The notes under the pieces: generated by a model
What the model was told of the DNA's origin: nothing
Seen by the model: only the letters and a program-made list of their open reading frames with translations
Databases searched by the model: none
DNA from: Natronosalvus vescus
Lineage (GTDB): Archaea > Halobacteriota > Halobacteria > Halobacteriales > Natrialbaceae
Assembly: GCF_023973145.1 (NCBI RefSeq)
Contig: NZ_CP099546.1
Coordinates: forward strand, 3,720,001-3,784,000
Reading direction: 5' to 3'
Length of the DNA: 64,000 bases
Program-made: the position numbers and the translations under genes
Part shown: in pieces, positions 1 through 64,000 of the stretch
Position numbering within the stretch: position 1 is the stretch's first letter
Layout: every line of letters starts with the position of its first letter

Positions 1-1
1 A

Positions 2-2440
2 ACGGACGGCGACACAGGTGCGGCGTTCGAGTTCGACGAGACCGAAGCGAATGGCAGCGGTGGCCGAACCGACGACGCGATCACACAGTTGTTCGACCGT
101 CTCGGGTCGCGAGACGAACGGGTCGACGCGTTACGGACGGAACTCGAGACGCTGTCCGACGACGTGGATGCCGTGGCCGAAGAGGTCGCCACCGTCGCCG
201 ATGCGAGCGCACCGATCGAGGACGTCGATGCACTCGCGGCGACCGTCGAATCGATTACCGACGACCTCACAGACCTTGGAGACGACCTGACCACCGTCAC
301 CGATACCCTCGAGACGCACGCCGATCGGATCGAGACGCGTGCGGCCGCCGAGACAGTCGCGGCTCTCGAGGAGTCACGTGACACCCTGCAAGCATCGGTC
401 TCGGCACTCGAGTCGACCCTCGAGACGCTTTCGGAACGTGTCGACGACAATAGCGTCGATATCGAGTCCGTCGAGGAGTCGCTCACGGAGACGGCTAGCG
501 ACGTCGAGACCCTCAAAGCAGATCGGGATGCTCTCGAGGGGAGTATCGACGCCCTCGAGGCCGATCTCGGTGACCTCGATACGACGGTCTCGAGGATTGA
601 CGAGACTGTTACCGGTATCGACACGACTGTCGACGAAATCGACGACGACGTCCGTGCCCTCGAAGCCACCGCGGCAACCGAGGCAGCGCTCGAGACAGCG
701 CTCGGGGCAGTCAACGAGGATGTCGAGGAGGTGTCGACGGATGTCGATGCGGTCACCTCGGAAGTCGAAGTGGTCACATCGAATGTCGAAGCCGTAACGA
801 CGGCAGTGGACGACGTCACAGCGACCGTTGACGACGTTTCAGGTACGCTCGAGGTGACGAGCGAGGAATTCGACGAGCGTATGACGAACATTTCGGCCCG
901 GCTCGAGGAACAACGAACCGATCTCGAGACGCGACTTGCCGACGTCGAAACCCATCTCGATGATCGTGAGGAGGCGATAACGGATCGGGTTGACACCGTG
1001 GAGACCGACCTCGAGACGGTTCGATCCGAACTGCAAGCGACCATCCACGACCTGGATGCACTCGAGGAGACCGTTGTCGAGGTTTCGACACTCGAGGAGG
1101 CCGTCGACGGCGTTTCAGCACAACTGCAACGCTCACGGGAGGAACGCGAAACCGCGATTTCCACGCTCGAGGCGGATGTCACGGCCATCGAGGAGCACCA
1201 GGACTCGATCACCGACCGACTGGACGAACAGGGTACGACCCAGAAAGAACAGGGTGAGCGCCTCGAGGTGACCGCCGCAGCCCTCGAGAAACGAGGGGAT
1301 GTTCTCGAGGAACAGGGCGAAACCCTCGACGTGCACGGCGAAACCCTCGACGAACAGGGCCAGACGCTCGAGGAACTGGAAGAAACGCTCGACGATCAGG
1401 GCGAGACGACAACAGCACTCGAAACAACCCTCGCCGAACAATTCGAATCGACCGAGACGCTACGAACGACGATCGAGGCGGTGCAATCCGATCTCGAGTC
1501 GATCCGAGCCGACCTCGAACAGGTGTCCGACGTCGACGAGTCCGAGACGGTTCAAACCGATCTGTTTTCGGTACGAGAGACGGTCGACCAGGCGTCTGGC
1601 ACCGACGAACCCGCACCGAATCCTGACGAGTACGCGACCCGCACAGCACTCGACGCCCTCGAAACGACCGTACTGGAACTCGAGTCGACCCTCGAGACGG
1701 TCGAATCCGACCTGGCAACCCTCGAGACGCCCAACGACGACCCATCGGAAGACGCCGTGCTCGAGGCGACGATAACTGAGGAACTCGCCACGGTGGAGCG
1801 ACGACTCGAGGAGACACGGGACGAACTCCAGTCGGTTCGGGATGAAACCAAAACGGCAGTGACAACGATCGAAACGAAGGTAACAGACGCGACCGACGAC
1901 CTCGAGCACATCGACGAACTGGCGACGAACGCGGTCGACAGAACGGACACGCTCGAAGCCGAGGTCGAGTCGCTGACTGAAACGGTCGATTCGCTCGAGC
2001 ACGAGCCAGCGCTATCCGCTGACGAACAGGCGCTGACGGCTGTCGAATCAACACTCGACGAACTCGACGCGGAGACGGCTACTCTCGAAACGAAACTCGC
2101 CGAACTCGAGGACGACGTAACCCAGCTCGACGTCGAGGGAACCGGCGACACCGACACGTCACTCGAGTCGGTTCGCGAGACGCTCTCGACACTCGAGTCC
2201 CGAGTGCAGTCGCTGGAACACGCCGAGAGCGGAACCACAGACGAATCCGAATCGGCAACGACGACACCAGCAGAGGGGGATCACTCGAGTTCCTTCGTCC
2301 CCGTTGCAGCGATCGGTGGTGGAAGCGCCGGGGTCGTCGCCGGCGCGACCGTTGTGTTGACGGAGGCGACCGTCACGGGTTCGATCGCGATCGCACTTGG
2401 TGTCGTTCTGCTCGTACTGGGCTTCGTCACGGCCGAGTGA
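2..2440 (+). CDS. giant coiled-coil protein with C-terminal membrane anchor (5' end outside window)
   Basis: The frame is open from the first bases, so the start lies upstream; 812 residues are visible. Nearly the whole visible part is heptad-like, Leu/Val/Ile alternating with Glu/Asp/Thr, with almost no Pro or Cys, which predicts one very long coiled coil. Six perfect-spacing heptads of the type EEQGETL occur at 1286-1411. The last ~50 residues hold two closely spaced hydrophobic segments (about 2302-2437) ending VLGFVTAE, so the rod is probably tethered to the membrane by its C-terminus. No catalytic motif and no HAMP or receptor signalling domain is visible. It may be a structural or scaffold protein of the cell envelope or division apparatus, but no function can be assigned. 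The acs gene follows on the same strand with its own promoter. Confidence 0.85.
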   Translation, partial: TDGDTGAAFEFDETEANGSGGRTDDAITQLFDRLGSRDERVDALRTELETLSDDVDAVAEEVATVADASAPIEDVDALAATVESITDDLTDLGDDLTTVTDTLETHADRIETRAAAETVAALEESRDTLQASVSALESTLETLSERVDDNSVDIESVEESLTETASDVETLKADRDALEGSIDALEADLGDLDTTVSRIDETVTGIDTTVDEIDDDVRALEATAATEAALETALGAVNEDVEEVSTDVDAVTSEVEVVTSNVEAVTTAVDDVTATVDDVSGTLEVTSEEFDERMTNISARLEEQRTDLETRLADVETHLDDREEAITDRVDTVETDLETVRSELQATIHDLDALEETVVEVSTLEEAVDGVSAQLQRSREERETAISTLEADVTAIEEHQDSITDRLDEQGTTQKEQGERLEVTAAALEKRGDVLEEQGETLDVHGETLDEQGQTLEELEETLDDQGETTTALETTLAEQFESTETLRTTIEAVQSDLESIRADLEQVSDVDESETVQTDLFSVRETVDQASGTDEPAPNPDEYATRTALDALETTVLELESTLETVESDLATLETPNDDPSEDAVLEATITEELATVERRLEETRDELQSVRDETKTAVTTIETKVTDATDDLEHIDELATNAVDRTDTLEAEVESLTETVDSLEHEPALSADEQALTAVESTLDELDAETATLETKLAELEDDVTQLDVEGTGDTDTSLESVRETLSTLESRVQSLEHAESGTTDESESATTTPAEGDHSSSFVPVAAIGGGSAGVVAGATVVLTEATVTGSIAIALGVVLLVLGFVTAE
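1286..1411 (+). repeat. six tandem 21-bp units encoding heptads
   Basis: Consecutive in-frame 7-residue units EKRGDVL, EEQGETL, DVHGETL, DEQGQTL, EELEETL, DDQGETT. The unit length matches the coiled-coil heptad, so it probably arose by in-frame duplication. Confidence 0.75.
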
Positions 2441-2566
2441 GGGCGTTTCGAAACGTAAACGGATCGCCATCTCCACCTCGTTCGACGTTCGTGTCTCCGA
2501 AACCGTGGCACGATACGATGCTGAGGCGAAAGCTTATCCCCTTCATGACCATTGTTCCCGCTAACC

Positions 2567-4570
2567 ATGCCAGACGAGTCATCAGAGCGTGAATCCGGGG
2601 ATGACACCGAATCGGCACTCGAGGCGCGGCTAGCTGCGGGCGAAACGTACGAGCCGCCGGCATCGTTCGTCGAACAGGCGAACGTGAGCGACCCCGGCAT
2701 CTACGACGATTTCGAGGAGAACTGGCCCGATTGCTGGGAGCAGGCGGCCGACCTGGTGAGCTGGTTCGACGAGTACGACACGGTGCTCGAGGACGAGGAC
2801 GCGCCGTTCTATCGGTGGTTCACCGGTGGGACGCTCAACGCCTCGTACAACTGCCTCGACCGCCACGTCGAAGACGGCGCGAAAAACCGTGCGGCGATCA
2901 AGTGGGAGGGCGAACTCGGCGAGACGCGCACTTACACCTACGGCGACCTGTTGAACGAGGTCGAAGCGTTCGCCGCCGCCCTCCAGGAGCTTGGCGTCGA
3001 GGAAGACGACGTCGTCACGCTGTACATGCCGATGATTCCCGAGTTGCCAATTGCGATGCTCGCGTGTGCGCGCATCGGGGCGCCCCACTCGGTCGTCTTC
3101 GCCGGTTTCTCCGCGGACGCGCTCGCGACGCGGATGAACGCGGCCGAGAGCGAGTACCTCGTCACCTGCGACGGCTACTACCGCCGCGGTGATCCGCTGA
3201 ACCACAAGGAAAAAGCCGACAAGGGGCTTCGCGGGGTCGACCACGACGTCGAAACGGTCGTCGTCGATCGACTCGGTGATGAACTCGAACACTTCCTCGG
3301 CGCAAACGCACACGACTACGACGAACTGGTGAGCGACCACGCGGGCGCCTCCGTCGAGCCGGTCGAGCGAGACGCCGAGGACATGCTGTTCCTGATGTAC
3401 ACCTCGGGGACGACGGGCCAGCCCAAAGGGGTCAAACACACCACGGGTGGCTACCTCTCGTATGCGGCGTGGACGTCTCACGCCGTCCTGGACGTGAAAC
3501 CCGAGGACACCTACTGGTGTGCGGCCGACATCGGCTGGATCACCGGCCACTCCTACATCGTCTACGGGCCGCTCACGCTGGGCACGACGACGATGATGTA
3601 CGAGGGAACCCCCGACTACCCCGACAAAGACCGACTGTGGGAACTTATCGAGACGAACACGGTCGACATCTTCTACACCGCGCCAACGGCGATTCGCGCG
3701 TTCATGAAGTGGGGCACCGGCTACCCTGACGCCCACGACCTCTCGAGTCTCCGCCTGCTCGGAACCGTGGGCGAACCGATCAACCCCAGAGCGTGGACGT
3801 GGTACTACGAACACATCGGCGGTGAGTCCTGCCCGGTCGTCGACACCTGGTGGCAGACCGAAACCGGCGGGATGATGATCACCACCCTGCCAGGGATCGG
3901 CGAGATGAAACCCGGATCGGCCGGCCCGCCCCTTCCGGGTATCGACGCGAAGATCGTCGACGCCGCTGGCGAGGAGGTCGGTGCGGGGAACGCTGGCTAC
4001 CTCACGGTGCAGAACCCGTGGCCGGGGATGTTGCGCACGCTGTACAACAACGACGACCGCTTCCTGAACGAGTACTGGCAGGAGTACTCCGATCCGGACG
4101 CCGACGAGTGGGTCTACTTCCCCGAGGACGGCGCGAAGATCGACGAGGACGGCTCCATCACCGTGCTCGGGCGGGTCGACGACGTGATCAACGTCTCGGG
4201 CCACCGACTGGGAACGATGGAGATCGAGTCCGCCATCGTCGGTGTTGAGGGCGTCGCCGAGGCCGCCGTCGTCGGCGGTGACCACGAGGTGAAAGGCCAG
4301 GCCGTCTACGCCTACGTCATCCTCGAGGACGGCCAGGAGGCAACGGACGGAATGCACGACCGCATCGTCGAGGGCGTCGAGGACAGCATCGGGCCGATCG
4401 CCCGCCCCGAGGAGGTGCTGTTCACGCCCGAACTGCCGAAAACGCGCTCGGGCAAGATCATGCGTCGCTTGCTCGAGGACATCGCCTCGGGCGAGGAGTT
4501 GGGTGACACCTCCACCCTGCGAAATCCGGAGATCGTCGAAGAGATTGCCGATCAAGTCGGCGAGAACTAA
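2567..4570 (+). CDS. acs: acetyl-CoA synthetase (acetate-CoA ligase, AMP-forming)
   Basis: Converts acetate, ATP and CoA to acetyl-CoA, AMP and PPi in the cytoplasm. The 667-residue length is typical of Acs. Visible motifs: the ATP-binding loop YTSGTTGQPKGVKH near residue 277, WWQTETGG near 428, the hinge region GRVDDVINVSGHR near 533, and PKTRSGKIMRR near 623 with the Lys that is catalytic and subject to acetylation in this family. The start was chosen at ATG 2567 (MPDESSERE) rather than the in-frame TTG at 2552, because a TATA-like stretch (AAGCTTAT, about 2530) lies at leaderless distance. It stands alone; a hairpin element begins 2 nt after the stop. Confidence 0.95.
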   Translation: MPDESSERESGDDTESALEARLAAGETYEPPASFVEQANVSDPGIYDDFEENWPDCWEQAADLVSWFDEYDTVLEDEDAPFYRWFTGGTLNASYNCLDRHVEDGAKNRAAIKWEGELGETRTYTYGDLLNEVEAFAAALQELGVEEDDVVTLYMPMIPELPIAMLACARIGAPHSVVFAGFSADALATRMNAAESEYLVTCDGYYRRGDPLNHKEKADKGLRGVDHDVETVVVDRLGDELEHFLGANAHDYDELVSDHAGASVEPVERDAEDMLFLMYTSGTTGQPKGVKHTTGGYLSYAAWTSHAVLDVKPEDTYWCAADIGWITGHSYIVYGPLTLGTTTMMYEGTPDYPDKDRLWELIETNTVDIFYTAPTAIRAFMKWGTGYPDAHDLSSLRLLGTVGEPINPRAWTWYYEHIGGESCPVVDTWWQTETGGMMITTLPGIGEMKPGSAGPPLPGIDAKIVDAAGEEVGAGNAGYLTVQNPWPGMLRTLYNNDDRFLNEYWQEYSDPDADEWVYFPEDGAKIDEDGSITVLGRVDDVINVSGHRLGTMEIESAIVGVEGVAEAAVVGGDHEVKGQAVYAYVILEDGQEATDGMHDRIVEGVEDSIGPIARPEEVLFTPELPKTRSGKIMRRLLEDIASGEELGDTSTLRNPEIVEEIADQVGEN

Positions 4571-4572
4571 TA

Positions 4573-4644
4573 GGGAACGTTGTACGTCCTACCGATCGTC
4601 CGCCACAAAGTAGACGATCGGCGGTACATCGTCACAACATCCCC
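4573..4644. repeat. dispersed 72-bp inverted-repeat element, copy 1
   Basis: Imperfect palindrome starting GGGAACGTTGTAC and ending TCACAACATCCCC. The inner arms CCGATCGTC (4592-4600) and GACGATCGG (4613-4621) are perfectly complementary around a 12-nt loop. It starts 2 nt after the acs stop codon. The arms match elements at 46915-46987 and 48445-48517. Confidence 0.7.
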
Positions 4645-4722
4645 TATGAGGATTTGGTTCTTCGATCGGATGGCCGTCCGACGCATCGACTCTCGACGAC
4701 CCTGGTGTTCGTAGTAAACAGG

Positions 4723-4734
4723 TTTATTATTTAT
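4723..4734 (+). promoter_or_regulatory. TATA box of the first MTH865-family gene
   Basis: TTTATTATTTAT is centred 28 nt before the ATG at 4756, the spacing of a leaderless haloarchaeal promoter. Confidence 0.6.
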
Positions 4735-4755
4735 CCGCTATAATATCCTGCTGGT

Positions 4756-5007
4756 ATGGCAGACGAAGCTGAACTCCGCGAGCAGTTTACCGAGGCGTTC
4801 GAAGGCGCAGACTACCCCATCTCGAGTCCGATGGATCTCGTTCCAGCCCTGCCGAACGGGCCGGGGACGAAATTCGAGTCGGGGGACTTCTCGATGACGG
4901 CGATGGAACTGAACACGAAGCTGTCCGGTGGTGAGTTCCCGTACGAGAGCGTCGACGCGTTCGTCGACGACGTCATCGACGAGCTAAAAGACCAGGATCA
5001 TATCTGA
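4756..5007 (+). CDS. MTH865 family small protein, paralogue 1
   Basis: An 83-residue acidic protein beginning MADEAELREQFTEAFEGADY, matching the archaeal MTH865 family (small helical protein of unknown function; a structure is known from Methanothermobacter). The conserved segment VPALPNGPGTKFESG follows the N-terminal helix. A second copy starts at 49700 with the same N-terminus and overall length. The gene is monocistronic, with a strong TATA box and a hairpin terminator candidate behind it. The biochemical role is unknown. Confidence 0.85.
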   Translation: MADEAELREQFTEAFEGADYPISSPMDLVPALPNGPGTKFESGDFSMTAMELNTKLSGGEFPYESVDAFVDDVIDELKDQDHI

Positions 5008-5015
5008 ACACCCGG

Positions 5016-5037
5016 CGAGACGACGGTTCTCGTCTCG
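5016..5037 (+). terminator. hairpin terminator candidate
   Basis: CGAGACGA (5016-5023), a 6-nt loop and TCGTCTCG (5030-5037) form a perfect 8-bp stem 9 nt after the stop of the MTH865 gene; a short T run (GTTTTC) follows at about 5049. Confidence 0.5.
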
Positions 5038-5311
5038 GATTGTGAACCGTTTTCGGTGCCGTTTCTCGGAGTACACGTCAGCCCCCGTGTGACCGATGGG
5101 TATCACGCTGATCGCCGCCGACAATCGGTTGGGTCACATCGTTCGCCGCACAGGTTTTCGGATGTTGCAACGAAGCGTCGTCTGCGCCACAACAGACGCC
5201 GCTCACAGTGCGAGAGTACGATTCCGACTGTGCGATCGAGACGCCACAGCAGTCGAGACCGTGGTCTCGGGGTGACGAGTGTCTGTGTCCGAGGGTGAGT
5301 GTGTGGACTCG

Positions 5312-5464
5312 CTATCGCTGCAGATGGAAGCGAACGATATCGTCGTTCCCACAGGCAGGACAGTCCGTCGTCGGCGAATCGACGTCAGTTCCACACTGTC
5401 GACACTCGTAGATCGTGGCTGTTCCGTGATCACGAAACAGCAGTGACTTAACGGTCTTAATCAT
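5312..5464 (-). CDS. zinc-ribbon miniprotein
   Basis: A 50-residue protein starting MIKTVKSLLF, with two zinc knuckles, CRQCG and CPACG, spaced as in rubrerythrin-like or zinc-ribbon miniproteins common in haloarchaea. The open frame continues upstream to 5623, but that part is Pro/Ser/Arg-rich, unlike coding DNA here, so ATG at 5464 was chosen. Function unknown; such small zinc proteins often act as regulators or binding modules. The 300 bases between the MTH865 gene and this gene hold no other convincing gene. Confidence 0.6.
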   Translation of the reverse strand: MIKTVKSLLFRDHGTATIYECRQCGTDVDSPTTDCPACGNDDIVRFHLQR

Positions 5465-5800
5465 CCCATCCCCACCACTTCGGTTGTAACCAACGACCAT
5501 AAGTCCTGTTGACTGTTCACATAGACAGAGATAGTCGTTCTCGTCTGTTGTCGGCCGGATACTGGGCCGACTCGACGGGGGCTCGATCGAGGCGGGAAGG
5601 CGCCGTACACCCGGCTGTGTCACGGTGCTACAGGGGTACGGGTGAAGCGGCCTAGTGACTTATTTATTTGTAGATGCCATAACTAGTGGACACATACAGG
5701 CGGAGACACGCCCGACAGCCTGTTCGAACGGAGGGTGAACGGAAGTGGGACGCTGTTGGAGTATACATCCACGTTCACGCCCCGGCTTGATATCGCTGGT
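5465..5800. other. intergenic region with AT-rich promoter-like core
   Basis: No convincing coding frame. A TATA-like stretch TTATTTATTTG lies at about 5659-5669, some 265 nt before the next start codon at 5935. If it drives that gene, the mRNA has a long 5' leader containing the 28-bp repeat. Confidence 0.4.
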
Positions 5801-5937
5801 AACTGGGTCTTCACCGATCGTAGCTGCCGACTACGCTATCGTCGACTGTACCACTCAACTACACCGTCGTCGACCATAGCCACCGACTGCGCCATCGTCG
5901 ATCGTACCTGCTGACTACGCCAACACCGATTACAATG
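5801..5937. repeat. 28-bp degenerate tandem repeat, about five units
   Basis: Units begin at 5801, 5829, 5857, 5885 and 5913, an exact 28-bp period. The recurring core is (G/A)ACTACGCCATCGTCGAT-like followed by a GTACC-like half. The last unit runs into the ATG at 5935. As 28 is not a multiple of three, it is unlikely to be coding. Confidence 0.75.
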
Positions 5938-7959
5938 TCATCGCCCCCTGGACGCGAGAAACCGCTCGTACTCGTTATGCAGCCCGCTCGAGCGACGGCA
6001 TCGATCGAGCAACTCACCGAACACCTCACCGAGTACCAAGTTCGAGTCGCGAGTGCTAGGGTCGAAACCCGTCGGATTCTCGGCGACTACGAGGACGTCG
6101 TGGCGCTCTGTCACTCGAGTGAGCCCTCGTGGGTTCGATCCTGCCTCAAGACGCTCGCAGGGGAGTTCCCGGACAGACGGATTCCGACCATCGTCGTGCC
6201 ACCGAGTGGGAGTGGAAGTGAGCGGTTGGCAACCATCACGGTGCGAGCGGGCGGCGACGACTACGTCTCACCGACGGCTCTCGAGGAGTTACCAGAACGG
6301 ATAGACTCGTTATGGGCAGGAGTTGGCCAGACCGAACCGAGAGAGACAAAACCGGCCACAGACACCTTGGTCGATCTCCTGTCGACGACGTTCCCGGACG
6401 AAGTGTTCGTCCTCGGGGCAGATGGTACGTACCTGGATACGGAAGTGCGTCCGGATTCCGCCGATCTGTACACCGTCAGGCCCGACGAATTCGTCGGTCG
6501 GACGTTGTGGGATGCGTTTTCCGACCGGGAAGCCGATCGATTTCACGACCACATACAGCACGTTCTCGAGAGCAGAGAGATTGCACACGTGGAGTACGAC
6601 GTCGAGACGACCGAAGGCACCCGTCAGTATCTGGGTCGCGTCGTCCCCATCGGTTCCTCGACATACGATCAGGAGGCCGTGTTGTGGCTCGCACGGGATA
6701 CAACCGAACTCGAGAGCCGGGAAGCGGCACTCCAGCAACGACGAGAGCAACTCGAGTTGCTCAACCGGGTTAATGCGGTCGTCAGGCGGGTAATCAAGAC
6801 CCTCGTGGAAGCGCCCACCCAGTCGGCAGTCGAGGAGGAAGCCTGCGAGCTACTCGTGGCCTCCGATCTGTACTGTGGGTCGTGGATTTCCCGCCCCACC
6901 GGCGATGGCAGTGTCGTGTACCAGACCGGCTGTGGTGACGTGTCGTCATACCTCGAAGCGATCAAAGCGATCGATTACGACGCCGACGACGACCGGCCGA
7001 TTATCCATGCACTCCAGGAGAATACCATCCACTCGAGCACCGAGTTGCAGTCGATGCCGGAGATGCCGCCCGACCTCGCGGAAGCTGCTCGCGAACACGA
7101 TATCAAATCAGCGATCGCGGTGCCGCTGTCACACGGCGATAGCGTCTACGGCGTGTTGACGGTGCTGGCTCGTCGGGAGGACGCATTCGGCTCCCGAGAA
7201 GAGGAGGCGTTTCGATTGCTCGGGGAAACGATCGGATTCGCGATCAATGCGATCAAGAACCGACGGCTGTTGTTCGCCGACGCCGTGACGGTACTCGAGT
7301 TCCGCATCGAGGGAGGGAACTCCTTTTCGTTCGATCTCTCGACGAAGTACGACTGTCAGTGTGCCCTCGAGTGGTCGGGGACGACGGCGAACGGACGCAC
7401 CTACCAGTACGTCACGATCGATGGCGTCGACGGTCAGACGGTGTACGAGGAGGCGACAGCGCACGAGACCGTCGAGGAATGTCGGCTCGTCCACGACGGC
7501 GAGAACGAGGCAACGATCGAGATCCGACTCGCGGAATCCGCGGTTCGAACGCTCAAAGGGTACGGTGCAACGATTCGTGACGTCACCGTCGATGACGGCG
7601 TCGGACACATCACGGTCGAATTCTCACGCGAAACTGACACACGGGCGATCGTCGAAGCGCTACAGCGCGTCTACGAGGAGGCCGAACTCGTCGCGAAACG
7701 GGAGGTCGACCGACCAGTGACGACGGCGAGCGAACGGCGCAACCGGATCGCAGATCGATTGACCGAACGACAGCTCACCGCCCTTCGGTTGGCGTACTAC
7801 GGCGGATATTTCGACTGGCCACGCGGCAGTACCGGTGAAGACATCGCCGAATCGATGGGCATCTCGCCACCCACGATGCACCAGCACCTGCGGCGTGGGC
7901 TCGAGGAGATTCTGGGGGACTTCTTCGAGGTCGGGCCAGAACCAACGTCCACGAAGTGA
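5935..7959 (+). CDS. PAS/GAF/Bat-type HTH-10 transcriptional regulator
   Basis: A 674-residue cytoplasmic sensor-regulator of the bacterio-opsin activator type. Residues ~1-125 look like a receiver-type fold, ~130-265 a PAS domain (EVFVLGADGTYLDTE onwards), ~290-440 a GAF domain (AIAVPLSHGDSVYGVLTV), then the Bat-associated domain, ending with the HTH-10 segment LTERQLTALRLAYYGGYFDW near 610. Family members sense light, oxygen or redox and act on nearby promoters. The receiver-like part lacks an obvious Asp phosphoacceptor pair (LVLVMQ instead), so phosphorylation is doubtful. The ligand and targets are unknown. It converges on hutH with a 24-nt gap. The upstream 28-bp repeat could be its operator or leader. 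Confidence 0.85.
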   Translation: MSSPPGREKPLVLVMQPARATASIEQLTEHLTEYQVRVASARVETRRILGDYEDVVALCHSSEPSWVRSCLKTLAGEFPDRRIPTIVVPPSGSGSERLATITVRAGGDDYVSPTALEELPERIDSLWAGVGQTEPRETKPATDTLVDLLSTTFPDEVFVLGADGTYLDTEVRPDSADLYTVRPDEFVGRTLWDAFSDREADRFHDHIQHVLESREIAHVEYDVETTEGTRQYLGRVVPIGSSTYDQEAVLWLARDTTELESREAALQQRREQLELLNRVNAVVRRVIKTLVEAPTQSAVEEEACELLVASDLYCGSWISRPTGDGSVVYQTGCGDVSSYLEAIKAIDYDADDDRPIIHALQENTIHSSTELQSMPEMPPDLAEAAREHDIKSAIAVPLSHGDSVYGVLTVLARREDAFGSREEEAFRLLGETIGFAINAIKNRRLLFADAVTVLEFRIEGGNSFSFDLSTKYDCQCALEWSGTTANGRTYQYVTIDGVDGQTVYEEATAHETVEECRLVHDGENEATIEIRLAESAVRTLKGYGATIRDVTVDDGVGHITVEFSRETDTRAIVEALQRVYEEAELVAKREVDRPVTTASERRNRIADRLTERQLTALRLAYYGGYFDWPRGSTGEDIAESMGISPPTMHQHLRRGLEEILGDFFEVGPEPTSTK

Positions 7960-7983
7960 GCGCGGTCGATCGATAGCAGCACG

Positions 7984-9648
7984 TTACGAGGGGAGCCACT
8001 CGGAGAGTGAAGTGTCTACGCTGCCGTTCTCGATGGCCGTGGCAACTGCATCGAGTTCCGCATCGAGCACGCGGTCGTCCTCGAGCGGTGGAACGCGTTC
8101 TCGTACGCAATCGTAGAGCGACCCGGTGCCGCCACCGAGGCCGAGATGGTGTGGCTGGTCGCCGTCGGCGCTAGTCGACGATTCCTCATCCACGCCCAGT
8201 TCCTCGTCGAAGGCGTCCTCGACGTACTCGGCCGCCTGAGTCGCACAGATGGCTTCTGTCGCGACGATTCGGCGAACGTTCTCGAGAGTACGCCTGGCGT
8301 TGAGTGCCGCCTGGGCACTCATACTGACGTGGTCTTCCTGGCCGCCGCTCACGGGCGTGTTGTCGCTCGAGGCGGCCCCGATCGATCGACACTCGTTGAG
8401 GAGGGCAGCGGCCGTATACTGCGCGATCATGTACCCGGACTGCAATCCACTTTCGGGGGCGAGAAACGGTGGCAAGTGTGGTTCCTGCAGGTTCGGATTC
8501 AGTATTCGATCGACCCGGCGCTCGGAAATCGCCCCCAGGTCGATGAGCGCGAGGCGCGCGTACTCGAGGCGGAGGGCCAACGGTTGCCCGTGGAAGTTGC
8601 CGCCGGAGATGACGGCGGCGCTGTCGGTACCCGAGGCCCGATCGTCGACGCTGTCGGCGGGGAAGACGAGCGGGTTGTCGGTCGCGCTGTTTAGCTCGAT
8701 TTCGACGCCCGCACGGAGGTGTGAGAGGGCGTCGCGAACCGCACCGTGAACCTGTGGGAGACACCGAAGCGAGTAGGCGTCCTGGACGCGGTCACAGTTC
8801 CGATGGGCGTCGACGATTTCGCTCTCGCTCGTCAGCGCTCGAACGGTCGCCGCACTCTCCTGTTGCCCGGAGTGAGGGCGAACGTCGTGGATCGCGGTAT
8901 CCGAGGTGGCCGTCGTCCCGAGCGTGACCTCGGTCGTCAACGCGCCAGCAGCGTCCGCAGCGTCGATCACGCGTTCGCCGTCGACGACGAGCAGCGATGC
9001 CAGCCCGACCGTCAGCTGGGTGCCGTTGATGAGGGCGAGGCCCTCCTTCGGAGCCAGCGAGAGCGGCTCGAGACCGACCGCCTCGAGGGCGACGTCGCCG
9101 GAGACGCGAACCCGTTCGTCGCCCGCACCGTGTACCGCCTCGCCCTCACCGATGAGCACCAGCGACATGTGCGCGAGGGGAGCGAGGTCGCCGCTGGCAC
9201 CGAGACTGCCGCGGGATCGAACGACGGGGGTGACCCCCTCGTTGAGCATGGTGAGCAGATTGTCGATCACGACCTCACGAACCCCTGAATAGCCCTTGAC
9301 GAGGGCGTTGATGCGTGAAACCATCATGGCCCGGGTCTCCTCCGTGGTGAGTTCCCGGCCCGCCCCGGCCGCGTGACTGCGAAGCAGGTTCGTCTGCAGG
9401 CGCTGGATCTGGTCGGCCGGAATTCGCTCGTCGACGAGTTCGCCGAACCCGGTGTTCAGCCCGTAGACGGGTTCGCCGCTGTCGACGACGTCTCGAACGC
9501 GCTCGCGAGAGGCCCGAACTCGTTCTCGCGCGTCGTCGGTGACAGCGACGGGAGTGCCCGCTCGAGCGACGGCGACGACGTCCTCGGGCCTGAGCGTTTC
9601 GCCGTCGAGTTCGATCGGGTTTGTTCGCTTGACGTCCTCTGCGGTCAT
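7984..9648 (-). CDS. hutH: histidine ammonia-lyase
   Basis: Deaminates L-histidine to urocanate, the first step of the hut pathway. The 554-residue protein carries the MIO-forming triad Ala-Ser-Gly at residues 151-153 (GSLGASGDLAPLAH), the catalytic Tyr in VYGLNTGFGE (Tyr62), and GYMIAQYTAAALLNE near the C-terminal half. Start is ATG at 9648 (MTAEDVKRTN). It is separated from hutI by a gene on the other strand, so it must have its own promoter between 9649 and 9758; CGTTACACG at about 9675-9683 is a weak TATA candidate. Length and motifs are complete. Confidence 0.95.
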   Translation of the reverse strand: MTAEDVKRTNPIELDGETLRPEDVVAVARAGTPVAVTDDARERVRASRERVRDVVDSGEPVYGLNTGFGELVDERIPADQIQRLQTNLLRSHAAGAGRELTTEETRAMMVSRINALVKGYSGVREVVIDNLLTMLNEGVTPVVRSRGSLGASGDLAPLAHMSLVLIGEGEAVHGAGDERVRVSGDVALEAVGLEPLSLAPKEGLALINGTQLTVGLASLLVVDGERVIDAADAAGALTTEVTLGTTATSDTAIHDVRPHSGQQESAATVRALTSESEIVDAHRNCDRVQDAYSLRCLPQVHGAVRDALSHLRAGVEIELNSATDNPLVFPADSVDDRASGTDSAAVISGGNFHGQPLALRLEYARLALIDLGAISERRVDRILNPNLQEPHLPPFLAPESGLQSGYMIAQYTAAALLNECRSIGAASSDNTPVSGGQEDHVSMSAQAALNARRTLENVRRIVATEAICATQAAEYVEDAFDEELGVDEESSTSADGDQPHHLGLGGGTGSLYDCVRERVPPLEDDRVLDAELDAVATAIENGSVDTSLSEWLPS

Positions 9649-9758
9649 TGGATTTCACCACCGCTTACCGGCGTGTAACGGTGTCGATCCAGCGCTTGTG
9701 GATGGACCATGCACGATCGCACAACTCGGGTACCTCTCCGGGAACTACGGGTGATCGT

Positions 9759-10112
9759 ATGCCAGATGCAGCAATCGTCGTCCTCGCTGGAACCGACGCC
9801 CCAAGTGACCTCGGCCGCGTCGTCAACGCCTTGCAGACGACGAAAGAGTTCGCCGATAATGGGGACAACGTCGAACTGATCTTCGACGGTGCCGGAACGC
9901 AGTGGATCCCCACCCTCGCCGACGAGGATCACGACTACCACGCCCTCTACGCCGCCGTCGAGGAACACGCGCAGGCGTGTGACTACTGCGCCGACGTCTA
10001 CGGTGTCGAGGAGGAGATCGAAGAGGAAGGCGTGGATCAGGCGGCGTCCTTCGAAGGCCACCCGAGCATCCGGTCGCTCGTCGTTGAGGGTTACGAAATT
10101 ATCACCTACTGA
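9759..10112 (+). CDS. DsrE-family-like protein
   Basis: A 117-residue protein, MPDAAIVVLAGTDAPSDLGRVVNALQ, with a Rossmann-like beta-alpha start and a Cys pair (ACDYCADVYG) in the second half, consistent with the DsrE/DsrF-like family involved in sulfur transfer in other organisms. Start ATG 9759 was chosen over the frame extending to 9648, whose upstream part is not halophile-like. It sits between hutI and hutH but reads the opposite way, converging with hutI (50-nt gap) and diverging from hutH. Whether it has any role in histidine use is unknown. Confidence 0.7.
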   Translation: MPDAAIVVLAGTDAPSDLGRVVNALQTTKEFADNGDNVELIFDGAGTQWIPTLADEDHDYHALYAAVEEHAQACDYCADVYGVEEEIEEEGVDQAASFEGHPSIRSLVVEGYEIITY

Positions 10113-10162
10113 CGGACGCTTGGTCGAATTTCCGCGATTCGAAGCCGGCATCGTCGCGACAG

Positions 10163-11449
10163 TCATCTCGACTGACCCTCCGCCATCGAATCGACGCGGC
10201 CGTCCCGGGCAACGATCCGTCCGTCTTTGACCACCGTCTCGATTGCCGTCGTGTCGAATCGATAGGCCAGGTGAGCGTATCGCGGTGCGTCGAGCACCAG
10301 GAAGTCGGCGGGTGAACCGGGATCGAGCGCGCCCGTTCCGTCGGCTTTCCCGATCGCCGCCGCCGCGTTGGTCGTCGATCCCAGCAGCGCCTCCGCAGGG
10401 GTCATCCCCATCTCGACGCACGCCAGCGTCTGGACGAACTCCATACTCCGCGAGTGACAGTTCGGATTGAAGTCCGTCGCGAGTGCGACGGGGACGCCGG
10501 CCTCCAGCATCATCCGTGCGTCGGCGTACTCCTCGCCGAGTCCGAACGCGGTTCCCGGGAGCAGGACGGGAACGGTGCCGGATTCCTTCATCGCCTCGAC
10601 GTCGTCGTCGGTCGCGTACAGGAGGTGATCGGCGCTCGCCGCGCCGACCTCGGCCCCGAGTTTCGTCCCGCCCAGGTGTGAGAGTTCCTCGGCGTGCACC
10701 TTGGGCGTCAGACCGTGGTCGAGGCCGGCCTCGAGCACCCGTCTGGACTGCTCGACCGAGAACGCGCCCTCCTCACAGAAAACGTCACAGAACTCGGCGA
10801 ATCCCTGATCGGCGACGGCCGGAAGCTGTTCGTCGACGATTGCGTCGACGTAGTCGTCCGCGTCGGCCCCCTCGGGTACGGCGTGGGCACCCAGGAAGGT
10901 CGCCACGAGGTCGACCGGATGGCGCTCGTTCGCAATTTCGATCGCCTCGAGCATCCGCAGTTCGGTCTCGGTATCGAGTCCGTAGCCGGATTTGACCTCG
11001 ACTGTCGTCGAGCCGTGGGCGAGCATGACGTCGAGGTGAGACAGCAGGTTTGCCACCAGCCGATCGGTGGACGCTTCCCGCGTCGACCGGACCGTTCTGA
11101 GGATTCCGCCACCCTGGGCGAGCAACTCCTGGTAGGTCGCCCCCTCGAGTTTGGCCTCGAACTCGTCAGATCGGTCGCCGGCGAAGACCGCGTGGGTGTG
11201 TGGGTCGACGAACCCCGGGACGACCGCCCGTCCGTCGGCGTCGATAGCCGTCTCGGCGTTTTCGGGCGGGTGTTTTCGCGTAATCTCGTCGCTCGGGCCG
11301 ACCTCGCGTACCTCACCGTCGACGGAGACGAGCGCCCCGTCCTCGAGTACTGAAAGCGTGGAGTCGCCACCGTTCTCGTCGACCTCGGGGCCGACGACCA
11401 GTTCGCTCGAGTTGTAGACGACCGTTTTCTCGCTATCGTCGTGACTCAT
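10163..11449 (-). CDS. hutI: imidazolonepropionase
   Basis: Hydrolyses imidazolone-5-propionate to N-formimino-L-glutamate, step three of histidine degradation. This 428-residue amidohydrolase carries the metal-binding [10 protein letters not shown] (His84, His86), VEVKSGYGL, the HAEE segment and the late ALATDFNPN metal-site Asp. Start ATG 11449 (MSHDDSEK) overlaps the hutG stop as ATGA, a sign of translational coupling. A longer in-frame start at 11533 would overlap hutG deeply and is rejected. Confidence 0.95.
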
Positions 11450-12417
11450 CGCGACCACCCCGCGAGGACGTGTGCGATTGCCCTCGCGGCAGCGTCGCTC
11501 GTCCGTCCGTCGATGTCCAGCGGTGGTGCACACTCGACGACCTCGAAGCCGACGACCCGTTCGTCGGCCGCGACGCGCCGCAGCATCGCGTACAGTTCCG
11601 TCGTCGTGACGCCGCCCGGGGTCGGTGCGCTCACGCCTGGTACCGCCGACGCATCGAGCACGTCGATATCCAGGCTGACGAATATCTGGTCGACGCCGGC
11701 CATCGCCTCGAGTGCGCGCTCGACACTCGCCTCGACGTTCTGGCGAACGGCTTCGGCCGTCACAATCGTGCCGCCCTGCTCGTGGATGTACTCGGCGTAG
11801 GTGCTCGATGTTTCGAAGTGGCGGGCCCCGGCGACGGCGAACGCGTCCAGCCCGCGTTCGTGGAGCTGGTAGTATGGGGTGCCACTCGAGGGACCGTCGA
11901 TCGGTTGCCGGCAGTCGAGGTGGGCGTCGAAGCTGACGACGCCGACCGTACCGTCCTCGAGTAGCGGTGAGACGTTGGGGACGGTCAGCGAATTATCCCC
12001 GCCGAGGAAGATGGGGCGTGCGCCAGCGTCGTACACCGCCGTCGTCGACTCCTCGAGGTCGGATTGCACGGTCGAAACGTCGCCCTCGGGTACCTCGAGG
12101 TCGCCGAGGTCACCGAACGTCGACTCATGAACCCTCGCAGGATTTTCCGCGCTCGTCGAACCGGCGGCAGCCGATCCGACCGGCCCGGCGTCGAAGTGAT
12201 GGGTTTTCACGCCCGCCAACGCCGTCCGGATTTCTCGAGGCCCATCGCGAGCACCGCGGCGACCGATGACCGCCCCGTCGTAGGGCTCGCCGACGAACAC
12301 GGCCAGGTGATCGGCTGCGTCCTCGAGCGTCGTCGCCGACACCACGTCGCCAAACGTCTCGTCGTTCGGGTCGCTCGAGGGGCTCTTCCAGCCGGGTGGC
12401 GAGGCGAACCGGCTCAC
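11446..12417 (-). CDS. hutG: formimidoylglutamase (arginase/ureohydrolase family)
   Basis: Splits N-formimino-glutamate into glutamate and formamide, the last hut step. The 323-residue ureohydrolase shows the binuclear Mn motifs SFDAHLDCR (~162-170) and [14 protein letters not shown]. The usual GGDHS motif reads GGDNS (139-143), so the first metal-ligand His is Asn. Start is GTG at 12417, overlapping the hutU stop as GTGA; its own stop overlaps hutI. The three genes therefore form a tightly coupled hutU-hutG-hutI transcript. The assignment rests on family motifs plus neighbourhood. Confidence 0.92.
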
Positions 12418-14183
12418 TGTCCATCACGCTCCATCGGAATCGTGACGTTCGATTCGCGGGCGGTCTCGAGGGCTTCCTCGTAGCCGGCGTCTGCGTGGCG
12501 AATCACGCCCATCCCGGGGTCGGTGGTGAAGACTCGGCGAGCCTTCTCGGCGGCCAGGTCGGTTCCGTCGAGGACGACGTGGTTGTTTGCGTGCAACGAG
12601 TTTCCGATCCCGACGCCGCCGCCGTCGTGAACGCTGACGATGTCCGCCCCCGCGGCGGTGTTGAGCAGGGCGTTCAGGATCGGCCAATCGGCGACGGCGT
12701 CCGTCCCGTCGCGCATCGCTTCGGTCTCGCGGTTCGGACTGGCGACCGAGCCGGCGTCGAGGTGGTCTCGTGTAACGACAATCGGTGCCGAAATCTCGCC
12801 GGCTGCCACGAGTTCGTTGATCCGCAGGGCGAAGCGAGCGCGTTCGGTCAGCCCGTCCTCGTCTCGTTCGAACCCGAGCCAGCAGACCCGAGCAGGGAGC
12901 CCCTGAAATGCGACCTGTTCCTGTGCGAGGTCGATCCAGCGTGCGAGATGTTCCTTTTCGGGGAACAGTTCGCGAACGGCGTCGTCGGTACGGTGAATGT
13001 CGGCCGGATCGCCCGAGAGGGCCGCCCAGCGGAAGGGCCCTTTGCCCGCACAGAACAGCGGTCGGATATACGCCGGCACGAAACCGGGGAAGTCGAACGC
13101 GCTCTCGTGGCCGCGGTGTTCGACGACCTGGCCGCGAATGTTGTTGCCGTATTCGAACGCGATGGCCCCGGCGTCCTGCATCGCCAGAATCCCGTCGACG
13201 TGGCGTTCCATCGTGTCGAGGCTCTCATCGACGTAGGTCTCGGGGTCGCGTTCCCGAAGGTCGTCGGCCTCCGCGACGGTGTACCCCGATGGGTAGTACC
13301 CCTCGAGTTCGTCGTGGGCGCTCGTCTGGTCGGTGATCACGTCCGGGACGAACCCCATCTCTTGCATCGACTCGAGCATGTCGGCGGCGTTCACGTGGAC
13401 GCCGACGCTGTAGGCCTCGCCCGCTTGGGCTGCCGCTTCGGCGCGTTCGATCGCGGTCTCGAGATCGGAGACCTTCTCCTGGCAATAGCCGGTCTCGAGC
13501 CGGCGATCGATGCGGGTTTCGTCGACTTCGGCGGCGATACAGACGCCGTGGTTCATCGTGACGGCGAGCGGTTGAGCACCGCCCATCCCGCCGAGGCCGC
13601 CGGTGACGACGATTTTTCCCTCGAGGCCCTTCGCGTCGGGGAAGTGCTGACGGCCGAGTTCGGCCAGCGTCTCGTAGGTGCCCTGGATGATCCCCTGGGT
13701 GCCGATGTAGGCCCACGATCCGGCGGTCATCTGGCCGTACATGATCTTCCCCTGGGCCTCGAGTTCGTGGAAGTGTTCCCACGAATCCCAGCGCCCGACG
13801 AGATTCGAGTTCGCGATCAAGACGCGGGGTGCGCGCTCGTGTGTGGTGAACGTCCCGACGGGTTTCCCGCTCTGAACGAGCAGCGTTTCCTCGTCGCCCA
13901 GTTCGCGAAGCTGGGTACAGATCGCGTCGTAGGCGTCCCACGACCGGGCCGCGCGTCCGGTTCCGCCGTAGACCACCAGCGATTCGGGCTCCTCGGCGAC
14001 CTCGGGGTCGAGGTTGTTGTTCAACATTCTGAACGCCGCCTCCTGTCGCCAGCCCTGACACTCGAGGTCGATCCCGGTCGGTGCGCCTCGGTAGGACTGC
14101 CACTGCTCGCTTGGGTCGCCGACACCGTCCCAGTCGGCTACCGATTCGTCCCGGCATTCTTCGGTTTCGGAGAGATCTGACAT
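12414..14183 (-). CDS. hutU: urocanate hydratase
   Basis: Converts urocanate to imidazolone-5-propionate using tightly bound NAD+. The 589-residue protein contains [59 protein letters not shown], and the late [13 protein letters not shown] segment typical of urocanases. Start ATG 14183 (MSDLSETEE) was chosen over 14210, which adds only a Cys/His-rich stub. It is first gene of the hutUGI operon; the promoter likely lies in the 84-bp gap to the divergent HTH gene, which holds one strong AT-rich palindrome. Confidence 0.95.
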
Positions 14184-14232
14184 ACACACGCATTCGTGAC
14201 GTACCGGCAAGTGTTTCCAGCAGCCGTGTGGT

Positions 14233-14249
14233 GGGTATTATATATACCC
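14233..14249. promoter_or_regulatory. near-palindromic TATA region between hutU and a divergent regulator
   Basis: GGGTATTATATATACCC: six outer bases on each side are complementary. It is ~25 nt before the GTG at 14267 on the plus strand, and 50-66 nt before hutU on the minus strand. It could serve as a TATA element in both directions or be covered by a repressor. Confidence 0.55.
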
Positions 14250-14266
14250 GGGCCGATTAGCTGGCC

Positions 14267-14929
14267 GTGCACGAAGCGACGTTTCGACTTTCGGGGTCGA
14301 CATCGTACGACGCCATCACCGACGAGTTCGAGGCATACATCTCGCTGTGGTGTAACGATCACAGCGACCTGTTGCTCGTCGAATGCGCACCGGATCGCCT
14401 CGAAGCCGCGCTCGAGCGAATCGATTCGTTCGCCGGGGTCGAAGACGCCATCGTCGACGGCGAGACGGCCGTCGTCGTCACCGGAAGCTGCGTGAAAGCC
14501 CACGATACGTCCGCCGTCGACGCCGATCTGGACGAGACTGGCTGTCTGCTGTTGCCGCCGATTCGGTACCACGACGGCAACCGTTCCATCCGGGTTCTCG
14601 CCCTCGAGAGCGAACAGCTTACCCGATTCTACCACGCGCTGCTCGATGATTTCGAGGTAATCGTCGAGTCGAAACGTGATCTCTCGCTCGCACGGTTCGA
14701 CCGCGACCGAACGCCCGACGGAATTCGCGAACCGTTTCCAACCCTCTCGCGTCGCCAGCGCCAGGTGTTTTCGACTGCCTACGAACTGGGTTACTACGAG
14801 GTACCTCGAGGGACGTCGATGGAGTCAGTCGCCTCGGTCGTCGGAATCGATCGGCGCACGGCAGACGAACACCGTCGACAGGCCGAACGGAAGCTACTGG
14901 GGGCGATTGCGGGCCAATATCTCGGGTAG
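14267..14929 (+). CDS. Bat-type HTH-10 DNA-binding regulator, probable hut regulator
   Basis: A 220-residue protein with an N-terminal Bat-associated ligand-type domain (residues ~1-150) and a C-terminal HTH-10 (LSRRQRQVFSTAYELGYYEVPRG, then SVVGIDRRTADEHRRQAERK). Start is GTG 14267 at leaderless distance from the shared AT-rich palindrome. Its divergent position directly against hutU, and the absence of another regulator in the cluster, suggest it controls histidine degradation; that role is inference. A perfect 9-bp hairpin follows the stop. Confidence 0.85.
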   Translation: MHEATFRLSGSTSYDAITDEFEAYISLWCNDHSDLLLVECAPDRLEAALERIDSFAGVEDAIVDGETAVVVTGSCVKAHDTSAVDADLDETGCLLLPPIRYHDGNRSIRVLALESEQLTRFYHALLDDFEVIVESKRDLSLARFDRDRTPDGIREPFPTLSRRQRQVFSTAYELGYYEVPRGTSMESVASVVGIDRRTADEHRRQAERKLLGAIAGQYLG

Positions 14930-14974
14930 GGCGGCGGTGGCACGAGCGTACCACTGCACTTCGAAGAGCATGGA

Positions 14975-14999
14975 GTGAGTGACCGCCACCGTCACTCAC
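14975..14999 (+). terminator. hairpin terminator candidate
   Basis: GTGAGTGAC (14975-14983) and GTCACTCAC (14991-14999) form a perfect 9-bp stem with a 7-nt loop, 45 nt after the stop of the HTH gene. No T run follows. Confidence 0.45.
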
Positions 15000-15106
15000 A
15001 GAGACTGGTCTCCCAGCCGGACTCTCACCCCCGGGTGACGTTTAAATGAGCACTATATTCACCCGAGCGTGGATGTTCGGGCGGTACAGATCCATGGTAG
15101 ACGCGA

Positions 15107-15427
15107 ATGAGCGAACTCGATTCGGGTGGGTTTGGAACGGTGTACGCGGGATCGAACGGTCGCTTTTACACCAGCTGGGAGGTACTGGTGAAACTCCGGC
15201 GACGCACCTGGCGGGCGTGTCTCCGTCACGACGACGGGAGGCGACTGGTGGGCGTCGGGGATCAACTGTTGTTATTGACGCCAATCACCGTCGCAGAACT
15301 GCCCGACTGGATCGAAATTCGCGTCCACACCGGACGGCTACAGACACACACCCCAAAGACGCGGGCCATCGATACCCGAAGACGGACTACTTCCAGGACG
15401 GCGGCTTCACCCGTTTCAGGACGGTAA
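15107..15427 (+). CDS. doubtful hypothetical protein
   Basis: An open frame of 106 codons starting MSELDSGGFGTVYAG. The first ~70 codons have GC-rich third positions and plausible content (WEVLVKLRRRTWRACLRHDD, VGVGDQLLLLTP). The last ~30 are Arg/Thr-rich and look non-coding, and the protein is basic, unlike its neighbours. TATA-like TTTAAATGA and ACTATATT lie at about 15040-15055. It may be a real small gene, a decayed one with a frameshift near its end, or chance. The rest of the 560-bp gap between 14930 and 15491 holds only the hairpin and promoter-like AT stretches. Confidence 0.3.
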   Translation: MSELDSGGFGTVYAGSNGRFYTSWEVLVKLRRRTWRACLRHDDGRRLVGVGDQLLLLTPITVAELPDWIEIRVHTGRLQTHTPKTRAIDTRRRTTSRTAASPVSGR

Positions 15428-15491
15428 ACGACTAAATGGGTGTGTATATGAAGGCATTCCCTCTCGAGACCACCGTCCTAACGGTGGGGAT

Positions 15492-16229
15492 GTGAAGCGA
15501 CGGGCGTTCATCGCTGGTGTCGGTTCGGTCGGGACACTCGGTGGGATCAGGTACGCTACTCGCGACCCCGTCACCGAACTCGAGGTAGGGTTCTGGATGA
15601 GCGAGGGGGCAGCACAGTACGACACCGTCGTCGACCGCGTCACCGAGTATCTCGAGCTCGCGCTGGGGCTCGACTTCTGGACGGTGACGATCACCTACGG
15701 TGGGACGATTCCGGTCGAGTCAGAAGATGGAGTCAGACCGGTACGGCGAGGCCGTTGGCCGGCGCAAGTTGCGATGGGTGCGATGGGCCCCGGGTCGCTC
15801 GAGTCGGCGGTCGACGCTAACGTGCTCGTCACGGACGGTCAGATGCGGCAGGCACCGACTGGGATCGCGATTCCCCACGTGGCCTCAGTCGGAGGGGCCC
15901 GTTACATCGACCAACTCGACCCACCGTCCGAAACGCCGGATCCCGACGCGTACTCGCTCCCGTCACTGTCGATCCAGGTGTTGATTCACGAGATCGGGCA
16001 CACGCTTGGGTTGCGACACGGCCACGGAACGGTGTATCAAACCGACGAGGGAACCGTCGCGACACCGATGGTGAGCGCCTACGCCTGGGATTCATCCTTC
16101 GAGACGACGGAATCGCTGTGCGGCGATTCGTACGAAACCCAGCCTGTGTCGCCTCGACTCCTCACCTATCAGTTTTCCTCGTGTGCCCGAGAGCGTCTCG
16201 CCGAGTACAGCGGCGGCGTTCGTCCCTGA
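15492..16229 (+). CDS. exported zinc metalloprotease, metzincin type
   Basis: A 245-residue protein starting GTG (MKRRAFIAGVGSVGTLGG), whose N-terminus resembles a Tat signal (twin Arg then a hydrophobic stretch), so export is likely. The signature HEIGHTLGLRHGHG near residues 164-177 is the extended zinc site HExxHxxGxxH of metzincins, followed by a possible Met-turn in VATPMVSAYAW. Two Cys in the C-terminal part (LCGDS and SSCARE) could form a disulfide. Substrate unknown. No partner gene is adjacent; it converges on otsB with an 8-nt gap. Confidence 0.8.
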   Translation: MKRRAFIAGVGSVGTLGGIRYATRDPVTELEVGFWMSEGAAQYDTVVDRVTEYLELALGLDFWTVTITYGGTIPVESEDGVRPVRRGRWPAQVAMGAMGPGSLESAVDANVLVTDGQMRQAPTGIAIPHVASVGGARYIDQLDPPSETPDPDAYSLPSLSIQVLIHEIGHTLGLRHGHGTVYQTDEGTVATPMVSAYAWDSSFETTESLCGDSYETQPVSPRLLTYQFSSCARERLAEYSGGVRP

Positions 16230-16237
16230 CCTGCAGC

Positions 16238-17110
16238 TCACTCGAGCCGATCCGTGGCCACGTCGACCAGCCACTGCAGTAACCGACACACAGCCTGGGG
16301 AGATTCAAGCCGGAACGACGCGTCCGTTTCGGCCGACGCGCCAACGCGGACGCCACAGCCACTCGAGTCGAGGCGACGAAATACCGTTTCGTCGGTCGTA
16401 TCGTCACCCAGATAGAGGACGAACGGGTCAACCGCCTGGGTCGACTCGAGCAACGACACCGCATCCCCTTTCGTCCAGGAGATGTTCGGGCCGATTTCGA
16501 AGATCGACTTCCCTTCCGAGATGACGAGGGCATCACCGCCGATCCGGTCGACGACGGTTTCGACCTCGTGTCTGATAGCTGGGCGTTTCCAATCGGCAAC
16601 GTGTCGAACGTGGACGGTGCCCGTCAAGCGTTTGTTCTCGACCGTACACCCCAATATGGGGGCTAGCCGAGACTCGAGCGCACGGCAACATCGCGTGACG
16701 AGCGAGGCCCGCCGCTGCGCGATAGGGTGGATTGCCAGCGAGCCGTCACGCTCGAGTTCGAGCCCGTGATTGCCGGCGTAGGCGTCCGCCCCGTCGATTC
16801 GGTCGGCGACGTCCGAGAGGGCGCGCCCGCTGACGATGGCCGTCGTTACGCCGTCGATCGACGCGAGGGATGCAACCCCACGTCTGGCGGCTGGGAGCGG
16901 ACTCGCTGCAACCGGGTCGTCGACGATTGGCGCGAGGGTGCCGTCGAAGTCGAAACAGGCCAACAGTTCGTCGTGCTGATTGAGACCCGCCCGAATTTGC
17001 GATCGGAGGTCGCGGGGTATACGCTGGGTCGATGCCCGCCGCCGTTTCGAACGTTGGAGATCGCTCGAGACTACCGGTCGCTCGGCAAACGAGAATTGCT
17101 GACGTACCAT
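16238..17110 (-). CDS. otsB: trehalose-6-phosphate phosphatase (HAD family)
   Basis: Removes phosphate from trehalose-6-phosphate to give trehalose, an osmolyte or stress protectant. The 290-residue HAD protein shows CFDFDGTLAPIVDDP (nucleophile Asp), AIVSGRAL, GNHGLE, a Lys in ISWTKGDAV and the Mg site YLGDDTTDETVF. Start ATG 17110 lies 5 nt after the otsA stop, giving an otsA-otsB operon; the in-frame start at 17209 would overlap otsA by ~94 nt and is less likely. The ~45-residue N-terminal extension is Arg-rich and odd for a halophile. Confidence 0.92.
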   Translation of the reverse strand: MVRQQFSFAERPVVSSDLQRSKRRRASTQRIPRDLRSQIRAGLNQHDELLACFDFDGTLAPIVDDPVAASPLPAARRGVASLASIDGVTTAIVSGRALSDVADRIDGADAYAGNHGLELERDGSLAIHPIAQRRASLVTRCCRALESRLAPILGCTVENKRLTGTVHVRHVADWKRPAIRHEVETVVDRIGGDALVISEGKSIFEIGPNISWTKGDAVSLLESTQAVDPFVLYLGDDTTDETVFRRLDSSGCGVRVGASAETDASFRLESPQAVCRLLQWLVDVATDRLE

Positions 17111-17115
17111 GGTGT

Positions 17116-18708
17116 TCAGGCGGATCGAAACGGCCCGTTCGGTTGCTTGACGCTCGAGTTCCCACGATGGCTGGCCGTGATGTGAGATAACTGCTCGTCC
17201 ATCCACCACTCGAGGTCGTGGTTCGTCACGTACGCGCGGAGGGCAGCCATGCGGGTGCGCTGCTCGCTTTCCGGCGTCGATAACGCGTCGACGATCGTTT
17301 TGGCGAACTCCTCGGTGTCCGTGGGGTCGAACGTGAACGACGGATAGCCGAGGACGTCTGCGGCCCCGGTCTCCGAACTCAACACGAGTGCCCCGCGATC
17401 GTTGACTGAGGCGGCGACGTACTCCTGAGCGACGAGGTTCATCCCGTCCTGAAGCGAACTGACGATCTGGAGATCCGCCTCACGATAGCACGTCGCGAGC
17501 GTGTCGTGATCCAGATAGTCCTCGGTGTACACGATTGGCTGCCACCCGTCGGTGGCGAACCGGTCGTTGATGCGCTCGACCGCGGATCGTACCTCCTCGC
17601 CGAGGCACTGATACGCCGGGATGCTCGTCCGACTCGGCGTCGCCTTCTGGACGAACGTAAAGGATTCCTGCCACGAGGGATACGCCTCGAACAGTCGCTC
17701 GAGGGCTGCCAACCGTTCCGGGATCCCCTTCGTGTAATCGAGTCGCTCGATACCGAACCCGATCTTGCAGCCACTCGGGATGTCGTACCGCTCGCGGAAC
17801 GACGCCCATCGGTCGTCTTCTCCTTCGCTCTCACCTCCGACATCACCCGCCTGTGCCCGCCGTTCGAGACTGCTGACGTCGACACCCATCGGCGTGGCCG
17901 TAATCTGGGTTCTCGAGCCCTCGAAGCTGACGGTGCGCGCACGGTGGTCGACCGAGGCGTCCGGGACAAACTCCTCGACACAGGCCAGGAATTTCGTGCC
18001 GTAGCGTTCGACGTGAAAGCCGAGGACGTCCGTCCCGAGCAAGCCGATGAGCAGTTCCCGTCCGTTCGGACAGTCCGCAAATTCCGACGGACTGGGCCAG
18101 GGAATGTGCCAGAAGTGAGCGATCGTCGAACCCGCTGGAAGGCTCGATCGAATCATCCCTGCAACGAGCCCGAGGTGGTAGTCTTGGAGCCAGATCACCG
18201 AGTCCTCGTTCGCTTCTTCGAGGATCGCATCCGCGAACTGACGGTTGACGCGCTGATACCACTCGAGATCGGCCGGTCTGAACTCGACCCGATCAGACAG
18301 CTCGTGACAGAGCGGCCAGAGCACGCGATTGCTGTAGCCCAGGTAATACCCCTCTTCGGCGGCACTCGAGAGCCACACGCGACGAAGGGTGTACTGCTGC
18401 TCGCCGTCCGGTGGAACGGACACGCGATCGTCTTCGTCGACGACGGCTCGGTCGGCGCTGCCGTCACCCCAGGCGATCCACGTTCCGCCGGCAGTCTGCA
18501 TGACCGGGTCGAGGCCGGCGGTAAGTCCGCCGGTCGGTTCGTCGACGGAGATCCGGTCGTCGTTCGGCGCGACGGGAGCGTCGTCAGCGACCGGCTCGCC
18601 GCCATCGCTTCGATCGACGTCGTCCGCCCACTCGTGACGATACGGCTGACGGTTCGAGACGACGATCACCGACTCGGGAACGTCGAGTGAGGTTCCGCCA
18701 TCGGTCAT
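17116..18708 (-). CDS. otsA: trehalose-6-phosphate synthase (GT20)
   Basis: Transfers glucose from a nucleotide sugar to glucose-6-phosphate. The 530-residue protein carries the GT20 motifs VIVVSNRQPYRHEW, PTGGLTAGLDPV, IWLQDYHLGLV, HFWHIPWPS, GIERLDYTKGIPERL and DGMNLVAQEYVA. Two acidic insertions (around DDVDRSDGGEP and GDVGGESEGEDD) distinguish it from bacterial OtsA. Start ATG 18708 (MTDGGTSLDVP) has a TATA-like GTGATAACC ~25 nt upstream on the minus strand. It heads the otsAB operon, divergent from the M24 peptidase gene. Confidence 0.95.
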   Translation of the reverse strand: MTDGGTSLDVPESVIVVSNRQPYRHEWADDVDRSDGGEPVADDAPVAPNDDRISVDEPTGGLTAGLDPVMQTAGGTWIAWGDGSADRAVVDEDDRVSVPPDGEQQYTLRRVWLSSAAEEGYYLGYSNRVLWPLCHELSDRVEFRPADLEWYQRVNRQFADAILEEANEDSVIWLQDYHLGLVAGMIRSSLPAGSTIAHFWHIPWPSPSEFADCPNGRELLIGLLGTDVLGFHVERYGTKFLACVEEFVPDASVDHRARTVSFEGSRTQITATPMGVDVSSLERRAQAGDVGGESEGEDDRWASFRERYDIPSGCKIGFGIERLDYTKGIPERLAALERLFEAYPSWQESFTFVQKATPSRTSIPAYQCLGEEVRSAVERINDRFATDGWQPIVYTEDYLDHDTLATCYREADLQIVSSLQDGMNLVAQEYVAASVNDRGALVLSSETGAADVLGYPSFTFDPTDTEEFAKTIVDALSTPESEQRTRMAALRAYVTNHDLEWWMDEQLSHITASHRGNSSVKQPNGPFRSA

Positions 18709-19016
18709 TACACTTCGATGTAATCGGTTATCACCTGTTCCCTGTCGTGATGAGTCCCGTTGGCTCGCCCGCCGGTTTGTGCGATCTGTGCCCGTGAAAT
18801 CCGCGTCCCGCTGTCGATGCTGCGCTGTCGCTGACCAGTCCGTAGTACGCATCTAATCCAGACATCACCACACCGACGTGTTCGTACGCGGCCTGCGCAC
18901 TCAAGGCATTGATATAGCCTCCCGTTTGCGGGGAAAATCATCCATATTATCTCCCGACATACACTTTTTCCGCGGTTTCGGGTAACGTTCATTAGGGTTC
19001 TCCGAAACCATCTGGC

Positions 19017-20162
19017 ATGGATACACCATTCGCCGATCGCGTGAATCGGTGCCAGGGACGCCTCGCCGATTACGGGGCTGACGTCGCCGTGATCGCTCCC
19101 GGCCCGAATCTCACCTACCTCGCCGGACTGACGGAGTCACCGTCGGAACGTCACTTCCTGTACGTCATCCCGCGGACGGGCGCGGCCACGATACTCGCGC
19201 CCGCGATGTATCGGGCCGAACTCGAGGAAGCGCCGATCGACCGCGTCCGCCTCTGGGACGACGGCGACGAGCCCGTCGCGATGCTTCAGACGGTTCTCGA
19301 AGACGTCGAACAGACCCTGTCCAACCCCGATCCCCTCAACATCCTGCTCGACGACCGCATGTGGACGACGTTCTCCCAGGACGTACGAGCCGTCCGTCCC
19401 GATGCGGAGTACGGCCTCGCGAGCAGCGTCCTTGGCCCGCTCAGGCTCCGAAAAGACGCCTTCGAGCGCGATACCCTCCGCACCGCTGGCTCTCTCGCCG
19501 ATCGCGTCTCGATGACTCTTCGAGACCGTAGCGATGAGGTCGTCGACCTGACCGAACGTGAACTCGCGGAAGAGATCAATCGCCTCCTCGAGCGCGAGGG
19601 CGGGGCGGGCCCGGCGTTCGACACGATCGTGGCTGCGGGGCCAAACGGCGCTCGTCCCCACCACCGACCGGACGAGACGGTCATCGAAGCGGGTGATCCG
19701 GTCGTGCTCGATTTCGGTGCGTACGTCGACGGCGGCCTCGAGTCCGGTGCAGCGCCGTACCCGGGCGACCAGACGCGAACGATCGTCTTCGATGGCGAAC
19801 CGCCAGCGGGTTACGAGGAGATACACGAGACGGTACGTCGCGCCCAGCGGGCCGCAGTCGACCACGTCGAACCCGAGGTGACGGCCGAATCGGTCGACGC
19901 CGTCGCCCGGGACGTCATCGAGGACGCCGGCTACGGGGACGAGTTCGTTCACCGAACCGGCCACGGTGTCGGCCTCGAGGTGCACGAACCACCGTACATC
20001 GTCGAGGGGAACGACCAGATCCTGGAACCTGGCATGGTTTTCAGCGTCGAACCGGGGATCTACCTCGAGGGTGAGTACGGAGTTCGCCTCGAGGATCTCG
20101 TGCTCGTGACCGAGGACGGCTCTGAACGGTTGAACTCGTCGCCGATGCGCTGGGAGGCCTGA
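19017..20162 (+). CDS. M24 family aminopeptidase (Xaa-Pro dipeptidase-like)
   Basis: A 381-residue cytoplasmic metallopeptidase: an N-terminal creatinase-like domain (to ~135) and a C-terminal pita-bread domain. Metal ligands are visible: VLDFGAYVDGG, GDQTRTIVFDGE, HRTGHGVGLEVHE, VFSVEPGIYLEGEYG and VRLEDLVLVT, giving Asp, Asp, His, Glu, Glu in family order. Likely cleaves dipeptides or N-terminal residues before proline. A TATA-like box lies at about 18988, leaderless distance. The proteasome operon follows downstream, so both act in peptide turnover, although a hairpin separates the units. Confidence 0.9.
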   Translation: MDTPFADRVNRCQGRLADYGADVAVIAPGPNLTYLAGLTESPSERHFLYVIPRTGAATILAPAMYRAELEEAPIDRVRLWDDGDEPVAMLQTVLEDVEQTLSNPDPLNILLDDRMWTTFSQDVRAVRPDAEYGLASSVLGPLRLRKDAFERDTLRTAGSLADRVSMTLRDRSDEVVDLTERELAEEINRLLEREGGAGPAFDTIVAAGPNGARPHHRPDETVIEAGDPVVLDFGAYVDGGLESGAAPYPGDQTRTIVFDGEPPAGYEEIHETVRRAQRAAVDHVEPEVTAESVDAVARDVIEDAGYGDEFVHRTGHGVGLEVHEPPYIVEGNDQILEPGMVFSVEPGIYLEGEYGVRLEDLVLVTEDGSERLNSSPMRWEA

Positions 20163-20183
20163 TAGGGGGCGAAGACGATGTAC

Positions 20184-20207
20184 CCCGCCGGTCGGCCGTG
20201 GCGGGGT
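20184..20207 (+). terminator. GC hairpin behind the M24 peptidase gene
   Basis: CCCCGCC (20184-20190), a 10-nt loop and GGCGGGG (20201-20207): a perfect 7-bp GC stem 21 nt after the stop; no long T run. Confidence 0.45.
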
Positions 20208-20272
20208 CGTTACTCGGCAGTGCGTGACGAAACGACGCCGCTGAAGCGACACGAGGATTGCTTCATTTCCCC

Positions 20273-20290
20273 GCTAAAATATATTTTAGC
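20273..20290. promoter_or_regulatory. 18-bp perfect palindrome covering the proteasome operon TATA region
   Basis: GCTAAAATATATTTTAGC is its own reverse complement. It lies 37 nt before the ATG at 20327 and is the only AT-rich block there, so it is probably both the TATA element and a dimeric-repressor operator. Confidence 0.65.
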
Positions 20291-20326
20291 TTTCACTTAT
20301 CCGCCGATGGAGCCTGTGTTGAGTCG

Positions 20327-21112
20327 ATGCACCCCAATCGACAGGAACAACGTCCAATCGAGAGTGGGCTCGAGTTCGGAACGGAATTCGCTCGAGGAAC
20401 CCCCACGACCATAGATCAGCATCGCACCGACAACCCGGAACCCGTCGTCTCGACCGGAACGACGATCGTCGGCGTGGCAGGCGACGAAAGTGTCGTTCTC
20501 GCCGGTGACACGCGTGCCAGTCTCGGCGGCCGATTCGTCACCAATCAGGACGCCCGGAAAGTCGAACGAATCGGGGAACGTGCCGCGGTCGGCTTCACCG
20601 GCAGCGTCAGTTCGGCACAGGCACTCCTCAGACAGCTTCGGGCCGAATCACGTCTGTACGAACACCGTCACAATCGCTCCCCATCCACCTCGACGCTGTC
20701 GTCGATGGCGGGATCGCTCCTCCGGAGCGGTCGCTTCCCGATGCTCGAGCTCGTCCTCGTCGGGATGGACGACCAGCCAGCGGTGTACAGCGTCGGCCGT
20801 GGTGGCTCGATCCTCGACTCGCCGTTCGCCGCCGCTGGCAGCGGGATGCAGGTCGCCTATGGGGCACTCGAGGATGCCTTCCGCGACGACCTCTCGATGG
20901 CCGAAACGCGCTCGATCGTCGCCAGTGCCGTCGCCGCCGCGACCGAACGGGACACCGCGAGCGGCGACGGGATGACCGTCGTGACGATTCAGGGTGGCGA
21001 CGAGATATCCCTCGAGGAGTCGGGATACGACTCGATCGAATCGGCGCTCGAGACGTGTTCGCACGATAGCGGCCCCGCGAACCACCGCTCTGAATCGGAG
21101 GGTAAGCGATGA
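20327..21112 (+). CDS. psmB: proteasome beta subunit, divergent paralogue
   Basis: Catalytic subunit of the 20S proteasome. A 261-residue protein with a 44-residue propeptide ending VVSTG; the next residues TTIVGVAGDE give the mature N-terminal Thr nucleophile. Asp17 of the mature chain is present (VVLAGDTRAS) and the catalytic Lys is present (DARKVE) but displaced one residue by an insertion in GGRFVTNQ. Start ATG 20327 (MHPNRQEQ) was chosen over 20258 because it follows the palindromic promoter. It overlaps the alpha gene by ATGA. Most haloarchaea encode alpha and beta apart, so a beta-alpha operon suggests an accessory, separately controlled proteasome. Confidence 0.9.
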   Translation: MHPNRQEQRPIESGLEFGTEFARGTPTTIDQHRTDNPEPVVSTGTTIVGVAGDESVVLAGDTRASLGGRFVTNQDARKVERIGERAAVGFTGSVSSAQALLRQLRAESRLYEHRHNRSPSTSTLSSMAGSLLRSGRFPMLELVLVGMDDQPAVYSVGRGGSILDSPFAAAGSGMQVAYGALEDAFRDDLSMAETRSIVASAVAAATERDTASGDGMTVVTIQGGDEISLEESGYDSIESALETCSHDSGPANHRSESEGKR

Positions 21113-21876
21113 ACGGAAACGCCAGGCAGCAGGCCTACGACCGCGGCCACACCATCTTCTCGCCCGACGGGCGACTGTACCAGGTCGAGTACGCCAGGCA
21201 GGCGGTCGAACGCGGTGCGCCGAGCGTCGGCATCCGCACGGACGACGGCATCGTTCTGGCCGCCCGGAAACGGATTCGATCGCCACTGCTCGAGGCCGAT
21301 TCCATCGACAAGATTCACGCCGTCGACGACCACCTCGCTATCGCGTCGGCGGGCCACGCCGCCGACGCACACCGACTCGTCGATGAGGCTCGCCTCGCGA
21401 GTCAGCGCCATCGGCTCAGCTACGACGAACCAATCCCATTCGAGGCGCTCGCGGACGCGGTCGCCCGACACGTACAGGAACACACCCACGCCGGTGGATC
21501 GAGACCGTACGGTGCGGCGCTCCTCGTCGGCGGGATAGACGCAGCGCCACCGACCATCTCGTCCGAGGGGCCGACGCCTCGATTGTACGAAGTCGACCCG
21601 AGCGGGACCCGATACGGCTGGCACGGGGTCGCCATCGGCGACGGCTCGACGGGATGTCGGGAGATTCTCGAGTCGTCCCTCCCGGAATCGACGTCGACAG
21701 GTGAAGACGAACTGCCGCTGTCAATCGACGACGTGATCGGTGTCGCGTTCGACGCGCTCGAGGCCGCCAGCGACGAGGCGATTACCGTGGATACGGCCGA
21801 ATGTTCACTACTCCGAACTGACGGTGAACGGCCAGAACACCTCTCGAGCGAACGCCTCGCTGGGTACCTCGCCTGA
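21109..21876 (+). CDS. psmA: proteasome alpha subunit, divergent paralogue
   Basis: Gate and ring-forming subunit. A 255-residue protein with the alpha signature AYDRGHTIFSPDGRLYQVEYARQAVERG; the Lys used by PAN-type ATPases to dock appears conserved (SIDKIHAVDDHLAIASAGH). Compared with the main haloarchaeal alpha (from memory), it has His for Ile/Thr after DRG and a different middle part (HRLSYDEPIPFEALADAVARHVQEHTHAG). It overlaps psmB by 4 nt, so the two are translated together and probably assemble with one another; mixing with the housekeeping subunits is possible. No regulatory ATPase is nearby. Confidence 0.9.
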   Translation: MNGNARQQAYDRGHTIFSPDGRLYQVEYARQAVERGAPSVGIRTDDGIVLAARKRIRSPLLEADSIDKIHAVDDHLAIASAGHAADAHRLVDEARLASQRHRLSYDEPIPFEALADAVARHVQEHTHAGGSRPYGAALLVGGIDAAPPTISSEGPTPRLYEVDPSGTRYGWHGVAIGDGSTGCREILESSLPESTSTGEDELPLSIDDVIGVAFDALEAASDEAITVDTAECSLLRTDGERPEHLSSERLAGYLA

Positions 21877-21901
21877 ATCGATCGACCCTGCGTACGTGTG
21901 A

Positions 21902-23113
21902 TCAGTCCCGGTCGATCGCTCCCGATTCGTCGGAAGCGCTTCGCTGGGTTTCGACGACCTGACTGGTGCCGTCGACGTACAGCGCCAGCACGTCACCTGC
22001 TCGTTCGGTTACGACGCGAACGCAGATCGGCTCCTTCGAGAGAACCGTTTCGGCCCACTCGGGCCCGACGTTCCACAGGGGCCGGTTGCGGATGTCGATC
22101 CCGTGATCGTGGTAAAACGAGATGACGCTCGGATGCTCGAGGATGGAGAGCGTGACGGGGCATCGGAGTTCGTGTTGGCACTGATTGCAGGTGTGAACCA
22201 CCTGTGGCGGCGTCTGGCTGTGCTCGCCCGCGGTCTCGCCCCCAGTTGAACCGGCTCCCGATTCCGTCGAGAGAGTCGATACCCGACTCGCGACGTCGCC
22301 GCCACACTCCGGACAGACGCCGTCACTCATCGTCGCGAGCCGATATCGATGATGTCGGTCGAAGGCTGCGGGAAGGTCGTCGCCGTGGCTCTCGAGCCCG
22401 GACGGTGGAAACTGCAGTCGGAGAACCTGCCGGTCACAGTCTGGGCAGGTGATCGTCACGACGTTGTCCACGGTCTGTGCCTCGAGCGTCGGTAGTTCGT
22501 GTTCGTGTTCTCGTTCGTCTTCGGGTTCGAATGCGGATCCCGATTCGGCAGATACGGATGAAGATGTGGACGCAGATGATCGATCACGGGTACAGAACGG
22601 GCACGGGTCGTCGAGTTCGATCGGCGGACTGTCGATTCGCCTGGTGTACGCCCCCGTCTGGATTGCCCGGGCGATTTTCAGTCCGGCGTAGGTAAACTCG
22701 TAGCCCGGTTCTCGGCGGCCGTCATCATCGCCGTCCGAATCGTCGGTAGCGTCGACCTTCCGGAGAAACGGGCCAACGAGTTTCTCGAGATGGTAAGCGA
22801 ACCCGGCCGAGGTGTCGGCCGAGCTGGCCGCGAAGAGGTCGGCGAACGTCTGCCTCGAGAGGCCGTCGTCCTCGAGCGCGTGCAACTGGTTCTCGAGGAT
22901 TTCCGCTCGGATCTCGTGTCCGACGGCCTGGAATGCGCTCGAGGAGTCAATGATCTCCGTCCGCTCGAGGGAAACGTCGCTCGAGTCGCCACCGGTGCGC
23001 TCGTCGCTCGAGTCGCCACTCGTGCTCCTGTCGCGATTGGTACCCGCCCGCGATCGTTCACCAGTGGCTGACGTAGCGAACTGGCCGTCGCCGTCCGCGT
23101 CGGACTGGGTCAC
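21902..23113 (-). CDS. winged-helix regulator with multiple zinc knuckles
   Basis: A 403-residue acidic protein of an ArsR-like haloarchaeal family. The N-terminal wHTH runs from about FQAVGHEIRAEILENQL to the YHLEKLVGPFLRK recognition part, with EFTYAGLKIARAIQTGAY behind it. The C-terminal two thirds holds four CxxC pairs (CPFC, CPDC, CPECG, CNQCQHE), probably zinc ribbons. GTG 23113 (VTQSDADGDG) was chosen because the frame upstream to 23368 is not halophile-like and would overlap the next gene. It lies 61 nt behind the Bax1 gene on the same strand. Ligand and targets unknown. Confidence 0.75.
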   Translation of the reverse strand: MTQSDADGDGQFATSATGERSRAGTNRDRSTSGDSSDERTGGDSSDVSLERTEIIDSSSAFQAVGHEIRAEILENQLHALEDDGLSRQTFADLFAASSADTSAGFAYHLEKLVGPFLRKVDATDDSDGDDDGRREPGYEFTYAGLKIARAIQTGAYTRRIDSPPIELDDPCPFCTRDRSSASTSSSVSAESGSAFEPEDEREHEHELPTLEAQTVDNVVTITCPDCDRQVLRLQFPPSGLESHGDDLPAAFDRHHRYRLATMSDGVCPECGGDVASRVSTLSTESGAGSTGGETAGEHSQTPPQVVHTCNQCQHELRCPVTLSILEHPSVISFYHDHGIDIRNRPLWNVGPEWAETVLSKEPICVRVVTERAGDVLALYVDGTSQVVETQRSASDESGAIDRD

Positions 23114-23174
23114 ACGCGAGCTACTCCAGCCTGCCACATGAGTATTGTGCCCCCACGGCGCCGAGAAAACCTCC

Positions 23175-24680
23175 TCACGACCGTTCCCGCAAAACTCCAC
23201 CGCCGAGTCCTTCCCACTCGACGCGATAGCCCAGGCGCGAAAGTGCTGCACTCGATTCTTCGATGCCGACGTTCTCGAGGACGGACTCGGCCGCCGACAG
23301 CGAACAGCCGGCCTCAAGTTCGTCCGCGAGGCGCTCGAGCACCGCGGGCCTGACGAGGGTACGTCCAACGCGTTCGTGTACGGGAAAGTGAACCGATTCG
23401 ATGGCGTCTTCGCTGACGCCGTGGCTTCCGGCGACGTCGGCGAGCGTGATCACGTCCGCCTCCGGAACCAGTTCAGCTGGGAGGGTCGAGACGCTCGCTT
23501 CAACCAGGTCGGCCTCGTACTCCCGGAGGACATCGGCGACGTCCTTGATGCGCACCGTTCCCCGGTACGGAATCGCCCGGTGGTCGCGGGCTTCGATCGC
23601 TTCCCCGGCACCGAGCGATTCGTCGACGGCGACAAGCATGTCTACGTCCTCGAGTTCCGCGAGTTGAGCGAGCTTCTTCTCGACGTATTCGGGCGTCCAG
23701 AAGCCCATAATTTCGAAGTACACCCGAAAGTCGGCGTGGCGATAGTCGAAGGCGAAATCGGGAATCATCACCCGCGTTCCCGTCGCGAGTGGCTCGGGTT
23801 CCCGGCGCAGTTCCCACTCGAGGTCGAGTCCCCCGAACCGGGCGGCGAAGTCGGCTTCGACGTCGCTGTCGAAAGAGACCTCGGCTATCGGCTCGGCGTC
23901 CGGGACGCGAATCGGATCGTCGTCCGACAGCGAGAGCGTTCGCTCCGTTCCCCGGTCGTCGATCGTCGCCTCGAGCGACCACTCCCTCGCGTTCACGAGC
24001 GTCCGAAGGAGGCGAGCGAATCCCGTCCCGTAGCGTCTTGTCGCCCGAAAGAGGGTCGTCGGACCGGTGACGACGACTACCCGTCCCTCATCTGTTCGCT
24101 CGATCTCGTACATCAACCGGAGTCGTTTGACCGCCGACACGAGCGTCTTCGGATCGCCCGATCGGATTCGAACCTCGGTAGCGTCGAACAGCGCGGTCTG
24201 TGCCAGCGAGAGGTTGTAGCGTGCCAGGAGTTCGTCCGGCGTCCACGGGACGTCTATCTCGCGGAGTACCTGCCGCTCCTCGAGATCGGCGTACAGCGCC
24301 CCCTCGAGCGTTGGGACGGACAGGTCGAACCGATCGGCAGCCTGCTCGAGCGCTCGCTCTCGCTCGGTCTCGGTCACGACGCCGACGGTTTCGGCCGCCT
24401 CGAACACCCGCGGTCGAAGCCGTTCGGGATCGACTGGAGCGTCCGTTTCGAAGGCTGCCTCTCGCTCGAGCAACGTGGCGAAACCACGAACCAGTTTGAA
24501 GTCGGGAGCGTCGGCCTCGAGGTCAGCGAGCGCATCCTCGAGCGTTTCGCGTGTCTCGCCGGCGTGCCCCTGAAACGTCCCGATAACGCGGGCGGCGAGC
24601 GGCCGGTGCTCCCGGCGAGCGAACTGGGGATGGTAGCCGCCGCCGGCCCTCGAGACGCGAAGCAGTTCCTTGCGCAGCAT
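23175..24680 (-). CDS. bax1: DUF790 family nuclease, Bax1-like
   Basis: A 501-residue protein starting MLRKELLRVSRAGGGYHPQF, matching the archaeal DUF790/Bax1 family, which in other archaea binds the XPB helicase and cuts DNA bubbles in nucleotide excision repair. The C-terminal PD-(D/E)XK-like nuclease part is visible as VMIPDFAFDYRHADFRVYFEIMGFWTPEYVEKKL, with the acidic/Lys pattern expected. The start was placed at ATG 24680; frames further upstream are rich in Arg and Pro. XPB is usually the neighbour, but none is found here. Downstream is the zinc HTH regulator, possibly co-transcribed. Confidence 0.85.
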   Translation of the reverse strand: MLRKELLRVSRAGGGYHPQFARREHRPLAARVIGTFQGHAGETRETLEDALADLEADAPDFKLVRGFATLLEREAAFETDAPVDPERLRPRVFEAAETVGVVTETERERALEQAADRFDLSVPTLEGALYADLEERQVLREIDVPWTPDELLARYNLSLAQTALFDATEVRIRSGDPKTLVSAVKRLRLMYEIERTDEGRVVVVTGPTTLFRATRRYGTGFARLLRTLVNAREWSLEATIDDRGTERTLSLSDDDPIRVPDAEPIAEVSFDSDVEADFAARFGGLDLEWELRREPEPLATGTRVMIPDFAFDYRHADFRVYFEIMGFWTPEYVEKKLAQLAELEDVDMLVAVDESLGAGEAIEARDHRAIPYRGTVRIKDVADVLREYEADLVEASVSTLPAELVPEADVITLADVAGSHGVSEDAIESVHFPVHERVGRTLVRPAVLERLADELEAGCSLSAAESVLENVGIEESSAALSRLGYRVEWEGLGGGVLRERS

Positions 24681-24981
24681 CCGATCGGTTCTCGGGGTGC
24701 TGACGGCAAAAGTCGTCCGCTCGAGGGGCCGATTCGGGTCTGGTGCTGAGATTCGTTCCCAGGGACGACGTAGAATCTGGGAGGCACGTCCCCAGCCGGA
24801 AACCCACACATGGCCAACACCAAACCCAAAACGTTTCACTTGCGCGTGACGTCCATTTTGGTAGCATGTCACGCCGAGTGAGTCGTCGCGTCCGAACGCC
24901 AGTTCTCAACCTGCGGGGCCGCTCGCGGTCGCCAGTAGACCGAACCGTTGTCTCCGACTCCCGTGTGAGGTGGATCTCGCT

Positions 24982-25608
24982 ATGAGGCCGACTCACATCG
25001 ATGCGATCGTCGACCTCGCCTACGGGGCGTTGATTATTCTCTCGGTCGTGTTGATCGCGAGGCTCGACACGAACATTGGTATCGCGTTCGGGGTCGGGGT
25101 CTTCGCATCCTATGTCATCCACGTCGTCTGGAAGATGGCGCGGTTCGACCCCGAGTGGATGACTCGAGTCGTCGAGGAAACTGTCGGCGAGACCGTCGAG
25201 GAGACGGTCGAGAAGGAGGTCGGCCCACGGGTCGAACAGACGGTCAGCGAAACCGTCGAGAAGGAAGTTAGCCCGAAGGTCGAACAGACGGTCAGCGAAA
25301 CCGTCGAGAAAGAGGTTGGCCCGAAGGTCGAACAGACGGTCAGCGAAACCGTCGAGAAAGAGGTTGGTCCGAAGGTCGAACAGACGGTCAGCGAAACCGT
25401 CGAAGAATCGGTGACGAAACAGGTTCAGGAGGTGCAGTCACAGGTCGAATCGGTCGAAGAACGCGTCGACCGCCGACCCCGAGAGGATCAGGTCGAGGCC
25501 TTGATCGAGGAGTCAGTCGAGAGCAATCAGGAGAACGAAGGACGTGGCGGCGAGACCGACGACGGCGAGACCGACGACGGCGAGACTGACGACGACGAGT
25601 CCGAGTAG
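24982..25608 (+). CDS. membrane-anchored coiled-coil repeat protein
   Basis: A 208-residue protein. Residues ~8-55 hold two hydrophobic segments (LAYGALIILSVVLIARL and IGIAFGVGVFASYVIHVVW), followed by a long acidic heptad-like tail. Four nearly identical 16-residue units EKEVGPKVEQTVSETV stand in the middle, and three ETDDG units end the protein. ATG 24982 was chosen over GTG 24970 because the first hydrophobic helix starts just after it. Function unknown; it may be a filament or membrane-organising protein, topologically opposite to the giant coiled-coil protein at the window start (anchor first, rod second). Confidence 0.75.
   Translation: MRPTHIDAIVDLAYGALIILSVVLIARLDTNIGIAFGVGVFASYVIHVVWKMARFDPEWMTRVVEETVGETVEETVEKEVGPRVEQTVSETVEKEVSPKVEQTVSETVEKEVGPKVEQTVSETVEKEVGPKVEQTVSETVEESVTKQVQEVQSQVESVEERVDRRPREDQVEALIEESVESNQENEGRGGETDDGETDDGETDDDESE
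25210..25401 (+). repeat. four tandem 48-bp coding repeats
   Basis: Units 25210-25257, 25258-25305, 25306-25353, 25354-25401. Units 2-4 differ by only a few bases even at third positions, so the duplication is recent. Each encodes 16 residues. Confidence 0.9.
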
Positions 25609-25667
25609 CCACCTCCTTTCAGCACGATTTTGCGTCCTTTCAGTGGTGTGGTGCTGATATGGATCGT

Positions 25668-26096
25668 TCACCTGACGACCGTCACCGGTATCGGGGCCCG
25701 CTTGACTACTGTCTCGGCGACGTTTCCCACGAGGATCCGTCGAGTGACGCCTTCGCTGTGTTTCCCGTGGCTGCCGATTACGATCGTCTCGTAGTCGTCC
25801 GCCCGGTCGACGATCGCACGGGCCGGGTGCCCGATTGCGACGGCCGTCTCGATCTCACGATCACGGTTAGCTGCGACGTTGCGTGCGCGCTCGAAGACGG
25901 ATTCGGCCCGCTCGGCAGCCGCCTTCTCGATGTCCTCTTCGAGGGCGAGGCCAACCGCGTCGCCCATCATCATGGATGGCACGCCGACGACGTTCAACAC
26001 CGTTACTGCGGCGTCGGGATGGTTCTCGAGCGCGTAAACGAGAGCGTGTTCGGCGGGCCTCGAGTCGTCCATCGGGACGAGGATCTTCGAGAGCAT
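25668..26096 (-). CDS. universal stress protein UspA family
   Basis: A 142-residue cytoplasmic protein starting MLSKILVPMDDSRPAEHAL, with the ATP-binding UspA signature GSHGKHSEGVTRRILVGNVAETV near the C-terminus. Start 26096 was chosen over 26105 because CCTTATGG at about 26124 then lies at leaderless distance. It follows the PiT transporter gene on the same strand (137-nt gap). UspA-PiT pairs are common in haloarchaea, suggesting a link to phosphate or energy stress. Confidence 0.9.
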   Translation of the reverse strand: MLSKILVPMDDSRPAEHALVYALENHPDAAVTVLNVVGVPSMMMGDAVGLALEEDIEKAAAERAESVFERARNVAANRDREIETAVAIGHPARAIVDRADDYETIVIGSHGKHSEGVTRRILVGNVAETVVKRAPIPVTVVR

Positions 26097-26233
26097 GGGT
26101 GACATTCGACATCTGTGACCATAAGGACAGGTCTGGTCGCGAACGGGCGGAACGGCGACGTCACTTGCCCGCGAGTGAAGCCCTGAGCACGTCAGCGACC
26201 CCCACTGGAATCAGTTCGTGCGTCCTGATTCGT

Positions 26234-27406
26234 TTACGCGACGCCGGGAAGCACCGTGAAGAACCCGTACGCAAGGAGGGTGGACATCGACGGCCCGATG
26301 ATCCACATCGAGACGTATTTCATGACGGCTCGTGGGTTGAACAGGTCGCTCGCGTCGAGCACGTCTTCGGTCTCCTCCTCCCCGATCGCCGGCGCTTTCT
26401 CTCCGGACTCTTCTGCCGTGAGCGCCCCCATCGCGATTTCGGTATCGCTCGTGTCGCCGGCAATCGCTTCCCGAGCCGTGATGGGTCGGGTAGCTCGCCC
26501 CCAGCCGAGACCGACGATCGTCATCACCGACGCCATCACGAGGCTGATCGGGATGCCCATCCACGAGAGTGTCGTCGTGATCGACGCCGCCGTAACCATT
26601 ACGATGAGGGCGGCGAGCAGCGGGATGTCGCTGAGTTCGCCGCCGACTGATTCCATCGTCCGGCGAGCGATGGTAAATCCGCCGAGACCGATCGCGACCG
26701 TCGCGAGGAGAATGGCCGGTGTCGGCTCGAGCGCGTTGCTGCTGACGAGTGGTGCGACGGCATTGGGGACGTTGCTGGCCCCGGCGCTGAACGCCATGTA
26801 GCAGCCGACGGCCATGACGATCATCGTACTCACAAGTTCACGATACGTCGTGTTCGGGCCGAGAACTGGTTTCGGGAGCGTTGTCGTTCGATCGAGAGCC
26901 AACAGCGCCCCATCCGACTTCTTAATCTGGTATCGACGATTGAGTTCCGGGTAGATGTACCGTCCGATGGTCGCGCCGATCCAGAACCCGATGATCGGGG
27001 TAACGACCCACCACGAGATGATCCAGGCGATCGTCTCGTAGTTGAGCGTTCCCGTCGCCAGTCCCAGCCCAGCGATCGCCCCAACCGTCGTCATCGAGGT
27101 CGGAACGGGCACGCCGAAGACGTTTGCAATCAGGATGCCGAGGCCGATGAAAAAGAGGACGGCGACCCCCGCAGCCAGGGAGATTTCGATCGTAATGATG
27201 TCCCCCGACAGCGTGTCCATGACGTTCTGACCGACGGTCGCCCCGCCGAGAAAGACGAAAAACGTCATCACGGCGGCGGCGGTCGTCTTTCGAATCAGCC
27301 CTGCCCCAACCGCAGGCCCCCACGCGATCCCGGTCGACGAACCACCGATGTTGAAACCGACGAAAAGAGAGGCGACGATGCCGATCGCCAGTACGGTCGA
27401 GATCAT
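26234..27406 (-). CDS. inorganic phosphate transporter, PiT family
   Basis: A 390-residue membrane protein with about ten hydrophobic helices. The inverted-repeat signature of PiT carriers appears twice: GFNIGGSSTGIAWGPAVGAG near the N-terminus and AFSAGASNVPNAVAPLVSS in the second half. A long acidic cytoplasmic loop (TAEESGEKAPAIGEEETEDV) precedes the last helices. It imports phosphate with H+ or Na+. A TATA-like ATAATCTATTT on the minus strand lies ~30 nt upstream. Neighbours are UspA (downstream) and an HTH protein (upstream), which may regulate it. Confidence 0.9.
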   Translation of the reverse strand: MISTVLAIGIVASLFVGFNIGGSSTGIAWGPAVGAGLIRKTTAAAVMTFFVFLGGATVGQNVMDTLSGDIITIEISLAAGVAVLFFIGLGILIANVFGVPVPTSMTTVGAIAGLGLATGTLNYETIAWIISWWVVTPIIGFWIGATIGRYIYPELNRRYQIKKSDGALLALDRTTTLPKPVLGPNTTYRELVSTMIVMAVGCYMAFSAGASNVPNAVAPLVSSNALEPTPAILLATVAIGLGGFTIARRTMESVGGELSDIPLLAALIVMVTAASITTTLSWMGIPISLVMASVMTIVGLGWGRATRPITAREAIAGDTSDTEIAMGALTAEESGEKAPAIGEEETEDVLDASDLFNPRAVMKYVSMWIIGPSMSTLLAYGFFTVLPGVA

Positions 27407-27628
27407 TGCATTATAGATTACGTGAACGGACAGAAATAGATTATGAGACCATCCGTCCCGTGTGCAGGATTTCGAGATAATTTGTCAAAGTGGGTGTAAT
27501 TCTTCGAGGCGGTGAGTACGGCTTCGAATCGATGGCAAACCGTTTCGGGTGGACACGTCATTAAAATGGTCGGAGGACACGAGCGCGTTCCGTAGGGCCT
27601 GCTCGATCGGTTCAACCGACGGACTCGA

Positions 27629-28354
27629 TCAGTGTCGCGGCGGTGAGTGGTCGTCGTCCGGATCGTCGGCATCGACGCCAGATACGTCGTCCGCTGCCGT
27701 CACGTCTACATCATCTGCAGCTGTCACATCGTCGTCGGTGTCGTCCTCGAGTTCGATATCCCCCTCGTCGTTGACGACGATCGTCACGGGTTCGACGTCA
27801 TCGTCGAACTCGTCCGTGTCCTCGCGATCGAAGAGTCGATCGAGCGTGAAGATCGTGTTGAGTTCGCGCTGTACCTGGTCGACGACGCCGCCAACGAGCT
27901 CGCTCGGTTGAATCGCCGTGTACTCGTATGGGTTGTTTCCAGCCCCTTCGCTGGCACGCTTCTGCCGAATCACCCGATCCTCCTCGTGGAGTTCCGCCAG
28001 GGCTTCGCGAACCGTACTCGGATAGAGGCCCGTCCCCTGTGCGACCTCTTCGGACGTGCTGCCAGGATTGGCTAATAAGTGCACGTAGATCTTCGCCCGC
28101 GTCTCGGTGTCGAGAATCCACGACAGGAGGTCGACGATCCGCTGATCGACTTCGTCGGCGGTTGCCGCCATTCGTGTCTGCTCATCCGTCCGTTCGAGTT
28201 CCCCCGTCGTCTCGACGTCACCCGACCGTTCTTCCTCCTCCAGTGATTCGTCCACGCCGGCTGTCCCGCCCGATTCGTCCGTGTTTCCCGCCTCGAGATC
28301 CGGGTCGTCGTCGGTTACCCGGTGCTCGTGCTCGTTAGAATCATCAGAAACCAT
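27629..28354 (-). CDS. winged-helix regulator with acidic termini (TrmB/ArsR-like)
   Basis: A 241-residue protein. The central wHTH (residues ~70-150) reads LDTETRAKIYVHLLANPGSTSEEVAQGTGLYPSTVREALAELHEEDRVIRQKR; both flanks are low-complexity Asp/Glu/Thr-rich. ATG 28354 (MVSDDSNEHEH) was chosen over 28384, as GGTTTAACACC upstream resembles a TATA box. Located upstream of the PiT gene with a 222-bp gap that contains no gene, it is a candidate phosphate-transport regulator; that is inference from position only. Confidence 0.75.
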   Translation of the reverse strand: MVSDDSNEHEHRVTDDDPDLEAGNTDESGGTAGVDESLEEEERSGDVETTGELERTDEQTRMAATADEVDQRIVDLLSWILDTETRAKIYVHLLANPGSTSEEVAQGTGLYPSTVREALAELHEEDRVIRQKRASEGAGNNPYEYTAIQPSELVGGVVDQVQRELNTIFTLDRLFDREDTDEFDDDVEPVTIVVNDEGDIELEDDTDDDVTAADDVDVTAADDVSGVDADDPDDDHSPPRH

Positions 28355-28483
28355 GTGTCCTCTCGTGTAGGACAAAGTCTGCAACGGTGTTAAACCTTTG
28401 TGGGTCGTCGTCGCGGCGAGTACCCACGGAAACGGTTCATTCAGCGCTGAGATTCCATCCGGTCGAGAAGCGGATTAGGCCGA

Positions 28484-29563
28484 TCAACACTCGAGCAGTA
28501 ACGACTCACACAGCGCATCCGCTCCGTCCTCCTCCCTGATTCGGCGCTGGCGTTCAGCACCGCTCTCGCGCTCGTACACCTGACGGATGCCGTCGATATC
28601 GAGACGTTCACACTCCCGATCGACGACCTCGCCGAGGGTGACCGTTCCCTCGAGGTCGCGGTCGATGAAGCTGGCGTCGTGGCCGTGGCGGATCGCCCGC
28701 CACTTGTTTTCGTCGAGGAGTTCCCGACGGTGGTGGTGTGTACGGCCACCATCCTCGTATTCCTCGGCGAGCGTCGTCACGAGCGTGTGGGTGTACTCGA
28801 CGAACGCCATCACGACGTCCGGATCGGCCTGTCCGTCCGGTGTTCGAACCTCGACCGTTCCGTGGCCGGTGTGCGGGCGGACGTCGTACCAGAGTTCGCC
28901 ACGGTCGCGGATCGAGTCGGTCTCGAGCATCCGGCGTTCGAACGCGTCGAACGCTTCAAAATCCTCGAAATAGGTCGGCATTCCCGTGTTCGGGAGTCCC
29001 TCGAAAATCTTGGCTCGAGCGGAGTGAAGACCGGTGTCGAACCCGTCCCAGTACGGCGAGTTCGCCGAAAGCGCGAGCATGATCGGGACGAACCAGCGTA
29101 GTTCGTTCGCGATCCAGACCGCCTTGTCGGCGTCGTCGACACCCACGTGGACGTGGACGCCTGCGGTCGTATTTCGATGCTGGGTGTACTGGATCCGGTC
29201 GAGCTGTGACCGGTATCGCGACTTTTCGGCGTGCTCGAGTTCGCGCCAGCGTGCGAGCGGGTGTAAGCCGGCCGCTGCGACCTGATAGCCGTGGGCCGCT
29301 GCGTGGTCGATCAACGCCCGCCTGACCTCCAGCAGCGACGATTCGGCGTTCGAGGGCCGCTCGATCAACGGCGTTTGCGTCTCGATGACGCACTTGAACA
29401 GTTCGTGATCCAGCCGATCCTCGAGTATCGCAGGCGGCTCGTGATCGTACACCAGCGTATCCGTTCCGCTCGTGGGACGGCCGCGCTCGTCGACGACGAA
29501 GTATTCCTCCTCGATTCCCAGCGACCCCATTCGCGTGAACGATTCCGACGACCCGCGTTCCAT
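28484..29563 (-). CDS. gshA: glutamate-cysteine ligase (GCS2 type)
   Basis: Makes gamma-glutamylcysteine, the main thiol of haloarchaea, from glutamate, cysteine and ATP. The 359-residue protein shows the GCS2 motifs [40 protein letters not shown] and [14 protein letters not shown]. Start ATG 29563 fits a leaderless TATA (minus-strand GGTATTTAGC at 29587-29596). It is divergent from the NAD kinase fusion gene, whose product supplies NADPH used to keep thiols reduced; the promoters share a 106-bp gap. Confidence 0.92.
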
Positions 29564-29586
29564 CGGCCGGGACTTGCATCCCCGAT

Positions 29587-29642
29587 GCTAAATACCGTTT
29601 GGAGTCGGCAGCGACCTCCGAATGGTCGCGGTGACTTTATAC
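29587..29642. promoter_or_regulatory. divergent TATA boxes of gshA and the NAD kinase fusion gene
   Basis: GCTAAATACC (29587-29596, minus-strand TATA for gshA) and TTTATAC (29636-29642, plus-strand TATA for the gene at 29670) each lie 24-34 nt before their start codons. Confidence 0.55.
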
Positions 29643-29669
29643 GAGGGGGGACAAGACAGGGCAGGAACC

Positions 29670-31460
29670 ATGCACGGCCGGAGATTGGCGACGACGGAGG
29701 CACTGATCGCCGTCGTCAGCCCGGAGAGTCAGGGGGTACTCGATACACTCGAGTCGATCGCCGCCGACCGCGACATCGGTCTCGAGGCGGTCGACGTCGG
29801 TACGGACATCGATCGAGTCTACGACGAGGACACGGCAACGCTCGGGGTAACCATCGGCGGTGACGGAACGTTCTTCGAAGGCGTCAAAACGTTCGCTCCG
29901 CGTGGGATTCCCGTACTGGGGGTAAACACGGGCACCCTCTCGTTTCTGGCACGCGTCGAACCGGAGGATCTCGATGCCGCCCTCGAGGAGACGCTGAGCG
30001 GTCGGGCGACCGTCGACAACCGCCAGCAGGTGGCCGTCAAGACCGACGGGCTCGAGGCGACGGGGCTCAACGAGGTCATGGTACAACACGTCCCACCGCA
30101 GAGCCCCATCGATCGGAAGGTTACCCGTCTGGACGTGTTTGCGAACGACGAGTACGTCGGGGAGTTCGAGGGGACGGGACTTGCAGTATCGACGCCGACG
30201 GGATCCACCGGGATCTCCCTCTCGGCCAACGGACCGATCCATTACCCGGTCAACAACCAGTCGATCCAGCTCGTGCCCCTCCACACCCACCAGATCGGCG
30301 TTCGCCCGGTCGTCATGGCACCGTCGACCGAGATTCGGGTCTACCCCGTCGGCCCAGCAATCTTACAGGTCGACGGTGGCCGTATGTACACGACCGTCGC
30401 CGAGGACGACGAAATCCTGATCACGGGGGCCGAAACCCCCGCACACATCGTACGAACGAGCTACGACGACCACTTCTTCACGGCGATAACGAAAAAACTC
30501 GGCTGGGACGTTCGATCCGAAGATGGTCGTCCGCTCCGACCCGACGCTGATCGCGTCCGCCGGACGCGGTTCGCTCGGCGCGGTCGGGACGCTGGATCGC
30601 TTTCAACCAGTGCCGACGTCGCTCACCTCCTCGACGAGGAGTCGTTCCCGCCGGAACACCCGATCAGACGGGCGCTCGAGGTCGCGATCGAGGCTGCCCA
30701 GAGCGCGGGCGAGCCGTTACGGGAGCTTCACGGTCGGGTGGAGTCGGTCACTTACAAAACGGATAAGACCGACATCGTGACCGAGGCCGATCGGCAGGCC
30801 GATCGCATCATCACGACCACCATCGCGACGGAGTTTCCAGATCACGGCATTTTCTCGGAGGAAAGCGGCCACCGCGAGCGATCGGGGCCGTACACCTGGG
30901 TGATCGATCCGCTCGATGGTACCGGCAACTTCGCCCACGGCAATCCGAACTACGCGATTTCGATCGCGCTCGCGATCGACGATACGCCGGTCATCGGCGT
31001 CGTGTACGTTCCCGAGACCGACGAACTGTTCGCCGCGGTCGACGGTGGCGAGGCCTGGCAAAACGGTAACCCCTTGCGGACGACAAGCCGCGAGCGCCTC
31101 GACGAGAGCATGCTCCTCTCGGGGTACGACCCCGACGGATCGTTTCTCGCGAACTTTTACCAGCAGACGCGTGGTGTCCGGCGACTCGGCTCGGCAGCGC
31201 TGAACCTCTGCTATCTCGCGAGCGGGAGCGCCGACGCCGTCTGGGAGTACGACACCTACCCGTGGGACGTCGCCGCCGGTCTCGTCATCGCCCGCGCGGC
31301 CGGTTCCCGAGTGACCGACGCGCGGGGGGCCCCGTTCGCGTTCGACCTCGAGACGGATACTCGAAAGGAACTGCTCGGCTCGAACGGTCCGCTCCACCCG
31401 TCGCTCCTGTCCCACCTCGATTCGGGCGTCGTCAATTCCGCCAGCCGCCAGGACGGGTAG
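29670..31460 (+). CDS. NAD kinase - inositol monophosphatase-family fusion protein
   Basis: A 596-residue two-domain enzyme. Residues ~1-275 are an ATP-NAD kinase: GGDGTFFEGVKTF (63 onwards), VNTGTLSFLARV, TPTGSTGISLSANGPI and the late HQIGVRPVVMAP. Residues ~320-585 are an IMPase-fold phosphatase: KTDIVTEADRQADR, FSEESGH, DPLDGTGNFAHGNPNYAIS (from 413) and YDTYPWDVAAGLVIARAAG, so all Mg-binding residues are present. The junction (RPLRPDADRVRRTRF) is Arg-rich. In Methanocaldococcus the known NADP phosphatase/NAD kinase fusion has the opposite domain order. The protein may thus both make and dephosphorylate NADP, or the phosphatase may act on fructose bisphosphate or inositol phosphate. Confidence 0.9.
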   Translation: MHGRRLATTEALIAVVSPESQGVLDTLESIAADRDIGLEAVDVGTDIDRVYDEDTATLGVTIGGDGTFFEGVKTFAPRGIPVLGVNTGTLSFLARVEPEDLDAALEETLSGRATVDNRQQVAVKTDGLEATGLNEVMVQHVPPQSPIDRKVTRLDVFANDEYVGEFEGTGLAVSTPTGSTGISLSANGPIHYPVNNQSIQLVPLHTHQIGVRPVVMAPSTEIRVYPVGPAILQVDGGRMYTTVAEDDEILITGAETPAHIVRTSYDDHFFTAITKKLGWDVRSEDGRPLRPDADRVRRTRFARRGRDAGSLSTSADVAHLLDEESFPPEHPIRRALEVAIEAAQSAGEPLRELHGRVESVTYKTDKTDIVTEADRQADRIITTTIATEFPDHGIFSEESGHRERSGPYTWVIDPLDGTGNFAHGNPNYAISIALAIDDTPVIGVVYVPETDELFAAVDGGEAWQNGNPLRTTSRERLDESMLLSGYDPDGSFLANFYQQTRGVRRLGSAALNLCYLASGSADAVWEYDTYPWDVAAGLVIARAAGSRVTDARGAPFAFDLETDTRKELLGSNGPLHPSLLSHLDSGVVNSASRQDG

Positions 31461-31475
31461 TGTCACCGGAAGGAG

Positions 31476-32120
31476 TCAGTCTCGAGGCCGGGCGATGATT
31501 CCCAGGTGGTCGGTATGATACTCGTCCAGTCGACGCGCCTCGAGTACCTCGTACCCTTCCTCGAGCTGCTCTCGAACGTTCGAAAAGACTGCATCCGGCG
31601 CCGCAGTCACGTCCTCGCTGCGGGCTTTGATCGCGAGGACGAGCCGTCCGTCGTCCGCGAGGAACTGTCGGTTTGCGAGCGCGACGTCGGCCTGTCCCCG
31701 GGTCGCGACGTCCTGGACGATCACGTCCACGTTCGCTTCGACGACGTGTGCGTACGTTTCCGGCTTTCTGGCGTCTTTCAACAGCGGGAACAACCGTGGT
31801 CGACTTTCGGCTGCCGCGAGCAAGTCCCGCGTCGGTCGTGGCGCGAACTCGATAGCATAGGTCGGCCCAGCGAAGTCCGCGACGTGACTGACGGTCGTCC
31901 CGCTCGCCGCGCCCAGATAGAGGACGGTTTCGCCGCCCTCGAGGCCGGTGTCCACTCCGAGATCGAACATCGCGCCGAGTTTCGACCGGTTCGGATCCCA
32001 GACGCGCCACTCCCCATCTGTCGGCTCGCCGTACACCGGGTCACCGCGGGTGACGAGCCGTGACTGACCGTCGACGTCGCGGCGTTCGACGCCGGTCGGC
32101 AGCGTCGGTTTCTCACGCAT
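31476..32120 (-). CDS. flpA: fibrillarin-like rRNA/tRNA 2'-O-methyltransferase
   Basis: Catalytic subunit of the archaeal box C/D ribonucleoprotein, methylating ribose 2'-OH from S-adenosylmethionine. The 214-residue protein shows RVWDPNRSKLGA, the SAM-binding VLYLGAASGTTVSHVADF, YAIEFAPRPTRDLL and VDVIVQDVATRGQADV. Start ATG 32120 overlaps the nop5 stop by 8 nt, so translation is coupled. It converges on the NAD kinase fusion gene with a 15-nt gap. Confidence 0.95.
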   Translation of the reverse strand: MREKPTLPTGVERRDVDGQSRLVTRGDPVYGEPTDGEWRVWDPNRSKLGAMFDLGVDTGLEGGETVLYLGAASGTTVSHVADFAGPTYAIEFAPRPTRDLLAAAESRPRLFPLLKDARKPETYAHVVEANVDVIVQDVATRGQADVALANRQFLADDGRLVLAIKARSEDVTAAPDAVFSNVREQLEEGYEVLEARRLDEYHTDHLGIIARPRD

Positions 32121-33021
32121 CGTCCGATCCTCCGTCGTCCGCTCGAGCCTGTATCGTCTCGATCCGATCGGCGAGTTCGGCCTCGAGTTCCGGACGGTAT
32201 TCACCTGAATAGTGGTCGATCCGAGCCGCTATCGACAGCTTGCCTGCCAGGGCGCGGGCGGCCGACCCCCGATCGTCCAGTCGCGTCCCACGAACGGCCT
32301 CGTGGGTGAAGATAATCCCGTGCTTCGGCGAACTCGCGTGGCCTCGAAGGTGGGCGAACAGCGCTTCCTCTGCGCCGAGCACCTGGACGGTACCCGAGGG
32401 TTTCTTCGCAAGCGATTCGAGTCCACCCGCCAGCGAGAGCAATCTCGCCGCGAGCACCGGGCCGGCCAGCGCCGAGAGGTTCGGTGCGACGACCGACGCG
32501 CGACGCTTCACGTACGCCTCGAGGCGGTCGGCTTCGGCGGCGAGGTCATCGACCCGCCGGGCCAGTGAGATGACAGGCTCGAGGGGATCGTCCGGCTCGA
32601 GATCGGCGTCGGTGGTGGTGGTGGTGTCTTCCCGTTCACGTCCACGCTCACGCTCACGTCCACGTTCGCGCTCGACGAGCGTGCGGGCGTAGTCAACTCC
32701 GGTTTCCGCCTCGGGGTCGACCGTGCCACCCCACTCGGCGAGTCGTTCGGCGAGTTCGTTCGCCGTTCGCTGACAGTCATCCAGGGCGCGGATCGCGTGG
32801 ACGAGCTGTTGATCGTCGGCTTGCTCGCGAGCCGTGACCGCAGCCCGGGTGGCCGCCATCGTGGCGTCGTAGAGGGCGTCGTAGTAGGCGTCTTCGTCGG
32901 CGGCGAACCCGGACTCGACGGCCCGTGCCGGCCAGTCGGTGGGGGCCAACGTTGATCCAGCACGGATTCGATCGTGTCGGTCTGCCTCGTCGGCGTCGAC
33001 GAACCACCCATCGTCACTCAT
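32113..33021 (-). CDS. nop5: Nop5/Nop56-like box C/D RNP protein
   Basis: Scaffold that binds box C/D guide RNA and fibrillarin. The 302-residue protein has the N-terminal fibrillarin-binding and coiled-coil regions, then the NOP domain: VVAPNLSALAGPVLAARLLSLAGGLESLAKKPSGTVQVLGAEEALFAHL and SSPKHGIIFTHEAVRGT. An insertion of alternating Arg/Glu (RERGRERERGRERE) plus five Thr sits between the coiled coil and NOP domain. Start ATG 33021 (MSDDGWFVDAD) fits a minus-strand TATA GAGTTAATCGC ~30 nt upstream. No guide RNA gene was recognised nearby. Confidence 0.93.
   Translation of the reverse strand: MSDDGWFVDADEADRHDRIRAGSTLAPTDWPARAVESGFAADEDAYYDALYDATMAATRAAVTAREQADDQQLVHAIRALDDCQRTANELAERLAEWGGTVDPEAETGVDYARTLVERERGRERERGREREDTTTTTDADLEPDDPLEPVISLARRVDDLAAEADRLEAYVKRRASVVAPNLSALAGPVLAARLLSLAGGLESLAKKPSGTVQVLGAEEALFAHLRGHASSPKHGIIFTHEAVRGTRLDDRGSAARALAGKLSIAARIDHYSGEYRPELEAELADRIETIQARADDGGSDDA
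32631..32672. repeat. short 6-bp-type coding repeat inside nop5
   Basis: Plus-strand alternation of CGTTCACGTCCACGCTCACG-like units, encoding the Arg-Glu-Arg-Gly stretch of Nop5; preceded by five GGT triplets (32611-32625) that encode Thr. Confidence 0.6.
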
Positions 33022-33196
33022 AGCTGTCTCTTTTGGACGCGAGCGATTAACTCTTTTCTCACGGCTGGCAGCGGTGTCGAGCGTCGGCATCCCCTCCGTA
33101 TCGACCTAAGTTATACACTCTGCAGAGACAATTTTATTACTCAATTGCTAAACGATATCAATAAGTCATTCGCTCACAAACCCCGCACCGACACCC

Positions 33197-33985
33197 ATGG
33201 ATGCCGATCACGTCGACGAGCTCACCACGCTCGGGCTCTCGAGTTACGAAGCGCGCGCGTACGCGACACTCGTCGAAAACGGTGTCATGACGGCTGACGA
33301 CGTCGCGTCGACGGCCGACGTCCCGCTAGGTCGAATTTACGACGTCCTCAACACACTCGTCGAGCGAAGTCTCGTGCGAGCGGACGATGGTCGACCACGA
33401 ACGTACACCCACGTCGATCCGTCAGTCGCCATCGACCGATTGCTCGAGCGCCGACAGAGCGAACTCGAAGCCAAACACAGCGAGTACGAACGGACGGCTG
33501 CGACCGCCCGACAGGTGCTCACCGAACTCACCGACCGGGACCAGACCGATCAGTTCGCAGCCAGCGCGCTCCACGACGACGCCGCACGCGAACTCGTCCT
33601 CGAGCAGTTCGTCCGGGCAACCGATACGATTCGGATCGGACTCACCGATGTCCCCTTCGAGCCTGCGTACAGAGACTCGTACATCGGACAGCTCGAGGAG
33701 TGTGCACACGCGGGCATTACCGTCCGGATTCTGGGTGGGACGATCGACGACAGATCGAACGACGTCGCTCGTCTGTACGATGCGGGTGTTCGCTTTCGAC
33801 GGATCGAACGCGATCCTGCCCGTCGCGTCGTCGTCATCGACGGCCGTGAGGCCTGTGTCGAAGTTCTCGACCCGTTCCAGGCGACAAACCGACTCGCCGT
33901 CGTCAACTTCCGTGACGAGGCCGTCGCCACCGATCTCGCCGCACGCTTCGACGAGTACTGGCGACGAGCGGGGCCCGGACTGTGA
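33197..33985 (+). CDS. TrmB family transcriptional regulator
   Basis: A 262-residue protein with N-terminal wHTH LTTLGLSSYEARAYATLVENGVMTADDVASTADVPLGRIYDVLNTLVERSLV, a coiled linker (RRQSELEAKHSEYERT) and a C-terminal PLD-like TrmB domain (VFVRATDTIRIGLTDVPF region to LAVVNFRDEAVATDLAARFDEYW). TrmB proteins usually sense sugars and control transport or glycolysis. Start ATG 33197 lies about 30 nt after the AT-rich GATATCAATAAGTC. No sugar gene is adjacent; it is divergent from nop5-flpA and converges on the DUF63 gene. Confidence 0.9.
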   Translation: MDADHVDELTTLGLSSYEARAYATLVENGVMTADDVASTADVPLGRIYDVLNTLVERSLVRADDGRPRTYTHVDPSVAIDRLLERRQSELEAKHSEYERTAATARQVLTELTDRDQTDQFAASALHDDAARELVLEQFVRATDTIRIGLTDVPFEPAYRDSYIGQLEECAHAGITVRILGGTIDDRSNDVARLYDAGVRFRRIERDPARRVVVIDGREACVEVLDPFQATNRLAVVNFRDEAVATDLAARFDEYWRRAGPGL

Positions 33986-34033
33986 TTGTTCAGTTCGCGC
34001 CGGGATCGAAATGCGATCGTTCGAGTCGTCAGT

Positions 34034-35149
34034 TCAGATACCGAACGTCGCCCTGAGCATATCTCGCGTCCCGGGGCCGAGACCGACGGCGACCACGGTG
34101 ATGAGCAACAGGATGGCGTAGCGGGGACTCTCCTCGAAAATTTCCTCGTCGAACACCCAGATGATGAACACTGCGGCGGCGACTTTGACGAGGAGGAACG
34201 GCCACGCCGCGCCGGTGACCTCCACGACCGACTGGGGCAAGACCGTGCCGGTCGTGTTGACGATCCACTCGTTGACCGGGTGTTTGGGCTCGTAGCTCAG
34301 CCCGAACAGGCCCGCCCAGTCGAGGCCGAGGACGTTCGCGATGCCGTCGACGCTGTGGGCCCAAATGATGACGGCACCCATGAAGCCGGTTCCACGATTG
34401 AGGTGTGGAGCGAACCGCCGAATCGCCTCGTAGGTGATGGCCGTGACCACGGTCGCGCCGACGAGTGTGATGACCGACACCATCGGGTAGAAGTTCGCCG
34501 TCTCGTGAGTCGCGGTGAAATAAACCAGGTACGCGAGCGTGACGGTGAGTGCGGCCGTTCCGATGCCGAACAGCGGATACTCGTAGCCGGAGACGTAGTC
34601 GTTACGATCCAGCCAGACCGACACGACGACCGCGATGAGAGCGATAAGGAAGACGGTCACGTAGATGAACGGACTGATCAGAAACGCTACCCACGGCAGT
34701 TCGATCGCCATCTCGCCGGACTCGACGAGCGACCGAACGTTCGCGTCCTCGACGGTTCGAAGCGCGCCGCCGAACAGCATGAACGGAAACAGGCCGTAGA
34801 AGCCCGCACGGTAGCGATCGATCTCGAGGCGCTGTAACAGGACGATGATCCCGATCAGCATGATCACCAGCGTGGGGACGTACCCGGCGTAAGACTGCCA
34901 GGTGTAGCCCGGACTGGCTTCGGGGCCGGTTGTGTCGGGGCCACACGCAACCTGTGCACCGCCGTCCCAGGCGATACAGCTGTAGTTCTGGGCGTCGGCG
35001 ACGACCGGCCCCCAGTAGTAGTGCCAGAGGATCTCGACGGCGACTCGCTGTGGGAACACCACCGCCGCCAGCGTGATCACCGCGACGAGCGAACCCACGA
35101 CCGCCAGCCAGATTCGTCCTGCGCCATAGCGGTCGACGTACTCTTCCAT
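34034..35149 (-). CDS. DUF63 family integral membrane protein
   Basis: A 371-residue protein with about nine hydrophobic helices, matching the archaeal DUF63 family. Characteristic parts: [48 protein letters not shown] and [19 protein letters not shown] short extracytoplasmic loop holds two Cys ([18 protein letters not shown]), possibly a disulfide. Family function unknown. Start ATG 35149 has a TATA-like GGTAAGCGATAACC ~28 nt upstream on the minus strand. The gap to the Lrp gene contains a MITE-like element. Confidence 0.85.
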
Positions 35150-35295
35150 ACCTCTAGTCCTGCGTGGTTATCGCTTACCGTTTCCGGTTTTTCGTTACTC
35201 GGGTGAGTCGATACTCGTTCAGGGTGAGCGGGTGATCTTCCTCGGGCAATGCATTCGATCGGTAGTTGGAGCTCGAGACGCTGTTCACTGAACAA

Positions 35296-35381
35296 CTATA
35301 GTAGCCACTGAAAGTCACTGTACGCTCGATTGCAAGCCGTGTCTGCGATCGATGTATGAATCGTTTCAGAGGTTACTACAG
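35296..35381. mobile_element. 86-bp MITE-like element with 19-bp terminal inverted repeats
   Basis: Left end CTATAGTAGCCACTGAAAG (35296-35314) matches the reverse complement of the right end GTTTCAGAGGTTACTACAG (35363-35381) at 15 of 19 positions. The interior has no coding capacity. No transposase is nearby and a target duplication is not clear. Confidence 0.55.
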
Positions 35382-35402
35382 CAGAATCGCCACCCGTCTC
35401 AC

Positions 35403-35852
35403 CTACATCGGTAATTCCTGACTATCGTAGGTCGTCCCGAGAATAACCATCGTCTGCGAACGCGAAAAGCCGTCCATCTGGGCGATACGATCGAACATCA
35501 GTTCACGAAGCGCATCCGCGTCGGAGGCGTACACGCGCATCATGACGTCCCACTCGCCGGTCGTCAGGTGTACCTCCTGGACGCCTTCGATATCGGTCAG
35601 GCGCTCGAGGGTGTCCTGTTCGCGCCCCTGTTCGACCCGGAGGCCGACGATCGCGGAGATGCCCAACCCGATCGCTTTCGGGTTGACCTGAGTGTGATAT
35701 CCCTCGATGACACCGGCTTCCTCCATCCGGTTGACTCGATCGTGAACGGTCGCACTCGACATATCGATCTGGCGCGCGATTTCGCTGAACGGCGTGCGTG
35801 CATTTTGCTGTAACTGGCGGAGAATAGCCCGGTCTGTGTCATCGAGTTCCAT
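35403..35852 (-). CDS. Lrp/AsnC family transcriptional regulator
   Basis: A 149-residue protein: wHTH ELDDTDRAILRQLQQNARTPFSEIARQIDMSSATVHDRVNRMEEAGVI followed by the RAM effector domain (ISAIVGLRVEQGREQDTLERL, VQEVHLTTGEWDVMMRVYA). Such proteins sense amino acids and act locally or globally. Its TATA (minus-strand TATTTTTAA, plus coordinates 35875-35883) sits ~27 nt before the start. It follows the IMPase gene on the same strand; the gap of 57 nt includes this promoter, so it is probably a separate unit. Confidence 0.92.
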   Translation of the reverse strand: MELDDTDRAILRQLQQNARTPFSEIARQIDMSSATVHDRVNRMEEAGVIEGYHTQVNPKAIGLGISAIVGLRVEQGREQDTLERLTDIEGVQEVHLTTGEWDVMMRVYASDADALRELMFDRIAQMDGFSRSQTMVILGTTYDSQELPM

Positions 35853-35909
35853 ACTCTCGTTGGGGGTATGGCTCTTAAAAATACTTCTGTCGTCGAACGC
35901 GTTCCGTCG

Positions 35910-36746
35910 TTACTGTCCGTTACCAGCGTCGATCGCCTGCGTCGCCGCCAGCACCTCGTCGTGGACGACGCCGTTGGATGCGACCAGGCCAGTCGAATCG
36001 TAGCGCCACGGGTTGCCGTCGATGTCCGTAACAGTCCCGCCGGCTTCGCGGATCAGGTGAACCCCGGCGACCGAATCCCACGGGTTCGCCTGGACGTTAG
36101 TTATCACGCCGTCGAGGCCGCCCGCGGCGACCATCGAGAGGACGGCCTGGGCGCAGCCGAACCGGCGCATGTCGCCGAAACGCTGGACGATCTCTCGAGT
36201 AGCCGCGGCGTACTGCTCCCGTTCGTCGAAATCCCACCAGATCGTCGGACACACGGTGCAGGTCTGGGGATCGTCTCGATCGCTTACCGTGATCGAGTCA
36301 CCGTTTCGGGTGACGCCGTCCGGCCCGGCCAGGTACGTGTCCCCGAGCGCCGGCAAGACGACCGCCGAGCCGACCGGTTCGCCGTCGATGACGGCGGCGA
36401 CCGCCGTTGCGAAGACGCGGAGTTCGCGGACGTAGTTGTTCGTCCCGTCGATCGGATCGATGATCCAGGCGGGCCCCTCCGGAGGAACGGTCTTTCGCTC
36501 GTCGTCCTCCTCCCCGACGATCGGATCGTCCGGGTACGTCTCGTGAATCACGTCGATAACCGCTCGCTGTGCGTCACGATCGGCCTGGGTTACGACGTCC
36601 GTCTTGCCACCCTTCACCTCTACCGGGATGTTCCGTCGGAACGACTCGTGGGCGACCGCCGCTCCGGCCTCGGCCGCTTGAGCGGCGACCGTTGCCCGAT
36701 CACGTGCCCTTGCCGTGTCGTCGACGCCTCCGTTGCTCTCGCTCAT
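35910..36746 (-). CDS. inositol monophosphatase family protein
   Basis: A 278-residue Mg-dependent phosphatase: KTDVVTQADRDAQR, VGEEDDE, DPIDGTNNYVRELRVFA and NPWDSVAGVHLIREAGG give the full set of metal ligands. In archaea the family acts on inositol phosphate or fructose-1,6-bisphosphate. It is distinct from the IMPase half of the fusion at 29670, being shorter and differing in every loop. Start ATG 36746 (MSESNGG). Next to ligA downstream end, same strand, 89-nt gap. Confidence 0.9.
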   Translation of the reverse strand: MSESNGGVDDTARARDRATVAAQAAEAGAAVAHESFRRNIPVEVKGGKTDVVTQADRDAQRAVIDVIHETYPDDPIVGEEDDERKTVPPEGPAWIIDPIDGTNNYVRELRVFATAVAAVIDGEPVGSAVVLPALGDTYLAGPDGVTRNGDSITVSDRDDPQTCTVCPTIWWDFDEREQYAAATREIVQRFGDMRRFGCAQAVLSMVAAGGLDGVITNVQANPWDSVAGVHLIREAGGTVTDIDGNPWRYDSTGLVASNGVVHDEVLAATQAIDAGNGQ

Positions 36747-36835
36747 TATCTACTGTGGACTGGCCGACGGGGAAAGGGGTGCCGATTTACGGCCGCTCGA
36801 GGCGAATTCTCCTCGGCTCGACTCCCGAGAGAAGT

Positions 36836-38575
36836 TTACGACCGCAGCCGTTCGACGCGCTCGAGCGAGTCGGCGTCCGCGGGCTCCTTGTCGTCTCTGA
36901 CCCCGATAAACCGGGGGAATCGGAGGGCGAACCCGGAGGCGTACGTCGGCGACGTTTGGATCTCCTCGTAGCCGACTTCGAAGACGACAGCCGGCTCGAG
37001 GTCGACCGATTTCCCCTCCTCGGCGCGGATATGTGGCTCGAGCAGTTCCGTCAGATCGGCTAGCGTCTCGTCCGTGATCCCCGTGGCGACCTTTCCGATG
37101 GGTTCGAATCGCGTGTGACTCGATTCACCGCCCCCGCTGTCGACCCGAACGGAGAGGACGAACGTGCCGAGAAACGTCGCCCGGCGTCCCTCGCCCCACT
37201 CGGCCCCGGTGACGACGCAATCGAACGTCTCGACGTCGGGTTTGCGTTTCAGCCAGTGTTTGCCCCGTCGCCCGGGGGAGTACGTCGACGTCGGATCCTT
37301 GAGCATGATCCCCTCGTGGCCGGCCTCGAGCGCTGCCGCATCTATCGATTCGATCGCCCTGGGGTCGTCTGCCAGCTTCCACCGTGCGAGGCCGTCGACA
37401 CCCGAATCGGCTCCGAGAACGTCCTCGAGCCGTCTGCGACGATCGACGAGTGGGATGGCGAGCAGATCCACGCCGTCGGCGTGAAGGCAGTCGAAAAAGA
37501 TCGGTCGGACGGTGACGTCCTCCCGGGTTTTGGCGACGTCGTGTTTGCGGCGGAACCGGCGAAGTACCTCCTGGAAGGCCATGGGTGCGCCCTCGTCGTC
37601 GACCGCGACGACCTCACCGTCGAGAATCGTCGGCACCTCGAGGGCGTCCTCGGCGAACTCCACGACCTCCGGGAGCGCGTCGGTCACGTCCTCCATGTTG
37701 CGGGAGAACACGCGCGTCGTCTCGCCGGGAACGTGGTGCAACTGCACGCGCGCTCCGTCGTACTTCCACTCGACCGCCGCCTCGTCCCAGCCCTCGAGGG
37801 CGTCCGTGACGCTCCCTGCCTGGGCCAGCATCGCCTGGATCGGCCGGCCGACCTCGAGGGAGAGGCTTGCGAGCCCGTCGATGCCATCGGAGCGAGCGAC
37901 GGCAGCCACGTGCCCGTAGTCGTTCGTCACCTGCAGGGCGCGCTCGACGTGTTCGACCGGCACGTCGAACGCCTCGGCGATGGCGTCCCGGACGGTTCCC
38001 TCGCCGACGCCGATGCGCATCTCGGCGAGGACGAGACGCGCGAGATACCGGGCCTCGAGCGGCTCACACCGGTTGAACAGCGAAAAGAGCAGGTCGACTT
38101 TCGTGTCGTGACTCCCGCTTCCCTCGGTTTCGGCGACGGCCTCGAGCGTGTCGTACACGGACTCGAGGGTGAGGTCGGAACCGCCGCCACTGCCGTCGGA
38201 ACCACGACCGCCGCCGGCACCGGCACCGAACGCCGCCAGCCCTTGCTGGCCGCCGAACTCGTAACTCGCCGCGACTTCCCCGATGTCACCCACCTCGGCG
38301 ACGCCGGCTTCGATGTCGGCGACCGTCACGTTCGGGCCCGCTGCGCGAGCGATCGCCTCGTAACACGTTCGAGGCCCGATGTCGATCTTTCGTGCGTCCC
38401 ACGCCGGGAAGACGCGTCCTTGCACGAAGCGGGCGACGACCTCGAGATCCGGCGTGCCGTCATCGCGTTGCCCGTCGGCGTCCTCGAGGAGTGCCCTGAC
38501 CTGATCGACGATCTCGAGGTCAGCGGACTCGGCTTCGATGGTGGCGGCGCGGTCGGCGAACGTGGCGAACTCCAT
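36836..38575 (-). CDS. ligA: ATP-dependent DNA ligase
   Basis: Joins DNA nicks in replication and repair. The 579-residue protein has an N-terminal DNA-binding domain, the nucleotidyltransferase motif EWKYDGARVQLH with the AMP-accepting Lys, FSRNMEDVT, ILDGEVVAVDD, EGIMLKDPTSTYSPGRRGKHWLKRK and the C-terminal OB domain (FEVGYEEIQTSPTY). A Gly/Ser-rich insertion (AGAGGGRGSDGSGGGSD) interrupts the N-terminal domain. Start ATG 38575; minus-strand CGTTTAAGCG ~30 nt upstream is the TATA candidate. Confidence 0.95.
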   Translation of the reverse strand: MEFATFADRAATIEAESADLEIVDQVRALLEDADGQRDDGTPDLEVVARFVQGRVFPAWDARKIDIGPRTCYEAIARAAGPNVTVADIEAGVAEVGDIGEVAASYEFGGQQGLAAFGAGAGGGRGSDGSGGGSDLTLESVYDTLEAVAETEGSGSHDTKVDLLFSLFNRCEPLEARYLARLVLAEMRIGVGEGTVRDAIAEAFDVPVEHVERALQVTNDYGHVAAVARSDGIDGLASLSLEVGRPIQAMLAQAGSVTDALEGWDEAAVEWKYDGARVQLHHVPGETTRVFSRNMEDVTDALPEVVEFAEDALEVPTILDGEVVAVDDEGAPMAFQEVLRRFRRKHDVAKTREDVTVRPIFFDCLHADGVDLLAIPLVDRRRRLEDVLGADSGVDGLARWKLADDPRAIESIDAAALEAGHEGIMLKDPTSTYSPGRRGKHWLKRKPDVETFDCVVTGAEWGEGRRATFLGTFVLSVRVDSGGGESSHTRFEPIGKVATGITDETLADLTELLEPHIRAEEGKSVDLEPAVVFEVGYEEIQTSPTYASGFALRFPRFIGVRDDKEPADADSLERVERLRS

Positions 38576-38631
38576 CCTGTGGGAGTAGACGACGGGGAGC
38601 GCTTAAACGGTTCGAGATGCAGCGCTCGGGG

Positions 38632-38859
38632 TTAGGGTTTGTGCGTGAACAACACCGGCTTCCTGTCCTCGACGGCCGTACAGAGATCCAGCGGAATCGT
38701 CTGGTTGAGGCTCGTGTGCTCGTCCTTGCAGACGACCATGTCGTCGAACGGCTCGTCACAGGCTGGGCAGGTCAGTCCGACGGTGTTCTGATACAATTTG
38801 ATCGATCCATTTTCCTCCCGAAGCGTCGCCGAGGAGACGAATTTCTCGAACTGCTCCAT
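38632..38859 (-). CDS. small zinc-binding protein
   Basis: A 75-residue protein, MEQFEKFVSSATLREENGSI, with CPACDEPFDD and VVCKDEHT providing Cys ligands and a C-terminal LFTHKP. It belongs to a conserved haloarchaeal small-protein family by appearance; I do not recognise a function. The start ATG 38859 was chosen because upstream codons (Ser/Arg-rich) are antisense to the next gene. It lies 56 nt before ligA on the same strand and could share its transcript. Confidence 0.65.
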   Translation of the reverse strand: MEQFEKFVSSATLREENGSIKLYQNTVGLTCPACDEPFDDMVVCKDEHTSLNQTIPLDLCTAVEDRKPVLFTHKP

Positions 38860-38944
38860 GATACACGTGGGATCACCTGACAGAAACGTGTTTCCCCGAT
38901 TCCCAACACCGTGAGAGTGGCTCTCGCAACCGCCTCGAGTAGCG

Positions 38945-38954
38945 AAATTTAACC
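38945..38954 (+). promoter_or_regulatory. TATA box of the GCS2-like gene
   Basis: AAATTTAACC is centred 28 nt before the ATG at 38978. Confidence 0.5.
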
Positions 38955-38977
38955 GCCTGGAGCGAGCAGGAAGCGCT

Positions 38978-40582
38978 ATGGGAGCCGAGGAACTCGCGAC
39001 GAGGCTGGAAACCGTCCTCGCGGTCGACGCCGAATCGTTCCGCGATCGGGCGATCGAGGAAGCCGACGTCATCGTCGATGCCATCGAAAATGGCGCATTC
39101 GACAACCCGCAAGCGATCGTCGGCTTCGAGTACGAATTCTACGCGGTCGACGCGGAGACTGTCGCGCTCCGCCGCGTTCCACGGCGACTGCTCGAGTTGA
39201 TGGGGTTCGAGAAGGAACTCGGCCTGCACAACGCGGAGATGACGACCAGCCCGCAACCGCTGAACGCGGACGGCCTCCGGGCGCAGGAAGCCGAAATTCG
39301 CGCGCGTCTCCGGGCAGCGCAGGACGTGGCGGCGACGGAAGGGATGCGCCTCGTGAGCGATGGCCTCTGGACGCAACCGCCGGCAGGAGAGATGGCGCGG
39401 GCGTATCTCACGGATCGAATCGAACGGACGATTTCGGTCGACGGTGGCGAGATCGGCGGGGGTACCGACGATGATGGAATCGATGGCGCTACTGGGGAGC
39501 GACCGGTCACCCTCGCCACCAACATGAGCGACTCGGCCCGGTACCACGCGATGGCCAACACCGACCGAGCCGACGTGGCCGGGATGCTCCTCGAGTGCCC
39601 CAACGTCTCCCTCGAGGCCGAGACGGTGATGCCCGAGAGCCTGATCACGTCGATCCAGCCCCACTATCAGGTACCCCACGCTCCGGATCTCCCCGCGTAC
39701 TTCAACTACGCTATCCGGATCGCCGGCCCGTTGCTCGCTCTCGGCGTCAACTCGCCGTTCCTGCCGGCGGATCTGTACGACGATGCCACCGCAGAAGACG
39801 TCCTCCGGGACGCCTGGATGGAACACCGTATCAGCATCTTCGAGACCGTGTTGAACGACCCATCGGCGGGGGCTGGAAAGGTTCGCTTCCCACGCGACCT
39901 CGAGAGCGTCGACGAGGCCGTCGAACGGATCGCGACCGACGATACGATCGTTCCCATGCCCGTCGACGCGGGCGACCGCTTCGACGATCAGTTCGCGCAC
40001 TTCCGACGCAAACACGGCACCTACTGGCGGTGGGTCAGGCCCGTGTTCGACGGCGCGAGTCGATCTGCGGCGAACGCACGGATCGAGTTTCGTCCCATCC
40101 CGTCCCAGCCCACCGTCCGGGACTCCGTCGCATTCCTCGCCACTTACGCGGGTCTCATGGAGAGTCTCACCAGTCTCGAGCACCCCGTTCGCGACCTCGA
40201 CTGGGAGATCGCGCGTGAGAACTTCTACGGGGCAATGCGCGACGGTCTCGACGCTGAACTCGAGTGGATCACGAACGACGGGAGGGAGACCGACGACGTC
40301 GAAGCAATCTACGAGGATCTCTTCGCCCACGCCGAAGACGGTCTCTCGAACCGCGGGCTGAACGACGACGAAATCGCGGCCTACCTCTACCCGCTTCGAC
40401 GGCGCGTCCGCCAGCGTCAGACGCCGGCTCGCTGGAAGCACGACCGCGTTCGTGCGGCCGTCGACGACGGGCACTCGCTGGGGGCGGCGCTCGAATCGAT
40501 GCAACGGGAGTACGTCGAGCGACAGGCTGAAACGCTCTATACGGGAAGTTTCGCCGAGTGGATCGGTAAAACTCGCGACTAA
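38978..40582 (+). CDS. divergent GCS2-type carboxylate-amine ligase
   Basis: A 534-residue protein whose motifs align in order with those of GshA in this same window: GFEYEFYAVD (cf. [10 protein letters not shown]), SIQPHYQVPH (cf. VHVHVGVDD), LGVNSPFLPADLYDD (cf. [12 protein letters not shown]) and ARIEFRPIPSQPT (cf. [10 protein letters not shown]). It is 175 residues longer, with an insertion around SVDGGEIGGGTDDDG and a helical C-terminus. I infer an ATP-dependent ligase joining glutamate or a similar acid to an amine; the true substrate is unknown. Upstream is the small zinc protein (divergent), downstream cofD (same strand, own TATA). Confidence 0.75.
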   Translation: MGAEELATRLETVLAVDAESFRDRAIEEADVIVDAIENGAFDNPQAIVGFEYEFYAVDAETVALRRVPRRLLELMGFEKELGLHNAEMTTSPQPLNADGLRAQEAEIRARLRAAQDVAATEGMRLVSDGLWTQPPAGEMARAYLTDRIERTISVDGGEIGGGTDDDGIDGATGERPVTLATNMSDSARYHAMANTDRADVAGMLLECPNVSLEAETVMPESLITSIQPHYQVPHAPDLPAYFNYAIRIAGPLLALGVNSPFLPADLYDDATAEDVLRDAWMEHRISIFETVLNDPSAGAGKVRFPRDLESVDEAVERIATDDTIVPMPVDAGDRFDDQFAHFRRKHGTYWRWVRPVFDGASRSAANARIEFRPIPSQPTVRDSVAFLATYAGLMESLTSLEHPVRDLDWEIARENFYGAMRDGLDAELEWITNDGRETDDVEAIYEDLFAHAEDGLSNRGLNDDEIAAYLYPLRRRVRQRQTPARWKHDRVRAAVDDGHSLGAALESMQREYVERQAETLYTGSFAEWIGKTRD

Positions 40583-40630
40583 CGCGGACGGGCCGCAATT
40601 GATTAAGTCCCCCCGCGGATAGTGGGGCGT

Positions 40631-41623
40631 ATGGTTACGTTCCTCTCCGGGGGCACCGGAACACCGAAGCTCCTCGACGGTGCCGGAGCGTCGTTCTCGC
40701 CGGAGGAGATCACGGTCGTCGCCAACACCGGCGATGACATCGAACTCGGTGGTCTGTTCGTCTCTCCGGACGTCGACACACTCCTCTTTCAGGGCGGCGG
40801 CGTCCTCGACCGCGAGCGGTGGTGGGGGATCAGAGGCGACACCCACCGAACACACTCCGCATTGACCGACATCGCGAAGGCAGCAGGACTGCCCGACGGA
40901 CCGCAGTATCTCGAGGCCGAGAAACAGACTGATGGAAGGCCCCTCGCACGGTGGCGTCGCTTCTCCGGCGTGGCGGAGTTCATGACCATCGGCGACCGCG
41001 ACCGGGCCGTTCACCTCACCCGTACCAGTCTGCTCGATCAAGGTCATACGCTCACCGAAGTCACGAAAACTCTCGCCGACGGCTTCGGACTGGCGATCGA
41101 CGTGTTGCCGATGAGCGACGACCCCGTCGCGAGTCTCATTCACACCGACGAGGGGCTGATGCACTTCCAGGAGTACTGGGTGGCCAATCGTGGCGAACCG
41201 ACGGTGTCGAACGTCGAATTCCGCGGGTCGTCGTCGGCCGAGCCGGCACCGGGTGTCCTCGAGGCACTCGACGACGTCGTCGTCATCGGGCCGTCCAATC
41301 CGGTGACGAGTATCGGGCCGATGCTCGCGCTGCCCGGCGTCGCGAAGGCGTTGATGCAGACGCCGGTCGTCGCCGTCTCGCCGTTCCTCGGTGACACCGC
41401 CTTCTCGGGGCCCGCCGGCGACCTGATGCGTGCCGTCGGGGCGACGCCGAGCACCGCTGGCCTGGCGACCGCCTACCCCTTCGCGGATGCGTTCGTCATC
41501 GACAGCGACGACGACACCGAGTTCGATCGACCGACGATCCAGACCGACATCACGATCGACTCGCCGAAGGACGCCGGCCGCGTGATCAGCGCCATCTCGG
41601 AAGCACTCGCCCTCGTCGCGTGA
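40631..41623 (+). CDS. cofD: 2-phospho-L-lactate transferase
   Basis: Transfers the phospholactyl group from a guanylylated donor to the deazaflavin Fo, forming the F420 core. The 330-residue protein starts [18 protein letters not shown], with [46 protein letters not shown] and [17 protein letters not shown], all typical of CofD. ATG 40631 was chosen over GTG 40622; ATTGATTAAG lies ~28 nt upstream. The following Dus-like gene starts 5 nt after the stop, forming a two-gene unit. Confidence 0.95.
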
Positions 41624-41628
41624 CTCCC

Positions 41629-42372
41629 ATGTTCTCACCACCACTCGCGCTCGCGAGTCTCAGCGGCGAGTCCGATACCGAGTGGGCCATGGCCGGGCGC
41701 GAGTGGGCCGGTGCGGCGTTTCTCGGCGGCATCGCGCTCGACGAGCCAGCACGGGAGGCCGCGCGAATTCTCGTCGCCCGCGACCGCTCGGAGTTTCTCC
41801 CGAACGACCCCGTTGCGTTCGTCGACGACCAGCTCGCTGCCCTCGAGGACGAGCCGATTCAGGCCGCCATCAACGTCAGAGCAGCTAGCGCGGACGCGCT
41901 CCCGCCAGTCGCCCGGATCTGCCGCGAGCGCGACGCCTTCCTCGAGATCAACGCCCACTGCCGTCAGCCCGAACTGTGTGCCGTTGGCTGTGGGGAGACG
42001 CTGCTGGCCGACACCGAACGCCTTCGTTCGTACGTCGACACCGCTACCGAACACGGAGCGACTGTCGGCGTCAAGGTTCGGGCAGCGGTCGACGACGTCA
42101 ATCTGCCGACCCTGTGTCGGACGCTCGAGCGCGCCGACGCGTCGTTCGTCCACGTCGACGCGATGGACTCGGAGGCCGTCATCGCCGACATCGCTGGCGC
42201 CTGTGAGCTGTACGTGATCGCCAACAACGGCGTTCGCGACGAGGCCACCGTCCGCGAGTACCTCGAGTACGGTGCCGACGCGGTGAGCGTCGGCCGGCCG
42301 AGCGATAACCCGGTCGTCCTCGAGCGAGTTCGGCAGGCGCTCGAGCGTTGGCAACAGACACGGTCGCCTTAA
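41629..42372 (+). CDS. Dus-like FMN TIM-barrel protein linked to cofD
   Basis: A 247-residue protein resembling dihydrouridine synthase-type barrels: FLEINAHCRQPELCAVGCGETLLAD, ATVGVKVRAAVDD, FVHVDAMDSEAVIADIAG, VIANNGVRDEATVREYLEYGADAVSVGRPS (phosphate-binding end of a TIM barrel). It is shorter than true Dus enzymes and lacks the C-terminal tRNA-binding domain. Start ATG 41629 or GTG 41620 (which would overlap the cofD stop as GTGA). Its position behind cofD hints at a role in deazaflavin metabolism, but this is inference. Its stop overlaps the rpe stop by 4 nt. Confidence 0.75.
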   Translation: MFSPPLALASLSGESDTEWAMAGREWAGAAFLGGIALDEPAREAARILVARDRSEFLPNDPVAFVDDQLAALEDEPIQAAINVRAASADALPPVARICRERDAFLEINAHCRQPELCAVGCGETLLADTERLRSYVDTATEHGATVGVKVRAAVDDVNLPTLCRTLERADASFVHVDAMDSEAVIADIAGACELYVIANNGVRDEATVREYLEYGADAVSVGRPSDNPVVLERVRQALERWQQTRSP

Positions 42373-43199
42373 ATTCGATCGAGGGGGCCGAGCCGCGTGC
42401 CGTCGAGCAGGTACGCCTCGGTGTCAGCGATCCCTGCCGGAATAAACGGGGTCAGAAACGACTGTCCCTCGAGGTTCGTCCACGTCCCACCGGCGAGGTC
42501 GTTGAACGCGGGTACGACCACGACCTGTGGAGTCGGTTCCTCCCCCTCGAGCCACGGTAGCCCAGCGTAGACCTCGCGTTCCAGAAACGGATCCGGTGCG
42601 AGTCGGCCGCGCAACCACACGCGTTCGACGCGAGCACCCCCGACCTCGTCCTCGAGTCTGACACAGGGATGTTCGTGGCCCAGACAGACCACGTCTGCCT
42701 CGAGGACGCTGCGATCCGGCCAGGTGTGACCGTGACAACAGCCAAGATCGCCGAGGCGGACGCCGCTCCCGTCGGTGATTCGCAGCGTCGTTCCTCCGAT
42801 ACGGCCGACGACGCCAAACACGTAATCTTCGAAACCAGCGGCGTCGGTGTCGATCCACGATTCGATCGCCCCGTCGTGGTTTCCACGCACCAGCGTCACC
42901 GTCACGTCGCTCGGAACGGACTCGAAGAGCACCTCGAGTTCCCCTCGCTCTGCCCCACCGGGGTCGCCGATGGCGTGCATCAGATCACCGAGGACGATCA
43001 ACTGGTCTGCGTTGCTTCGCTCGAGCAGTCCACAAAGTCGCTCCCGGCGAGCTGACGCCTGACTGGGGACGTCGACACCGCGCTCGTATCGCAACCCGAC
43101 CTCGTAACCGGCGTGGTAGTCGGCGACGACCAGCGCCCGGTCACCGTCGAGTGTCGCGATGGCTGCTGGTTCGTCGGGAACGGGCTCGAGGAGGGCCAT
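42369..43199 (-). CDS. rpe: RPA-associated metallophosphoesterase
   Basis: A 276-residue calcineurin-like phosphoesterase: VVADYHAGYE, VLGDLMHAIGD, LVRGNHDGAI and LGCCHGHTWPD with CLGHEHPC provide the dimetal site. In Haloferax the third gene of the rpa1 operon encodes such a protein, and the same order rpa1-rpap1-rpe is seen here, with 8 nt between rpap1 and this start. It probably acts on nucleic-acid ends or cofactors in DNA repair; the substrate is unknown. Its stop TTA/TAA is shared with the convergent Dus-like gene (42369-42372). Confidence 0.88.
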   Translation of the reverse strand: MALLEPVPDEPAAIATLDGDRALVVADYHAGYEVGLRYERGVDVPSQASARRERLCGLLERSNADQLIVLGDLMHAIGDPGGAERGELEVLFESVPSDVTVTLVRGNHDGAIESWIDTDAAGFEDYVFGVVGRIGGTTLRITDGSGVRLGDLGCCHGHTWPDRSVLEADVVCLGHEHPCVRLEDEVGGARVERVWLRGRLAPDPFLEREVYAGLPWLEGEEPTPQVVVVPAFNDLAGGTWTNLEGQSFLTPFIPAGIADTEAYLLDGTRLGPLDRI

Positions 43200-43207
43200 T
43201 GGGAGGG

Positions 43208-44830
43208 TTAGATCGCCTTCAGTTTGTCGTCGCCGGGCTCGTAACACTGTCCGCCCATCAGGGCGTCGTCGATGGCCGCTTCCACGTCTTCGGCGTCGGC
43301 ACCGGTGTCGTCGACGACGGTGTCGATGACGGCCGAACGGTCGGCCCCGTCGCCCTCGTCGAGTTCGCCCATGGTTTCGACGACGAGCGACTGGAGGTCG
43401 AGATCCTCGAGGTCGGCTTCTTCGTTTTCTTCCACCTCGCCCGTCTCTTTGCCCTCGGAAACTTCGGCCTCCGGTTCGTCCCCTTCGACAGCTTCGGCCT
43501 CCGGTTCGTCCGTCGCACCACTCTCGTCGCCGTCCGGTACGTCGATGTCCGCCTCGCCCGCCTCGTCGACTTCTGCGCCAGTCGAGAACTCGGCCCCGAA
43601 CTCTGCCTCGAGCTGTTCGCGCTCCTCGTCGTCCATCTCGTACATGCCGACGCTTCCGTCCTCGCCTTCGAGGTCGTTCGCGGCTTCGTCCGGGGCCGAT
43701 GTCGAATCCGTCTCCGAGACAGTGTCGTCGACATCGCTCTCAGTGGCAGTCGTGACGGCATCAGCGCTGTCGTCGGACGGTTCCGTATCGACTTCGGCCG
43801 CATCGGTTGGCTCGCCGTCAAAGCCGCCGCCATCGAAGTCACCGAGGTCGTCCTCGGTGTCACTGCCACTGGTTTCAGCAGTGGCCACATCGGAGACGTC
43901 GGATTCGGTGCCTGGCTCGGCCGAGGGAGTGTCGACGTCCGCTGTACTGGATTCGACGGCGTCGGCCTCCCCAGCATCGGTAGGTTCCACCGCTTTGGCG
44001 TCGGTGGCCTCCCCAGCATCGGTAGCTTCCACCGCTTTGGCGTCGTCGGACTCCGGTGTCGCGGCTACAACGATGTCGTCTGGCAGGGGTGGGCCATGAG
44101 CGTCCGCGAGCGTCCTGAAACTCGAGGTCGCACCACCGTCACCCTCGTCTGGCTGTCGATCGAGTCCGCTCACCTGGTCTGTCTCCCCAGCAACGACACG
44201 GGCCGCCTCGAGGGCAAGGTCGCGCACCGACTGGAGGTACGCCGGCGTCGTGCCGTAGTGGTTCTGTGCGAGCGGAATGCCGGCCGCCAGACCCGGTTCG
44301 ACACCTGCTTCGACCAGTGCGTCCGCGAGTGAGTCACCCGTGGCGTCGAGTTCGGCGGCGGCCGCGTACGTGCCGACGCGCTCGAGGGTCTGTTCGGCCG
44401 CCGAGACCACCCAGCGGTCGCGGGTGTCGGCGTCGACGGTTGCGATGCTCTCGGGCCGGATCGAGGTGTAGATCACGTCCGAGTCCTCCGGCTGGAACGT
44501 CCGCGCTTTGCCCGTGACCGAGACGAACGCTGGCGGTTCGATTCGCTCGAGGAAGGCGAGTGCGTCGGGCTGGTACTGGCCGGCGTAGACGACGAACGCG
44601 CCGGTCGGATCGACCACGCGCGCCCGAAGCATGTCGTCGTTGACCGACGTCACCTCCGTCAGCGCGCCGACGACGAACAGTCGGTTGAGCCGCGCACCGG
44701 TGGGCGTGACGACGTAGTTCGGTGCGCGTTCTTCGTCGCTCTCGGTGTGTGAGAGCGTCGAATCGTCGAACTCCGCGGCGAAGAGCCGGTAGGCGACCTC
44801 ACGGCCTGGAATCGGCTCGTCGGCGCTCAT
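43208..44830 (-). CDS. rpap1: RPA-associated protein with acidic repeat insertion
   Basis: A 540-residue protein of the haloarchaeal Rpap family. The N-terminal OB fold runs from GREVAYRLFAAEFD to IYTSIRPESIATVD; a helical part (RWVVSAAEQTLERVGTYAAAAEL) follows; the C-terminus ends with a wHTH-like AVIDTVVDDTGADAEDVEAAIDDALMGGQCYEPG. Between lie ~270 residues of Asp/Glu/Ala/Thr low complexity with a recent 42-bp duplication. It works with RPA1 in single-strand DNA binding. Start ATG 44830 overlaps the rpa1 stop (ATGA). Confidence 0.92.
   Translation of the reverse strand: MSADEPIPGREVAYRLFAAEFDDSTLSHTESDEERAPNYVVTPTGARLNRLFVVGALTEVTSVNDDMLRARVVDPTGAFVVYAGQYQPDALAFLERIEPPAFVSVTGKARTFQPEDSDVIYTSIRPESIATVDADTRDRWVVSAAEQTLERVGTYAAAAELDATGDSLADALVEAGVEPGLAAGIPLAQNHYGTTPAYLQSVRDLALEAARVVAGETDQVSGLDRQPDEGDGGATSSFRTLADAHGPPLPDDIVVAATPESDDAKAVEATDAGEATDAKAVEPTDAGEADAVESSTADVDTPSAEPGTESDVSDVATAETSGSDTEDDLGDFDGGGFDGEPTDAAEVDTEPSDDSADAVTTATESDVDDTVSETDSTSAPDEAANDLEGEDGSVGMYEMDDEEREQLEAEFGAEFSTGAEVDEAGEADIDVPDGDESGATDEPEAEAVEGDEPEAEVSEGKETGEVEENEEADLEDLDLQSLVVETMGELDEGDGADRSAVIDTVVDDTGADAEDVEAAIDDALMGGQCYEPGDDKLKAI
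43964..44044. repeat. 42-bp direct duplication inside rpap1
   Basis: Unit 43964-44005 is repeated at 44006-44044 (39 nt) with a single mismatch. It encodes the doubled peptide DAKAVEATDAGEAT / DAKAVEPTDAGEAD of the acidic linker. Confidence 0.9.
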
Positions 44831-46116
44831 GCGTCCACCTCCGTCCCGTCGACCGTCGCAAGGAGCGCCGTGGCTCGAGCGACCGGGTCATCGTCGCTTT
44901 CGTCGAACGTGCTGGCGTCGAGGTTGGCGCCGTACTCGTCGACCGAGAGGTGCCCGCGGATGCGGTACTCGGTGCCGACGATCCGTTCGCGGATCGTGTC
45001 GGCGACGGCCTCCTGATCCATCGCGTCGCGCGCCTCGGCTTTGGCGTCTTCGACGTCGCCGCCGTACACCGCCTCGGTGAGTTCGTCGTCGAGGATGACG
45101 GTCACGGCTCCAGTCCCGTCGTCGAGGATCGCCTTCACCCGCAGGTCGTCGATGCCGTCGACGGAGCCGTGGGTGCGACACTGCCCCTTCTGAATGACCC
45201 GATTACACTCCGGGCACCGCTGGATTAACCCGGAGCCGTCGCGGACAGCCAGCACGTTCCCGACGAGTTCGACGTCGTAGACGCCGCCGGTCGCGACTGC
45301 CTCGCCGATTCCCAACTGTGGGGCGTCGCTCCCGACGTCGACGCCGTCCTCGAGCGTGGTAACCGTCGAGAACGCGGAGACGTTCACCTCAGGGACGCCG
45401 CGGAACTCACGGACGTAGGCGTTCTCGATGCGAACGGCGTTCCCCTCCTCGATCGCCGGCACGGGATCCCAGTTCGTGAAGGGGAGTCGGCCGCTCTCGT
45501 CGCCGAAGACGCCGCTGAGAATCGTCGTCTCGCCGTCCCGGCCGTTGATCGTCCGCTCTTCGCACTCGATGACGGCCACTTCGATCGTCTTCGCGCGGTC
45601 GCCGGTGCGAAGGCTGGCGAGGTCTGCCTCGCCGCCGACGTCGTAGGGCACCTCGAGGGACTCCTCGAGCGTGGAGAGCGACGTACTCTCGCCGAAGTTG
45701 AGCTCCGGTTCGCCGTCCCACTCGCGGACGCCAGCGTTCCCGGCGGTGATCGTATCCCCCGGCGCGAGGCCGAAGTCCTCCCAGGCGGTGAAATCGATGA
45801 CGCCGCTTTCGTCGGCGAGTTCGCCTTCGACGATGACGTGGTCGTCGCCCTGATAGCGGATCGATCGCTTGCCTGCGGTGAGGACGACGCCGGTGACGGT
45901 CACCGAGCCGTCGTCAGGCGTGATGTCGCCGACGTCTTTTGCGGACGGCGCACCGCCACCGCCGCTCGACCCGTCGCCGTACTTTCGGCGCAGGCTCTGG
46001 GTCGCTTCGTCGAGCGGGACGCTGTACTCGAGTAGGTTCTGCAGGTCGGTTTTGACCTCCTCTTTGTCAATACCGAGATCGGAGGCAAGATCCTCGGCAT
46101 GGGTATCGATATCCAT
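44827..46116 (-). CDS. rpa1: replication protein A, single-strand DNA-binding
   Basis: A 429-residue protein with an N-terminal helical segment (DIDTHAEDLASDLGIDKEEVKTDLQNLL), tandem OB folds (VTVTGVVLTAGKRSIRYQGDDHVIVEGELADESG; KTIEVAVIECEERTINGRDGETTILSGVFGDESG; a third after the zinc site) and a zinc finger CPECNRVIQKGQCRTHG. The start MDIDTHAEDL (46116) fits the minus-strand CTTTTTACCC at ~46143; MELM at 46125 is the alternative. First gene of the rpa1-rpap1-rpe operon, each junction overlapping or nearly so. Confidence 0.93.
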   Translation of the reverse strand: MDIDTHAEDLASDLGIDKEEVKTDLQNLLEYSVPLDEATQSLRRKYGDGSSGGGGAPSAKDVGDITPDDGSVTVTGVVLTAGKRSIRYQGDDHVIVEGELADESGVIDFTAWEDFGLAPGDTITAGNAGVREWDGEPELNFGESTSLSTLEESLEVPYDVGGEADLASLRTGDRAKTIEVAVIECEERTINGRDGETTILSGVFGDESGRLPFTNWDPVPAIEEGNAVRIENAYVREFRGVPEVNVSAFSTVTTLEDGVDVGSDAPQLGIGEAVATGGVYDVELVGNVLAVRDGSGLIQRCPECNRVIQKGQCRTHGSVDGIDDLRVKAILDDGTGAVTVILDDELTEAVYGGDVEDAKAEARDAMDQEAVADTIRERIVGTEYRIRGHLSVDEYGANLDASTFDESDDDPVARATALLATVDGTEVDA

Positions 46117-46252
46117 CAGTTCCATTTCGAACGGCTGGGTAAAAAGCGTTCCCGCAGTGGAGCGAAAGTAGAACGGGTTGGTTCGGGCGAGAACGCCGAT
46201 ATCCGATGATCCGTACACGTGGGTTCATTAGCCAGGAGTTCCGACAACCGGT

Positions 46253-46912
46253 ATGCACGTCGTCGTCAACGCGGCCATGAGCGCCGACGGGAAACTCTCC
46301 TCCAGCGCCCGCGAGCAGGTACGAATCAGCGGCGAAGCCGACTTCGACCGGATGGACGCGATTCGGGCCGAAAGCGACGCAATCGTCGTCGGTGTCGGCA
46401 CCGTTCTCGCGGACGATCCTCACCTGACGGTCAAAGACGACGACCGGATCGCCAGCAGACTCGAGTCGGGCGAGCCAGCCCACCCCGCCCGCGTCGTCGT
46501 CGATTCTCGAGGGCGAACGCCGACCGACGCGGCCGTCCTCGACGACGCCTCGGAGACCTACCTCTGTACGACGAATGCCCTTCCGGAGACGCGACGGGAA
46601 GCGTTGACACCTCGGGCGACGATCGTCACCGCAGGCACGGATCGCGTCGACCTTCGGGAGGCGTTCGGCGCCCTCGAGTCGGCCGGGCTCGAGTCGATTA
46701 TGGTCGAAGGCGGCGGCGAACTCATCTTCTCGATGTTCGAAGCAGATTTGGTCGACGAACTTCGGGTGTTCGTCGGCCCGCAGATTATTGGCGGCCGGGA
46801 CGCCCCGACGCTGGCCGACGGTGACGGGTTCCTCGAGAACTGTCCCACACTCACGCTCGAGTCGGTCGAACGGCTCGACGACGGCGTGATACTCGTCTGG
46901 AACGTTCAGTGA
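46253..46912 (+). CDS. arfC: 2,5-diamino-6-ribosylamino-pyrimidinone 5'-phosphate reductase
   Basis: RibD-C/DHFR-like reductase of riboflavin (and F420/Fo) precursor synthesis. The 219-residue protein begins MHVVVNAAMSADGKLSS, has DAIVVGVGTVLADDPHLTV, ARVVVDSRGRTP, and the NADPH-binding IMVEGGGELIFSMFEADLVDELRVFVGPQIIGG. Start ATG 46253 is ~23 nt after TTCATTAGC. It is divergent from rpa1. A 73-bp hairpin element starts 2 nt after the stop. It supplies the pathway that cofD, also in this window, ends. Confidence 0.9.
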   Translation: MHVVVNAAMSADGKLSSSAREQVRISGEADFDRMDAIRAESDAIVVGVGTVLADDPHLTVKDDDRIASRLESGEPAHPARVVVDSRGRTPTDAAVLDDASETYLCTTNALPETRREALTPRATIVTAGTDRVDLREAFGALESAGLESIMVEGGGELIFSMFEADLVDELRVFVGPQIIGGRDAPTLADGDGFLENCPTLTLESVERLDDGVILVWNVQ

Positions 46913-46914
46913 GA

Positions 46915-46987
46915 GGGATCGATGTCGCCACGTACCGCCATTTACCGACTCCGCTGGCAACCGGCGGTACATCGACACAACGTTCCC
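46915..46987. repeat. dispersed 72-bp inverted-repeat element, copy 2
   Basis: Left arm GGGATCGATGTCGCC...ACCGCC and right arm GGCGGTACATCG...AACGTTCCC are imperfectly complementary (19 of 25). The right arm nearly repeats the right arm at 4619-4644. It begins 2 nt after the stop of the RibD-type gene. Confidence 0.7.
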
Positions 46988-47083
46988 AATGAGCGTGAAC
47001 GGATTCGTGACACCCGGGGATCCGTCGGAATTCGTGAGCCAAAAACGTGTGAAGGGGTCACAACGGCTGTCGCAGCCAACAGC

Positions 47084-47091
47084 TATATAAC
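47084..47091 (+). promoter_or_regulatory. TATA box of the small membrane protein
   Basis: CTATATAA lies 30-37 nt before the GTG at 47121. Confidence 0.55.
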
Positions 47092-47120
47092 CGGCCGAAT
47101 GCTGCACCAACCAACGACCG

Positions 47121-47564
47121 GTGCCCGACGTGAATATTACCCGAATTCGCTCGGTTTGGACGGTACTCGCCCTCTCGATGGCCGCTTTTGGCGTAGCTGG
47201 CATTGCGAACGCAGCACCTGGAACGACATGGAGCGTCCTCGCCGCAACCCTCGCGATCATGGGTGTGTACGGCGTTGCCAGGGTTGCTCGAGGCATTTCG
47301 CGACCGATACTTGCCAGGCTCTCACTCGGCCTCTGGCTGGCGTTCATCGGCGTCGCCGCCTTTCACCTGCCGGGTCTCGAAACGGTCGCCGTAACCACAC
47401 CGGGTTCCGACACCGCAGCGGTCGCCGGGTTGACCGGCCTCACCTGGGCGACCCTCATCGGGGCCTGTTCGAGCACGGCGTTTCTGGCCATCGAAGAAGC
47501 AACGATGGGCACGGAAACGACCGCGATCGAGGACTCCGTCGTCGAACAGGAGTACGATTTCTGA
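47121..47564 (+). CDS. hypothetical four-helix membrane protein
   Basis: A 147-residue protein starting at GTG (MPDVNITRIRSVWTVLALSM) with four hydrophobic stretches: VLALSMAAFGVAGIANAA, WSVLAATLAIMGVYGVA, LSLGLWLAFIGVAAFHL and GLTWATLIGACSSTAFLAI, then an acidic cytoplasmic tail EQEYDF. I do not recognise the family. It stands alone with its own strong promoter and no operon partner; the O-methyltransferase gene converges on it. Confidence 0.7.
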   Translation: MPDVNITRIRSVWTVLALSMAAFGVAGIANAAPGTTWSVLAATLAIMGVYGVARVARGISRPILARLSLGLWLAFIGVAAFHLPGLETVAVTTPGSDTAAVAGLTGLTWATLIGACSSTAFLAIEEATMGTETTAIEDSVVEQEYDF

Positions 47565-47693
47565 CGGGGACGCCCGAACCGTGGTGTTTTCGCCCAGGCA
47601 CGCTGCATCTCGAGTGACGTCCCGAGTGCGGAATCGTCGGTAACCGACGCTTCTGACGGCGATACGGATTGCAGTTTCCAGGATTGAATCGAC

Positions 47694-48362
47694 TCACTGC
47701 ACGCGGTAGCTCACGGCAATCCCCTCACCGAGGGGCAATACCACCGTCTCGAAATCCGGATCGGCACGAACGGTCTCGAGGTAGGTCGCGATCCCTTGCG
47801 TGTTCTCGTTGACGTCGTCGGGTTCGCCTCCCTCGACGATCTCGAGGAGTTTGTCGAACTGGATGATCCCTGCGCGCATCGCGTTGTCCGCGACGATCAC
47901 TCCACCGACCGTCAGCTTCGGTTTGATCGCCTCGAACGCATCCACGTACCGGTGTTTCTGGTGATCGATCAGGGCGACGTCGAACGACCCTTCGTACGCC
48001 TCGATCGTCTCGAGGGCATCGCCAAGTTCGTACCGCGCGAGGTGGTCGTACCCGCCGTTCTCGAGGTAGGTCTTCGCTAGCTCGAGTTCGTCTGCGTCGA
48101 CCTCCGTGAGAACGATCTCACCGTCCTCGGGTAACGCTTCCGCGAACCAGTAGGCGGAGTAGCCGTAGCCGGAGCCGAACTCGAAGATTCGGTTCGCATT
48201 GGCGAGTCTGGCGAGCATTCGAAGGAAGCCGCCGACTTCGGGGCCGACGTGCGGAAACCCCTCCGCAACCGCGTACTCGTCCATCTCGATGAGCGTCTCG
48301 TCCGGATCTGGGCCGGTCGCACGAACGAATCGGGCGACCTCGTCGGGGAGTATCTCGTCCAT
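47694..48362 (-). CDS. SAM-dependent O-methyltransferase
   Basis: A 222-residue methyltransferase of the caffeoyl-CoA O-methyltransferase type: IFEFGSGYGYSAYWFAEAL (SAM-binding glycine loop), IVLTEVDADELELA, DVALIDHQKHRYVDAFEAI (metal-binding Asp) and VADNAMRAG. Start ATG 48362 (MDEILPDEVARFV) was chosen over 48407. Substrate unknown; haloarchaeal members are annotated generally. It follows the prenyl synthase gene on the same strand, separated by a hairpin element. Confidence 0.9.
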   Translation of the reverse strand: MDEILPDEVARFVRATGPDPDETLIEMDEYAVAEGFPHVGPEVGGFLRMLARLANANRIFEFGSGYGYSAYWFAEALPEDGEIVLTEVDADELELAKTYLENGGYDHLARYELGDALETIEAYEGSFDVALIDHQKHRYVDAFEAIKPKLTVGGVIVADNAMRAGIIQFDKLLEIVEGGEPDDVNENTQGIATYLETVRADPDFETVVLPLGEGIAVSYRVQ

Positions 48363-48444
48363 GATCGTCGATTGACGCGGATTCGAATAAAGGACAGGGG
48401 TGGCCACTGGGCCCCAGCGCAGATCGGGGAGCTACCGAATCAGC

Positions 48445-48517
48445 GGGAACGTTGTACCAATGTACCGTCGGTTGCTCACCCCGGAATCGGCAAACGGCCG
48501 CGCGTCACTACAGCAGA
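48445..48517. repeat. dispersed 72-bp element, copy 3 (one arm degenerate)
   Basis: Starts GGGAACGTTGTACCAATG; over ~55 nt it matches the reverse complement of copy 2 (conserved blocks GGGAACGTTGT, ATGTACCG, CGGTTGC, GGAATCGG). The outer right arm is decayed. It ends 5 nt behind the stop of the minus-strand prenyl synthase gene. Confidence 0.65.
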
Positions 48518-48522
48518 CCGTA

Positions 48523-49590
48523 TCAGACGTCGCGGTCGACGACGAACTCGGTGAACGAGCGGAGCTTAGCCTCGGCAGCCGGCTCGAGGCCATCGAGCTC
48601 ATCGACCGCCGCACGCGCCTGCTCGGCGAACTCGAGGGCGCGCTCACGAGCGTACTCGATGCTGCCGGCGTCTTCGATGATCGCGAGCGCGTCGGTGACT
48701 TCCTCGTCGGTGTTGGTTTCTTTCTGAAGGATCTCCTCGAGTCGCTTCGCGTCGGCAGGATCGGCCGTCTCGATCGCGTGCAACACGAGAAGCGTCTTCT
48801 TCCCTTCGCGGATGTCGTTACCAAACTCCTTGCCGAAGTCGCCGGCCCGGCCAAGGGAGTGTTCGACGTCGAGGATGTCGTCGCCGATCTGGAACGCGAT
48901 GGACGTCCGCTCGGCGTAGCGGGCGACGGCGTCTTCGATCGCTTCGGATTGGTCGGTGACGATCGCCGCCAGGCGGGCGACGATCCGACCGAGACAGCCC
49001 GTCTTGCAGGCGCTCATCTCGAGGTACTGATCGGTCGAGATGTCGGTGGCGTCGTCGTTGTGCCAATAGATGTCCATCCCCTGTCCCAGGTGCGTTCGGT
49101 TGAGTTCGTACATGAGCATCTCGTAGGCCCGGAGCCTCGTTTCCGGTGAGAGGTTTGCCGGATTGTGCGTGAGGATCTTCAGCGGCAGAAAGTACATTGC
49201 ATTGCCGGCGTTCAGGGCGACGTCCTCGCCGTAGATGTGGTGCAGTGCGGGTTCGCCCCGTCGGATCGTCGCGGCGTCTTCGACGTCGTCGACGATGATC
49301 GTGCCGTTGTGGAGAATCTCGGGGATACACGCGTAGGGGAGATACTCGCGTGGATCCTCGCCGAAGGCCTCGACGAACACCAGAAAGAGGACGGCCCGCC
49401 ACCGTTTCCCGCCACGGTCGAGTAAGTCCCACAGCGGGTCGGCCAGCGCCTGTTGAATGGCTTCGTCATCGTATTCGAACGACGGCTCGCCGAAGAACGA
49501 CTCTAGGTACGCCGCGTCGACGTCTCTGGGAAGGAGGTCGGCGATCACCTCGTCGACTACCGGCCGCCACTCGGCAAGCGCGTTTCGCAT
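48523..49590 (-). CDS. idsA: isoprenyl diphosphate synthase (GGPP/FGPP type)
   Basis: Chain-elongating prenyltransferase making C20 or C25 diphosphates for archaeal ether lipids. The 355-residue protein carries RGGKRWRAVLF, the first Asp-rich motif VDDVEDAATIRRGEPALHH, GNAMYFLPLK, and the second Asp-rich motif QIGDDILDVEHSLG with the KEFGNDIREGKKTLL segment. Start ATG 49590 (MRNALAEWRP) was chosen over 49617. The chain length cannot be decided by eye. Alone; a hairpin element follows its stop. Confidence 0.92.
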   Translation of the reverse strand: MRNALAEWRPVVDEVIADLLPRDVDAAYLESFFGEPSFEYDDEAIQQALADPLWDLLDRGGKRWRAVLFLVFVEAFGEDPREYLPYACIPEILHNGTIIVDDVEDAATIRRGEPALHHIYGEDVALNAGNAMYFLPLKILTHNPANLSPETRLRAYEMLMYELNRTHLGQGMDIYWHNDDATDISTDQYLEMSACKTGCLGRIVARLAAIVTDQSEAIEDAVARYAERTSIAFQIGDDILDVEHSLGRAGDFGKEFGNDIREGKKTLLVLHAIETADPADAKRLEEILQKETNTDEEVTDALAIIEDAGSIEYARERALEFAEQARAAVDELDGLEPAAEAKLRSFTEFVVDRDV

Positions 49591-49699
49591 ACGTAGAGGA
49601 GGTTCGAGCGACGACAAAAACCTTCAGATTTGGTTTGAACACCAAATTAGTTTGTTGTTGTTCCAGAACGTTTAGGATGGTCGGCCTGTGAATAGGGCC

Positions 49700-49954
49700 A
49701 TGGCAGACGAAGCCGAACTTCGCGAGCAGTTGACCGAGGCCTTCGAAGGCGCAGACTACCCCGTGTCGAACCAGATGGGACTCGTTCCCGCGCTCCCCGA
49801 CGGCCCGATGACGAAGTTCGAATCCGGCGACGTGAGCTTTACCGCGATGGAATTGGGCACCACACTCTCGGGTCACCAGGAGTTTCCCTACGACGACGTC
49901 GACTCGCTCGTCGATGACGTCATCGAGGGGTTGAAGGCTGAAGGTGAGTTGTAG
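49700..49954 (+). CDS. MTH865 family small protein, paralogue 2
   Basis: An 84-residue protein, MADEAELREQLTEAFEGADY, close to the paralogue at 4756 (same length, shared VPALP.GP.TKFESGD), differing mainly at VSNQMG and by one inserted residue in SGHQEFPYDD. ATG 49700 was chosen over GTG 49688. Divergent from idsA. Unlike copy 1 it has no strong TATA box; AAATTAG at ~49641 is the nearest AT-rich block. Role unknown. Confidence 0.85.
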   Translation: MADEAELREQLTEAFEGADYPVSNQMGLVPALPDGPMTKFESGDVSFTAMELGTTLSGHQEFPYDDVDSLVDDVIEGLKAEGEL

Positions 49955-49977
49955 CCCTCGTTACGACCACCTGTTTC

Positions 49978-50112
49978 GTATCGTTGTATCGCTCGTATTT
50001 GTATCGTTGTATCGTTGAATCGCTCGAATCGCGTGAGCACCCGCGTCAGGGAATCCGGGAAACAACCGATTCCGAGATAACAGCAGATCCGGGATAACAA
50101 CTGATTCCAAGA
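49978..50112. repeat. two kinds of short direct repeats in an intergenic region
   Basis: GTATCGTTGTATCG occurs at 49978-49991 and 50001-50014. Then ATCCGGGAAACAACCGATTC (50053 onwards) recurs as ATCCGGGATAACAACTGATTC (50087 onwards), ~25 nt with few mismatches, period 34. The region is not coding and lies between convergent genes. Confidence 0.6.
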
Positions 50113-50186
50113 GACCCACCGAGTGCCAACACGAGCGAAAATACCCTCGAGTGTCGAAACCCCCACTCAAGGACGTCGAGAGTCCC

Positions 50187-50675
50187 TCACTCGAGTGCTT
50201 CTGCGTACTCGAAATCGGCCTCGGTGGCCGTTGGTCGATTCCCGTCGAGCATAATTTTCCAGCCGTCGAGACCGATTGGATCGTTTCGCGCATTGGTCAG
50301 CGTCGTACGGACGTCCAGCAGGTCGACACCGTAGAAATCGTTTGGCACACCGTGGAGATACTGTAGTGCCGTTCGAAAGAGGCTGTCCATTCCATCGTCG
50401 TCTTCGAAATCGACGTGTTTGTACGCGCCAGCGGCTACCTGTACCATCCCGTGAAGGTACTGGCTCTCGATCGTTCCACGGCCGTAATTGTACCATTCGT
50501 CCTCGAAACAATCGTGGCTCTCGTGGAATGCCCCGGCGTTGAACAGACGGATACCGTGTACCGTGGCTCGTCGGAGCGTCTCGTGTTCCCACCGACCGAC
50601 GTCGGGAAGCCACCCCGTGGGCCTCCTCATGGGGGGCGGTGGATCGACAGACGGATCGCGGGTGTGTTCGTCCAT
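50187..50675 (-). CDS. DUF309 family protein
   Basis: A 162-residue protein with the DUF309 helical signature [23 protein letters not shown] and [22 protein letters not shown]; the His, Glu and Trp residues of the family core are present. Function unknown; the fold resembles a helical bundle. Start ATG 50675 ([11 protein letters not shown]) is plausible; [10 protein letters not shown] at 50630 is an alternative. Divergent from the zinc miniprotein gene. Confidence 0.85.
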
Positions 50676-50815
50676 ACGTACCGTTTCGGCGCCACGAGAA
50701 TAAAAACAGGGTCAGGGTAGCGTCGGGTTCCAAAGACCTATTACTGTAGCTGAAGATTGTCGTGATCTTGCATCGGGCGTAGGGTTTATGGAGGCAGCGT
50801 TCTGAATGACAGGTG

Positions 50816-51016
50816 ATGATTTATCCGCACGGGGCATGTCAGGCGTGTGGCGAGCGCGTGTACACCCACATCGACGGCGGGAACGTCTGTCACAACTGTG
50901 GTAGCCGAGAACTCGGGGACGACGACGGGGGCAAACCCGAGACGATGTCGGTACCTCAGGCGGACGAGAAACCGGAACGCAACCGGCGGCGACTCCAGTC
51001 ACCTCCGTCGATGTAG
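50816..51016 (+). CDS. zinc-finger miniprotein
   Basis: A 66-residue protein, MIYPHGACQACGERVYTHIDGGNVCHNCGSREL, with two CxxC knuckles forming one zinc site and a charged disordered tail. The promoter-like GTTTATGG at 50783-50790 is ~29 nt before ATG 50816. Function unknown. It converges on the GH15 gene. Confidence 0.65.
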   Translation: MIYPHGACQACGERVYTHIDGGNVCHNCGSRELGDDDGGKPETMSVPQADEKPERNRRRLQSPPSM

Positions 51017-51115
51017 GCCGGCCATACCGGCATCGACCACCCGAAACCGGCACTCGAGGCATTTTAGGCTCCACTCACCGTTCGACCACTCATTATCCAT
51101 TATCCATTAGAGCGG

Positions 51116-53023
51116 TCAAAAGAACGGTTGTCGATCCGAATTGGCTAGTTGCGGGTCGTGTTCGAGCACGGCGCCTTCGGTGCGGGCACTCGCAAGATAG
51201 ATCGCGTTGTTGATCACCCCGATGTGGCTGAATGCCTGGGGAAAGTTGCCGTAGAGTTCGCCGGTTTCTGGATGAATTCGTTCGGACAGCAAGCCGAGCG
51301 GCGTCATCGCGTCGAGCACGTTCGTGAAAATCTCCTCTGCCTCCTCGACGCGACCGGCCAGAACCAGGGCGTCGATCAACCAGCAGGTGCAGAACACGAA
51401 CGTGCCGTGTACCTCCGATACGGCTTCGCTTCCCTTCGTTCGATACACGAACCCCTCGTCGGTCGCAAGCTCCTCACGGATGGTCTCGAGCGTCGACTGA
51501 ACGCGCTCATCGTCAGGTGGGAGGAACTCGTAAATGGGGATCAACAGACACGCGGCGTCGATCGCCTCGTCGGTCTCGAAGTGCTGGACGAAGCTCCCTC
51601 GTTCGTCGCTGTAGCCGTGCTCGAGAATCGCCGTCCGCACCGCCTCACGTTCGCTCCGCCAGCGCTCGAGGGGAGCCTCGATCTCGTTCTTCTCGGCGAG
51701 TTCGATTCCGCGGTCGAGGGCGACCCAGCACAGCAGTTTCGAGTGGACGTAGTGGCGGGGCTGGTCGCGGTATTCCCAGATTCCACAGTCCGGTTCGTCC
51801 CAGATGTCACAGACGTGGTCGACGATGGCACAGATCGAGTCCCAGTCGGACTCCGAGAGGCTGCCGTCGACGAGCAACGTCTCGTAAACCGCCTGAACGA
51901 TCGCGCCGTAAATGTCGTGCTGGGCCTGGTCGGCGGCGCCGTTCCCGATGCGGACGGGGGAAGAGTATCGGTAACCGGAGAGATGAGACAGTTCGTACTC
52001 CGTCAGTTCGGTCTCCCCGTGGACGCCGTACATGGGCTTGATCTCCGCTGGAGCCTCGTGAGAGAGTTCACGGAACCACTCGAAGTAGTCCCGTGCTTCC
52101 TCTTTCCGGCCCAGATTGTACAACGCCTGGACGGTGAACTTCGCGTCCCGGATCCAGTTGTACCGGTAATCCCAGTTGCGATCGGTGCCGTACTTCTCCG
52201 GCAACGAGGTCGTTGGCGCGGCGTAGATCGCTCCCGTTCCCTCGTTGATCAACAGCTTGAGCACGAGTCCCGATCGAAGGACGCTCTCTCCCCAGGGCGT
52301 GTCGTCGATGAGTGCGCCGGCGTCCTCGAGTAGTGACGCCGTCCACTCCTTCCAGTACTCGACGGTCGACTCGAGGGCGTCCTCGCACGACTGTCGCGTC
52401 GCCGGTTCGTTCTCGCCGTACTGACAGCGAAACCAGACGGTGTCGCCCGCCGCGAGCGTCTCTGTTCCGACGACCCGGTCGTCGACAACCCGGGCATCGA
52501 AGTCGCCACAGCAGTGGAGAGACAGCGACTCGTCGTGTGTTCCGCTCCACTCGGCGAGGCTCTCTGTGTCGGCTGCTGCCGCGACGAATCCGTCACCACC
52601 CGTCATCCGCGAGACGGTGGTGTCGGCCAGAGCGTACTCGAGCCGGGGGCGAAACTCCAATTCGACGGTGACCGAACCCTCTGTACAGGAGGCGCGTCTG
52701 TACACGGCGCACTGATCCGATTCGTCGTGGTTTCCCCCGTTCCACAGCGGCATGAAATCGGTGAGTTCGAGCGTGCCGCCGGGCGTCGTGAACGTCGTCT
52801 CGAGCACGTTCGTATGCTCGAGGTACGTTCGCTCGACGTCGGCACTGTCCGTCGGTCGTATCGCAAAGTAGCCGCCACGGTCGTCGTCGAGTAGCCGGGC
52901 GAACACACTCGGGGCTGCCACGTGGGGGAAACAACACCAGTCGATCGACCCAGTTCGGTCGATGAGAGCCGTTCGGTCGTCGTTGCCAATTATCGCGTAG
53001 TCGCGAAGTGAGCTGAATCCCAT
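51116..53023 (-). CDS. GH15 family glycoside hydrolase (glucoamylase or trehalase)
   Basis: A 635-residue cytoplasmic enzyme (no signal peptide): N-terminal beta-sandwich (LRDYAIIGNDDRTALIDRTGSIDWCCFP) and C-terminal (alpha/alpha)6 barrel with RNWDYRYNWIRDAKFTVQALYNLG, CGIWEYRDQPRHYVHSKLLCWVALDRG and NFPQAFSHIGVINNAIYLA. Archaeal GH15 proteins with this architecture include both glucoamylases and trehalases, so the substrate cannot be fixed from sequence. Start 53023 is the usual family start. The window also encodes otsAB, which makes trehalase activity attractive, but this is inference. Divergent from the oxidoreductase gene. Confidence 0.9.
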   Translation of the reverse strand: MGFSSLRDYAIIGNDDRTALIDRTGSIDWCCFPHVAAPSVFARLLDDDRGGYFAIRPTDSADVERTYLEHTNVLETTFTTPGGTLELTDFMPLWNGGNHDESDQCAVYRRASCTEGSVTVELEFRPRLEYALADTTVSRMTGGDGFVAAAADTESLAEWSGTHDESLSLHCCGDFDARVVDDRVVGTETLAAGDTVWFRCQYGENEPATRQSCEDALESTVEYWKEWTASLLEDAGALIDDTPWGESVLRSGLVLKLLINEGTGAIYAAPTTSLPEKYGTDRNWDYRYNWIRDAKFTVQALYNLGRKEEARDYFEWFRELSHEAPAEIKPMYGVHGETELTEYELSHLSGYRYSSPVRIGNGAADQAQHDIYGAIVQAVYETLLVDGSLSESDWDSICAIVDHVCDIWDEPDCGIWEYRDQPRHYVHSKLLCWVALDRGIELAEKNEIEAPLERWRSEREAVRTAILEHGYSDERGSFVQHFETDEAIDAACLLIPIYEFLPPDDERVQSTLETIREELATDEGFVYRTKGSEAVSEVHGTFVFCTCWLIDALVLAGRVEEAEEIFTNVLDAMTPLGLLSERIHPETGELYGNFPQAFSHIGVINNAIYLASARTEGAVLEHDPQLANSDRQPFF

Positions 53024-53332
53024 AGGTACGGTGATTGTGAGTCGGTGAATCGAGTTGCGGAACGGTCGTCTCGAGGGGGTCGACCGGCTGTTGTGTGACC
53101 GGTCGATGGACTCGAGAACCGATCGTGAGCCCACGCTCGAGACAACGGGTACACGGTCACTACCCATTGGACGATTCCGTCCATAAACGTGGTGCCAGAA
53201 ACCGCCGCTTACTTTCGTAGATGGCTCTCAAGTGAGCCGTTCGAACCCACCCGTTCCCCAGTGTTATAACATCACTCCCGTGGTCAGGGATGGTGTTCTG
53301 GGACGCCACGCGTCTCCGGAGTGAGTGTACTC
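53024..53332. other. divergent intergenic region, GH15 / oxidoreductase
   Basis: No gene seen. A 10-bp palindrome TGTTATAACA (about 53261-53270) is the likely TATA region for the plus-strand gene with a ~45-nt leader; minus-strand CGTTTATGG at ~53185 would give GH15 a ~130-nt leader. Confidence 0.35.
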
Positions 53333-54301
53333 ATGTCGATCGGCTACCACGCTTCTCACGAACAGTTCGCCCCCAGCGACCTCCTCGAGTACGTCCAACA
53401 GGCGTCGAACAGCGGATTCGAACACTGCCTGGCCTCCGATCACTTCCATCCCTGGAGTGAACGCCAGGGGGAATCGGGCCACGTCTGGTCGTGGCTCGGC
53501 GCTGCGATGCAGGCGACGCCGATGACGTTCGGGATGGTCAACGCACCTGGCTACCGGTATCACCCTGCAATTATCGCTCAGGCGGCGGCGACCCTCAGGG
53601 AGCTATACCCGGAGCGACTCTGGATGAGCGTCGGAAGCGGACAGTTGCTCAACGAAGGAGTTGCGGGCGTCGACTGGCCGGTCAAGGCCGACCGAAACGA
53701 GCGCCTCGAGGAGTGTGCCGAGATCATGCGACGCCTCTGGGACGGCGAGGAGGTCACCCACGACGGACACGTGACGGTGGAGCGAGCGACACTATACACT
53801 CGGCCCGAGTCGCCGCCACCGCTCCTCGGTGCCGCGCTCTCCGAGGAAACCGCCCGGTGGCTCGGCACCTGGGCCGACGGGATGATCACGCTCGGGACGC
53901 CCGACCACGAGGCCGACGCGGCGCGCATCGAGGCGTTTCGCGAGGACGACCCGGACGCGGAGAAACCCGTTTACCTGAAGGTGCAGCTCTCGTACGACGA
54001 AAGCCACGACGCGGCTCTCGAGGGTGCCTACGACCAGTGGCGCACGAACTGTATTCCCGGATCCGTCACTCAGCAACTTCGGACGCCAGCGGAATTCGAC
54101 GAACTGGGCGAGACCGTCGACCGAGCGCAGGTCGAAGAGAACGTCCGCGTCTCCGCCAGCCTCGAGGAGCACGTCGAGTGGCTCGAACGGGATTTCGACC
54201 ACGGCGTCGACCGAGTGTACCTCCACAACGTGAACACGAACCAGGAAGCCTTCATCGAGGATTTCGGTGAGGGTGTGCTGAGCCAGGTTTCCGGTACTTG
54301 A
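53333..54301 (+). CDS. LLM-class flavin oxidoreductase (TIGR03885-like)
   Basis: A 322-residue TIM-barrel protein, MSIGYHASHEQFAPSDLLEYV, with SDHFHPWSERQGESGHVWSWLGAAMQAT, APGYRYHPAIIAQAAATL, VGSGQLLNE and LGTWADGMITLG. These match luciferase-like oxidoreductases in the branch described as probable non-F420 flavin-dependent enzymes, so FMN rather than F420 may be the cofactor; I cannot decide by eye. ATG 53333 was chosen over GTG 53321. Substrate unknown. Confidence 0.85.
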   Translation: MSIGYHASHEQFAPSDLLEYVQQASNSGFEHCLASDHFHPWSERQGESGHVWSWLGAAMQATPMTFGMVNAPGYRYHPAIIAQAAATLRELYPERLWMSVGSGQLLNEGVAGVDWPVKADRNERLEECAEIMRRLWDGEEVTHDGHVTVERATLYTRPESPPPLLGAALSEETARWLGTWADGMITLGTPDHEADAARIEAFREDDPDAEKPVYLKVQLSYDESHDAALEGAYDQWRTNCIPGSVTQQLRTPAEFDELGETVDRAQVEENVRVSASLEEHVEWLERDFDHGVDRVYLHNVNTNQEAFIEDFGEGVLSQVSGT

Positions 54302-54398
54302 GCTGTCGAAGTCCGAGTGCAGTTTGATTGGGTCCGGTCATCGTTCCACGCACACTGCCTTCACATTCCACCAGCGCTGCAACCTCCTTCCCCTCGCC

Positions 54399-55058
54399 CT
54401 ACCGACTCGAGCCACCCTCTTCGACGAGCGTCTGAAAGTTCTCGAAGACCCGCACCGCGTTCACGTCGGCGAAGTCGTGTTCGGTCTCCGTCCAGCCGAA
54501 ATCCGCCTCGAGCCGATCGCGCAGATCGGCCGTGAACTCTGGGTGGAACTGCGTCGTCCACAGCGGCGCATCGCGGTGGCGGGTGGCGAACGCGGGATAG
54601 TACGACGCGCTCGCGATCGGTTCCAGCCCCAAACCGAGTTCAGTGACGACGTCGCCGTGTACCGCCGGAAAAATGGGTTCGACGTCGTCGAAGAGCGGAT
54701 CCTCCGCGAGGTCGGCAGTGACGAGCTTGGACGTCGTTTCTCCGGCTTCGACGGTGCCGCCGAGTGCCGCGTTGACGATCTGGTGGCCGAAACAGACGCC
54801 CAGCGTTGGAATTTCGCGCTCGAGCAGGTCGCGAACGAGCGATTCCTGGTCGGCGATCCACGGTTGGTCGTCGACCTCGTACACGCCAGCGGTGCTCCCG
54901 GTGAGGATGACACCGTCGACGCCCTCGAATGCGGGTCGCTCACCGGCCGGGAAGTCACACTCGAGCGCGTTCGGAACGTACGACGCGAGCGCGTCACAGT
55001 GGTAGGCGTACTCGTCGTCGACCTCGTTGTGGACGACGAGGATCGTCGGGTCGGCCAT
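54399..55058 (-). CDS. class I glutamine amidotransferase
   Basis: A 219-residue stand-alone GATase: ILTGSTAGVYEVDDQPW, nucleophile Cys in LGVCFGHQIVNAALGG, FPAVHGDVV and the catalytic His-Glu in WTTQFHPEFTAD. It resembles the GMP-synthase-like amidotransferases of haloarchaea; the synthetase partner is not adjacent, so the acceptor is unknown. Start ATG 55058. Confidence 0.9.
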   Translation of the reverse strand: MADPTILVVHNEVDDEYAYHCDALASYVPNALECDFPAGERPAFEGVDGVILTGSTAGVYEVDDQPWIADQESLVRDLLEREIPTLGVCFGHQIVNAALGGTVEAGETTSKLVTADLAEDPLFDDVEPIFPAVHGDVVTELGLGLEPIASASYYPAFATRHRDAPLWTTQFHPEFTADLRDRLEADFGWTETEHDFADVNAVRVFENFQTLVEEGGSSR

Positions 55059-55313
55059 CGTTCACCGTGTGGTGGCGTGTCGGCAAAACGCTAGCGGTCT
55101 GGTCGATGTGTATCGGTTGGGAGTGTCACTCGAGCCAGCGAACAGGTTGATAGGTAGGGCCCGGAATTCGAGGTCTCTCCGTCGACCCTCCGCTCACGAA
55201 ACACCGGTCGCACGGAGCGATGACAGTTCGTGCTACCCGCCCGAGCGAGTATCGTTTTTGCTGAACCATCCATTCTGCCGCACTATTCAAAAAAACAGCC
55301 AGTAGAGTAGGGA

Positions 55314-55320
55314 TTAATAA
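55314..55320 (+). promoter_or_regulatory. TATA box of the sugar ABC operon
   Basis: TTAATAA in an AT-rich block lies ~29 nt before the ATG at 55346. The other ~250 bases of the gap from 55059 hold no gene. Confidence 0.55.
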
Positions 55321-55345
55321 TGATATCCGTCTTTAAAGAGGGTGA

Positions 55346-56476
55346 ATGGTCGCCATTACGCTCGAAAACGTCAGCAAATACTTCGGGGATACGGTGGCGA
55401 ACTACCAGGTGAGCCTCGAGGTAGAAGACGCCGAGTTTCTCGTGATACTGGGGCCGTCCGGGTGTGGGAAGACGACGGCGCTACGCATGATCGCCGGACT
55501 CGAGCAACCGTCGGAGGGGGCCATCTACTTCGACGACGACCGCGTCGACAATCGGTCACCGAGTGCCCGAAACGTCGCGATGGTGTTTCAGAACTACGCC
55601 CTCTATCCGCACATGACGGTCGGGGAGAACATCGGTTACCCGTTGAAAGTCCGCGGCTTTTCTCCCGACGAGCGTGACGAGAAAGTCGAGGAGGTAACCG
55701 AACTGCTCCACATCGAAGATCAGGTCGCGAAAAAACCGGGGGAGCTGAGCGGCGGACAGCGTCAGCGAGTGGCGCTCGCCCGAGCCATCGTCCGGGAGCC
55801 GTCAGTCTTTCTCCTCGACGAACCCCTGTCGAATCTCGACGCCAAATTGCGACAGGAGATGCGCATCGAGCTGAAACGCCTCCAGAACGAGCTCGACATC
55901 ACGACGGTCTACGTGACGCACAATCAGGAGGAGGCGATGGGCATGGCTGACACGGTCGCGGTCATGAACCAGGGAACGGTTCAACAGGTTGCCCCACCGC
56001 AAGAGCTCTACGACCGACCCAGGACGGCATGGGTCGCCCAGTTCATCGGATCGCCGCCGATGAACCTGTTCGAGGGAACTCGCCGTAACGGTTCGATCGA
56101 CCTCGGAGCGGCTGGTACCGTCGATCTGGGGGGCGTCATCGAAGCCAAGGGAGCCGTTGTGGAGACGGGTGAACGGGAAGACGTCGGAACCGCCAGTGTG
56201 GTGGCGGCCGATTCCCAGGGCGAGGTCTCACTCGGTGTTCGACCCGAGAACCTGACCCTGACCACCACGCGTCCGTCATCGGGGAACGTCATCGAAGGAA
56301 CGGTCGACACCGTCGAACCGCTTGGGGAGTACATCCTGATCAACGTCACCGTCAACGAACAAATCGTCAACGCGAAGGTGGCTGATCGTTCCGTTTCGCG
56401 GGGCGATCGAGTGTACCTCACGTTCGACGCCGACGACGCCTACGTGTACGACACGAACGGAGAGCTGGTGGCATGA
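55346..56476 (+). CDS. ABC transporter ATP-binding protein (MalK/UgpC type)
   Basis: A 376-residue ATPase energising sugar uptake. Walker A GPSGCGKTTALRMIAG, Q-loop QNYALYPHMTVGENI, signature ELSGGQRQRVALARAI, Walker B VFLLDEPLSNLDAKLR, switch His in VYVTHNQEEAM, and a C-terminal OB/TOBE domain (SLGVRPENLTL to VYLTFDADDAYVYD) as in CUT1 transporters. It is first of three co-directional genes (28 nt to the next). The usual binding protein is encoded convergently downstream. Confidence 0.95.
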   Translation: MVAITLENVSKYFGDTVANYQVSLEVEDAEFLVILGPSGCGKTTALRMIAGLEQPSEGAIYFDDDRVDNRSPSARNVAMVFQNYALYPHMTVGENIGYPLKVRGFSPDERDEKVEEVTELLHIEDQVAKKPGELSGGQRQRVALARAIVREPSVFLLDEPLSNLDAKLRQEMRIELKRLQNELDITTVYVTHNQEEAMGMADTVAVMNQGTVQQVAPPQELYDRPRTAWVAQFIGSPPMNLFEGTRRNGSIDLGAAGTVDLGGVIEAKGAVVETGEREDVGTASVVAADSQGEVSLGVRPENLTLTTTRPSSGNVIEGTVDTVEPLGEYILINVTVNEQIVNAKVADRSVSRGDRVYLTFDADDAYVYDTNGELVA

Positions 56477-56503
56477 CGCTGCCCGCTCAAGACGGGTAAC
56501 CAC

Positions 56504-57463
56504 ATGAGCCTACAGGATCATATCGACAGCATAACGGTCGACGACGAGACGGAGGGAGTGCTTGACTTCGACCGGGAGAAGGCGGTCGCACTGGCAGTGT
56601 TCCTGATCCCCGGGTTGACACTCTTCGGGATCTTCTCGGTCGCTCCAATCGTCTATTCAGCGGTCGGGAGTTTCTTCTCGTGGGACACCTTCACGATTGA
56701 GAGCTTCGTTGGCCTCGACAACTGGATACGTTCGCTTACCGACCCGTTGATCGTCCACTGGACGAACATGCAGCAGTTCCGATATCCGATGGGCGCGCTC
56801 ACACACAACCTCCTCTGGGTCGTCCTTCACGTCCCCGCGAGCACGTTCCTGGGGCTCGGGCTGGCGTTGTTGTTCGCCGACCTGAAGGGGCGACAGATCC
56901 TGCGATCGATGGTCTTCGCCGGATTCACCGTTCCGCCCATCGTCATCGGGCTGGTTCTCATGTTCATCTACGATCCCCAGGCCGGGATATTCAACGAGGT
57001 ACTTCGCGTGGTCGGTCAGGAGGGGTGGGTTCGAAACTGGACGCAGTCGCCCCAGGTCGCGATTTACGCCCTCATCGTCGGCGGGATCTGGATCCACACG
57101 GGATTCAGCATGTTGCTCTACAGCTCCGCGCTGTCCGCCATCGATCCATCCCTGATCGAGTCGGCTAAAATCGACGGGGCCGGGCCGTGGCGACGGTTCT
57201 GGGACATCGTTTGGCCGCTGGTTAAGCCCGTAACCGCAGTGGTCGTCATCATGGGCATCATCTGGGTGATGCGGATGTTCGACATCGTCTACGCTGCCGG
57301 GGGCGCTGCTGGCGGCCCGAACCACGCCTATTCGGTGCTCGGTATCGAAGTGTACCGGGCCGCGTTCCGCCCGCCGATAGATTACGGGATGGCGATGGTG
57401 GTAGCGTTGATACAGCTGTTTATCGTCGCCCCCCTCGCGCTGTACATCGCCCGCATGAACTGA
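56504..57463 (+). CDS. sugar ABC transporter permease 1 (MalF-like)
   Basis: A 319-residue membrane protein with six main helices. The EAA loop for contact with the ATPase is at IDPSLIESAKIDGAGPWRRFWDIVWPLV. It carries a conserved N-terminal cytoplasmic extension. The stop is 6 nt before the second permease start. CUT1 permeases import oligosaccharides, glycerol phosphate or similar. Confidence 0.92.
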   Translation: MSLQDHIDSITVDDETEGVLDFDREKAVALAVFLIPGLTLFGIFSVAPIVYSAVGSFFSWDTFTIESFVGLDNWIRSLTDPLIVHWTNMQQFRYPMGALTHNLLWVVLHVPASTFLGLGLALLFADLKGRQILRSMVFAGFTVPPIVIGLVLMFIYDPQAGIFNEVLRVVGQEGWVRNWTQSPQVAIYALIVGGIWIHTGFSMLLYSSALSAIDPSLIESAKIDGAGPWRRFWDIVWPLVKPVTAVVVIMGIIWVMRMFDIVYAAGGAAGGPNHAYSVLGIEVYRAAFRPPIDYGMAMVVALIQLFIVAPLALYIARMN

Positions 57464-57469
57464 TTCGCC

Positions 57470-58444
57470 ATGGTAGAAGACGACCCCCTCGAACCGACAG
57501 GCATCGACGCTGGCCCCGAACGATCAACCGATCACGATCGGTACCCGTCGGTCGCCGACGTTCCGGACGTTCCCCCGACGGCTGACCTGACCTGGCGGAC
57601 GCGTATCGCCGAATCTATTCCCGGGAAGCGTCGAACCCTCAAGTACGTCGTCGCCATCGCCATCGCCGTCCTCTGGATAGTGCCGTTCATCGGGTTGTTC
57701 ATGGCGTCGATCCGACCCCTTCCGGAGATCATCGGCGGCTGGTGGCAGCTCGAGGGGATGACTGTCACGTTCGAGAACTACTCCCGGGCGTGGGACTACA
57801 GCACTGCGCCGATGCGACAGGCGTTGCTCAACACGTTCATCGTCACCATCCCGGCGGTGCTCGTCGTGATGCTACTCGGCGTGATGGCGGCGTACCCGTT
57901 CGCCCGATTCGAGTTCCCGCTGAAGACGACGCTGTTTTTCCTGATCCTGCTGGTCATGGCCGCGCCGCCGGAACTCATCGCGATGGGAAACTACAACGCC
58001 CTCCGTGAGTTCGGATTGTTCGATACCTACATGGGACTGATACTGATCCACATCGGGTGGGGGCTCGGCTGGGTCGTGCTGTTCCTGCGAAACTTCCTCC
58101 TCGGCATTCCGGAGGAGCTCGAGGAAGCCGCACGCGTCGACGGAGCCTCGCGCTACCAGATCTTTCGGACGATCATCCTGCCACTCTCGACGCCGGCGCT
58201 CGTGTCGGTCGCGGTCATCCAGTTCACGTGGGTCTGGAACGCCTTCTTCTTCCCCCTGGTGTTCATGCGCTCGCCCGAACTCTACCTCGCACCACAAGTT
58301 CTTCCACTCATGCGCGGACGGGTGCAGGTCGAGTGGGGACTCATCGCTGCCGGATCGATCATGACGATGGCGGTGCCGGTAATTCTGTTCCTGGTGCTCC
58401 AGCGGTACTACAAGCGCGGGATGGTTGCCGCGGTGGCGGATTGA
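57470..58444 (+). CDS. sugar ABC transporter permease 2 (MalG-like)
   Basis: A 324-residue membrane protein with six helices after an acidic ~60-residue N-terminus. EAA loop: GIPEELEEAARVDGASRYQIFRTIILPLSTPALV. Ends LVLQRYYKRGMVAAVAD, the typical MalG C-terminus. A 16-bp perfect palindrome lies 10 nt after the stop. Confidence 0.92.
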   Translation: MVEDDPLEPTGIDAGPERSTDHDRYPSVADVPDVPPTADLTWRTRIAESIPGKRRTLKYVVAIAIAVLWIVPFIGLFMASIRPLPEIIGGWWQLEGMTVTFENYSRAWDYSTAPMRQALLNTFIVTIPAVLVVMLLGVMAAYPFARFEFPLKTTLFFLILLVMAAPPELIAMGNYNALREFGLFDTYMGLILIHIGWGLGWVVLFLRNFLLGIPEELEEAARVDGASRYQIFRTIILPLSTPALVSVAVIQFTWVWNAFFFPLVFMRSPELYLAPQVLPLMRGRVQVEWGLIAAGSIMTMAVPVILFLVLQRYYKRGMVAAVAD

Positions 58445-58453
58445 GGGTCGCGT

Positions 58454-58469
58454 CGTCGCTCGAGCGACG
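58454..58469 (+). terminator. palindromic hairpin behind the ABC permease
   Basis: CGTCGCTCGAGCGACG is a perfect palindrome 9 nt after the stop of the second permease; it can form a 6-bp stem with a TCGA loop. Confidence 0.4.
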
Positions 58470-58600
58470 GACGACGACGGTCTCGCGGTCTCGCACGTTC
58501 GCTCGAGCAACGAGCGACGGTGCCTTGACACGGGTCACGAACGTCACAGATCTCCCGATCTTTCCTACGAGTCACAGTGGACAACTTCGCGACACGAACG

Positions 58601-58903
58601 TCACAACGGCATCATCCCGGCCCGCGTCAGCCACACCGCTATAACGGCAACGATGAGATTCGTGATGAGAAAGAATCGAGAGGACATCCAGGCGAACGAG
58701 AGCAACACCGCGATCGGGAGGGCAGCGATGAGTGCCGGCCAGAGACCACGCACTGCCAGGGAGGCGAAAAATGCCGTGGTGAAGACGTACAGGACGTCGA
58801 CAGCGACGGCGTTCACACTGCTTCGACGGATCTCCTGGCCAATGATGACCAGCGTCTCGAGGACGCTGCGTCCGTCGTCCACACCGCTGCCGACGTCGGC
58901 CAC
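58601..58903 (-). CDS. small membrane protein coupled to the binding-protein gene
   Basis: A 100-residue protein starting GTG 58903 (VADVGSGVDDGRSVLETL) with three to four hydrophobic stretches: VLYVFTTAFFASLAVRG, WPALIAALPIAVLLSFAW and FLITNLIVAVIAVWLT. Its start is 1 nt beyond the stop of the binding protein (TAAC then GTG), so translation is probably coupled. I do not recognise the family; it may assist the transporter or anchor the binding protein. Confidence 0.65.
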   Translation of the reverse strand: MADVGSGVDDGRSVLETLVIIGQEIRRSSVNAVAVDVLYVFTTAFFASLAVRGLWPALIAALPIAVLLSFAWMSSRFFLITNLIVAVIAVWLTRAGMMPL

Positions 58904-58904
58904 G

Positions 58905-60170
58905 TTATGCCTCGTCGTCCCCGACCGTCTCCTGGAGCACGTCGTCGAGCGCCTCGGTAATCGGCTCGACGTCTTGATCCGGTTCCGCCCAGAACCCGAG
59001 CAGTTGCGACCAGAACTCCGCCTGGAACGGATCACCGAGCGCGTCGTCCAGGTCGGGGACGAGTTCGACCTCGTCGGCCTCCTCGGTGAGATCGCGCATG
59101 ACGTCGAGTTCGTAGGCGTCCTCGGAGACGTCGACCGCCGTGGGGACGAAACCGCCGCGTTCGGTCCAGACCTCCTGTCCGTCGGCCGAAATGATCGCCT
59201 CGAGCGCGTCTCTCGCCGCATCTGGGTCGTCGACGTACGCGGGGATGGTGAACCAGTTGATACTCGTCACCATCGCTTCCGCCCCGGGGAGCATGAAGTA
59301 GTTCAGATCCTCGGGATCCTCGATCGCGCCGAACGCTGGCGTCCACGACCCCATGAAGTACAACGGCGTCTCGTTCGACCAGAAGAACTCGTACTGGATC
59401 CCGAAGTCACGAACCTCGCTGAAGTATCCCTCGAGGTGGAGTTCCTGGAGCTCCTCGAACGCCGTGATGATCCGGTCGTCAGTGAAGTCGGCTTCCCCCT
59501 CGATGAGGTCGACCTGAAGCTCGTGGCCGTCGTCCTGTCGAAGGATGAAGGCCTCCGTGACGTCGCTGAGCGGCCATCCGTCGCCGTTTCCTGAAGCCAG
59601 CGGCGCTTCGACGCCGTCTATTCCGTCGATCTCCGCGAGCAGGTCGAGGAACGCGTCGTAGTCGTCCGGTTCCTCGAGGTCGTGATCGTCGAAAAACGAC
59701 TGGCGATACCAGAATCCCGGCTTGAGATCGCCGCCGAACGGCGCGGCGTACACCTCGTCGTTCACCGACACCGTCGCGTGATCGGTGGTGTAGTCGTCCT
59801 CGTCCCAGAGGTCGCCCACCGGCTCGAGGTGGCCGGCTTCGCCGTCGCGTCGAACCCGACCTTCCATCGGCAACACGACGATGTCGGCGGTCGCGATTCC
59901 CGTCTCGTAATCCATGAGGGTTTGCGACAGGAGTGTTTCGGTGTCCCGGGGTGCGTAGGAGATGTCTATGCCGGTCTCCTCCTCGGCGTAGTCGACGACG
60001 GCGAGGAAGTCTTCCTCCTCGTCGTCTGTCCAGACCGCAGTGACGGTGACCTCACCCTCCTGCACGGTCGAACGAGCCTGTACGTTGGTCGCCCCTGCCA
60101 GACCCACGGTGCCAATGCCTATCGCTTCCAGTACGGTACGTCGATCGATTTGCCAGTCGGACTCGCCCAT
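58905..60170 (-). CDS. extracellular sugar-binding protein of the ABC importer (Tat-exported)
   Basis: A 421-residue solute-binding protein, family 1. The N-terminus MGESDWQIDRRTVLEAIGIG is a Tat signal (twin Arg) with hydrophobic core ending VQARST. There is no Cys after the signal, so it lacks the lipobox of most haloarchaeal binding proteins. The mature part has VTAVWTDDEEEDFLAVV and WPLSDVTEAFIL with many Trp/Tyr near the putative ligand cleft. Encoded opposite to the permease/ATPase genes and convergent with them, an unusual split. TATA (minus strand) at 60193-60202. Confidence 0.88.
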   Translation of the reverse strand: MGESDWQIDRRTVLEAIGIGTVGLAGATNVQARSTVQEGEVTVTAVWTDDEEEDFLAVVDYAEEETGIDISYAPRDTETLLSQTLMDYETGIATADIVVLPMEGRVRRDGEAGHLEPVGDLWDEDDYTTDHATVSVNDEVYAAPFGGDLKPGFWYRQSFFDDHDLEEPDDYDAFLDLLAEIDGIDGVEAPLASGNGDGWPLSDVTEAFILRQDDGHELQVDLIEGEADFTDDRIITAFEELQELHLEGYFSEVRDFGIQYEFFWSNETPLYFMGSWTPAFGAIEDPEDLNYFMLPGAEAMVTSINWFTIPAYVDDPDAARDALEAIISADGQEVWTERGGFVPTAVDVSEDAYELDVMRDLTEEADEVELVPDLDDALGDPFQAEFWSQLLGFWAEPDQDVEPITEALDDVLQETVGDDEA

Positions 60171-60192
60171 AGCTGTACGGGCCGATGTCGTC

Positions 60193-60202
60193 GAATATAA
60201 TG
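60193..60202 (-). promoter_or_regulatory. TATA box of the sugar-binding protein gene
   Basis: Plus-strand GAATATAATG, read as CATTATATTC on the minus strand, is centred ~27 nt before the start codon at 60170. Confidence 0.55.
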
Positions 60203-60742
60203 TGTTGAGACGGTTGTCATCGAAACTATACCTTTCCGATTAGACGTCTCCACTCAACTGAACACATATCGAACTGTTTCGGCTGTTCTGTCTGTATCAC
60301 GAACACTCTGCAGGCCATCACGGTATCGAGTGCCATTCGCGGCACAGAAGGACAGCCACCCTCGAGCAGCGAGACGTGATTCAATCGTCGATGGAACCGT
60401 TCGACTCGTCCGGGGTACCGTGACCAGTATCGCCGTCGGTCACAATTTGAAGCGTCCCTCTCATTCTACTTTCTTGAGGAGTACAGCGATATTACTCGAT
60501 GAGCAGCGCTCGAGACCCAGCGTAAAACTGTGTTCACGTGGTGACGATCGGTCACTCGAGGCGTGACGTCAGCCACGTTACTGTCGAGATCCACACGGTT
60601 GGAGGCGTACAGTACGGGCAGACACGTCCGACAACAGCTATCGTGGTTCATTTCACCGGACGATTTCCTGAGACATCTGCATCGTTCAGGGTAATCGAAA
60701 TCGGTTCGTTTAACCTGCTGAGGCGAGAAGCCCGAACCGCGT
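60203..60742. other. gene-free region before tRNA-Leu
   Basis: About 540 bases with short frames on both strands, none halophile-like. Composition is less GC-rich than the neighbours. It adjoins the tRNA with the duplicated 3' end and may be old integration-scar DNA. Confidence 0.4.
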
Positions 60743-60825
60743 GCGAGGGTAGCCAAGCGGCCAACGGCGGCGGACTCAAGATCCGCTCTCGTAGGAGTTC
60801 GTGGGTTCGATTCCCTCCCCTCGCA
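60743..60825 (+). tRNA. tRNA-Leu (anticodon CAA)
   Basis: 83 nt: acceptor GCGAGGG (60743-60749) pairs with CCCTCGC (60818-60824); discriminator A at 60825. Anticodon arm GCGGA-CTCAAGA-TCCGC with CAA; long variable arm CTC-GTAG-GAG of a class II tRNA; T arm GTGGG-TTCGATT-CCCTC has one T-T mismatch. No intron, CCA not encoded. Confidence 0.9.
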
Positions 60826-60898
60826 TCGTAACGAAGCGCATGCACGCGCTGAGTGAGATGCCGGAGGGATTGAATCAGGGAGCAGGTTTCCTGCGACC

Positions 60899-60924
60899 GT
60901 GGTTCGATTTCCTCCCCTCGCATC
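60899..60924 (+). repeat. near-perfect duplicate of the tRNA-Leu 3' end
   Basis: 60899-60924 repeats 60801-60827 (T arm, acceptor 3' strand and the next bases ATC) with one deletion and one mismatch. This is the pattern left when an element integrates into a tRNA gene (att site). The 73 bases between hold no gene. Confidence 0.7.
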
Positions 60925-61116
60925 CCAGTGCGGCGCGAAAGCGCCCACCAGGGATGCAGAAGGTCCTACGCGGGATCTTCCCTCGCAAAACTACTTTCGA
61001 TACCACTCTCGAGGAGCGACTGCGCTCGTCGGCCACCCCACCCGAGCGACTGTGCCCTCTCTCGAGCGCTCGAGTCAGGTAAGCATCCTTAAGCGTCGCG
61101 ACGAAAAGGGTCTCGT
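60925..61116. other. intergenic region with hisC promoter
   Basis: No gene. CTTAAGCG at 61088-61095 is a TATA candidate ~25 nt before hisC. Confidence 0.4.
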
Positions 61117-62250
61117 ATGCACCCACGCGATCTGTCCGACCACGTCGCCTACCAGGCGGGTCGAGGCATCGAGGAGGTCGCCCGTGAACTCGGGCGCGAT
61201 CCGTCGACGTTCGTCAAACTCGCGTCGAACGAGAACGCCCACGGCCCCTCACCGGCGGCCGTCGAGGCCATCGAAGCCGCTGCACCAGGGGTCAGCTCCT
61301 ATCCAAAGGCGACACACGCCGACCTCACCGCTGCAATCGCCGACCGGTGGGACGTCGAGTCGCCGCAGGTCTGGCTGGCGAACGGCGGCGACGGTGCGAT
61401 CGACTACCTCTCGAGGGCGATGCTCGAGCCGGGTGACGACGTGCTCGTTCCCACGCCGGGATTCGCCTACTACGGCATGAGTGCCCGATTCCACCACGGC
61501 GACGTCGCCGAGTACGAACTCGAGCGAGCGAACGACTTCGCCCAGGACGCGGACACCATCCTCGAGGCGTACGACGGCGAACGAATCGTCTACCTCACGA
61601 GCCCGCACAACCCATCGGGCTCGACGATCGACCTCGAAGCGGTCGAGGAAATCGCCGGCGAAACCGACGAGGAGACGCTGGTCGTCGTCGACGAGGCCTA
61701 CGGCGAGTTCGCCGACGTCGACAGCGCCGTGGCCCTGCTCGAGGGTCGAGACGGTTTCGCGAAACGCGACGATGTGGCCGTGATCCGCACGTTCTCGAAG
61801 GCGTACGGCCTCGCCGGGTTACGTCTCGGCTACGCCGTCGTTCCCGAGAGCTGGGCGGACGCGTACACGCGGGTGAATACCCCGTTCGCCGCGAGCGAAC
61901 TGGCCTGCCGGGCCGGACTGGCCGCCCTCGACGACCACGAACACGTCGAACGGACGATCGAGACGGTGACCGCCGCTCGAAAGCGGATGTCAGAGGAGAT
62001 CGATGCCCACGTCTGGCCGAGTGCGGGCAACTTCGTCCTCGTCGACGTCGGCGAGGCGACGCCGGTCGCTGACGCGATGCAAGAACGCGGCGTTATCGTC
62101 CGTGACTGTACGAGTTTCGGGCTGCCTGGGTGTATTCGGATCACCTGTGGCACCGATAGGGAGACCGGGCGAGCGATCGAGACGCTCAACGAGGTTCTCG
62201 AGGCGGGCGCGACGAACCTATCCAACCGTCCGCAGACGGGAGGTGCCTGA
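61117..62250 (+). CDS. hisC: histidinol-phosphate aminotransferase
   Basis: PLP-dependent class II aminotransferase of histidine synthesis. The 377-residue protein has LASNENAHGPSPAAVEAI, YPKATHADL, ANGGDGAIDYLSRAM, TSPHNPSGSTID, VVDEAYGEF and the PLP Lys in RTFSKAYGLAGLRLGYA, plus IRITCGT near the end. Followed 3 nt later by the AK6-like gene. The window thus holds both a histidine synthesis gene and the hut degradation genes. Confidence 0.93.
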   Translation: MHPRDLSDHVAYQAGRGIEEVARELGRDPSTFVKLASNENAHGPSPAAVEAIEAAAPGVSSYPKATHADLTAAIADRWDVESPQVWLANGGDGAIDYLSRAMLEPGDDVLVPTPGFAYYGMSARFHHGDVAEYELERANDFAQDADTILEAYDGERIVYLTSPHNPSGSTIDLEAVEEIAGETDEETLVVVDEAYGEFADVDSAVALLEGRDGFAKRDDVAVIRTFSKAYGLAGLRLGYAVVPESWADAYTRVNTPFAASELACRAGLAALDDHEHVERTIETVTAARKRMSEEIDAHVWPSAGNFVLVDVGEATPVADAMQERGVIVRDCTSFGLPGCIRITCGTDRETGRAIETLNEVLEAGATNLSNRPQTGGA

Positions 62251-62253
62251 CCC

Positions 62254-62772
62254 ATGCGCGTGGCCATCACCGGCACGCCCGGAACGGGGAAGACGACGGC
62301 CTCGTCGCTCCTCGAGCCCCGTCTCGAGGGTTACGACGTCATCCACCTCAACGAGGTACTCGAGCGGGAGGGGCTGTACACCGAGGTCGACGAGGAGCGA
62401 GACAGCAAGGTCGCCGACCTCGACGCGCTCGCGGCGTGGCTCGAGGGACGGAAGGACGTCCTCGTCGAGTCGCACCTGGCTCACCACTTCGAAGTAGACC
62501 GGGTCGCCGTGTTGCGGTGTGAACCATCGCAACTCGAAAATCGGCTCCGCAATCGGGGGGAATCCACGGCGAAAGCCCAGGAGAACGCCGAAAGTGAGGC
62601 CCTCGACGTCGTCCTCGCGGAAGCAGTCGATATCCACGGGCAGGAATCGGTCTACGAAATCGACACCACCGACCGTGACCCTGAAGCGGTGGCGGACGAC
62701 CTCGAGGCGGTCGTTCGCGGCGATCGGGAACCGAGCGCTGGCACCGTCGACTTCGTGGGGTACCTGGCATGA
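62254..62772 (+). CDS. adenylate kinase family protein (AK6/Fap7-like)
   Basis: A 172-residue P-loop protein, MRVAITGTPGTGKTTASSLL, with LNEVLEREGLY, DLDALAAWLEGRKDVLVESHLAHH and LRCEPSQLENRLRNRG (LID-type). In eukaryotes and archaea the Fap7 group acts in 18S/16S rRNA maturation as well as nucleotide phosphorylation. It overlaps the next gene by ATGA and follows hisC by 3 nt, so hisC-AK6-phosphatidyltransferase form an operon. Confidence 0.9.
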   Translation: MRVAITGTPGTGKTTASSLLEPRLEGYDVIHLNEVLEREGLYTEVDEERDSKVADLDALAAWLEGRKDVLVESHLAHHFEVDRVAVLRCEPSQLENRLRNRGESTAKAQENAESEALDVVLAEAVDIHGQESVYEIDTTDRDPEAVADDLEAVVRGDREPSAGTVDFVGYLA

Positions 62773-63383
62773 CGCTGGATAAGCTTCGTCCGTACATCTC
62801 TGGGTTCCTCGATCCGTTCGTGAACGGGTTCGATCGGGTGGGGATGACGCCAGACGCCGTGAGTGTGATTGCCGGATTGATGGCAGTCGCCGCGGCGGCC
62901 GCGTTCTACCTCGGCGGTGTCGCCCATCCGATCTGGTACGTCGGCGGTGCGATCTTCGTGTTCCTGAACGGGTGGCTCGACATCATCGACGGCGCCCTCG
63001 CACGGAAACAGGAGGTCGCCTCCGCCGCTGGTGACCTGCTCGATCACGTCCTCGATCGCTACGCCGACATCATCGTCATCGGCGGCCTCGCCGCCGGTAT
63101 CGGCGACTATCTGCTCGGCTTTCTGGCGGTCACTGGCGTCGTCATGACCTCCTACCTCGGCACGCAGGCGCAGGCCGTCGGCATGGATCGCGTCTACGGC
63201 GGGCTGGTCGGTCGAGCCGACCGCCTGGCGATCATCGGCATCGTCGGCTTTCTCGCCTATCCGCTCGAGACGGTGGACATCGCGGGGCTGGGTCTGATCG
63301 GCTGGCTGCTGGTCTTCCTCGCCGTCATCGGGCACATTACGGCCGCCCAGCGGTTCTTCTACGCCTGGAACGTACTCGACTAG
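62769..63383 (+). CDS. CDP-alcohol phosphatidyltransferase family protein
   Basis: A 204-residue membrane enzyme of phospholipid head-group transfer. The catalytic motif DGALARKQEVASAAGDLLD plus HVLD fits DGxxAR-x8-G-x3-D-x3-D. About five to six hydrophobic helices. In archaea such enzymes make archaetidylinositol phosphate, archaetidylglycerol or related lipids; the alcohol cannot be decided. Translation is coupled to the upstream AK6-like gene. Confidence 0.92.
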   Translation: MTLDKLRPYISGFLDPFVNGFDRVGMTPDAVSVIAGLMAVAAAAAFYLGGVAHPIWYVGGAIFVFLNGWLDIIDGALARKQEVASAAGDLLDHVLDRYADIIVIGGLAAGIGDYLLGFLAVTGVVMTSYLGTQAQAVGMDRVYGGLVGRADRLAIIGIVGFLAYPLETVDIAGLGLIGWLLVFLAVIGHITAAQRFFYAWNVLD

Positions 63384-63463
63384 GTGAACGGATTGCACCC
63401 TCGTGTAGACGGAACAGTCCCAGCGCCGTATCCTTTATCACGAGGGACGCGCTAGGGTCGATC

Positions 63464-64000
63464 ATGGTTCAGTGCGAGATGTGTGGCGCCGAGACGTCGT
63501 CCCCGAAGACCATCAAAGTCGAAGGCGCGAAGCTGGACGTGTGTTCGAACTGTACTGATTTCGGAACCGAGGTGAAAACACAGTCCACGAGTTCGAGCAC
63601 GTCGACGAAGTACTCGACGGGATCCGGTAGCGGGTCGGGATCCCAGTCGAGCACCAGTGCGTCGAGTTCGGGCGGATCGAGCGGATCCGGGCGATCGCGT
63701 CGCCGGGACATGTTCGACGACATGGACGAGATCGTTCCCGACTACGACGATCGAATTCGCAACGGACGGGAGCAGAAAGGCCTCAGCCAGTCTGAGCTGG
63801 CGAACGAACTCAACGAGAAGGCCAGCCTGATCCACAAACTCGAGCGCGGCGACACGCTTCCAAGCGACCGCGTCCAGGGCAAACTAGAGGGGTTCCTCGA
63901 GATCAGCCTCACCGGCGGGGGTGGCTCAGCCGAGGATTCCGACTGGGACGGTGGGTCGTCGACGGGCAGTTACACGCTCGGTGACGTCGTCAAACGGAAG
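63464..64000 (+). CDS. multiprotein bridging factor aMBF1 (3' end outside window)
   Basis: 179 codons are visible and the frame runs off the end. The N-terminal zinc ribbon is CEMCGAETSS...CSNCTDFG; then a Ser/Gly/Thr-rich linker; then the XRE-type HTH REQKGLSQSELANELNEKASLIHKLERGDTLPSDRVQGKLE, as in archaeal MBF1, which binds the 30S ribosome and/or bridges TBP to regulators. TATA-like CCTTTATC ~27 nt before ATG 63464. Confidence 0.9.
   Translation, partial: MVQCEMCGAETSSPKTIKVEGAKLDVCSNCTDFGTEVKTQSTSSSTSTKYSTGSGSGSGSQSSTSASSSGGSSGSGRSRRRDMFDDMDEIVPDYDDRIRNGREQKGLSQSELANELNEKASLIHKLERGDTLPSDRVQGKLEGFLEISLTGGGGSAEDSDWDGGSSTGSYTLGDVVKRK

Follow-up and report, generated by a model that had tools for sequence, protein, structure and literature searches.

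The reading that best accounts for this locus of Natronosalvus vescus, and one that we regard as likely, is that it encodes a conditional α2/β2 proteasome switched by a dedicated winged-helix (wHTH) regulator that would bind an 18-bp palindrome in front of the operon. The locus lies within a 64-kb stretch (64,000 nucleotides, hereafter the window) of a 3.84-Mb, one-contig genome. The features on which the argument draws are the following, in window positions:

20273–20290, no strand assigned: predicted operator of the accessory proteasome operon, the 18-bp perfect palindrome GCTAAAATATATTTTAGC (from sequence and conservation).
20297–20300, forward strand: predicted TATA box TTAT of a leaderless promoter, -30 to -27 from the ATG (from the AT profile of 71 promoters and the TTWT consensus, PMC4983044).
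20327–21112, forward strand: psmB2, accessory 20S proteasome beta subunit, 261 aa (PF00227, E 6e-41; active-site residues; clade test).
20459–20461, forward strand: codon 45 of psmB2, the predicted Thr1 (from active-site residues).
21109–21876, forward strand: psmA2, accessory 20S proteasome alpha subunit, 255 aa (PF00227 and PF10584; clade support 0.92).
21902–23113, reverse strand: predicted dedicated regulator, an N-terminal winged-helix DUF7347 followed by DUF7351 (PF24038, PF24042; synteny, co-occurrence and fold).
22787–22813, reverse strand: recognition helix TSAGFAYHL of the regulator (from the predicted fold and clade comparison).

The psmB2 and psmA2 genes overlap by 4 bp (ATGA), which hold the start of alpha and the stop of beta. 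A sequence-only reading of this DNA had described a beta gene followed by an overlapping alpha gene, both divergent, and this description was borne out. Both products belong to PF00227 and, as both fall under the NCBIfam equivalog cut-offs for the standard archaeal subunits, both are diverged. PsmB2 covers the full PF00227 profile (positions 1–189 of 189) and scores 171 bits against the equivalog arc_protsome_B (TIGR03634), under the curated cut-off of 224; judged by its sequence, it is a diverged paralog, other than the standard archaeal beta. PsmA2 carries the alpha N-terminal signature PF10584 (E 9e-12) in addition to PF00227 (E 7e-42), and it scores over the cut-off of NF003075 and under that of TIGR03633.

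The active site of PsmB2 comprises TG-TTIVG, with the Thr directly after the Gly, Asp17 and a Lys at position 34. Thr1, Asp17 and the Lys are kept in 72–73 of the 73 accessory betas (Asp17 and Lys in 72/73). The sequence-only reading had correctly named these residues in the window beta, but the insertion before the Lys that it singled out is ordinary: the Lys stands at 34 instead of 33 owing to a one-residue insertion that is common to housekeeping betas. The extra residue occurs in the housekeeping beta of this genome (SLGGRFVSNKNVQK) and in most haloarchaeal betas, which rules it out as a special trait of the accessory subunit. We found no beta column fixed for a new specificity, as none differs at more than 80% in both groups. 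Accessory betas tend towards Phe at position 46, in the S1 region, though inconsistently. The separate substrate choice suggested in the sequence-only reading is conjectural.

Two unlinked housekeeping PF00227 genes are present elsewhere in the genome, an alpha (C1:3152864) and a beta (C1:3305225). The pair in the window is thus not the only set of proteasome genes, and its earlier interpretation as an accessory proteasome beside a housekeeping psmA/psmB pair holds. The window and housekeeping proteins share 39% identity for beta and 49% for alpha. In a phylogeny from which Haloferax volcanii PsmC itself was left out, the accessory alphas and the alpha2 (PsmC-type) subunits of Haloferax-like genomes formed one clade of 94 sequences with support 0.92, containing no alpha1.

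The palindrome has the half-sites GCTAAA and TTTAGC. Its length alone is no evidence of function, because about 0.45 perfect palindromes of at least 18 bp are expected in a window of such composition and another one, GAGCAACTCGAGTTGCTC, occurs at 6745–6762. Chance would therefore be a possible origin on length, but it is excluded by the conservation of the palindrome across genomes. With up to 3 mismatches allowed, GCTAAAATATATTTTAGC occurs only once, whether the window or the genome as a whole is searched. Its recurrence at other promoters, which the sequence-only reading had raised, was found at the accessory betas of other haloarchaea and nowhere else in this genome. Among 100 relatives, a close accessory beta was nearly always preceded by the identical 18-mer or by one with 1–3 changed positions, and the conserved 18-mer was usually extended to GCTAAAATATATTTTAGCTAACA.

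In several families of haloarchaea, most accessory betas have the palindrome in front of them. A scan of named genomes (including Natrialba, Natribaculum, Natronorubrum, Halopiger, Halobiforma and Halovivax, as well as Haladaptatus, Halorussus, Halosimplex, Halovenus, Halobacterium and others) found the motif at beta–alpha operons; solitary betas and alpha–beta pairs were without it (11–14 mismatches over 23 positions). In the trees, a single split set all 73 motif-bearing betas apart from the 58 motif-free betas, and the 88 operon alphas (88/88) likewise formed one split that excluded the other alphas. Pattern searches recovered the motif in 36 of 125 genomes at the family level (at most 1 mismatch, one copy in each genome) and in 79 of 391 genomes at the class level, with reversed-pattern controls near zero. 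Four of the matches (L160, L162, L174 and L328) had no beta nearby.

Two further elements were noted. At many Natrialbaceae promoters (L007–L018, L020 and L023), a conserved extra element, GTTCGTACGC, lies about 10 bp 5' of the palindrome; it is not present in this window. At L160 (~1501–1518), the perfect palindrome GCTAAACTATAGTTTAGC lies 46–49 nt upstream of a gene for a zinc-transporter-like solute-binding protein, where a related wHTH protein may have a further operator.

The conservation bears on another account, that the second operon is a redundant, constantly expressed duplicate whose site is conserved through recent common descent. The retained active-site residues (Asp17 and Lys, 72/73) would agree with this, as such a copy could just add capacity. 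We nevertheless consider a redundant duplicate very improbable: the window beta has the low identity to the housekeeping beta given above, the 18–23 bp site is conserved while the flanking DNA is not, and the presence of the module is patchy, with loss occurring as a unit.

To place the site within its promoter, we aligned 71 unique promoters on the ATG. The palindrome spans -54 to -37, with its centre 43–46 nt from the ATG in 61 of the 71. In the base composition, positions -51 to -38 form an AT peak that corresponds to the palindrome. A separate, TATA-like AT peak covers about -35 to -26, with TTWT near -30, and a small WW signal stands out at -11/-10. Haloarchaeal promoters have a TTWT TATA box and WW at -10, and in H. 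volcanii the leaderless class makes up 72% of coding transcripts (PMC4983044). The geometry indicates that the accessory beta promoter is leaderless, with the palindrome just upstream of the predicted BRE/TATA. In most operons GGAGG, a strong Shine-Dalgarno-like sequence, lies upstream of the alpha gene. The palindrome had previously been read as an operator covering the promoter and blocking TBP when bound; its operator-like character stands, as it is conserved at accessory promoters, but it lies off the predicted TATA box and next to the BRE, so that a block of TBP is conjectural and activation is equally possible.

In several lineages the centre of the palindrome has diverged and is no longer TATA-like (GCTAAAATCCGTTTTAGC, GCTAAAGAGCGTTTTAGC and GCTAAAGGCATCTTTAGC; also AAAATCCGTTTT), with the half-sites kept. 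Such drift is as expected of a site for a dimeric protein. Together with the promoter profile, it rules out the palindrome as the TATA box. The same observations speak to the possibility that the palindrome is core promoter only, a symmetric TATA/BRE conserved for strength with no specific regulator. The palindrome is indeed AT-rich, contains TATATA and lies at a constant distance from the start codon. However, the promoters have a distinct TATA peak at about -30 and WW at -10, the half-sites persist in the lineages without TATA in the centre, and neither the housekeeping alpha promoter of this genome nor the motif-free betas have the site. A mere core-promoter element is thus hardly credible.

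The candidate regulator gene (21902–23113, reverse strand), missed in the first reading, adjoins the operon just 3' of the alpha gene and is convergent with it. It likely starts at a GTG near 23113. Its open frame reaches 23368, overlapping the next gene, and the GTG start is favoured because the 3' end of that gene, which encodes a DUF790 protein (23175–24872, reverse strand) adjoining the regulator, overlaps the upstream part of the regulator frame. Further along the window, an ORF at 24970–25608 encodes a coiled-coil repeat protein, in which a short membrane segment is followed by repeated VEQTVSETVEKEVGPK heptad-like units.

In 10-kb flanks from many genera, all 27 loci examined have an HTH gene of this type beside the operon; clustering identified 26 of them, and the version at the remaining locus, L104, is short. 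Besides the two subunits it is the constant neighbour, while the other neighbours change. The 26 linked HTH proteins formed one clade against 24 paralogs with support 1.0. The recognition helix reads T(S/T)AGFAYHL in linked proteins and mostly (D/V)-S-x-(Q/N)-F-N-Y-H-L in the paralogs compared, which were the best-scoring ones and no random sample. Four CxxC pairs in the C-terminal DUF7351 part do not vary among the linked proteins. Paralogs within the DUF7351 family are numerous.

An AlphaFold2 model of the N-terminus of the regulator gave a confident winged helix with core pLDDT above 90. Domain-level searches, on which these fold matches rest as a full-length search was uninformative, returned PagR, CadC, MarR and SqrR at Z ~10, and Foldseek gave the same families. 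As modelled, the N-terminus is an ArsR/MarR-like wHTH fold, and in this domain the protein resembles the ArsR/SmtB and MarR repressors. It differs from them in its fused C-terminal DUF7351 with four CxxC pairs, and at the sequence level it matches no solved structure; a PDB sequence search found no close relative (best E 0.22).

We then compared the distribution of this protein with that of the motif. A profile of the HTH subfamily separated the 125 family genomes into 41 that scored at least 380 bits and a remainder that scored at most 256, and all 36 motif genomes were among the 41. Across 391 class genomes, 68 had both HTH and motif, 9 HTH only, 11 motif only and 303 neither, counts that ignore kinship. 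The operon is present in each of the nine HTH-only genomes, with a motif whose centre has diverged. Inspection of the motif-only genomes, G276 excepted, showed that four (G164, G182, G304 and G418) have the operon and a stand-alone wHTH of 131–159 aa with the same recognition helix, and that another four (G178, G208, G222 and G293) have no beta nearby. The match in G004 is an unrelated 10-bp hairpin and was rejected. Short stand-alone wHTH proteins with the same helix and without DUF7351 also occur at Halobacterium-like loci (L321, L322, L324, L326 and L104).

Another of the motif-only genomes, G042, preserves the operator and the start of the beta gene intact and fused to an alpha fragment (L182, G042:C32, ~4748). 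The body of the beta gene, most of the alpha gene and the HTH gene are lost, and no HTH gene is found nearby. From its sequence, this locus is a deletion scar, a natural record of joint loss of the module. A different state was seen at L181 (G033:C2, ~3186), where the operon has a decayed palindrome, GCTAAAATATCCTTGAGT, the regulator still adjoins it and the beta match had an internal stop in the search; by its sequence, this copy seems to be in decay.

The accessory beta of Haloferax-like genomes (family f5) adjoins the HTH gene and has no neighbouring alpha. The unlinked alpha2 carries GCTA(A/C)A-N6-TTTAGG in 8 of 8 listed HTH-positive cases. In the cases inspected at single-base level, the centre of the site is 45 nt from an upstream in-frame ATG. 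Among the HTH-negative genomes listed, 4 of 22 have the alpha2 site, all from one genus (g68) that also has HTH-positive members. As the site is kept at these four promoters, it could serve another factor, or the HTH gene could have been lost only recently.

These four genomes favour the possibility that the palindrome is the operator of another, unlinked regulator, and that the HTH protein encoded next to the operon has another target or is just a passenger. The many DUF7351 paralogs point the same way, as does the promoter of the regulator gene itself, which has no copy of the site; autoregulation is therefore not predicted. Against an unlinked regulator stand the synteny of the HTH gene in 27/27 loci while other neighbours change, its near-perfect co-occurrence with the motif (in counts that ignore kinship), the joint loss in the G042 deletion scar and the conservation of the recognition helix even in the truncated stand-alone wHTH proteins. 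We consider an unlinked regulator unlikely, and favour the adjoining wHTH protein.

From these comparisons we infer that the palindrome is regulatory, that the adjoining regulator binds it and that the accessory subunits assemble. In the proposed mechanism, psmB2 and psmA2 would be co-transcribed from one leaderless promoter. A homodimer of the regulator, with its DUF7347 wHTH and zinc-ribbon-like DUF7351, would bind the half-sites immediately 5' of the BRE/TATA and act on TFB/TBP recruitment there, setting α2/β2 expression. The subunits would assemble into a second core particle of their own or join the housekeeping subunits in theirs. A similar geometry is known from gas vesicle genes, where the GvpE UAS, a 20-nt site that is presumably bound by a dimer, directly adjoins the BRE with critical spacing (PMC4390858). 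The palindrome likewise abuts the BRE, although GvpE is a leucine-zipper-like protein and the candidate here is an ArsR/MarR-like wHTH. As the site abuts the BRE in the way that the site of the activator GvpE does, we lean slightly, by analogy, towards activation. A repressor covering the BRE would give the same geometry.

Accessory subunits and an extra proteasome operon are already known. Natrialba magadii, a related haloarchaeon, has an additional adjacent alpha/beta 20S operon like that of the window, Nmag_0514-0515, besides separate housekeeping genes; the passages concerned list the genes only, without an operator, a regulator or their conservation, all of which are described here (PMC3403918). 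Our literature searches returned no paper on an operator or a transcription factor of archaeal accessory proteasome subunits. What is new is the operator–regulator pair and its conservation.

Haloferax alpha2 offers a hint at the function of the accessory module. In H. volcanii, the alpha2 protein (PsmC, psmA2) rises in stationary phase, and its peptide GTSLFSPDGR (PMC2910475) is identical to the corresponding stretch in the alpha2 proteins analysed here. Hypochlorite tolerance is higher in cells whose only cores are α2–β (PMC6267482). H. volcanii has a single beta, whereas the genome of the window has a second beta too. By analogy with Haloferax alpha2, stationary phase or oxidative stress is a plausible inducing signal.

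A broader proposal, which we put forward tentatively and at somewhat less than even confidence, is that of a self-contained haloarchaeal gain-and-loss module in which a dedicated zinc-ribbon wHTH senses stress, acts through one class of operator on all accessory subunit genes, whether linked or unlinked, and swaps the core to α2/β2. In the mammalian immunoproteasome, the core particle takes alternative subunits that are separately controlled. The comparison is an analogy only. With one candidate regulator, one operator and clean sets of genomes with and without the module, the purpose of the second proteasome is directly testable. If true, a stress-driven α2/β2 swap of all or part of the 20S core would be an archaeal counterpart of the immunoproteasome switch.

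Follow-up and report, generated by a model that had tools for sequence, protein, structure and literature searches.

The closest described systems are the MJ0917/MMP1489 proteins of the Methanococcales, which combine an NAD kinase and an IMPase-type phosphatase in a single chain and for which NAD kinase activity together with NADPase and FBPase activity is reported (PMC8553519). IMPase-family enzymes with NADPase activity, MJ0917 included, are described in both PMC8553519 and PMC4518329; the latter presents dedicated NADP phosphatases as scarcely known, and its authors state that, to their knowledge, no enzyme acting solely as NADPase has been isolated. We analyzed a stretch of 64,000 nucleotides from the haloarchaeon Natronosalvus vescus (hereafter the window; contig NZ_CP099546.1, positions 3,720,001 to 3,784,000) that encodes a protein in which these two enzyme families are likewise united, but in the opposite domain order. 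Residues 74-292 of its kinase half match positions 352-566 of the 570 in the NCBIfam model NF010678, named 'bifunctional NADP phosphatase/NAD kinase'; since the kinase is the C-terminal part of the model and the N-terminal part of the fusion, the order is reversed relative to the methanogen enzyme, as the initial annotation of this DNA had claimed. The score against this model is 172 bits with a cut-off of 493, so by the model's own rule the fusion is not a member. A fusion of this kind is thus known from MJ0917, and its reversed order is a new form; our literature search, which covered titles and abstract openings in open-licence PMC text, returned no description of a kinase-first fusion, and our sequence searches found it in Halobacteria alone, in contrast to the Methanococcales distribution of MJ0917/MMP1489.

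The whole fusion gene occupies positions 29670..31460 on the plus strand (stop codon included) and encodes 596 aa. The open frame is 29622-31460(+), corresponding to 612 aa; the start codon ATG at 29670 was chosen by the N-terminus MxGRRLATT, which is conserved family-wide and confirms the gene boundaries proposed initially. Residue numbers of the window protein P0001, including those of Pfam domains and motifs, are counted from 29622. The open frame is an NAD kinase domain, a disordered linker, and an IMPase domain in single succession, and both domains of the fused protein exceed the curated Pfam cut-offs: NAD_kinase PF01513 at residues 70-128 (1e-12, 48.9 bits, cut-off 25.5) and NAD_kinase_C PF20143 at residues 150-278 (1.6e-14, 54.1 bits, cut-off 23.7) on the kinase side, and Inositol_P PF00459 at residues 352-574 (8.9e-64, 216 bits, cut-off 27) on the phosphatase side. 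The AlphaFold2 model of the window protein has a mean pLDDT of 79.4, with the two domains modelled well and separated by a variable linker of low confidence (30504..30656, plus strand; model residues 279-329, pLDDT mostly below 55), the length of which ranges from 30 to 90 aa among the 45 relatives with both borders found. Comparison of the window protein with its relative L007 gave dN/dS of about 0.10 for the kinase and about 0.08 for the phosphatase, values that are approximate only because dS exceeds 1, and the linker is saturated. Where we looked at it, the RefSeq name of the fusion is 'inositol monophosphatase family protein', which refers to the phosphatase family alone, and the kinase half is therefore overlooked.

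The best explanation, in which our confidence as a whole is about even, is that the fusion arose separately from MJ0917 and is a bifunctional NADP-homeostasis enzyme, found in haloarchaea alone in these searches, that combines an NAD(H) kinase with a tethered NADP(H) phosphatase. The N-terminal domain would convert NAD(H) into NADP(H) by means of the Asp of the GGDGT motif, either ATP or polyphosphate serving as the phosphoryl donor. A flexible linker would tether a metal-dependent phosphatase of the IMPase fold, the most likely task of which is to strip the 2'-phosphate from NADP(H), the protein overall working like MJ0917. We infer both of these reactions, and above all the substrate of the phosphatase: synthesis of NADP by the kinase half is likely, and its removal by the phosphatase half is plausible because of the MJ0917 precedent. 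The domain architecture, the grouping into a single clade, the preserved catalytic residues, the distribution, and the decay of the phosphatase in a sister clade are direct findings. If the two families were joined independently and the other way round, this convergence would be evidence that it is useful for one chain to both make and remove NADP.

The IMPase-type phosphatase domain (30675..31343, plus strand; residues 352-574) carries the motif KTDKTDIVTEAD with its Lys/Asp/Thr/Asp residues (30756..30791), the metal-site pair Glu413-Glu414 (30858..30863), the metal and catalytic motif DPLDGT (30906..30923), and the C-terminal metal ligand motif WD formed by Trp548-Asp549 (31263..31268). The fusion thus combines a PF00459 profile score above the cut-off with the Glu/Asp/Asp/Asp metal ligands and the DPxDGT signature of that family; the expected metal and catalytic residues (E413, D429, D432, T434, and D549) are all present in the window protein and also in most relatives. 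These positions we take to be equivalent to the known IMPase residues. Foldseek matched the phosphatase half to SuhB/IMPase structures, and in the VIA comparison Pseudomonas SuhB (8wip_A) aligned with it over 257 residues (Z 33.4, rmsd 2.4). Its fold and catalytic residues are therefore those of SuhB/IMPase proteins of PF00459, from which it differs in being tethered to a kinase. The resemblance to bacterial SuhB, and not to an NADP phosphatase specifically, counts against the best explanation, and it leads to a tentative alternative that we consider possible but improbable: a genuine NAD kinase joined to an IMPase with a physiological substrate other than NADP, such as inositol-1-phosphate, fructose-1,6-bisphosphate, histidinol phosphate or another compound, the fusion either coupling two reactions or merely co-expressing them. 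This is consistent with the best solved relatives being IMPase/SuhB enzymes and with the top NCBIfam models for this half, HisN (160 bits, cut-off 275) and FBPase/IMPase (147 bits, cut-off 264), though all of these fall below cut-off. A link to NADP is favoured by the nature of the fusion partner, an NAD kinase, by the precedent of MJ0917, and by the decay of the phosphatase in a paralogue paired with thioredoxin reductase. Outside the fusion, the same genome encodes a separate standalone IMPase-family protein (35910..36746, minus strand; PF00459 1.6e-52) with 32% identity to the fusion.

The NAD kinase domain (29670..30521, plus strand; P0001 residues 17-300) was identified by PF01513 and PF20143, by phmmer matches to solved NAD kinases, and by Foldseek matches that include the NAD kinases 7mh7 and 7qvs; support for its fold comes from Foldseek (TM-score about 0.65 to target) and sequence, the VIA table having contained phosphatase chains alone. 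Together with the Pfam profiles above cut-off, the GGDGT motif at 79-83 places the fusion in the NAD kinase family. The GGDGT motif G79-T83 (29856..29870), which forms the catalytic and phosphoryl-donor loop, retains its Asp in 66 of the 67 fusion kinase domains in the alignment. In the NE motif (30069..30074; Asn150 and Glu151 in the window protein), N150 is found in all 67 domains, and position 151 is D in 54 and E in 13 of them; this motif presumably represents the adenosine side of the acceptor site. The GGDGT motif predicts ATP or polyphosphate as the phosphoryl donor (PMC8553519).

The initial annotation stated that the catalytic motifs are retained in both domains; this is correct for the catalytic residues, but the nicotinamide-binding subsite of the kinase is an exception. 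In the nicotinamide-subsite motif TGLAVSTPTGSTGI (30174..30215, plus strand), Asp is replaced by Thr and Ala-Tyr by Gly-Ile in comparison with standalone NAD kinases; among 74 fusions, 1 has the Asp of the pattern 'DGxxxxTPTGSTAY' and none has its Tyr (0/74), whereas 63 of the 64 standalone kinases have both (59 scored by pattern and 4 by eye), the remaining one, L146, being unread. L093 and three COG3199-like proteins were left out of this count. PMC7660225 describes an inhibitor complex of Listeria NADK1 in which the base occupying the nicotinamide subsite is in contact with Asp150 and Tyr163; our reading of the motif suggests that these two residues correspond to the altered columns of the fusion. 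An Asp and Tyr of this type are absent from the fusion, but they are not a formal Pfam requirement for PF01513/PF20143. Two further substitutions that had been considered in the kinase, R136 to Q and D252 to G, were rejected as one-column alignment offsets, since the Arg does align in the phmmer comparison and the Asp is invariant in the alignment A1. The window genome also encodes a canonical NAD kinase, nadK1 (P0002), which shares the GGDGT, Asn-Glu, and TPTGST motifs with the fusion kinase; however, it is standalone, retains the Asp and Ala-Tyr, is only 30% identical to the fusion kinase, and belongs to a separate clade. We take P0002 to be of the HVO_2363 class.

With two residues of its nicotinamide subsite gone, the kinase may differ from standalone enzymes in acceptor preference. 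Taken further, the main acceptor might no longer be NAD: having remodelled its nicotinamide subsite but retained the adenosine site, the kinase would phosphorylate another adenylated compound, which the phosphatase would reset. We consider this unlikely. It would fit the family-wide replacement of the Asp and Tyr (residue roles as given in PMC7660225) and the retention of nadK1 or nadK3 in 41 of the 44 listed genomes with the fusion, but three genomes, from three genera, that lack any canonical NAD kinase carry the fusion, and there it also lacks both the Asp and the Tyr.

These three genomes emerge from the NAD kinase complement of 292 Halobacteria genomes. The nadK1 gene is present in 285 of them, and the fusion occurs in six of the seven genomes without it. 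As four of these seven hold another canonical kinase of about 260 aa with the motif GDGVLVATPFGSTGYY, which we label nadK3, the simple count of nadK1 loss was rejected and three genomes count. The nadK3 gene occurs in exactly 4 of the 292 genomes (G207, G116, G198, and G267; loci L173, L175, L174, and L170, respectively), all without nadK1, and it has apparently displaced the housekeeping nadK1 there. In G043, G014, and G179, each from a different genus, only one or more fusions were found beside a protein with PF20143 and PF01513 that we take to be COG3199-like, other PF01513 hits being below cut-off. The fusion is thus present in each of the three genomes that have no canonical NAD kinase, with a chance probability of 0.0032, or 0.0006 when the window organism's own family, with its high frequency of the fusion, is treated apart; the genomes are only three, and G179 is a 50-contig draft. 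Conversely, each fusion-free genome in the 292-genome sample has nadK1 or nadK3. Since the fusions of G043, G014, and G179 share the loss of the nicotinamide-subsite Asp and Tyr, we argue that this loss does not abolish NAD kinase activity, and the fusion probably still makes NADP despite the subsite changes, in line with the NADP role first suggested for the kinase half; the COG3199-like protein could also be a source of NADP in these genomes. The fusion is not a simple substitute for the canonical enzyme, given that nadK1 or nadK3 is kept in 41 of the 44 listed fusion genomes, and in N. vescus it is additional, because the genome contains nadK1 and two weaker relatives beside it. Under the best explanation of a bifunctional NADP enzyme, a single accessory gene would spread, partly on plasmids, usually residing beside nadK1 and being able to replace it. 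A further protein with an NAD-kinase-C domain in the window genome, L093 (C1:1326526-1326861, minus strand), has ALGDSAL in place of GGDG and, read in a wrong frame, is the outlier among the 59 standalone rows of the alignment; judging by its motif, it is probably not an active NAD kinase, and it may correspond to haloarchaeal nadK2.

The survey of fused and separate genes across Halobacteria that had been suggested for this locus revealed a patchy distribution. By hand count, at least 44 of the 292 genomes of the class sample contain the fusion among matches listed down to E of about 1e-28, so that weaker cases may be missed; the corresponding count for the family of the window organism is at least 36 of 74 genomes among the matches listed, and even within its genus the presence is patchy (3 of 7 genomes). 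Outside its order, no full-length match was found at E<=1e-40 in a phylum sample of 294 genomes. Among the named related loci from genome contigs, 50 of 51 are fusions, the remaining one being L057, and all are haloarchaeal by title. Ten plasmid records, all haloarchaeal, cover at least 80% of the query, and Natronorubrum bangense has one copy of the fusion on a plasmid and another on the chromosome. We conclude that the fusion is a spreading accessory gene, some copies of which reside on plasmids. Because complete isolate genomes, plasmids, and chromosomes share the same single frame, the fusion is not an assembly error, the outcome that was named at the outset as refuting it. An assembly or annotation artefact joining two genes is accordingly of negligible probability: the same frame recurs in at least 44 of 292 genomes, and the only case pointing the other way is the metagenome relative L052 with its frame break. 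On that contig, the forward fusion is split between two frames near position 6558, which may reflect a sequencing error or a broken gene.

In the kinase tree, the domains from 36 fusions group in a single clade with SH-aLRT support of 100; they adjoin three long-branched bacterial sequences, with a support of only 87. The phosphatase domains likewise form one clade (SH-aLRT 99), with the very long-branched standalone L057 placed inside it. These trees are most simply read as a single origin of both halves. L057 (5986-6801) is a standalone phosphatase from Haloprofundus that keeps the family signature WEYDTYPWDVAAG and has DGR for DGT; it is possibly a relic that lost the kinase half.

A sister clade comprising L047, L048, L049, L053, and L171 has lost the KTDKTDIVTEAD residues as well as the second Glu of SEE, but not GGDGT. 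In the first four of these loci, a thioredoxin-reductase-like gene lies directly downstream of the fusion in the same orientation, its product scoring 320.7 bits against TRX_reduct, just below the cut-off of 343, and a CBS-domain gene lies upstream of the fusion; the fusion and the thioredoxin reductase apparently constitute an operon. The same co-directional arrangement of CBS-domain gene, fusion with decayed phosphatase, and thioredoxin-reductase-like gene is also seen in L052 (minus strand, about 2400-5700). The association of the decayed-phosphatase clade with thioredoxin reductase suggests a role in NADPH metabolism, and under the bifunctional reading the protein of this clade would have become a pure NADP supplier. 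In the reverse case, L051 (6001-7692) has GDEGM in place of GGDGT with its phosphatase residues intact, a natural kinase-impaired variant. The decay of the phosphatase in the sister clade and of the kinase motif in L051 suggest that the halves are separable functions; these loci, together with the genomes that seem to have no NAD kinase besides the fusion, provide natural separations of function. A more speculative and rather doubtful reading would regard the fusion as a transferable 'set-point' module of haloarchaea that couples a kinase to its own phosphatase and is able to displace the essential housekeeping NAD kinase. The kinase, its nicotinamide pocket rebuilt, would have an altered choice between NAD, NADH or another adenylated acceptor; in the lineage linked with thioredoxin reductase, decay of the phosphatase would have shifted the module from cycling to one-way supply.

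The gene upstream of the fusion in the window is gshA for glutamate--cysteine ligase (28484..29563, minus strand; NF010045 691.7 bits, cut-off 395). The initial annotation had linked the fusion to thiol metabolism through this neighbour; the divergent arrangement is indeed present, but a wider link is not borne out, as a gshA homologue adjoins the fusion in only 4 of 80 loci (L007, L058, L059, and L060), of which L059 is apparently the L007 genome again. The gshA link is therefore weak and local, and a conserved operon including gshA is rejected; the thioredoxin-reductase-like neighbour of the sister clade supports the thiol/NADPH theme better. No constant neighbour was found across the fusion loci, which counts against the best explanation. 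A CBS-domain gene immediately precedes the fusion in 14 of the 50 named fusion loci, and other neighbours include genes for a CBS protein with cobalamin adenosyltransferase, glycine decarboxylase, and amidohydrolases. On several plasmids, genes for amidohydrolases, a luciferase-like oxidoreductase, and threonine synthase are located near the fusion. For instance, on a plasmid of Natrinema halophilum (L087, 5928-18671) the fusion lies amid genes for amidohydrolases, a deaminase, a luciferase-like oxidoreductase, and threonine synthase, with a phosphonate-type ABC transporter just beyond this gene set, and three of these gene types (luciferase-like, amidohydrolase, and threonine synthase) are also present in L029, L031, L032, L039, and L040.
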